Both the position numbers and the translations under genes were made by a program. 22,602 nucleotides of DNA from a virus. Location of the stretch: IMG/VR virus record IMGVR_UViG_3300025280_002195, positions 1-22,602 of that record; one strand, given 5' to 3'. Shown in pieces: positions 1-22,602 of the stretch (position 1 is its first letter; each line of letters opens with the position of its first letter). The notes under the pieces were generated by a model. The model did no database searches and was not told where the DNA came from. It was given only the letters and a program-made list of their open reading frames with translations.

Positions 1-68
1 GTTTTAGTCGAAATTTGCTTTCTAAGGCAAAAGATGATATAATAGACTATATAGATTGGGAACATTAA
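1..68 (+). CDS. C-terminal end of an unknown upstream gene (partial)
   Basis: The third forward frame is open from the window edge to a TAA at 66-68 and encodes about 21 residues ending in DDIIDYIDWEH. The composition is protein-like (acidic, amphipathic), and the stop lies just before the Shine-Dalgarno of the next gene, the same tight packing as elsewhere in the window. The piece is too short to assign a family. The TATAAT-like string near 38-43 falls inside this frame, so it is weaker as a promoter candidate. Confidence 0.5.
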   Translation, partial: FSRNLLSKAKDDIIDYIDWEH

Positions 69-82
69 AAAAGGAGGAAGTG

Positions 83-256
83 ATGAAACCACTTATTGCG
101 ATAGGAATATTAGTTGGTATTGTAACTGAAGTAGCAAAAATATATGCCTGTTGTAAACATTTTCAACTAGAAATTATAGGGCTTAAACAAGAATCTAGTA
201 AGTGGCAGAGTTTATACTACGATAAACTTACTACAGACGATATAGCGTGGGGATAA
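83..256 (+). CDS. Small single-pass membrane protein, unknown function
   Basis: The product is 57 residues. I chose the ATG at 83 because AAGGAGG at 71-77 sits at the right distance; an in-frame TTG at 56 lies upstream of that ribosome site and overlaps the preceding gene. Residues 3-18 (LIAIGILVGIVTEVAK) form one hydrophobic segment, followed by two adjacent cysteines and a short polar, probably helical tail. It looks like a small anchored protein with a cytoplasmic tail. I do not recognise a family. Small membrane peptides of this kind are common phage accessory genes, but no role can be inferred from the sequence. Confidence 0.6.
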   Translation: MKPLIAIGILVGIVTEVAKIYACCKHFQLEIIGLKQESSKWQSLYYDKLTTDDIAWG

Positions 257-257
257 T

Positions 258-482
258 ATGCTAATTAAATGTATATTTCCAAATGAGATTATTCGTCAAC
301 CCATTATTCATAAGTTAGGAACCCAGTTTTCAATTATAACCAATATTCAACAAGCAAGTATAACACCCGAAATTGGTTGGGTTGTAGTAGAAATTACAGG
401 GGAAAATCAAGAAATATCTAGTGGAATAGAATGGCTTAAAAAGATTGGTGTAAAAGTCGAGTTAATAGAAAAGGGGGATTAA
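258..482 (+). CDS. Standalone NIL-domain protein
   Basis: This 74-residue protein matches the NIL domain over its whole length. Near the N-terminus is a beta strand (IKCIFPNE), then a helix containing QPIIHKLG, the strand FSIITNIQQASI, the turn and strand GWVVVEITGE, a helix with GIEWLKKIG, and a final strand VKVELI. NIL domains are ferredoxin-like folds best known as the C-terminal regulatory domain of the methionine transporter MetN, and also occur next to ferredoxins and sulfur-metabolism genes. Here the domain stands alone in a phage, two bases after the preceding gene. A ligand-binding or sulfur-related role is only an inference. The family call is good; the role is unknown. Confidence 0.72.
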   Translation: MLIKCIFPNEIIRQPIIHKLGTQFSIITNIQQASITPEIGWVVVEITGENQEISSGIEWLKKIGVKVELIEKGD

Positions 483-484
483 AT

Positions 485-703
485 ATGGCTAAAGTCAGTG
501 TACATTTAGGATTTACGTTTAGGGTTGGTGATTTATCTACTAATCAATATGGACGTATGGATTTATCGGTAGATCAAATTGATACTGAGTTACCTATAAA
601 TGAGCAATTAGAAGGATCAAAACAAGCAGCGGAACAGGTATGGGAGTTTGTTAAAGGAAAACTTGATTCCCAGATTGATGAGGTATTAGATGAGTCAGAA
701 TAA
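485..703 (+). CDS. Conserved-type small phage protein, unknown function
   Basis: The product has 72 residues. The N-terminal half looks like two beta strands (KVSVHLGFTFRVG and the stretch around GRMDLSVDQI). The C-terminal half is an acidic amphipathic helix (QAAEQVWEFVKGKLDSQIDEVL). The pattern of a strand beginning VSVHLG, a loop, then a long helix resembles small proteins found beside recombination genes in other phages, but I cannot attach a function. The start codon follows the preceding stop by two bases, with GGGG at 474-477 as ribosome site. Its last 14 bases overlap the MazG-like gene, so the two are probably translated together. Confidence 0.65.
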   Translation: MAKVSVHLGFTFRVGDLSTNQYGRMDLSVDQIDTELPINEQLEGSKQAAEQVWEFVKGKLDSQIDEVLDESE

Positions 704-947
704 CGTAGAAACTACAAGAATGAGTGTTTTAGAAGCTGTACTAGCTGAACGAGAGCGTCAAGATAGTTTATGGGGAGATCAATCAGGGCATTCTGATCCG
801 TGGTGGCATGTTATTGCAGCCGAAGAAAATGGGGAAGTAGCTAGGGCAGTGTATGAACAGAATGTTCCTCAAACTTATTTAGAAATTATTCAGGCTTGTG
901 CAGTATATTTTGCGTGGGCTGAGGCGATTTTAAGGAGGGTTAAATGA
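690..947 (+). CDS. MazG-like nucleotide pyrophosphohydrolase
   Basis: The product has 85 residues. It carries the phage MazG-like signature: an ERERQDSLWGDQ stretch near residues 20-31, a paired Trp, and the metal-binding EExGE (EENGE) near residues 45-49, followed by a helix with EIIQACAVYFAW. All-alpha NTP pyrophosphatases of this type cleave dNTPs or NTPs to the monophosphate and pyrophosphate using Mg2+ held by the glutamates. In phages they are thought to adjust nucleotide pools or lower alarmone levels. The gene starts inside the preceding one (GAGG at 680-683 as ribosome site) and its stop overlaps the start of the recombinase gene. The family assignment is fairly firm; the substrate is not known. 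Confidence 0.75.
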   Translation: MSQNNVETTRMSVLEAVLAERERQDSLWGDQSGHSDPWWHVIAAEENGEVARAVYEQNVPQTYLEIIQACAVYFAWAEAILRRVK

Positions 948-1888
948 AGCATTCTGCAGAAGAAGTTATTGAAGATTTACTAAAAAGTACGAAGTTAAAT
1001 TTTCATAGGGGGTCTGATGATTCTTTTTTATATAGTCGTATTCCGTTTGGTATACCATCCTTAGATAAACTTACAGGTGGAGGAATACCTAAGAAGCGAA
1101 TGACGATTTTATACGGCCCTACAAATGTGGGAAAGTCTTATTTAGCATCTCAAATTGTTGTTAATGCTCAGAAAGCTGGTGGAACGGCTGCATGGATCGA
1201 TACTGAACTCTCATGGGATAGTGTTTGGTACGCTAAATGTGGCGTAGATGTTAATAATATTCTAGTCTCACAGCCAGTAAATGGTGAAGAGGCTATGGAT
1301 ATGATCAGAGAATTAATGCAGGTGGGAGTCGATGTAATTGTTTTAGATAGTGTTGCAGGATTAGTTCCTACAGCAGTAGTTGAAGAAGAATTTTCGTATA
1401 ATCCTATGGCATGGCAAGCCAGATTTGTAAATTCTGCTTTACCTAAACTATTACCTAATTTAAAGAAGGGATCGGCTTTTGTTGCTATTAACCAAGTTAG
1501 AAGTAGTATAGGCCCAGTAGCTCTAGATAATATGCCGGGAGGTCTAGCACAGTCTTTCTTTGCCCATTTCTTATTACAAGTACGTAGGCATGGTTGGATT
1601 GAAGATAAAAATAAAGCTAAGGTGGGGTTTGATATGGAGATACGGTTGAGAAAGACTAAGGTTGGTGGAGAGAATTGGGATTCCGCTATAATTCCATTTA
1701 GAGTGGAAGGTGGAATAGATATTTTAGAAAGTTTTATTCGAGAAGGCATTGAAAAGAAAGTAATCTCTCAAGCTGGCCCATGGTACAGTTATAATGGAAA
1801 AAAGGCTATGGGTTTGAATGGGATTAAAACTTTGTTTACAGATACAGAAGAGCTTTTTGCTAAGTTAAAAGAGGATGTAGCAGTATGA
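944..1888 (+). CDS. RecA-type recombinase
   Basis: This 314-residue RecA/RadA-superfamily ATPase would bind single-stranded DNA and drive strand exchange or annealing. The Walker A motif GPTNVGKS is at residues 58-65. The catalytic Glu follows in WIDTELSWD (E88), equivalent to the DAE region of RecA. Walker B is VIVLD at 131-135. A RecA-like AINQVR stretch is at 181-186, and a glycine pair typical of the L2 region is at 199-200. It is slightly shorter than bacterial RecA (about 350) and lacks the long C-terminal tail. The start overlaps the stop of the MazG-like gene by four bases (ATGA). With the downstream nucleases and resolvase it forms a recombination-dependent replication module. Whether it is closer to UvsX, RecA or Sak4 needs a tree. 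Confidence 0.88.
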   Translation: MKHSAEEVIEDLLKSTKLNFHRGSDDSFLYSRIPFGIPSLDKLTGGGIPKKRMTILYGPTNVGKSYLASQIVVNAQKAGGTAAWIDTELSWDSVWYAKCGVDVNNILVSQPVNGEEAMDMIRELMQVGVDVIVLDSVAGLVPTAVVEEEFSYNPMAWQARFVNSALPKLLPNLKKGSAFVAINQVRSSIGPVALDNMPGGLAQSFFAHFLLQVRRHGWIEDKNKAKVGFDMEIRLRKTKVGGENWDSAIIPFRVEGGIDILESFIREGIEKKVISQAGPWYSYNGKKAMGLNGIKTLFTDTEELFAKLKEDVAV

Positions 1889-2085
1889 GTGAAGACAACT
1901 ATATATTAATTAGAAAAGAAAAAAATATGTGGATAGGATATCTAGAAGTAGCTTCAGTAGAAGAACCTAGTTATACTGTACCGGTATTTAAGGTTAAAAA
2001 GGTTGAAGATGCTATATTACACGCTCAGAATTCTGATACAGAATATGGGTATAAATTTGAGGGGTTGAGTATAGATGCGTCTTAG
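1885..2085 (+). CDS. Unknown 66-residue protein in the recombination block
   Basis: The gene starts by ATGA overlap with the recombinase and overlaps the next gene by 11 bases, so it is part of a translationally coupled series. Residues 5-40 look beta-rich (NYILIRKEKNMWIGYLEVA, then a strand around YTVPVFKVKKV). A short helix follows with AILHAQNSD, then EYGYKF. I recognise no enzymatic motif. Small proteins with a GYLE...EYGY pattern sit beside RecA-like genes in some phages, which suggests an accessory of recombination or nuclease function, but this is position-based inference only. Confidence 0.6.
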   Translation: MSEDNYILIRKEKNMWIGYLEVASVEEPSYTVPVFKVKKVEDAILHAQNSDTEYGYKFEGLSIDAS

Positions 2086-2413
2086 AGATTACACTAGACA
2101 AGAAAATATAATTGCGGAATATTTATCTGAATTTGGAATACGTTATACGCAACAGTATGAATTTTTTCCTTATACCGTTGACTTTTATATTCCAGACCTC
2201 AAGATGGTTGTCGAGGCAGATGGAAAATATGGGCATTTTCAGAAACGAGAGGTTGGGCGAGATAGAGAGTTAGTTGATTGGTATGGAATAGAGTATGTTT
2301 TGCATATTAAAGAAACTACTAAAGAGGAGATTAAAAAGATATTATGGCAGGAATTAAACAAATTAACAGAAAAGCGGTTAAATCGGTCAAAGCTCCCAGA
2401 AAACCTAGAGTAA
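2075..2413 (+). CDS. Vsr/DUF559-type nuclease of the restriction-endonuclease fold
   Basis: The product has 112 residues. It shows the core of the Vsr/DUF559 branch of the PD-(D/E)XK fold: an opening helix (residues 8-20), the strand YTVDFYIPD containing D36, then VVEADG (E47, D49) with H54 soon after, RDRELVDWYGIEYVLHI (D63), and a closing helix. Relatives are short-patch mismatch endonucleases and small nucleases fused to other enzymes, all metal-dependent DNA cutters. Both acidic motifs are intact, so it is probably active. The 3' end overlaps the following nuclease gene by 70 bases. A role in recombination intermediates or host DNA degradation is inferred from its neighbours. Confidence 0.75.
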   Translation: MRLRDYTRQENIIAEYLSEFGIRYTQQYEFFPYTVDFYIPDLKMVVEADGKYGHFQKREVGRDRELVDWYGIEYVLHIKETTKEEIKKILWQELNKLTEKRLNRSKLPENLE

Positions 2414-3039
2414 AGAATCAGGATACGTGGTTGCTTAAACACTTAGAAAGTAATTTAAAATATACTAAGAAGTGGACAACTAAAGACATATTCTATCCTT
2501 CTATGTTAGGTAATCTATGTGATAGATATTTGTATTTGGCTTATAATGGAAAGTTAGGAGATCAGGTTATTGGAGCAAAGACAGCTAGGATTTTTGATCA
2601 TGGTGGGTCACTAGAAGTTAGAATGAAGAAATACTTTGAGAGAACAGGAATCTTTCTTGCTTCAGAACAGTCAGTTAGAGTGAATAATCCCCCTATTTCA
2701 GGACGCTATGATTTTTTGTTAAAACATGAGGAATATGGAAGAGTAATATTAGAGTTGAAATCTATTAATGATAAAGGTTTTAAAGCATTGATTGATATTC
2801 CTAAGCCTGAACATCTAATTCAGTTACAGATTTATTTAAACTTAGCTGGTGTGGAAAATGGTGTGGTGTTGTATGAGAACAAAAATGATCAGGAATTGAA
2901 AGCATTTAAAGTGTTTAAAAATGTAGATACATGGAATTTTATTTTAGAACGATGTATACGTATACAATCTATGGTTTCTTTGAATATACCTACACAGTGT
3001 ACTGGAGAATTTTTCTGTGGGTGTGGGGGTATAAAATAA
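2344..3039 (+). CDS. Cas4/RecB-like PD-(D/E)XK exonuclease, probable Fe-S protein
   Basis: The product has 231 residues. Nuclease motifs are SGRYDFLL (D123), VILELKS (E137, K139) and HLIQLQIYLNLAG (Q160), the order seen in Cas4, AddB and RecB nuclease domains. One Cys near the N-terminus (C59 in NLCDRYLYL) and three clustered at the C-terminus (C219, C225, C227) match the split 1+3 arrangement that holds a [4Fe-4S] cluster in Cas4 and AddB. The N-terminal 30 residues are basic and may contact DNA. The start lies inside the preceding gene; an alternative start further in cannot be excluded. No CRISPR array or cas1/cas2 is near, so the role is most likely DNA end resection in phage recombination. 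Confidence 0.78.
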   Translation: MAGIKQINRKAVKSVKAPRKPRVKNQDTWLLKHLESNLKYTKKWTTKDIFYPSMLGNLCDRYLYLAYNGKLGDQVIGAKTARIFDHGGSLEVRMKKYFERTGIFLASEQSVRVNNPPISGRYDFLLKHEEYGRVILELKSINDKGFKALIDIPKPEHLIQLQIYLNLAGVENGVVLYENKNDQELKAFKVFKNVDTWNFILERCIRIQSMVSLNIPTQCTGEFFCGCGGIK

Positions 3040-3554
3040 TGGAAACAAGGGAAACACAATGGACACCTATAAAAGCATTAGGTAGGGCACAACAACAAAT
3101 AGACGATTTAACTATTCCTCCTTTAGGTAAGGAGATTATTAAAGAGTATCAATTGAATTTTACTAATCTTATGAATGAAGATAACCGTAAATTAGAGGAA
3201 TATTTAACGGCGTATGGAGGTTATAAAGCATATCTAGAAACTCAGTTAGCTGATATATCCTCCAAGAAAAATGCATTAGAAGCAGCCTTTGATGAGGGCT
3301 ATGCTACAGCTATTTTTCGTTTGGCTGAGGAACGAGAAGAGGGGGGTAAGAAGAAGCTAACTCGTGAAGAGGTACGAGGTGCAGCCATGTCTAAGTATGA
3401 TCAGCTTAAAGAACTTAGGCGAGAAGTAATTGAACAAGATATTGTACATACTAGAGTGGCTGGTTTACTTAGTGCATATAAAGCAGCATATGACGCTGTT
3501 TCACGAATAGTGACTTTGAGGACATATGGAAATGATAATATCAAATATGGATAA
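3039..3554 (+). CDS. Helical protein of the recombination block, unknown function
   Basis: The open frame extends back to 2931, but I place the start at the ATG at 3039, which overlaps the previous stop as TAATG and has a GGGGGT ribosome site at 3025-3030. The resulting 171-residue protein is almost wholly alpha-helical and rich in charged residues, with probable coiled-coil stretches around residues 55-80 and 110-150. I see no catalytic motif. Its position between a PD-(D/E)XK nuclease and a RuvC-like resolvase suggests a DNA-binding or partner protein in recombination; this is inference from context. The 3' end overlaps the resolvase gene by 23 bases. Confidence 0.68.
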   Translation: METRETQWTPIKALGRAQQQIDDLTIPPLGKEIIKEYQLNFTNLMNEDNRKLEEYLTAYGGYKAYLETQLADISSKKNALEAAFDEGYATAIFRLAEEREEGGKKKLTREEVRGAAMSKYDQLKELRREVIEQDIVHTRVAGLLSAYKAAYDAVSRIVTLRTYGNDNIKYG

Positions 3555-4065
3555 TATAGAAACCCCTATTTATGGAAATTTGTATATGGGCATAGATTGT
3601 TCAAGTAAAGCTATTCATAGCGTGTGGATAGATGAGCAGGAACGTCTTATAGCTCAATGTAAATGGGGGAGCAAAAAGAAAAATTTTGAGGAGAGATTCC
3701 TAGATTTTGGGCTAGATTTTTGGGAGTCACTTAGTAAAATAAAAGTAATACTGAATGAGAAAGTTACAGTACAAGCTGCTGTTGAAGCAGCTATTTATAT
3801 ACAAAATCCTAAAGCAACTATAGCTATAGCATCAGTGTCTGGATTAGCTCGTTTTACGTGTTTTGTAAACGGATTTGATTGTGAATTCATTGATAATACC
3901 AAATGGAAAAGAGATATATTAGGTAAAGGAAACGCCTCTAAAGTAGAAATTAAAGAATTTGCCATAGACAAATGGGGTGATGAGAAGTTTCCAGAACAGG
4001 ACTTTGCTGATGCGGCTTGTATAGCATTATGTAAGAAAAGGAGGAATGAGAATGACAGGACTTAG
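3532..4065 (+). CDS. RuvC-like Holliday junction resolvase
   Basis: The product is about 177 residues. It has a RuvC-type RNase H fold signature: the first catalytic Asp in YMGIDCSSKAIHS (D22 from this start), the second acidic residue in AAVEAAIYIQNP (E85), a Lys-rich stretch around KWKRDILGKG, and the final acidic pair in EQDFADAACIAL (D157, D160). Such enzymes bind Mg2+ and cut four-way or branched junctions; in phages they debranch DNA before packaging. Start choice: TTTGAGGA at 3515-3522 is only three bases from an ATG at 3526 but nine from the ATG at 3532, so I use the latter. It lies two genes before the terminase pair, which fits a role in trimming concatemers. Confidence 0.82.
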   Translation: MIISNMDNIETPIYGNLYMGIDCSSKAIHSVWIDEQERLIAQCKWGSKKKNFEERFLDFGLDFWESLSKIKVILNEKVTVQAAVEAAIYIQNPKATIAIASVSGLARFTCFVNGFDCEFIDNTKWKRDILGKGNASKVEIKEFAIDKWGDEKFPEQDFADAACIALCKKRRNENDRT

Positions 4066-4519
4066 AAAGGTTAATGAAGGACAAATTAAAATTAGTTTTA
4101 ATGCTCCAGTTGAACAAGAGCATAAAGAATATGAAGATCGTTTTCCAGATGATCTTCCCACAATAGAGGAGGTTAAAGAAAAATATGGGAAGGTCGTATG
4201 GTGTCAATATACTAAATGTCTGTATAATGAAACTATCCAAGGTTTACAGCGAACTACTGGAACGCTATTAAAGAATAAAACATATAAGCCTATCAATGAA
4301 CAAGAAAATATATGGGCCAATATATGTACCAGAGATGAAATAGGGATTAGATTTGATACTGTGCTTACTGCTAACGGTTCTAAGATTAAGGTGCCGTCTT
4401 GTTTCACCGCCGTATCTGGCGTATCGGGGCATAAGGATTGGAGTAGTTTACTTCAGGGGGATGGATCACCCCTTGGCGGTAATATTGAGTCGCAGAATAG
4501 TATAAATAGTGGTTATTAA
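4052..4519 (+). CDS. Unknown protein with a Cys-x5-Cys motif, upstream of terminase
   Basis: The product is 155 residues from the ATG at 4052, chosen because AAGGAGG at 4038-4044 is seven bases away; a second ATG at 4046 is too close. A conserved-looking centre has WCQYTKC (two cysteines six residues apart), then a Trp-containing segment and an ICTRDEIGIRF strand. The C-terminal 40 residues are rich in Gly, Ser and Asn and look disordered. I do not recognise the family. The paired Cys could be a partial metal site, but only two close cysteines are present. It is the last gene before the short gap preceding the terminase genes. Confidence 0.62.
   Translation: MTGLRKVNEGQIKISFNAPVEQEHKEYEDRFPDDLPTIEEVKEKYGKVVWCQYTKCLYNETIQGLQRTTGTLLKNKTYKPINEQENIWANICTRDEIGIRFDTVLTANGSKIKVPSCFTAVSGVSGHKDWSSLLQGDGSPLGGNIESQNSINSGY
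4497..4506 (+). promoter_or_regulatory. Near-copy of the phage ATAGTATAAT element (candidate promoter for terminase genes)
   Basis: ATAGTATAAA lies at the very end of the upstream gene, about 30 bases before the terminase small-subunit start. It differs in one base from a motif found exactly in four intergenic gaps of this window. No convincing -35 hexamer is visible. Weak evidence. Confidence 0.25.
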
Positions 4520-4539
4520 TAATATAGGAGTGTTAAAAG

Positions 4540-5049
4540 ATGCCTAAAAAGTTTCCAGAAAAAGTTAGATTAAGCGCAATGGAACTGTATTTGAAGGGAG
4601 ATCAGCCCGCAAAGGATATAGCTGCAACTATTTCTAAGACTTATAAGGTTAATGTAACTCCTTCTACTATTTATTCGTGGGCACGATCTGCAAACTGGAA
4701 GAATACGCAGGTTGAAGCCCGAACAGAGGCCATGATTGCTGTACAGGAAAGAGAAAGTGTTCGCTTTTCTAGACTTCAAGATGAGCATTTAGATACATAT
4801 GAACGGATAAGGCATCAGGCAGCGCATGAATTAGGGAATTTAAATTATACAAGAGCTTTTGATGCAGCTAAAGCGGTTGATTTAGGTATTCAAGGAGAAA
4901 GAAAAGTTATGGAGGGTTTAATAAATCTCCAGTTTGTACAGGATATTTTAGGGGTGTTGGTAGAAGAGATTAATGATCAAGAAGTTCTTAAGCGGATTTC
5001 CTTAAGAATGAAAGGTTTGATGCAAAATAGGTCAGATAATGGCAATTAA
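4540..5049 (+). CDS. terS: Probable terminase small subunit (HTH protein)
   Basis: The product has 169 residues. The N-terminal 55 residues form a helix-turn-helix of the transposase/terminase type (the helix around VRLSAMELYL, then the recognition helix with TPSTIYSWARSANW). Long helices follow that could form the oligomerisation core. It sits directly upstream of the large terminase and overlaps it by 11 bases, the usual gene order. The small subunit binds the packaging site and loads the motor on DNA. The assignment rests on HTH plus position; sequence alone would also allow a generic regulator. An AGGAG ribosome site at 4526-4530 supports the ATG at 4540. Confidence 0.72.
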   Translation: MPKKFPEKVRLSAMELYLKGDQPAKDIAATISKTYKVNVTPSTIYSWARSANWKNTQVEARTEAMIAVQERESVRFSRLQDEHLDTYERIRHQAAHELGNLNYTRAFDAAKAVDLGIQGERKVMEGLINLQFVQDILGVLVEEINDQEVLKRISLRMKGLMQNRSDNGN

Positions 5050-6739
5050 AGATGGTGTAACTACTTTTGCAAAAGCATTTGATGTGTTAGCACAAGGATT
5101 GCAAACTTATCAGCATATACGGATGGGAAGTTTCTGGGAATTTTTAAGAGATGTATGGTCTCAGGGATTTGATCATCCAGAATATTTTCAAGCGTGGCAT
5201 ATCGGAATTTTAGCAGAAGATATTGAAAAAGCTTTGGAAGAGGGTAAACATTATGTTGCAGTATTGCCTCGCTTTCATTTTAAATCGACTATATTGGGTC
5301 ATGCATTTAGTATTTGGCAAATATTACGATCAACCAGAAATTGTTCTATTTTATATTTATCATACAGTGATGGAATGGCTAAATACCATATTAATGAGAT
5401 TAATAAAACGATTGCGAGAAATTTTACATTAAAGGAGATGTTTGTAAGTAAAAATCCAAAAGCGGATTTTTCTTTTAGATATACCGTAAATAATAAGCCA
5501 GTAGAGATTATGCATGGGGGTCTTTTTTCATTTAAAAGAGGTATGCACGTTAATGGCGCTTTAATTGCGGATGACGTATTACGTGATCCAGAAAATCCGT
5601 TGAATCCTGCGCAGCTTACTAAAGTTGAAGATCATTTTTTAACAGAGAGTTTGTTTATTCCATTAAAAGATGTACCAATAATAGTACTGGGAACTCCTAT
5701 GATGCCCGGTGATTTATTAACAAAATTACAACATGATGAGAGATTTAATAGTAGGGTTCTTCCCGCTCTTGATCCTACACCGACTCGTAGGGTACTTATG
5801 CCGGAATTATATAGTGAGAAGTGGTTATTACAACAGAAAGAAGCTAGACCTAAGTCATTTGCTTCAGAGTTTATGTTGATTCCGCATTTTTCAACGGAAT
5901 CATATTTTGAAGCTGAGGATATAGAGAAGTGTGAAGATAAGACTTTAAGAAACTTACCTGCAACAAAGGCTTATGAACCTGATGGACATGAAGATATTTT
6001 TGCTGGGTTTGATGTGGGAAAGAAAAGACACCCATCGCATTTAGTTATCTTTAGGCAAGTAGGATCAAAAGTTGAACAGCTACATCAATCATGGTTAGAT
6101 GGCTGGTCTTATACTGATCAGATTGAATATTTGAATGAGGTTGCAAAAAATTTTAACATTTTAAGGGGGTATATTGATAATACAAGAGGTGAACTAGAAG
6201 ATAGGGGTTTAGCCAAGTCGTGGTATCCTATACATTTCACAACGAAGTCTAAAAATACTATGGCACAGATTTTTGAACAGTATGTTCATTCAGGAAATTT
6301 GGCTTTACTTAAAGATGAAAGACAAAGACAACAGATTTTATCGGTAAATAATGAATTAAAAGCTCCAGAAACACCTTTGGGACATGGAGATGCATTCTTT
6401 TCGATTGCTATGGCTCTTCAAGCTGTTTATGAAACCAGTAATGGTAAATATGTATCACTAGGAAGTTTAACTGATTGGCAAGCAGCACTTTCTCCAGATA
6501 CAGAGACTAATGAAAAAGCTATAAATATATCCATTGCGGATAATGTACGTCGAAAAGCGACAGTGGCAGAAAACGCAGACGTAGAAACTTCAAGATTTAC
6601 TTTATCTTGGTTTGCTAATGATAGTAACGAAGAGGTTCAAGCTCCGAATCCCCATTGTGAAGAGGCAGTATGTATGGAGTCGTTTTGGGTTCCAGAACGA
6701 GGTTTATGTCTATATTGTGGATACAGAAGAAAGAATTAA
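5039..6739 (+). CDS. terL: Terminase large subunit with a C-terminal Cys4 motif
   Basis: This 566-residue packaging motor has an N-terminal ATPase and a C-terminal nuclease. The ATPase shows an atypical Walker A, LPRFHFKST at 76-84, Walker B ALIADD at 174-179, and a coupling motif VLGTPM at 217-221. The RNase H-like nuclease has acidic residues in GFDVGKK (D325), GYIDNTRG (D380) and GHGDAFFS (D451). Unusual is the tail: C540, C545, C557 and C560 at the extreme end (HCEEAVC and LCLYCG) form a zinc-ribbon-like set after a polar linker of about 60 residues. The protein pumps concatemeric DNA into the prohead through the portal and cuts it. The portal gene is 4.3 kb downstream rather than adjacent. 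Confidence 0.93.
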   Translation: MAIKDGVTTFAKAFDVLAQGLQTYQHIRMGSFWEFLRDVWSQGFDHPEYFQAWHIGILAEDIEKALEEGKHYVAVLPRFHFKSTILGHAFSIWQILRSTRNCSILYLSYSDGMAKYHINEINKTIARNFTLKEMFVSKNPKADFSFRYTVNNKPVEIMHGGLFSFKRGMHVNGALIADDVLRDPENPLNPAQLTKVEDHFLTESLFIPLKDVPIIVLGTPMMPGDLLTKLQHDERFNSRVLPALDPTPTRRVLMPELYSEKWLLQQKEARPKSFASEFMLIPHFSTESYFEAEDIEKCEDKTLRNLPATKAYEPDGHEDIFAGFDVGKKRHPSHLVIFRQVGSKVEQLHQSWLDGWSYTDQIEYLNEVAKNFNILRGYIDNTRGELEDRGLAKSWYPIHFTTKSKNTMAQIFEQYVHSGNLALLKDERQRQQILSVNNELKAPETPLGHGDAFFSIAMALQAVYETSNGKYVSLGSLTDWQAALSPDTETNEKAINISIADNVRRKATVAENADVETSRFTLSWFANDSNEEVQAPNPHCEEAVCMESFWVPERGLCLYCGYRRKN

Positions 6740-6763
6740 ATATAATATTGGGGAGGAATATCA

Positions 6764-8650
6764 ATGATCACGGCGCAAGAACTTTTAGTTAAGTCCAATC
6801 CTGTTAGTATGCTATCAGAACAAGCGAAAATAGTATTGGGACACAGGTATTTTTTGAAGAATCAAGATAATACTATTATTGAAGATGGGGATGAACTTTT
6901 TAGGAGAGTCGCAAAAGCAATTTCTGTTATAGATATTGAGTATTATGCGTTGTCGGTTGAAGCAGAACTGTTAGAAAACGACTTTTTTACTATGATGAGT
7001 AAGTTAGAATTTCTTCCTAATTCACCAACATTAATGAATGCTGGAACAGAACAGGGCACATTATCGGCATGTTTTGTTTTGCCCTTGGACGATTCTATGC
7101 AAGATATTATGAAGGCTGCAACCGACACAGCTATGGTTCAGAAATTTGGGGGTGGTACTGGCTTCGCTTTGTCTCAGATTCGACCTCGTGGAGATAAGAT
7201 AAAGACAACTCATGGCATGGCTTGTGGCCCTATAGAGGTATTAAAAACCCTGTCACGAGTATCTTCCATGATTACACAAGGGGGAAAAAGAGATGGGGCA
7301 AATATGGCGGTCATGTCGGTTTATCATCCCGACATTCTTAATTTTATTAGTTGTAAGTCTGTTGAAGGTGAAATTCATAATTTCAATATTTCCGTGGGCG
7401 TGGACTCAAGGTGGATGGACTATGTATTAACTAATAGTGAGTATCCGTTAATTAATCCTGCTACTAAGGAACTAGTTGGGTATTTAAATGCACGAGAAGT
7501 TTTTAACACTATAGTAGCTGGTGCATGGAAAAACGGTGAACCGGGTATGATTTTCTTAGATCAAGTTAATAAAGATAATCATGTTATTGATACTTATGGA
7601 GAAATGCTTGCTACAAATCCTTGTGGTGAACAACCTTTGTTAGGTAATGAGTCTTGTAATTTAGGGTCTCTAAATTTGGCTAAATTCTTTGAGCCTGAAC
7701 CAATAAGTGGTGCATGGTATAATAAAATCAACTGGCGGACATTAGAAAAGGTAACTAGATTAGCAACACACTTTTTGGATAATGTAATTGATGCTAATTA
7801 TTATGCTACCCCTGATATTGAGGAGATGACTAAGGCTACTCGTAAGATTGGTCTTGGTGTTATGGGCTTTGCTGATTTACTTATTCAGATGAAGATTCCA
7901 TATGACTCAGAGTTAGCACGAAAAGTTGGGCAGCGTGTAATGAAAGATATTAGAAAATGGTCTGATAATGAATCCTTAAAATTAGGAGTATTACGAGGAA
8001 CATTTCCTGCATGGAACAATAGTAATTATGATAAAATAACTGAAGCTTTTAGGAATCATTGTCGTTTGACAGTTGCTCCTACTGGAACTATTTCTATGAT
8101 TGCTGATACTTCTAGCGGTATCGAGCCTACTTTTGCTTTGGCCTGGCAAAAGCAAAATATTCTCGAAGGTAAAACCTTGACTTATGTGAATAAGTATTTT
8201 GAAGTGGATGCTAGAAATTACGGTTTTTATTCTGAGGAATTAATGGGTTATCTAGCTGAAGGAGGTTCTCTCCAAGAGCGTAAAGATGTTCCTCAATGGA
8301 TTAAGAAGGTTTATGTTACGGCCCCCGAGATTTCTCCTAGTAATCATGTTTTGATGCAAGCAGCATTTCAGGAGTCTGTCGATTCAGGGATATCTAAAAC
8401 AATTAATTTTGCAAATAGTGCGACTCATAAAGATGTTGAGGATGCATATATGTTAGCGTGGACTACAGGATGTAAAGGCATTACTGTTTACAGGGCTGGT
8501 AGTAGAGATAAGGAAGTCTTAGTTAAAGGTAATCGTGATTCTATTTCTAATAAGATAGAGGAAGCTTGTTGTGAAAATCCGTACATTGTTATGGAATCTG
8601 GATGCCAAGTATGTAAGACTTGTGGATGGAGCGCATGTTTAGTAGCTTAA
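6764..8650 (+). CDS. nrdJ: Class II (adenosylcobalamin-dependent) ribonucleoside-diphosphate reductase
   Basis: This 628-residue enzyme converts ribonucleotides to deoxyribonucleotides. Recognisable features are NSPTLMNAG at 86-94, the redox Cys in LSACF (C103), the active-site NPCGE at 285-289 (thiyl radical C287, E289) and the partner C298 in NESCNLGSLN. The 11-residue spacing between C287 and C298 matches class II enzymes. APTGTISMIADTS is at 438-450, and a C-terminal Cys cluster C614, C617, C620, C625 passes electrons to the active site. That tail is typical of B12-dependent NrdJ, and no small subunit gene (nrdB) lies nearby. The redoxin at 10396-10638 is a plausible electron donor. GGGGAGG at 6749-6755 is the ribosome site. 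Class I is unlikely but not wholly excluded without alignment. Confidence 0.9.
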   Translation: MITAQELLVKSNPVSMLSEQAKIVLGHRYFLKNQDNTIIEDGDELFRRVAKAISVIDIEYYALSVEAELLENDFFTMMSKLEFLPNSPTLMNAGTEQGTLSACFVLPLDDSMQDIMKAATDTAMVQKFGGGTGFALSQIRPRGDKIKTTHGMACGPIEVLKTLSRVSSMITQGGKRDGANMAVMSVYHPDILNFISCKSVEGEIHNFNISVGVDSRWMDYVLTNSEYPLINPATKELVGYLNAREVFNTIVAGAWKNGEPGMIFLDQVNKDNHVIDTYGEMLATNPCGEQPLLGNESCNLGSLNLAKFFEPEPISGAWYNKINWRTLEKVTRLATHFLDNVIDANYYATPDIEEMTKATRKIGLGVMGFADLLIQMKIPYDSELARKVGQRVMKDIRKWSDNESLKLGVLRGTFPAWNNSNYDKITEAFRNHCRLTVAPTGTISMIADTSSGIEPTFALAWQKQNILEGKTLTYVNKYFEVDARNYGFYSEELMGYLAEGGSLQERKDVPQWIKKVYVTAPEISPSNHVLMQAAFQESVDSGISKTINFANSATHKDVEDAYMLAWTTGCKGITVYRAGSRDKEVLVKGNRDSISNKIEEACCENPYIVMESGCQVCKTCGWSACLVA

Positions 8651-8651
8651 T

Positions 8652-8661
8652 ATAGTATAAT
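8652..8661 (+). promoter_or_regulatory. ATAGTATAAT element, candidate promoter for the 8706 gene
   Basis: This is an exact copy of a ten-base motif found four times in intergenic gaps. It contains a perfect -10 hexamer TATAAT at 8656-8661, placing a start site near 8668, 23 bases before the TAGGAGG ribosome site. There is no clear -35 box. It lies in the 55-base gap after nrdJ. Confidence 0.5.
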
Positions 8662-8672
8662 ATATTAGAGGC

Positions 8673-8684
8673 TGTATCTATACA
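8673..8684. promoter_or_regulatory. Short palindrome TGTATCTATACA (operator-like)
   Basis: A perfect 5+5 base inverted repeat with a two-base centre lies about 12 bases downstream of the candidate -10 hexamer and before the ribosome site of the membrane-protein gene. Its position would suit a repressor site, but such short palindromes arise by chance in AT-rich DNA. Confidence 0.2.
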
Positions 8685-8705
8685 ACTAGCTAGGAGGTAA
8701 AAATT

Positions 8706-10004
8706 ATGCGTAAATGGCTTCAGAAGTTGTTTAATTGGAAAGCTATAGCAACAGGTTTGCGAAGAACTGTAGGTACTTTATCCTTGCTTATAGGTCTTGT
8801 AGTTTTAGTAGCGGTCTTTTTTAACCCTATGCCTTTAGTGGCTCCATTATTTCCCCTCTATATAGAAGGGTGGTTGTATATTGATCAGACTTATGTTCAG
8901 AATTTACTTACTATTCTTTGGACACAGTTAGTGATTTCTGTTAGCATCTCTTCTGTAGTCCTATTATTGGGAGTGATAACACTTAGGAAAGGCTTCAAAA
9001 CAGGCATCTTAGCGTTTTGGCGAGGTTTAAAAACTTCCCCAAGAGCGACGTTGGAAGCACCAGTACGTATATACCGTAGGATTAATATTTGGCGTGATTG
9101 GCTCCTAGCAAAAATAGATTATCTGCAAACAGAAAGTATGAAGTGGAAACGAACTTTCCAAGTGATGAAGAGTCCCTACAGTTTGTTAAGGGCCATGGGG
9201 TTTAGTCCACAAATGGCGGTGGGTCTTTTGTTTGCTGGTTCAGCGGTTGGGGGTGGTGTCGTGGTAAACGAAACAGTGTTTTCTGAAAGGTCGTTTACCC
9301 GTGGAGATAGTGGTATTTATGCGGCATCGGTTATAGGAGAAAATGCTAACTTAGACATTCCTACATCCTACATTGAAGGGTCAAACACGTTAAGGATCGA
9401 CTTAGGTAGTACACCTGTTCGGGAAATTACCATAGAGAATGTGTCGGTAGGTACGGTTTTCACAGGGTCTGCATTACCATCTGGAGAGGCCAATGTGGTG
9501 CAGGTATCGGGTAATGTCGTGTCTGGTGGAACAAACACACGGCTTGAAGTAGGACATTTTATACTTGAAAATTCTCGTTGTAAAAAGTTAACTCTTACTG
9601 ATATACAGGCTCATACTCTTATAGTGCGTGGAAATGCTAGTGATGGTCAAAGTTTGGCCCCATCACCCGGAACTTCTAGAATGAGGGCCATAGGAGGGGG
9701 GCATCAACAGGCCGATGCAATGGTCACTAATGGTGGCACTTATGACCGTATCTGGATACAGGCTCCTGCAAGCGGTGTTAATGGTAAAATAGGTACTTTA
9801 AAACTGTCTAATTTATACACAAAGGGTGGTGATTGTGTCATCTCAAAAATGAATGTGGGAACTATGGAGATTGTCTTAAACGAGATAGGTATGGGTAATG
9901 GATTTGCAACTAAAGAATTTACGATTGCAACAAGTGTCACGGCTGCTAATATAACAATGGAAGACAATGTTGAAGTAACTATAGCTGAACCTGCAACATC
10001 ATAA
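8706..10004 (+). CDS. Membrane-anchored protein with beta-rich C-terminal domain, unknown function
   Basis: The product has 432 residues. Two strong transmembrane segments lie at about residues 22-41 (LSLLIGLVVLVAVFF) and 67-92 (QLVISVSISSVVLLLGV). A basic, Trp-rich stretch follows to about residue 165, then a third, Gly-rich hydrophobic segment (GLLFAGSAVGGGVVV). From about residue 190 to the end the sequence is Thr/Ser/Gly/Val-rich with regular short strands, resembling a beta-helix or carbohydrate-contacting domain. Basic residues between membrane segments two and three suggest that loop faces the cytoplasm. I do not recognise the family. It lies between nrdJ and a nuclease gene with its own candidate promoter. 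Superinfection exclusion, a host-surface function or a virion component are all possible; none can be chosen from sequence. Confidence 0.7.
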   Translation: MRKWLQKLFNWKAIATGLRRTVGTLSLLIGLVVLVAVFFNPMPLVAPLFPLYIEGWLYIDQTYVQNLLTILWTQLVISVSISSVVLLLGVITLRKGFKTGILAFWRGLKTSPRATLEAPVRIYRRINIWRDWLLAKIDYLQTESMKWKRTFQVMKSPYSLLRAMGFSPQMAVGLLFAGSAVGGGVVVNETVFSERSFTRGDSGIYAASVIGENANLDIPTSYIEGSNTLRIDLGSTPVREITIENVSVGTVFTGSALPSGEANVVQVSGNVVSGGTNTRLEVGHFILENSRCKKLTLTDIQAHTLIVRGNASDGQSLAPSPGTSRMRAIGGGHQQADAMVTNGGTYDRIWIQAPASGVNGKIGTLKLSNLYTKGGDCVISKMNVGTMEIVLNEIGMGNGFATKEFTIATSVTAANITMEDNVEVTIAEPATS

Positions 10005-10011
10005 GGAAACC

Positions 10012-10392
10012 ATGTTCGAGTACAGAAGTAATTTGATAAAAATTATAGATGGTGATACAATAGATGTAGACCTTGATCTGGGTTTTGCAGTTATCTTAAA
10101 GAAACAACGGATTCGCCTTTACGGAATTAATACTCCAGAGTCAAGGACACGAGACTTAGAAGAAAAACGATATGGATTAGCAGCGAAAGCAAGATTAAGA
10201 GAATTGTTAGAAGATGCGGATACGATTACAGTTAAAACAGCAATTGATAAAAAAGCGAGAGGAAAATATGGTCGTATCTTAGGCACGATTTATGCTGATG
10301 ATATTAATGTTAATGAAAAATTGCTTGAAGAAGGTCATGCAATTGAGTATTTTGGAGGAAAGAAACAAACTAATAAATGGTGGAGGGAGTAA
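10012..10392 (+). CDS. Thermonuclease (SNase)-fold nuclease
   Basis: This 126-residue protein has the staphylococcal nuclease OB-fold. DGDTIDVD carries the calcium ligands (D13, D15), RIRLYGINTPE carries R35 and E43, and GKYGR carries R88. These match the catalytic Arg, Glu, Arg arrangement of the family. The usual second Asp (VDTPE) is Asn here (N40). There is no signal peptide, so it would act in the cytoplasm. Length is close to the catalytic core, with no extra domains. The start follows the previous stop closely, with AAGGA overlapping the stop codon as ribosome site. Possible roles are host DNA breakdown to feed the nucleotide pool (with NrdJ) or DNA repair. Confidence 0.85.
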   Translation: MFEYRSNLIKIIDGDTIDVDLDLGFAVILKKQRIRLYGINTPESRTRDLEEKRYGLAAKARLRELLEDADTITVKTAIDKKARGKYGRILGTIYADDINVNEKLLEEGHAIEYFGGKKQTNKWWRE

Positions 10393-10395
10393 ATT

Positions 10396-10638
10396 ATGGC
10401 AGCAGTAACGGTATATACATCATTTGGTTGAGGCCCATGCATAATGGCCAAGTCTTGGTTAAATAAAAATAATGTATCTTTCACAGAAAAAAATGTTGGA
10501 CAAGCAGGTGTAATAGATGAATTAATGGCGTTAGGATATCACGGAAGTACTCCAGTGATTATGGTAGACGAAACAGTAATAGTTGGATATAGTCCAAGTA
10601 AATTATCGGAAGTGTTAAAGATAAAGGCAAGTTTTTAG
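10396..10638 (+). CDS. Glutaredoxin/NrdH-like redoxin, probable selenoprotein (in-frame TGA at 10429-10431)
   Basis: Read through TGA, this is an 80-residue redoxin. It opens with MAAVTVYTSFG, then the TGA codon, then GPC, giving U-G-P-C (U12, C15) where the family has C-G-P-C. The rest fits the glutaredoxin/NrdH fold: helix IMAKSWLNKNN, strand VSFTEKNV, helix DELMALGY, the cis-Pro loop STPVIMVD (P53), and VIVGYSPSKLSEVL. GGAGGGAG at 10382-10389 places ribosomes on the ATG at 10396; stopping at TGA would yield just 11 residues. The next ATG (10444) has no ribosome site and would delete the first strand and the first catalytic residue. Other genes use TGG for Trp and TGA as stop, so wholesale recoding is unlikely. 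Sec at a redox Cys position is known in bacterial redoxins. It probably reduces NrdJ. A TGT/TGC to TGA error or a broken gene is the main alternative. Confidence 0.82.
10446..10460 (+). promoter_or_regulatory. Candidate bacterial SECIS hairpin following the redoxin TGA
   Basis: Six bases at 10446-10451 (GGCCAA) pair with 10455-10460 (TTGGTT): four Watson-Crick pairs nearest the loop, two G-U pairs below. The three-base loop is GUC (10452-10454). The loop starts 21 bases after the TGA, inside the roughly 16-37 base range described for bacterial SECIS elements, and begins with G-U, as in the SelB-contacting loop of E. coli fdhF. The stem is short. A competing pairing of GGCC at 10432-10435 with GGCC at 10446-10449 exists. 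Confidence 0.5.
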
Positions 10639-10653
10639 ATAGGAGGAAATTAG

Positions 10654-11079
10654 ATGACACTAGGAAATATTTTAAGAGAACGAGATGTACAGTATACAGC
10701 ACTTAAAGATGAGGTTACCAATACATGGAGAATTTTAAACACATGGCATGATGAGTTGAAGAACTTAAGTCCTGATGACGACATTCCTGATGATAGTAAA
10801 GCAGTAACAATCTTAACTGAAGGAGGGTTTTTAGCGTTGATTCGAGAGGCGGCACGATTAGGAGTGTTAGATAACGTGTCTTTTACTGATAGTACAGGGG
10901 AGGGATATGAAGAAGAGCGTCAAGAAATGCAGGATAAAATAGTAAAATATGAAAAAGAGGTGGCTTCATTACAAGTTCGTCATAATGAAAGTGAATCCTT
11001 TAGATTGAAAGAAAAGGCGTTAGGAGCGATTCTTAAATTAGCAGCTATGTCCGATGCGACCTTATTGAGTGAGGAATAA
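10654..11079 (+). CDS. Unknown protein with a C-terminal coiled coil, upstream of portal
   Basis: The product has 141 residues, with a strong AGGAGG site at 10642-10647. The N-terminal 50 residues are helical and polar, followed by an acidic loop (SPDDDIPDDS) and a helical stretch around FLALIREAARLGVL. Residues 88-118 (EEERQEMQDKIVKYEKEVAS and following) are a probable coiled coil. I recognise no family. It immediately precedes the portal gene (two-base gap) and should be expressed with it. A structural or assembly-accessory role is position-based inference. Confidence 0.62.
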   Translation: MTLGNILRERDVQYTALKDEVTNTWRILNTWHDELKNLSPDDDIPDDSKAVTILTEGGFLALIREAARLGVLDNVSFTDSTGEGYEEERQEMQDKIVKYEKEVASLQVRHNESESFRLKEKALGAILKLAAMSDATLLSEE

Positions 11080-11081
11080 AT

Positions 11082-12794
11082 ATGAAATTATCAGATTATC
11101 TACCTGAAGTTCCAGCATTTGCTCAACAAATGAGTGCTTTAAGTAATCAAATTAACCAGTTTCAGTTAATGAAAGCTGCTGGGGATACAGGACAAGCCCC
11201 AACAATTGGTCTAGACCATGTAGTTAATACATGGGTTCGTCATCAAATGGCGTATAGACAGCAATTGGTTATGGACTTACAGACTATTTGCATGACGGTA
11301 GAGGAAATACGCTCTCCATTAAGTCATATAACGAATGAAGTATTCAGGAGAGGCTTACAATGGAAACCTTTGATAGCCGATCCAGATGAAAGTCAACTAG
11401 AAGTTTTTAGTAAATTTCTAAAAGACTGTAATGTCTTTGATCAAAGTTTGGAAGAAGTTATGAGACAATTTCACTTTGATGTAAATTCTATAGATGATGG
11501 TTTTATATATCTTGCTAAAGAATATTATAGTTCTGGAGATGGTTTATTACGGTCTAAGGTTAAAGAGATTCGTAGACTGAACCCATCTTTGGTAGAATTT
11601 GACTTAGATGTTTCCGGTTTGCCTAAGAACGCTCATTTCCTTTGTCCTATACATAGAGAGCAAGTTAAAGATACGCCTCAAAGCTGTGATCAACACGGCT
11701 GTGTTAGACAATGTCAACCAGTTATGTATAAATACTATCATCGTAATCAACAAATTTATTTATTTGATTCTGAAGTAATCCATATGACTAAGTTCTCTCC
11801 TTCCGAAACGTATGGCTGGTCGCCAATATTAACAATCTTTGAAAAAGCACTAACGTTGATTGGAATGGATAAGAATCTTTATAGGTATTTCTTTGAGAGA
11901 AAGATGCCAGCTTCTATGGTTATGGTAACGACTGATGATCCTGAGAGTTTGAGAAGGGAACGAGCTAACATAGCGGCTCAGACACGGCTTGACCCTAACT
12001 ATATTCCTATGATTGCTGTTTCAGCTAGGAATCAGCGAGGTAGAGTAGATATGGTACGCCTCTTCCACACTCTACAAGAAATGGACTATCTACCAGTTAG
12101 GGAGGAAATTAGGGAAAGGGTTGCAGCTATGTGGGGAGTTACTCCTGCATGGCAAGGCGCACCAGATGCTTTTGGTGGGTTGTCTAGTCAAACACAGCAA
12201 CTAGTCGTTATGAGTCGTGTGGTTGAAGCAGATCAACGATTATTTCATGAAAAAGTATTTCCTGTTCTATTAGACGCTTTTGGAATTACAGATTGGGCCT
12301 TAGTTCTTCCTAATCCAGAGGAGAAGGCTGAAGCAACTAAAATTAGTTTTGCTCAACAGAAGGTTCAAGTTGCTAATGCGTTAGCTCAATTAGGATTTAC
12401 TATTACCTTAAAACAACAAGGAAGTGATTTAGGAGACGTAGATTTTTCTATAAGTGGTGAATATGTACCTACGGCTCAGATGCAAGGAGAACAAATGGGT
12501 ATGCAAATTGCACAACAAGAACAGCAATTCCAGATGCAACAGCAGCAACAGGAACAACAACAGCAGCAAATAGCGGCTGCTCAAGAGCAAGCTAATCAAA
12601 CAGGTGAACCTGTGGAGGTTGATGTTGGCGGTGGTGGCGAAGGCGGTGGTGGTGAAGCTGAGATACAGGCCATGCTTAAGGCTGATGATGATTCCCATAA
12701 CTCAGATAAACTTTCTGAATCTGAAAAGATGCGAAAACTTAGTGACGCCTTAATGCATGAGGAAATGTATCCTGATCAAGACGAGGAAGAATAA
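11082..12794 (+). CDS. Portal protein
   Basis: This 570-residue protein has the portal pattern: an N-terminal helical region with RSPLSHITNEVFRRG, the clip/stem region with EVIHMTKFSPSETYGWSPI (232-249), and the long helices IGMDKNLYRYFFERKMPASM and EEIRERVAAMWGVTP. The portal forms the dodecameric ring through which terminase pumps DNA and to which the neck binds. Unusual features are a Cys/His-rich insertion at about 188-211 (C188, H191, C202, C207, C211) that could bind zinc, and a low-complexity tail: Gln-rich at 475-505, Gly/Glu-rich at 515-525, then acidic. The stop shares a base with the next start (TAATG), which couples it to the giant fusion protein. Confidence 0.85.
   Translation: MKLSDYLPEVPAFAQQMSALSNQINQFQLMKAAGDTGQAPTIGLDHVVNTWVRHQMAYRQQLVMDLQTICMTVEEIRSPLSHITNEVFRRGLQWKPLIADPDESQLEVFSKFLKDCNVFDQSLEEVMRQFHFDVNSIDDGFIYLAKEYYSSGDGLLRSKVKEIRRLNPSLVEFDLDVSGLPKNAHFLCPIHREQVKDTPQSCDQHGCVRQCQPVMYKYYHRNQQIYLFDSEVIHMTKFSPSETYGWSPILTIFEKALTLIGMDKNLYRYFFERKMPASMVMVTTDDPESLRRERANIAAQTRLDPNYIPMIAVSARNQRGRVDMVRLFHTLQEMDYLPVREEIRERVAAMWGVTPAWQGAPDAFGGLSSQTQQLVVMSRVVEADQRLFHEKVFPVLLDAFGITDWALVLPNPEEKAEATKISFAQQKVQVANALAQLGFTITLKQQGSDLGDVDFSISGEYVPTAQMQGEQMGMQIAQQEQQFQMQQQQQEQQQQQIAAAQEQANQTGEPVEVDVGGGGEGGGGEAEIQAMLKADDDSHNSDKLSESEKMRKLSDALMHEEMYPDQDEEE
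12520..12575 (+). repeat. Gln-codon (CAA/CAG) low-complexity tract in the portal gene
   Basis: A run dominated by CAA and CAG codons with a few ATG and GAA codons encodes a Gln-rich segment of the portal C-terminal tail. It is a simple-sequence region that may vary in length between relatives. Confidence 0.6.
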
Positions 12795-15700
12795 TGACTA
12801 CTTTTAATGAGGAGGTAAGTGGAGAATATCAACAAGAAGAAAAACCAATTGTAACCATTACTGACGAGAGTCTACAACTTCCTAAAGATCAACGTTTATA
12901 TATTAATTCTAATGAGCTTCGTGACTATGCTGGAATGGGGTTGGCAATCTATGAAGGGCCAAGAAAAGGAGAGTATGTAGATAGAAGTTTATTGGATGAT
13001 AAAGGGAAACCTACAAAAGTGCCAATTGACTATGAGCAATATCATTATGTAGATACTCGTAGGCATTGGCTTAAACAGCATATCAACCAATATCCACCTA
13101 AAGCTACTGGGCCTCTTATATTTAGAAATCAAGAAACAGGAAGTATGGAGACTATTGACTTAGAGACGTTACATCCTGTTCCTAATCATACTCCTAATTT
13201 ATATCGGTATACTCAAGATGGTAAAGTAGTAGAGCTTCCTGCTGGTATCGCTCATTATGATAGTGAAGGTAATAAATTATCTCCCCATAAAGATGAACGT
13301 GATCGCCCTATTATTATTCAACAGACTCAAGCTCTTATTCTAAATGCTTATCGTGATCAGAAAGTACCTAACAATGCCACCAATGTGTTTGTGGCTGGAA
13401 ATGAAACTTCTGAAATACAAGCAATCTATCGGAATGTACAAGGAAAACAACAGGTAATCTTTTCTCCAGAAGAGGCTAAGAGAAGAAAAGATGTTCATTG
13501 GAAGAACCAACTTGAGGCTAGGAAAAGTGCAGATGACTTAATAGATACCTTATCTGCGGATATTGACAATATAGATACTTGGTCGGAAAATGATCAAGTT
13601 ATTTTATTAATTGGTCGGATGGGTTTTCGTCATGGAGGGGATACTATTAGTTTTCTTGCAGCCAATGAGGAAGAGCAAAAAAAGAATGGGGCAACAAGCC
13701 CTCAAAATACAGGAGAACGTACTGGAATAGGTGCATCATCCTTAATAGCTAAGGAAGTATCTATTCAAGACGATGGTTCCGTAAGGTTCCAGTTTTTAGG
13801 GAAGAGTAAAATTCCTCACGATCATGTATCAACTGATCCCTTAGTTAAACGAATTGTACAACAGGCGTTGCGTGGGAAACAGTCAGGAGAGCAACTCTTT
13901 CCAAGAGCTAACACGAAACAAAATCTAAATAGATTACGAAAACTTACTGGCAATAAGCGCATGGAAATAAAAGACATTAGAACTTATATTGGAACTTCTA
14001 TTGCTAGGGATTTAGTTAAACAAGAAATCGCTAATCGTGGAGGTAGGACTACGACTACGGAGGAGTTTAAGGAAGCATTAAAACGAATTTCTATAGAAGT
14101 AGGTAAAGCATTAGGACATAAAAGTGGGAGTAGAGATAAAGACACTGGAGAAATGATGTATGAAGATATAGGAACAACGGCTCTTAAGTATTATATTGAT
14201 CCTGTAGTTTGGCAAGATTTAGCTCCCGAAGGTACAGTCGAAAAACTTATGAAAATGGTAAAGAATTTACAGACTCTCTCTAAAACTCTTCCTCCAAATG
14301 CAATATACTCTTCAACTGAAGCCCCTCCTAAAGGAGCTATGACATTTGTAACAGAAGAGCGAGAAGCAGAGTATTGGTTACAACCTACAGAAGTCTTTCC
14401 TCAAACTCCAAATGTACAAGAGGTAATTGATGCTAATCCACAAGCACAACAGATTTTACAGGACTTAGGACAACAAGGAACACCGTATGTAGTAGGTGGT
14501 GGTGTACGAGATATTTTGCTAGGTAAACCTAGTAAAGATATAGATATTGAAATGCATGGAGTTCCTATGGATAAATTAGGCCAGCTTATGGAAAAACATG
14601 GGGGGAAATCAGAACAAGTAGGTAAACAGTTTGGAGTGTTTAAAGTGGGTGATGTAGATGTCTCATTACCTAGAACAGAGACTAAAACAGGGACTAAACA
14701 TACAGATTTTGATGTTCAAGTACATACATCATTGCCATTAAAACAAGCAGCACGTAGAAGGGACTTTACTATGAATGCTTTGATGTATGATGTAAAGAAT
14801 CATAAGGTCATAGACTTTTTTGGTGGGCATGATGATATCGTAGCTAAAAAAATTAAACATGTTGACGATAAAACCTTTGTAGAAGACCCATTGCGTGTTT
14901 ATAGAGCGGCACAATTTGCAGGAAGATTTGGTTTTTCAATTGATGATTCGACCAAAAAGTTAGCTCAGTCTATGGATTTATCAGATTTACCAAAAGAAAG
15001 AATTTTTGATGAGATGTCAAAACTGTTATTAAAATCTCCATCACCTTCGGTAGGTTTGCAAGCGTTAGAAGATATGGGAGTTTTTAATCAACAAATGACA
15101 GAATTAAAGGATTTACGAGATACAATACAACGAGATGATTTTCACGCTGAAGGAGATGTATTTACTCATACAAAAATGGTTATCGATGAAGCCGCACGAG
15201 TTAGTAAGCGATTTGAACGAGAAAAAGATCGACATATCATTATGTTATCTGCCTTACTCCATGATATAGGTAAGCCAGCGACTACTAATGAACGTGGTTT
15301 ATCGCATGGACATTCCGAAGCTGGCACGGAACCCGCGAGGCAATTTTTAGAGAGATTAACTACAGATAAAGAAATTATAGATACTGTTGTACAGATAGTA
15401 GAACTTCATTTAGTTCCATTACAGTACCATCATCAGAGAGAAGAACTAAAAGATTCCACTTTAAGAAGGATGATTAATAAACACGGAACGCATTTCCTTA
15501 ATCTACTATCAGCCGTTTCCGAAGCAGATGCTCTTGGTAGACGCCATAGACAACCTGATGGTAGTACAATAAAACCTACGAATGAGGCTAATGAATGGTT
15601 TAGAGCGAATATTAAACGAGTGTCTGAAGAAAGTGGTAGTACACCAGAAGGAAGAATTAAACCGTTAGTGACTGGTAATGACCTACTTGATTTAGGTTTT

Positions 15701-16294
15701 GTACAAGGCAGACGAATTGGGGAAGTACTACAAGATATTAAGAGACAGCAAGAAGAAGGTAAATTGACGGATAAGAAAGAAGCCCTTGATTATATTCAGG
15801 GTATCCATAAATCTTATGTCAGTGAATATTTCTTGAAGGCTAAAGGTAAATATAAGGGACGAACAGGTGGAATAACACCTGATTGGACAATGAAATTACC
15901 CGGTGAGGAAAGAGATATAGATGAATGGACAGAAGCTCGTAGAAAGAAAGCAGAGGAACGCCAGTGGGGAATTAAACCTGTAGGTGGACAGCCGATGGCT
16001 AAAACATGGATAGGTTCACTAGCTGATAAAGGATTTATATATCCGTTAATTAAGCAGGTTCTAGGTTCTCAGATGTGGTTTGCGCAAGATGGAATTGACT
16101 ATATAGCTAATTTAGGAACGAATGAAGATGAGTTAGTCACTTCTGTAGATAAAGCAATATTTACCTATAATAAACCTAGTGTATCTTATGCGCCTTCTGG
16201 ACGAAATAATCAGAATACAAAGAGGAAAAGTTCAGGTAAGCAAGGAGAGAGATATCAAGGAGATATTATAGACGATGAGGAGGACGATTATTAA
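12794..16294 (+). CDS. Giant fusion: type IB topoisomerase + CCA-adding enzyme-like nucleotidyltransferase + HD domain
   Basis: 1166 residues, three recognisable parts. (1) About 170-480, topoisomerase IB: ATNVFVAGNETSEIQAIYRN, GRMGFRHGG (R279), FLGKSKI (K337/K339), EIKDIRTY (R396), ALGHKSG (H442) and KYYIDP (nucleophile probably Y467; Y456 is an alternative). These correspond to the Arg-Lys-Arg-His-Tyr set. (2) About 560-780, class II nucleotidyltransferase of the CCA/poly(A) polymerase head type: VVGGGVRD, DIDIE (D582, D584), RRRDFTMNAL (654-663), DPLRVYRAAQFAGRF. (3) About 785-1000, an HD domain (HTKMV, LLHDIGKP with H823-D824, HGHSEAG) ending in PLVTGNDLLDLGF...GEVLQDI as in HD-type CCA enzymes. 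The last 160 residues are unassigned and end DDEEDDY; the first 170 are also unassigned. All catalytic residues appear intact. It is coupled to the portal by TAATG. Known families, but I know of no described protein with this order. Confidence 0.85.
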   Translation: MTTFNEEVSGEYQQEEKPIVTITDESLQLPKDQRLYINSNELRDYAGMGLAIYEGPRKGEYVDRSLLDDKGKPTKVPIDYEQYHYVDTRRHWLKQHINQYPPKATGPLIFRNQETGSMETIDLETLHPVPNHTPNLYRYTQDGKVVELPAGIAHYDSEGNKLSPHKDERDRPIIIQQTQALILNAYRDQKVPNNATNVFVAGNETSEIQAIYRNVQGKQQVIFSPEEAKRRKDVHWKNQLEARKSADDLIDTLSADIDNIDTWSENDQVILLIGRMGFRHGGDTISFLAANEEEQKKNGATSPQNTGERTGIGASSLIAKEVSIQDDGSVRFQFLGKSKIPHDHVSTDPLVKRIVQQALRGKQSGEQLFPRANTKQNLNRLRKLTGNKRMEIKDIRTYIGTSIARDLVKQEIANRGGRTTTTEEFKEALKRISIEVGKALGHKSGSRDKDTGEMMYEDIGTTALKYYIDPVVWQDLAPEGTVEKLMKMVKNLQTLSKTLPPNAIYSSTEAPPKGAMTFVTEEREAEYWLQPTEVFPQTPNVQEVIDANPQAQQILQDLGQQGTPYVVGGGVRDILLGKPSKDIDIEMHGVPMDKLGQLMEKHGGKSEQVGKQFGVFKVGDVDVSLPRTETKTGTKHTDFDVQVHTSLPLKQAARRRDFTMNALMYDVKNHKVIDFFGGHDDIVAKKIKHVDDKTFVEDPLRVYRAAQFAGRFGFSIDDSTKKLAQSMDLSDLPKERIFDEMSKLLLKSPSPSVGLQALEDMGVFNQQMTELKDLRDTIQRDDFHAEGDVFTHTKMVIDEAARVSKRFEREKDRHIIMLSALLHDIGKPATTNERGLSHGHSEAGTEPARQFLERLTTDKEIIDTVVQIVELHLVPLQYHHQREELKDSTLRRMINKHGTHFLNLLSAVSEADALGRRHRQPDGSTIKPTNEANEWFRANIKRVSEESGSTPEGRIKPLVTGNDLLDLGFVQGRRIGEVLQDIKRQQEEGKLTDKKEALDYIQGIHKSYVSEYFLKAKGKYKGRTGGITPDWTMKLPGEERDIDEWTEARRKKAEERQWGIKPVGGQPMAKTWIGSLADKGFIYPLIKQVLGSQMWFAQDGIDYIANLGTNEDELVTSVDKAIFTYNKPSVSYAPSGRNNQNTKRKSSGKQGERYQGDIIDDEEDDY

Positions 16295-17163
16295 TGACTA
16301 AAAAAATTAAGAAAGTTGAAACAGGGGCTAATATGGACGGCTCTAATCTGGGAGGAACTAAACCTAATATAAAGAGGGTTAGGCAGAGACAGCCTAATGC
16401 TCCAGAATACCCCCCTACTCATGGAGGGCTATTAGGGCCAAAACGACTAGATTGGGGAAAGAAAGGAAAGACTCCCACAAGTAAGGGTGGGTCTGGTTCC
16501 CATAACCAAGTTAATAGGAAAACCAGAATTATTGAAGATATGATTAAAGAAGGCGAGGGTGGAGGAGGTGATACCACAGGGCTAGGAGCAACTGTATTTA
16601 CTTCTACTAATGCAGGTATTTTTACTCCTACATATGGAGGAAATGGTAGGAAGCGTAGGGTAAAGTCGAAAAAGAAGCGAACAGGTATTGAACGATTAGG
16701 GGTATTTCTTACAGACGGATCACCAGAAAAGAAAATGAGAAAGACAACCGTCTTAAAAAATTGGGTTCAAAAGCAGGGAGTAGATGACCCACCTAAAGTT
16801 GTTGAACGAAAAGGACATCTTGATCAACAAGCCGCAGTTAAACAGAAGGATATGGAGCAACGAATTGCTAATTTAGATGCGGCTGCTAAACGATCTGGAG
16901 AACAGAAAGAATTTCCGTATGGACATATAGCTCCACATATAGAAGATGTTAAATTATCTAAACAGCCTATGGCTTTTGGCAATCCTCAAGATGATGAATT
17001 AAAGAGAGGAAGTAAAAAAGATAATTCCAAATGGGCAGAATCAGTAGAATTAGAATTGAAGAAGTTTCTTGATGAGCTTACTTATAATAATCAACAGACT
17101 CTTTTAAATGAGATCAATATTTATAAGAGTGATACAGTTGACTCTTTATTAAGGAGAATTTGA
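16294..17163 (+). CDS. Basic low-complexity protein, probably structural
   Basis: The product has 289 residues, starting by TAATG overlap with the giant fusion gene. The N-terminal 75 residues are Lys/Arg/Gly/Pro-rich and look disordered. A Gly-rich centre (GGGGDTTGLGATVFTSTNAG, then FTPTYGG) precedes a strongly basic stretch (RKRRVKSKKKR). The C-terminal 120 residues are helical and charged, with SVELELKKFLDELTYNN near the end. The centre resembles segments of minor head proteins encoded next to portals, but I cannot name a family. Its charge fits DNA or scaffold contact. The stop is a TGA in the same frame as the next open frame, three bases before that frame's GTG start. Confidence 0.6.
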   Translation: MTKKIKKVETGANMDGSNLGGTKPNIKRVRQRQPNAPEYPPTHGGLLGPKRLDWGKKGKTPTSKGGSGSHNQVNRKTRIIEDMIKEGEGGGGDTTGLGATVFTSTNAGIFTPTYGGNGRKRRVKSKKKRTGIERLGVFLTDGSPEKKMRKTTVLKNWVQKQGVDDPPKVVERKGHLDQQAAVKQKDMEQRIANLDAAAKRSGEQKEFPYGHIAPHIEDVKLSKQPMAFGNPQDDELKRGSKKDNSKWAESVELELKKFLDELTYNNQQTLLNEINIYKSDTVDSLLRRI

Positions 17164-17166
17164 CAG

Positions 17167-17448
17167 GTGGCAAACTCATCGGTTATACTGTGTCCAAAAT
17201 GTAATGGGTGGATGGACGTTAATTTAGATCAGGATTTACATTGTATACAATGTGGAAAAGTTATTGTCTTACAGATAAGGAGGAAGTATGATTCCAGAAC
17301 AGGCAAAATTAGAGATAAAAAGAAAGAAGGCGACAGGACAGAGTTGGACGAGTATAGCACAGTGGCTAGAAAAAGAATACGGAATAGATATTCACCGCAC
17401 AACAATTCAGCGATGGCACGACAAGGAGGTTTATTCAAACGATCTTGA
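17167..17448 (+). CDS. Small zinc-ribbon protein (GTG start) overlapping the next gene
   Basis: The product has 93 residues. Two CxxC knuckles, LCPKCNG and HCIQCGK, are 15 residues apart and form a zinc ribbon in the first 32 residues; the remainder is strongly basic. It starts at GTG 17167, with AAGGAG at 17151-17156 ten bases upstream. The reading frame is the same as the preceding gene, separated by TGA CAG, so an extended readthrough product is conceivable. The last 161 bases overlap the metallophosphoesterase gene in another frame, an unusually long overlap here. The zinc-ribbon half is convincing; the basic tail may be a by-product of the overlapping gene. Confidence 0.6.
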   Translation: MANSSVILCPKCNGWMDVNLDQDLHCIQCGKVIVLQIRRKYDSRTGKIRDKKKEGDRTELDEYSTVARKRIRNRYSPHNNSAMARQGGLFKRS

Positions 17449-18631
17449 GTTCGATGATTTGGAAGATGATTACATAATGGATATGGAAGAGCGTATTAAA
17501 CTTGATAAGAAAGTTGCTACTCACAAAGCAGAAGCAGTATTCTTTAAGAAGTTATATGAAAATGTTATAAAGAATGAAGCTAAAAAAGAAATTATTATTG
17601 AGGCAATCAAAAATAATGCACCGGCATTTCCAGCGTTGACTTCTGTTCAAACAAGTCCAAAGAGTTCAGACTTATATAAAAAAAGAGGAAGTACGCCTCA
17701 AGTCGTAGTGGCTCCGTTAAACGATTTACATATAGGTGATAATGTAAATTTAGAACAGATGGCTGGTTTAAATAGCTATGATATTGATATCTTTAATAGA
17801 CGTTTATATGGGTGGGCAACGCAGTTATTAAAGCTTGTAGAGTTACGGAGAAACGTCGCCCCAATTGATGAACTAGTTATTCCTTTATTAGGTGATATGG
17901 TTAGTGGGGATATCCATGAGGAATTAGCCAGAACAAACATAGATAATTGTATGAACCAAATGATTAGGGGTGCAAATTTAATTGCACAAGCGATTATGTT
18001 TCTGGCTCCCCATTTTTCTAAAATTAGAATTCCTTGTGTGGTTGGTAATCATGGTAGAATGACACGTAAACCCCCAATGAAAGATAAGTATATGGATTGG
18101 GATTATATGGTTTATCAATGGGTTGCTGCCTATTTGCGAAATCAGAAACATATAACGTTTAGTATTCCTAAAGCTTTTCTTAATTCTTTTGAAGTAGGGA
18201 ATAGAAATATTTTGATTATGCATGGTGATTCTATTTCAGGGGCTGGAAGCACGATGGCTATTACTAGAGGCGTTACAGGATTAAGAGGCTTCCTTCAATA
18301 TAGGACAACTTTAGAAGATGCTGTGCTTACTTCTGATGCTATGCTAACCAGTAAATTTGATTCAGTGTTAATGGGCCATTTCCATCGTATAGAGGAAATA
18401 GATATTGGAACAGGGGCGATTCATATTTGCGGAACAATGAAAGGTGGAGATGAATTTGCTGCTCAGAGAATGCATTCAATTAGTAAGCCTAAGCAACTAG
18501 TTACTTATTGGCATCCTAAATACGGTAATGTAGGTAAAGAAGTTATTTATTTGAATAGATATGATACTTCTACTAATATGTTTAAGGATATAATACCGGA
18601 TTTATGGATTACTGGGGTTGAATATGATTGA
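17288..18631 (+). CDS. Metallophosphoesterase with N-terminal helix-turn-helix
   Basis: The product has 447 residues. Residues 1-48 are a helix-turn-helix (SWTSIAQWLEKEYGIDIHRT then TIQRWHDKE). A charged, probably coiled linker runs to about 135. The calcineurin-like phosphoesterase domain has every metal motif in order: NDLHIGD (D146, H148), LGDMVSGD (D203), VGNHGR (N254, H255), MHGD (H312, D314) and MGHFH (H364, H366). Such enzymes use two metal ions to cleave phosphodiesters or phosphomonoesters; phage members include DNA nucleases and protein or nucleotide phosphatases. The HTH suggests action on DNA, possibly at a specific site. AAGGAGG at 17279-17285 is three bases from this ATG, closer than usual, but no better in-frame start is near. 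The substrate is unknown. Confidence 0.85.
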   Translation: MIPEQAKLEIKRKKATGQSWTSIAQWLEKEYGIDIHRTTIQRWHDKEVYSNDLEFDDLEDDYIMDMEERIKLDKKVATHKAEAVFFKKLYENVIKNEAKKEIIIEAIKNNAPAFPALTSVQTSPKSSDLYKKRGSTPQVVVAPLNDLHIGDNVNLEQMAGLNSYDIDIFNRRLYGWATQLLKLVELRRNVAPIDELVIPLLGDMVSGDIHEELARTNIDNCMNQMIRGANLIAQAIMFLAPHFSKIRIPCVVGNHGRMTRKPPMKDKYMDWDYMVYQWVAAYLRNQKHITFSIPKAFLNSFEVGNRNILIMHGDSISGAGSTMAITRGVTGLRGFLQYRTTLEDAVLTSDAMLTSKFDSVLMGHFHRIEEIDIGTGAIHICGTMKGGDEFAAQRMHSISKPKQLVTYWHPKYGNVGKEVIYLNRYDTSTNMFKDIIPDLWITGVEYD

Positions 18632-18920
18632 AATTGTTGTACAAAAGATACCTTGGCCTTTTCCTAAGTATGTTCATGCTGTAACACTGTGGCCCTTTAT
18701 TTTTTATGAATGGGGGATTAAAGATGATCCAGCTATTCAAGCACATGAGAGATATCATTGGAATGATCAGAAGAAATGGTTGGTTGTGCCTTGGTTTATA
18801 GCGTATATATGTTTACTGCCTTTTTATGGAGGAAGTAGAAGACACCCAATGGAAAAACCAGCATACGAATTACAAGATAAAATTAATAGTTATAAGAAAG
18901 AAGAGAAGAGTTATGGTTGA
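18624..18920 (+). CDS. Small HExxH protein, possible zinc metallopeptidase
   Basis: The product is 98 residues from the ATG at 18624; a TTG two codons earlier is less likely. HERYH at residues 41-45 is an HExxH zinc site, and a Glu downstream in KPAYELQDKI (E82) could be the third ligand. A hydrophobic, Trp-rich stretch at 53-68 (LVVPWFIAYICLLPFY) may bury against or cross a membrane. Phages often carry small proteins in which an A-HE-x2-H motif is followed by a Trp-rich segment and an E-x-A/Y motif; their substrates are not established. It overlaps both neighbours by 8 bases, showing translational coupling. Confidence 0.6.
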   Translation: MIEIVVQKIPWPFPKYVHAVTLWPFIFYEWGIKDDPAIQAHERYHWNDQKKWLVVPWFIAYICLLPFYGGSRRHPMEKPAYELQDKINSYKKEEKSYG

Positions 18921-19230
18921 TATAGTTAATGTTACTCGTGAAGACGTTATTGAGGCATTGAAGGACGTTTATGACCCAGAGATACCTGTCAACGTAGTAG
19001 ACCTTGGCCTTATATACGAGGTTCATGTGACCCCTGAAAATTCTGTGTATGTTATGATGACCCTTACTGCCGCTGGCTGCGGCATGGGGCCATACATAGC
19101 CCAGCAAGCTGAGTGGCGCATAACTGAAGTGGAGGGTGTAGAGAATGTATATGTTGATATGGTTTTTGATCCTCCATGGAACCCAGGAAAGATTACTGAA
19201 GACGGAAAAATGCTGCTTGGTATTGATTAG
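18913..19230 (+). CDS. MIP18/SufT-type (DUF59) iron-sulfur assembly protein
   Basis: The product is 105 residues from the ATG at 18913, which overlaps the previous stop; the open frame extends further back but only through the preceding gene. The whole protein matches the DUF59/MIP18 family (PaaD, SufT, CIA2): DVYDPEIPVNVVDLGLIY at 18-35, MTLTAAGCGMGP at 49-60 with the conserved Cys (C56), EGVENVYVDMVFDPPW at 74-89. Members help deliver or mature Fe-S clusters in target proteins. The core (19040-19110) is visibly richer in G and C than its neighbours, suggesting recent acquisition from a host. In this phage the Cys-rich PD-(D/E)XK nuclease is a possible client. Family call firm, role inferred. 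Confidence 0.86.
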   Translation: MVDIVNVTREDVIEALKDVYDPEIPVNVVDLGLIYEVHVTPENSVYVMMTLTAAGCGMGPYIAQQAEWRITEVEGVENVYVDMVFDPPWNPGKITEDGKMLLGID

Positions 19231-19247
19231 AAGGAGAAAAAAGTGTA

Positions 19248-19892
19248 ATGAATGTTGAATTAATAGATAGTATGGGATCAGATTTAACTGTAGTAAATGC
19301 TGCTAGAGTATCATTCGATAAACATCATGAGGGGGTGACGGCTGGAGATGAAAAACTTATTGCATATCTTGCGAATCATAGTCATTGGACACCATTCGGA
19401 CATCCCCAATTACAGTTCCGAATCTCTGCTCCTATATTTGTCGCTAGGCAACTAGTCAAACACCAAGTTGGCCTAGTATGGAATGAAATAAGTAGGCGGT
19501 ATGTAGACTATACTCCTACTTTTGATATACCTTCTAAGTGGAGAGACCGCCCTAAAAATCGTAAACAAGGGTCAGGAATAAATTTTATACAATTGGATGA
19601 AAAAAATGTTACCGATATAGAACTTCTTCATGCTAAAAGTGTTGAATTGTATTTTAAATTAATTGAACAGGGGGTAGCACCAGAACAAGCAAGAGCTATT
19701 CTTCCTCAAGATATGATCACAGAATGGTATTGGACAGGAAGTTTAGCGGCTTTTGCTAGAGTGTGTATATTAAGATTATCTGAAGATTCTCAAGATGAAA
19801 CTAGACAAGTAGCGCAAAAAATATCAAATTTTATTTTAGAACTATTTCCAGTTAGTTGGAAATACTTACTGGAAAAACGGATGCTTCATTGA
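19248..19892 (+). CDS. thyX: Flavin-dependent thymidylate synthase
   Basis: This 214-residue enzyme makes dTMP from dUMP using FAD, NADPH and methylene-tetrahydrofolate. HSHWTPFGH at 44-52 is the N-terminal signature, the ThyX motif region reads RQLVKHQVGLVWNEISRRY (67-85), and ILPQDMITEWYWTGSL (151-166) is the usual C-terminal helix region. The classical RHR triplet is KHQ here, a change also seen in some phage ThyX proteins; S82 and the RRY that follows are kept. A GGAG at 19232-19235 is the only ribosome site and is 12 bases from the ATG, slightly far. With NrdJ and the MazG-like protein it supplies DNA precursors. Confidence 0.9.
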   Translation: MNVELIDSMGSDLTVVNAARVSFDKHHEGVTAGDEKLIAYLANHSHWTPFGHPQLQFRISAPIFVARQLVKHQVGLVWNEISRRYVDYTPTFDIPSKWRDRPKNRKQGSGINFIQLDEKNVTDIELLHAKSVELYFKLIEQGVAPEQARAILPQDMITEWYWTGSLAAFARVCILRLSEDSQDETRQVAQKISNFILELFPVSWKYLLEKRMLH

Positions 19893-19961
19893 TATGGCTT
19901 AGATTGCAATTTTTATTTTTGGACTCGTTAAAAACTGGCGATCATTAAGGGGAGGAATTAT

Positions 19962-20246
19962 ATGATGTCTACTAAAAAACCAAATGTACATGCTCCTGAA
20001 ACAACAGCTATATTTGACGTAAGAGAAGATGGGAAGAGTTGGGTATATAAGAACATTCTCATAAAGCATGATGGAGCTTCTAGTTGGCTAGTCTATATAA
20101 AGGGGGATGAGGACGGATGGGAAACACAAGATACGATAACTTGTCATGTGCCTCATCTGATCTCCTTGTTCGATTTGTTATGGTATCTTGTTCAAGGCCG
20201 ACAGCCGCTGTTTTCTTCTGTTGCGGAGTTTACTCCTCTAGACTGA
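19962..20246 (+). CDS. Unknown 94-residue protein
   Basis: GGGGAGG at 19949-19955 places the start at ATG 19962 (a second ATG follows directly). The sequence looks mixed alpha/beta: strands around TTAIFDVRE, SWVYKNILIKHD and SWLVYIKGD, then a helix with HLISLFDLLWYLVQG. I recognise no family. It follows a 69-base gap after thyX that contains no gene, RNA or clear terminator. Confidence 0.6.
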   Translation: MMSTKKPNVHAPETTAIFDVREDGKSWVYKNILIKHDGASSWLVYIKGDEDGWETQDTITCHVPHLISLFDLLWYLVQGRQPLFSSVAEFTPLD

Positions 20247-20269
20247 AAATATTAAAAAATGAATGTTAT

Positions 20270-20279
20270 ATAGTATAAT
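20270..20279 (+). promoter_or_regulatory. ATAGTATAAT element, candidate promoter
   Basis: This is an exact copy of the shared motif in the gap before the gene starting at 20307. Its TATAAT (20274-20279) predicts a start near 20286, just ahead of the GAGGAG ribosome site at 20294-20299. The surrounding bases are nearly all A and T, and no -35 box is evident. Confidence 0.45.
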
Positions 20280-20306
20280 ATAATAGTACTAGTGAGGAGT
20301 ATGATT

Positions 20307-20789
20307 ATGCCTCGAAAAAAACGAAATATAGGACAAGACATTTACAATGCTATTTTAGATGGGCTTGAACAAGATGCTTCTGAATGGGCAGTTGAGACGG
20401 AATTGAAATATCCTAAATTGAGGGGATCAAGTATTTTAACCAGAACCAACAATAAAATAACAGTTGGTTTTAAGAGTGGGAAAGCGCTTGCGCAACTTGA
20501 AGAGGACATACCTGCTAGACCTATAATTGGGAAATATTTTCAAAAAGTTAAGCGCCATCAACGAAAAGGGACGGGGAAAAATAAACGAGGAAAAACCAGT
20601 GTCGCGGCTCATACGAAAACATTTAAGAATTATAAACCAATACAATTACGGTCAGGTGTGTGGAGAATGATGAATACAATACCAAAGGTAGAGGCTAAAA
20701 AACCTATTTCAAAAGCATTGAGGAGTCGGTATAGAGGAAAAAGTATGGAAAAAATTCTTAAGACCGCTATTGAAAATGGGATGAATTAA
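20307..20789 (+). CDS. Unknown basic protein
   Basis: The product is 160 residues from ATG 20307, chosen because GAGGAG at 20294-20299 is seven bases upstream; GTG 20292 and ATG 20301 are poorer. The protein is strongly basic (the N-terminus PRKKRN, and KVKRHQRKGTGKNKRGK in the middle). The N-terminal third is helical (IYNAILDGLEQDASEWAVETE), then come strand-like stretches (SILTRTNNKITVGFKSG) and a basic C-terminal helix. I recognise no family. It is a possible minor structural or nucleic acid-binding protein; position before the capsid genes hints at virion assembly, without motif support. Confidence 0.62.
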   Translation: MPRKKRNIGQDIYNAILDGLEQDASEWAVETELKYPKLRGSSILTRTNNKITVGFKSGKALAQLEEDIPARPIIGKYFQKVKRHQRKGTGKNKRGKTSVAAHTKTFKNYKPIQLRSGVWRMMNTIPKVEAKKPISKALRSRYRGKSMEKILKTAIENGMN

Positions 20790-20823
20790 TTAGAGACTAA
20801 GAAAAGTTTAGAAGGAGGTTGTA

Positions 20824-21033
20824 ATGACTAATTTGCAAGTAACGAGGGATCAAGAATATATCATAGCGAGGCATTCTCGTATGGTAGGTAAAGTATTAGA
20901 TTTAGTAGAAGCTACCATACCTGAAGGAAATCAATGTGAACGCTTTAAAAAGTTGATTCAAATACCATTATACGATTTTAGAAATGAGGTTTTACGGTTA
21001 ACAACCGGTGATTTAGTAGAATTGGATGAATAG
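20824..21033 (+). CDS. Small conserved-type phage protein, unknown function
   Basis: The product has 69 residues, with an AAGGAGG ribosome site at 20812-20818. It is predicted all-helical: the first helix covers EYIIARHSRMVGKVLDLVEA, then the turn TIPEGNQCERFKKLI, then PLYDFRNEVLRL. The pattern of a helix ending in LVEAT-P-G-Q-E, then K-L, then YDFRNEV resembles short hypothetical proteins found in many phage head gene clusters. No function is known to me. Confidence 0.65.
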   Translation: MTNLQVTRDQEYIIARHSRMVGKVLDLVEATIPEGNQCERFKKLIQIPLYDFRNEVLRLTTGDLVELDE

Positions 21034-21054
21034 AGTTAGGATTTTACTCTACAG

Positions 21055-21064
21055 ATAGTATAAT
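21055..21064 (+). promoter_or_regulatory. ATAGTATAAT element (upstream copy before capsid genes)
   Basis: This is the first of two exact copies in the 142-base gap before the scaffold-like gene. TATAAT is at 21059-21064. A weak TTAGGA at 21036-21041 is 17 bases upstream, with only three matches to the -35 consensus. Confidence 0.45.
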
Positions 21065-21067
21065 AAA

Positions 21068-21096
21068 TTAGGGCAAAATTATAATATATTGCCTAA
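21068..21096. promoter_or_regulatory. Inverted repeat between two promoter-like elements
   Basis: TTAGGGCAA (21068-21076) is complementary to TTGCCTAA (21089-21096), giving eight pairs with one bulged G and a 12-base AT-rich loop. It lies just after the first ATAGTATAAT copy and just before the second. It is not followed by a T run, so an operator or transcript-processing site is more likely than a terminator. Confidence 0.35.
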
Positions 21097-21099
21097 ATT

Positions 21100-21109
21100 A
21101 TAGTATAAT
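21100..21109 (+). promoter_or_regulatory. ATAGTATAAT element (proximal copy before capsid genes)
   Basis: This is the second exact copy in the same gap, with TATAAT at 21104-21109. A start near 21116 would give a leader of about 60 bases before the ATG at 21176. That leader is GC-richer (the GGCGGTGGC region at 21121-21130), unlike other gaps here. The tandem arrangement fits strong late expression of capsid genes. Confidence 0.5.
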
Positions 21110-21175
21110 TCCCAAATAGTCGGCGGTGGCTTAGACCAACTGTTAGGGGCATATCATAAATAGGGGGTAACAATT

Positions 21176-22024
21176 ATGGCAGATGAGCTTATGACAAAGG
21201 TCGAAAAGCAAATGGAGGGTACGAATCTTGCACTAGCTGCCGTTGCTGAAGTTTTGCAAAAGATGGATGCTCGATTTTCTAATGACGAGGAAGCAGAGAT
21301 TAGAAAGGAAGAGGAACAGATAGCCTTTTCTGAGAGAACCGCTCTTGTAAAGGATATTGCCTCAGAGGTGGTAGGCATTTTGAAGCAGGGTGGTTTGGAT
21401 GTAGATGGGACTAAGGTACGTAGTGCTGCGAAGACGGGTAAGGGCGGCAGTGCAGATGATTCTGAAAAGCCGGCCAATATTTCAAGCAATATTGCGGATC
21501 AGCAAGCTACTATTCAGGCTATGAAGAAACAGAAGGATAATGGAGATGGGGAAGAAGAAGAGGACGAAGATGTACTCCCGCCCAAGGGTGGATACATGAA
21601 GACTCATGTTCCTGGTCATGAAGATGACGATGAGGAAGATGTAGAAAAAGAGGGTGCCGACGAGTACCCAGCAGAAGAGGACGAGCCAGAGAATGAGGAA
21701 GATGAGATGAAGTCTATGAAGAAAGAACTAAAGGCCCTGAGAAAGCAGATACGAACTGTTAATAGTTCTATGGAGAAGGCGATTTCTAAGGAAGCTGAGA
21801 GCCGCCTTCGCAAGATGGGCTTTAGGGAAGAGAATGGACTACAGAGACCTCAGCGTATTGAGACTCCTCTAGGCGTTGACGGTTCTACTCCTATTGTGAA
21901 AACTGGTAGTAGTACCGATACTGTTGAACAGCTAGTAGGATTGTCTTATAAACAGCTTCGTGATCTACAAGCCCAAATTGAAATGGGTAACACTGAGGGA
22001 GTTCCAAGGGAACTTCTTGGGTAG
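21176..22024 (+). CDS. Acidic coiled-coil protein, probable capsid scaffold or assembly protein
   Basis: The product has 282 residues. The N-terminal helical region runs from residue 1 to about 70. A very acidic low-complexity centre at about 121-180 is made largely of Glu and Asp, followed by a basic coiled coil (SMKKELKALRKQIRTVNSSM) and a C-terminal part with QLVGLSYKQLRDLQAQIEMG. Length, charge, coiled coils and position directly before the major capsid gene fit an internal scaffold. No protease motif is visible, so a fused maturation protease is unlikely. Codon use is more GC-rich than in upstream genes, as in the capsid gene that follows. The function is inferred from order and composition. 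Confidence 0.66.
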   Translation: MADELMTKVEKQMEGTNLALAAVAEVLQKMDARFSNDEEAEIRKEEEQIAFSERTALVKDIASEVVGILKQGGLDVDGTKVRSAAKTGKGGSADDSEKPANISSNIADQQATIQAMKKQKDNGDGEEEEDEDVLPPKGGYMKTHVPGHEDDDEEDVEKEGADEYPAEEDEPENEEDEMKSMKKELKALRKQIRTVNSSMEKAISKEAESRLRKMGFREENGLQRPQRIETPLGVDGSTPIVKTGSSTDTVEQLVGLSYKQLRDLQAQIEMGNTEGVPRELLG

Positions 22025-22050
22025 TTTAAAATTAATTAGGAGGAAATATC

Positions 22051-22602
22051 ATGGCTAATCCATCCCTAGCGGAATATTTAGCCCAATCGCAACGTGGACT
22101 GTATCAGTCAGTCTTCGGCCCAGAGTACTTGATGAAGCAGACGTACTTCACGGTTGATACTGCTACTGGTATTTTTAACACTACGTATGGGCGTAAGGTG
22201 TGGCAAGCCCTGAATAACCAAACACGCTTTTTCAATGCCATTCCCAGAACGGTCTGGGGTAACACGGCTGGTTGGCGTGTAAGGACGGACAGGGGTTCGG
22301 GACGATCCCGACCTGTGACAGAGACCGGCTCTCTTCCGACAGTTGATATTTCCAACATTGAGACCGTATCGAGCTTGCCTCGTGTAGTCTCTACGACTTT
22401 TGGTGCCTCCGTGAAGTCAGTATTCACGGCGCAGCTAGAAGGCGGTGTTGGGGATGTGCTGGCGTTGGAGAACGAGAATGCACAGCTTGACCATGTCAAG
22501 GAAATTAACGAGGAACTTCTTGCAGGTTCCGCATATCTAGTATCTGCTGGTGCATCGACAACGTTTACCGTTCCAGCAGCTATTGCAAAACATTTTAAAA
22601 TC
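22051..22602 (+). CDS. Major capsid protein (5' part; runs off the window)
   Basis: Starting at ATG 22051 with TTAGGAGG at 22037-22044, the frame is open for 184 codons to the window end. The product begins MANPSLAEYLAQSQRG and contains a run with TRFFNAIPRTVWG, followed by a stretch ending RSRPVTETG. It then has LPTVDISNIETVSSLPRVV and LEGGVGDVLALENENAQLD. This resembles HK97-fold major capsid proteins of phages that make separate scaffolds: an N-arm, then an extended-loop-like region with a P-V-T-E-T-G-S-L-P stretch. It follows the scaffold-like gene, as expected. Third codon positions are often C or G, unlike most of the window, a common mark of very highly expressed genes. Confidence 0.75.
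   Translation, partial: MANPSLAEYLAQSQRGLYQSVFGPEYLMKQTYFTVDTATGIFNTTYGRKVWQALNNQTRFFNAIPRTVWGNTAGWRVRTDRGSGRSRPVTETGSLPTVDISNIETVSSLPRVVSTTFGASVKSVFTAQLEGGVGDVLALENENAQLDHVKEINEELLAGSAYLVSAGASTTFTVPAAIAKHFKI

Follow-up and report, generated by a model that had tools for sequence, protein, structure and literature searches.

A probable selenocysteine-containing redoxin encoded downstream of the class II ribonucleotide reductase gene in a large group of phages

The virus record IMGVR_UViG_3300025280_002195 of IMG/VR contains a short reading frame that is interrupted by an in-frame UGA and thus raises the question of whether a phage gene encodes a selenoprotein. The record was analysed as a window of 22.6 kb (22,602 nucleotides), which includes genes for recA, the large terminase, NrdJ, the portal protein, the major head protein and thyX. 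We consider it very probable, at about 0.93, that the product of the gene in question is a selenoprotein of the phage, namely a dithiol redoxin of the glutaredoxin/NrdH-like type with selenocysteine as its nucleophile and most likely with NrdJ as its client. The following features of the window are relevant.

6764-8650, plus strand: NrdJ, adenosylcobalamin-dependent class II ribonucleotide reductase, likely client of the redoxin (TIGR02504, 644 bits, cut-off 400)
10012-10392, plus strand: staphylococcal-nuclease-like gene directly upstream of the redoxin, present in close relatives only
10382-10389, plus strand: Shine-Dalgarno-like site GGAGGGAG; an AGGAG-like site is also found in most relatives
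10396-10638, plus strand: predicted selenocysteine-containing glutaredoxin/NrdH-like redoxin gene (80 aa, active site U-G-P-C)
10429-10431, plus strand: predicted selenocysteine codon UGA (codon 12), the only in-frame TGA of the redoxin frame
10445-10451, plus strand: 5' arm of the SECIS-type hairpin
10452-10454, plus strand: apical loop GUC with an invariant G
10455-10461, plus strand: 3' arm of the SECIS-type hairpin
11082-12794, plus strand: portal protein

The redoxin frame extends from the ATG at 10396 to the TAG at 10636-10638, and its codon 12 corresponds to the position of the first Cys of the CxxC motif in glutaredoxin-type redoxins. The coordinates agree with the original prediction of a ribosome site at 10382-10389 followed by a TGA at codon 12, and its claim of a complete redoxin behind the TGA is equally borne out, as the Pfam Glutaredoxin profile PF00462 covers the full length of the 80-residue readthrough product, MAAVTVYTSFG-U-GPCIMAKSWLNKNNVSFTEKNVGQAGVIDELMALGYHGSTPVIMVDETVIVGYSPSKLSEVLKIKASF, with 39.8 bits (gathering cut-off 22.9). 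Together with this score, the Grx fold of an AlphaFold2 model (pLDDT 88.6), in which residue 12 is located just before helix 1, places the protein in this family. The best match both by sequence and by structure is cGrx1 (PDB 7c10, TM 0.86), presumably the protein from Alkaliphilus (formerly Clostridium) oremlandii, followed in the structural comparison by the NrdH structures 4hs1 and 4fiw. With 51 bits against the NrdH redoxin model TIGR02194 (curated cut-off 85.75) and 39.5 bits against the Uxx-star selenoproteins NF041212 (curated cut-off 66), and with its resolving Cys15 present, the protein is a Sec glutaredoxin that is NrdH-like and lies outside of NrdH and Uxx-star by their curated cut-offs.

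On one contig, a single in-frame TGA of this kind could equally stem from a mistake in sequencing or assembly, or from the decay of a pseudogene that has acquired a premature stop. Such an origin is extremely improbable in light of the relatives. A second assembly, L002 (IMGVR_UViG_3300025293_000694), differs from window positions 6199-12543 at 1 of 6345 bases and is identical at the TGA. Searches with the portal, NrdJ and the redoxin alignment as queries provided over 200 loci, and a profile search of the related contigs yielded 44 distinct redoxin genes, whose codon 12 is TGA in 39 and TGT or TGC in 5, whereas TAA or TAG was found in none of the 44. The alignment of homologues proposed in the original prediction thus returned either TGA or Cys at this codon, and scattered stops or frameshifts were not found. 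The reading frame behind the TGA appears to be under purifying selection, as judged from pooled pN of 0.13 and pS of 0.39 (43 non-independent pairs), and 160 NrdJ and 176 portal alignments from the same contigs (336 in total, about 178,000 codons) contained no internal stop. The UGA hence aligns with the Cys of homologues in a frame that is conserved on both sides, which is a criterion for bacterial selenoprotein genes.

The redoxin-alignment search alone placed the TGA form on 54 contigs with about 29 metagenome identifiers, a number obtained from the contig names by manual counting. Judging from these identifiers, the phage family is probably mostly marine. A DNA pattern combining the TGA with the hairpin described below matched 41 contigs, every one of them already in the known set. 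The predicted Sec redoxin is a trait shared throughout a large group of phages, a point that the original prediction did not contain. In a scan for other conserved in-frame TGAs the redoxin formed the largest cluster, and those of the other clusters that were inspected turned out to represent conserved genes read in antisense or in a shifted frame. Since such frames also give rise to conserved TGAs, a conserved TGA by itself constitutes weak evidence and the weight is carried by the hairpin, the family and the codon tests.

Phages with reassigned stop codons exist (PMC9523058), and the UGA could in principle be read as another amino acid, either by a reassigned code (as Trp or Gly) or by an opal suppressor tRNA. 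We regard this as highly improbable. TGA ends 8 of the 29 ORFs of the window and Trp is encoded by TGG (119 codons), from which it follows that the window uses the standard code, as had been proposed from the same usage. In each of the nine Sec-bearing contigs that were examined, long ORFs likewise terminate at TGA, as does the redoxin gene itself in the relatives L149 and L165, and no tRNA with a UCA anticodon was detected on any locus searched. Moreover, the alternative residue at codon 12 is always Cys, and the UGA is linked to a conserved hairpin that is absent from the Cys relatives.

This hairpin carries much of the argument for selenocysteine. If the U of the UGA is numbered 1, the stem consists of the pairs 17-33, 18-32, 19-31, 20-30, 21-29, 22-28 and 23-27 enclosing a loop at 24-26, and since the alignment behind the UGA is gapless, column statistics can be obtained directly. 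In 32 Sec genes, 96.4% of stem cells are paired and the G at position 24 is invariant (32/32). An observed 6.75 pairs compare with 4.72 ± 0.19 (maximum 5.31) in 2000 synonymous-codon shuffles, which were weighted by the codon usage of the viruses and in which shared ancestry is retained. The outermost pair 17-33 is C-G in 15 genes, U-A in 14 and other in 3, and the three sequences from which it is missing all belong to one clade. Position 33 is the silent third base of a Leu codon (TTA/TTG) and tracks the second base of the codon located 16 nt upstream, a covariation for which protein coding does not account. Within the hairpin, Thr is encoded by ACC in 29 of 31 Sec genes (12% background) and Lys by AAG in 31 of 31 (34% background). 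The RNA 3' of the TGA, for which a check of this kind had been suggested at the outset, thus contains a SECIS-type hairpin with covariation and a codon bias beyond the needs of coding. In five relatives forming a second clade (L149, L181, L182, L184 and L201), a perfect 7-bp stem with a GUG loop is found three nucleotides further on, with 7.0 pairs compared to 4.34 after shuffling.

Bacterial SECIS elements are described by an apical loop of 3-9 nt, an upper stem of 4-16 bp, a G in the first two loop positions, a distance of 16-37 nt from the UGA and a minimum free energy that does not exceed -7.5 kcal/mol (PMC13188914). The 7-bp stem of the window, its loop GUC, which reads AGUCU if the last pair is open, and the distance of 20 nt between the UGA and this loop all fall within the ranges for loop, stem, loop G and spacing. 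The minimum free energy ranges from -6.7 to -7.0 kcal/mol in the window and, depending on the folded length, is -7.5 kcal/mol or lower in 19 to 32 of 39 relatives, which make up the majority at longer folding lengths. The hairpin of the window alone is weak (-4.7 kcal/mol), and the free RNA favours a competing stem (10432-10438/10444-10449), leaving the hairpin with a pair probability of about 0.05; a ribosome positioned at the UGA would cover nucleotides that this competing stem overlaps. The folding energy of the whole 60-nt region discriminates poorly (mean z of -0.85 for Sec genes), whereas the specific hairpin does discriminate. An Rfam search of the SECIS region gave no match.

The Cys relatives provide the counterpart to these observations. 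Their stem cells are paired to 54%, with 3.8 pairs, which is the level of their own shuffles, and they carry GCT-ACG-AAA or GCT-ACT-AAA in place of the usual ACC-AAG, while the encoded peptide is much like that of the Sec genes (ATKSWL in 4 of 5). From this comparison, the Cys relatives seem to have lost the hairpin largely through synonymous changes. In a protein tree, the Cys redoxins are nested among the Sec redoxins (support 84/70, three changes), suggesting that Sec is probably ancestral and Cys secondary in these phages, an assignment that is tentative given its 75 columns.

It could also be argued that the UGA is a genuine stop, preceded by a leader peptide and followed by a 64-residue product initiating at the ATG at 10444 that is present in the window. 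This start is poorly kept (11/32), a product made from it would be devoid of strand 1 and of both residues of the active site, and the upstream YTxxG and the U-G-P-C motif rank with the best conserved stretches of the redoxin, which leaves this proposal with hardly any credibility. If the gene encodes a selenoprotein, the same 64-aa stub would illustrate why standard phage annotation misses Sec genes, as gene calling stops at the UGA. With selenocysteine as the preferred reading, a ribosome reaching the UGA would encounter host SelB with Sec-tRNA(Sec) bound to the hairpin, which starts 13 nt behind the UGA, Sec would be inserted to generate the active site U12-G-P-C15 with selenocysteine as nucleophile, and translation would continue to the TAG.

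The genomic setting provides a hint towards the function of such a protein. As originally stated, a ribonucleotide reductase is encoded nearby, with the redoxin located downstream of the class II gene nrdJ. The conserved order is recA-terL-nrdJ-(0-2 genes)-redoxin-ORF141-portal, in which the redoxin is located downstream of nrdJ and on its strand in every relative that allowed both genes to be placed, and lies about 630-760 nt upstream of the portal in nearly every relative with redoxin and portal placed. Its position in this conserved module makes NrdJ the probable client. Small redoxins regenerate class II ribonucleotide reductases by reducing C-terminal cysteines of the enzyme, and the C-terminal end of the phage NrdJ reads CQVCKTCGWSACLVA. 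The redoxin would pass electrons to these C-terminal cysteines, with the selenol being faster than a thiol, and the re-reduction of NrdJ would support dNTP synthesis during infection. The redoxin also follows nrdJ in the 105-kb G039, a distinct virus lineage with identities of 37% in the portal and 50% in NrdJ, and it is carried by G051, where none of 15 other window proteins searched was matched.

A role as Sec donor for NrdJ requires the fewest assumptions and, provided that the protein is a selenoprotein, we consider it likely, although gene order is only suggestive with respect to the partner. The selenoprotein might instead serve another client, such as a phage or host peroxiredoxin, or act in general disulfide reduction, which we deem the less likely assignment but a serious one. 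Bacterial Sec glutaredoxins can serve other proteins, for example a selenoprotein MsrA, as indicated by the title of reference 85 in PMC13188914, and the redoxin scores below the NrdH cut-off. Moreover, among 110 non-redundant loci, the slot between nrdJ and portal contains the Sec form in 35, the Cys form in 7 and no redoxin in 68, which defines the redoxin as an accessory gene of a core module and implies that NrdJ can work without it. Next to the NrdJ gene of a Moorella phage, no redoxin is annotated. The invariable placement downstream of nrdJ on the same strand, which extends to the distant lineage G039, argues for NrdJ.

Other parts of the window display features of their own. Directly after the portal gene, 12794-16294 (plus strand) encodes an unusual fusion protein of 1166 residues, in which a topoisomerase IB catalytic core (309-446) is followed by a CCA-adding/poly(A) polymerase with an HD domain (565-1000). 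At 18826-19230 (plus strand), a MIP18/SufT-type iron-sulfur assembly protein (PF01883) adjoins thyX. Two sense-strand ORFs at 17167-17448 and 17288-18631 (plus strand) share 161 nt that are read in different frames; the product of the second ORF looks by eye like a helix-turn-helix combined with a calcineurin-like phosphoesterase and has no Pfam match.

A search of 51 phage records for tRNA-Sec gave no match above cut-off, and SelB was not detected on the 27 records searched for it. Although many contigs are fragments, the phages appear to be devoid of both, and we infer that the host must supply this machinery, which would comprise SelA, SelB, SelC and SelD. Weak tRNA-Sec matches on four contigs turned out to be tRNA-Tyr genes. 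tRNA-Tyr is the only tRNA found on related phage contigs, where it occurs as three sequence types in different phages (L207, L208 and L210), with genes of 88 nt ending in CCA. This long form of tRNA-Tyr is bacterial in type and, together with RecA, fits a bacterial host. The nearest isolate matches of the portal (11082-12794, plus strand) are haloarchaeal tailed viruses of the HVTV-1 group at about 27%; despite these, the tRNA, RecA and the type of SECIS point to bacteria. A portal-based genome scan gave one match, the contig L211 in a groundwater Daviesbacteria MAG (portal 61% identical), which carries an aldehyde dehydrogenase-like gene upstream of the terminase region. L211 lacks the redoxin, SelB above cut-off is absent from this MAG, and the contig, which is probably a misbinned phage, provides no evidence on the host.

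The redoxin shares properties with several known systems. Like the NrdH redoxins of bacteria and phages, it is a small protein of Grx fold tied to a ribonucleotide reductase, for which NrdH acts as electron donor; however, NrdH relies on Cys and is mainly a partner of class Ib enzymes, whereas the phage protein is predicted to contain Sec and is encoded with a class II NrdJ. The UXX-star (seleno)protein families are similarly glutaredoxin-like with Sec at the first position, but these proteins are without the second Cys, in contrast to the UxxC of the phage redoxin. The closest resemblance in motif is to the bacterial UxxC selenoprotein glutaredoxins, with the same fold and a hairpin just after the UGA, which have been described in the Sargasso Sea data set (PMC1088965) and are an experimentally supported family (PMC13188914). 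These are described as bacterial, whereas the present gene belongs to a module of phage genes that includes nrdJ and portal. Phages and viruses are unmentioned in the selenoproteome reviews PMC13188914 and PMC9312934 and in the Sargasso paper (PMC1088965), and the ten unattributed Sargasso sequences may include members of the phage kind. In the literature searched, outside of which most subscription papers and preprints fell, we found no phage-encoded selenoprotein, and the sole earlier link between phages and selenocysteine was the tRNA-Sec reported in Basilisk-like Bacillus phages (PMC6145125). The relation is reversed in the present case, since those phages are reported to carry a tRNA-Sec gene with no selenoprotein described, whereas here a predicted selenoprotein gene is found and a tRNA-Sec is not.

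Collectively, it appears somewhat more plausible than its opposite that a large and widespread phage family depends on the Sec machinery of its hosts and employs a SECIS-controlled Sec redoxin as dedicated donor for a B12-dependent NrdJ, with lineages that lost Sec having switched to Cys while their SECIS decayed. If true, the host range of this family would be tied to Sec-decoding bacteria, which predicts Sec decoding in its hosts. A selenoprotein that selection maintains in dozens of phage lineages would add the viruses of bacteria to the range of selenoproteins and would link phage nucleotide metabolism in the sea to selenium and vitamin B12.
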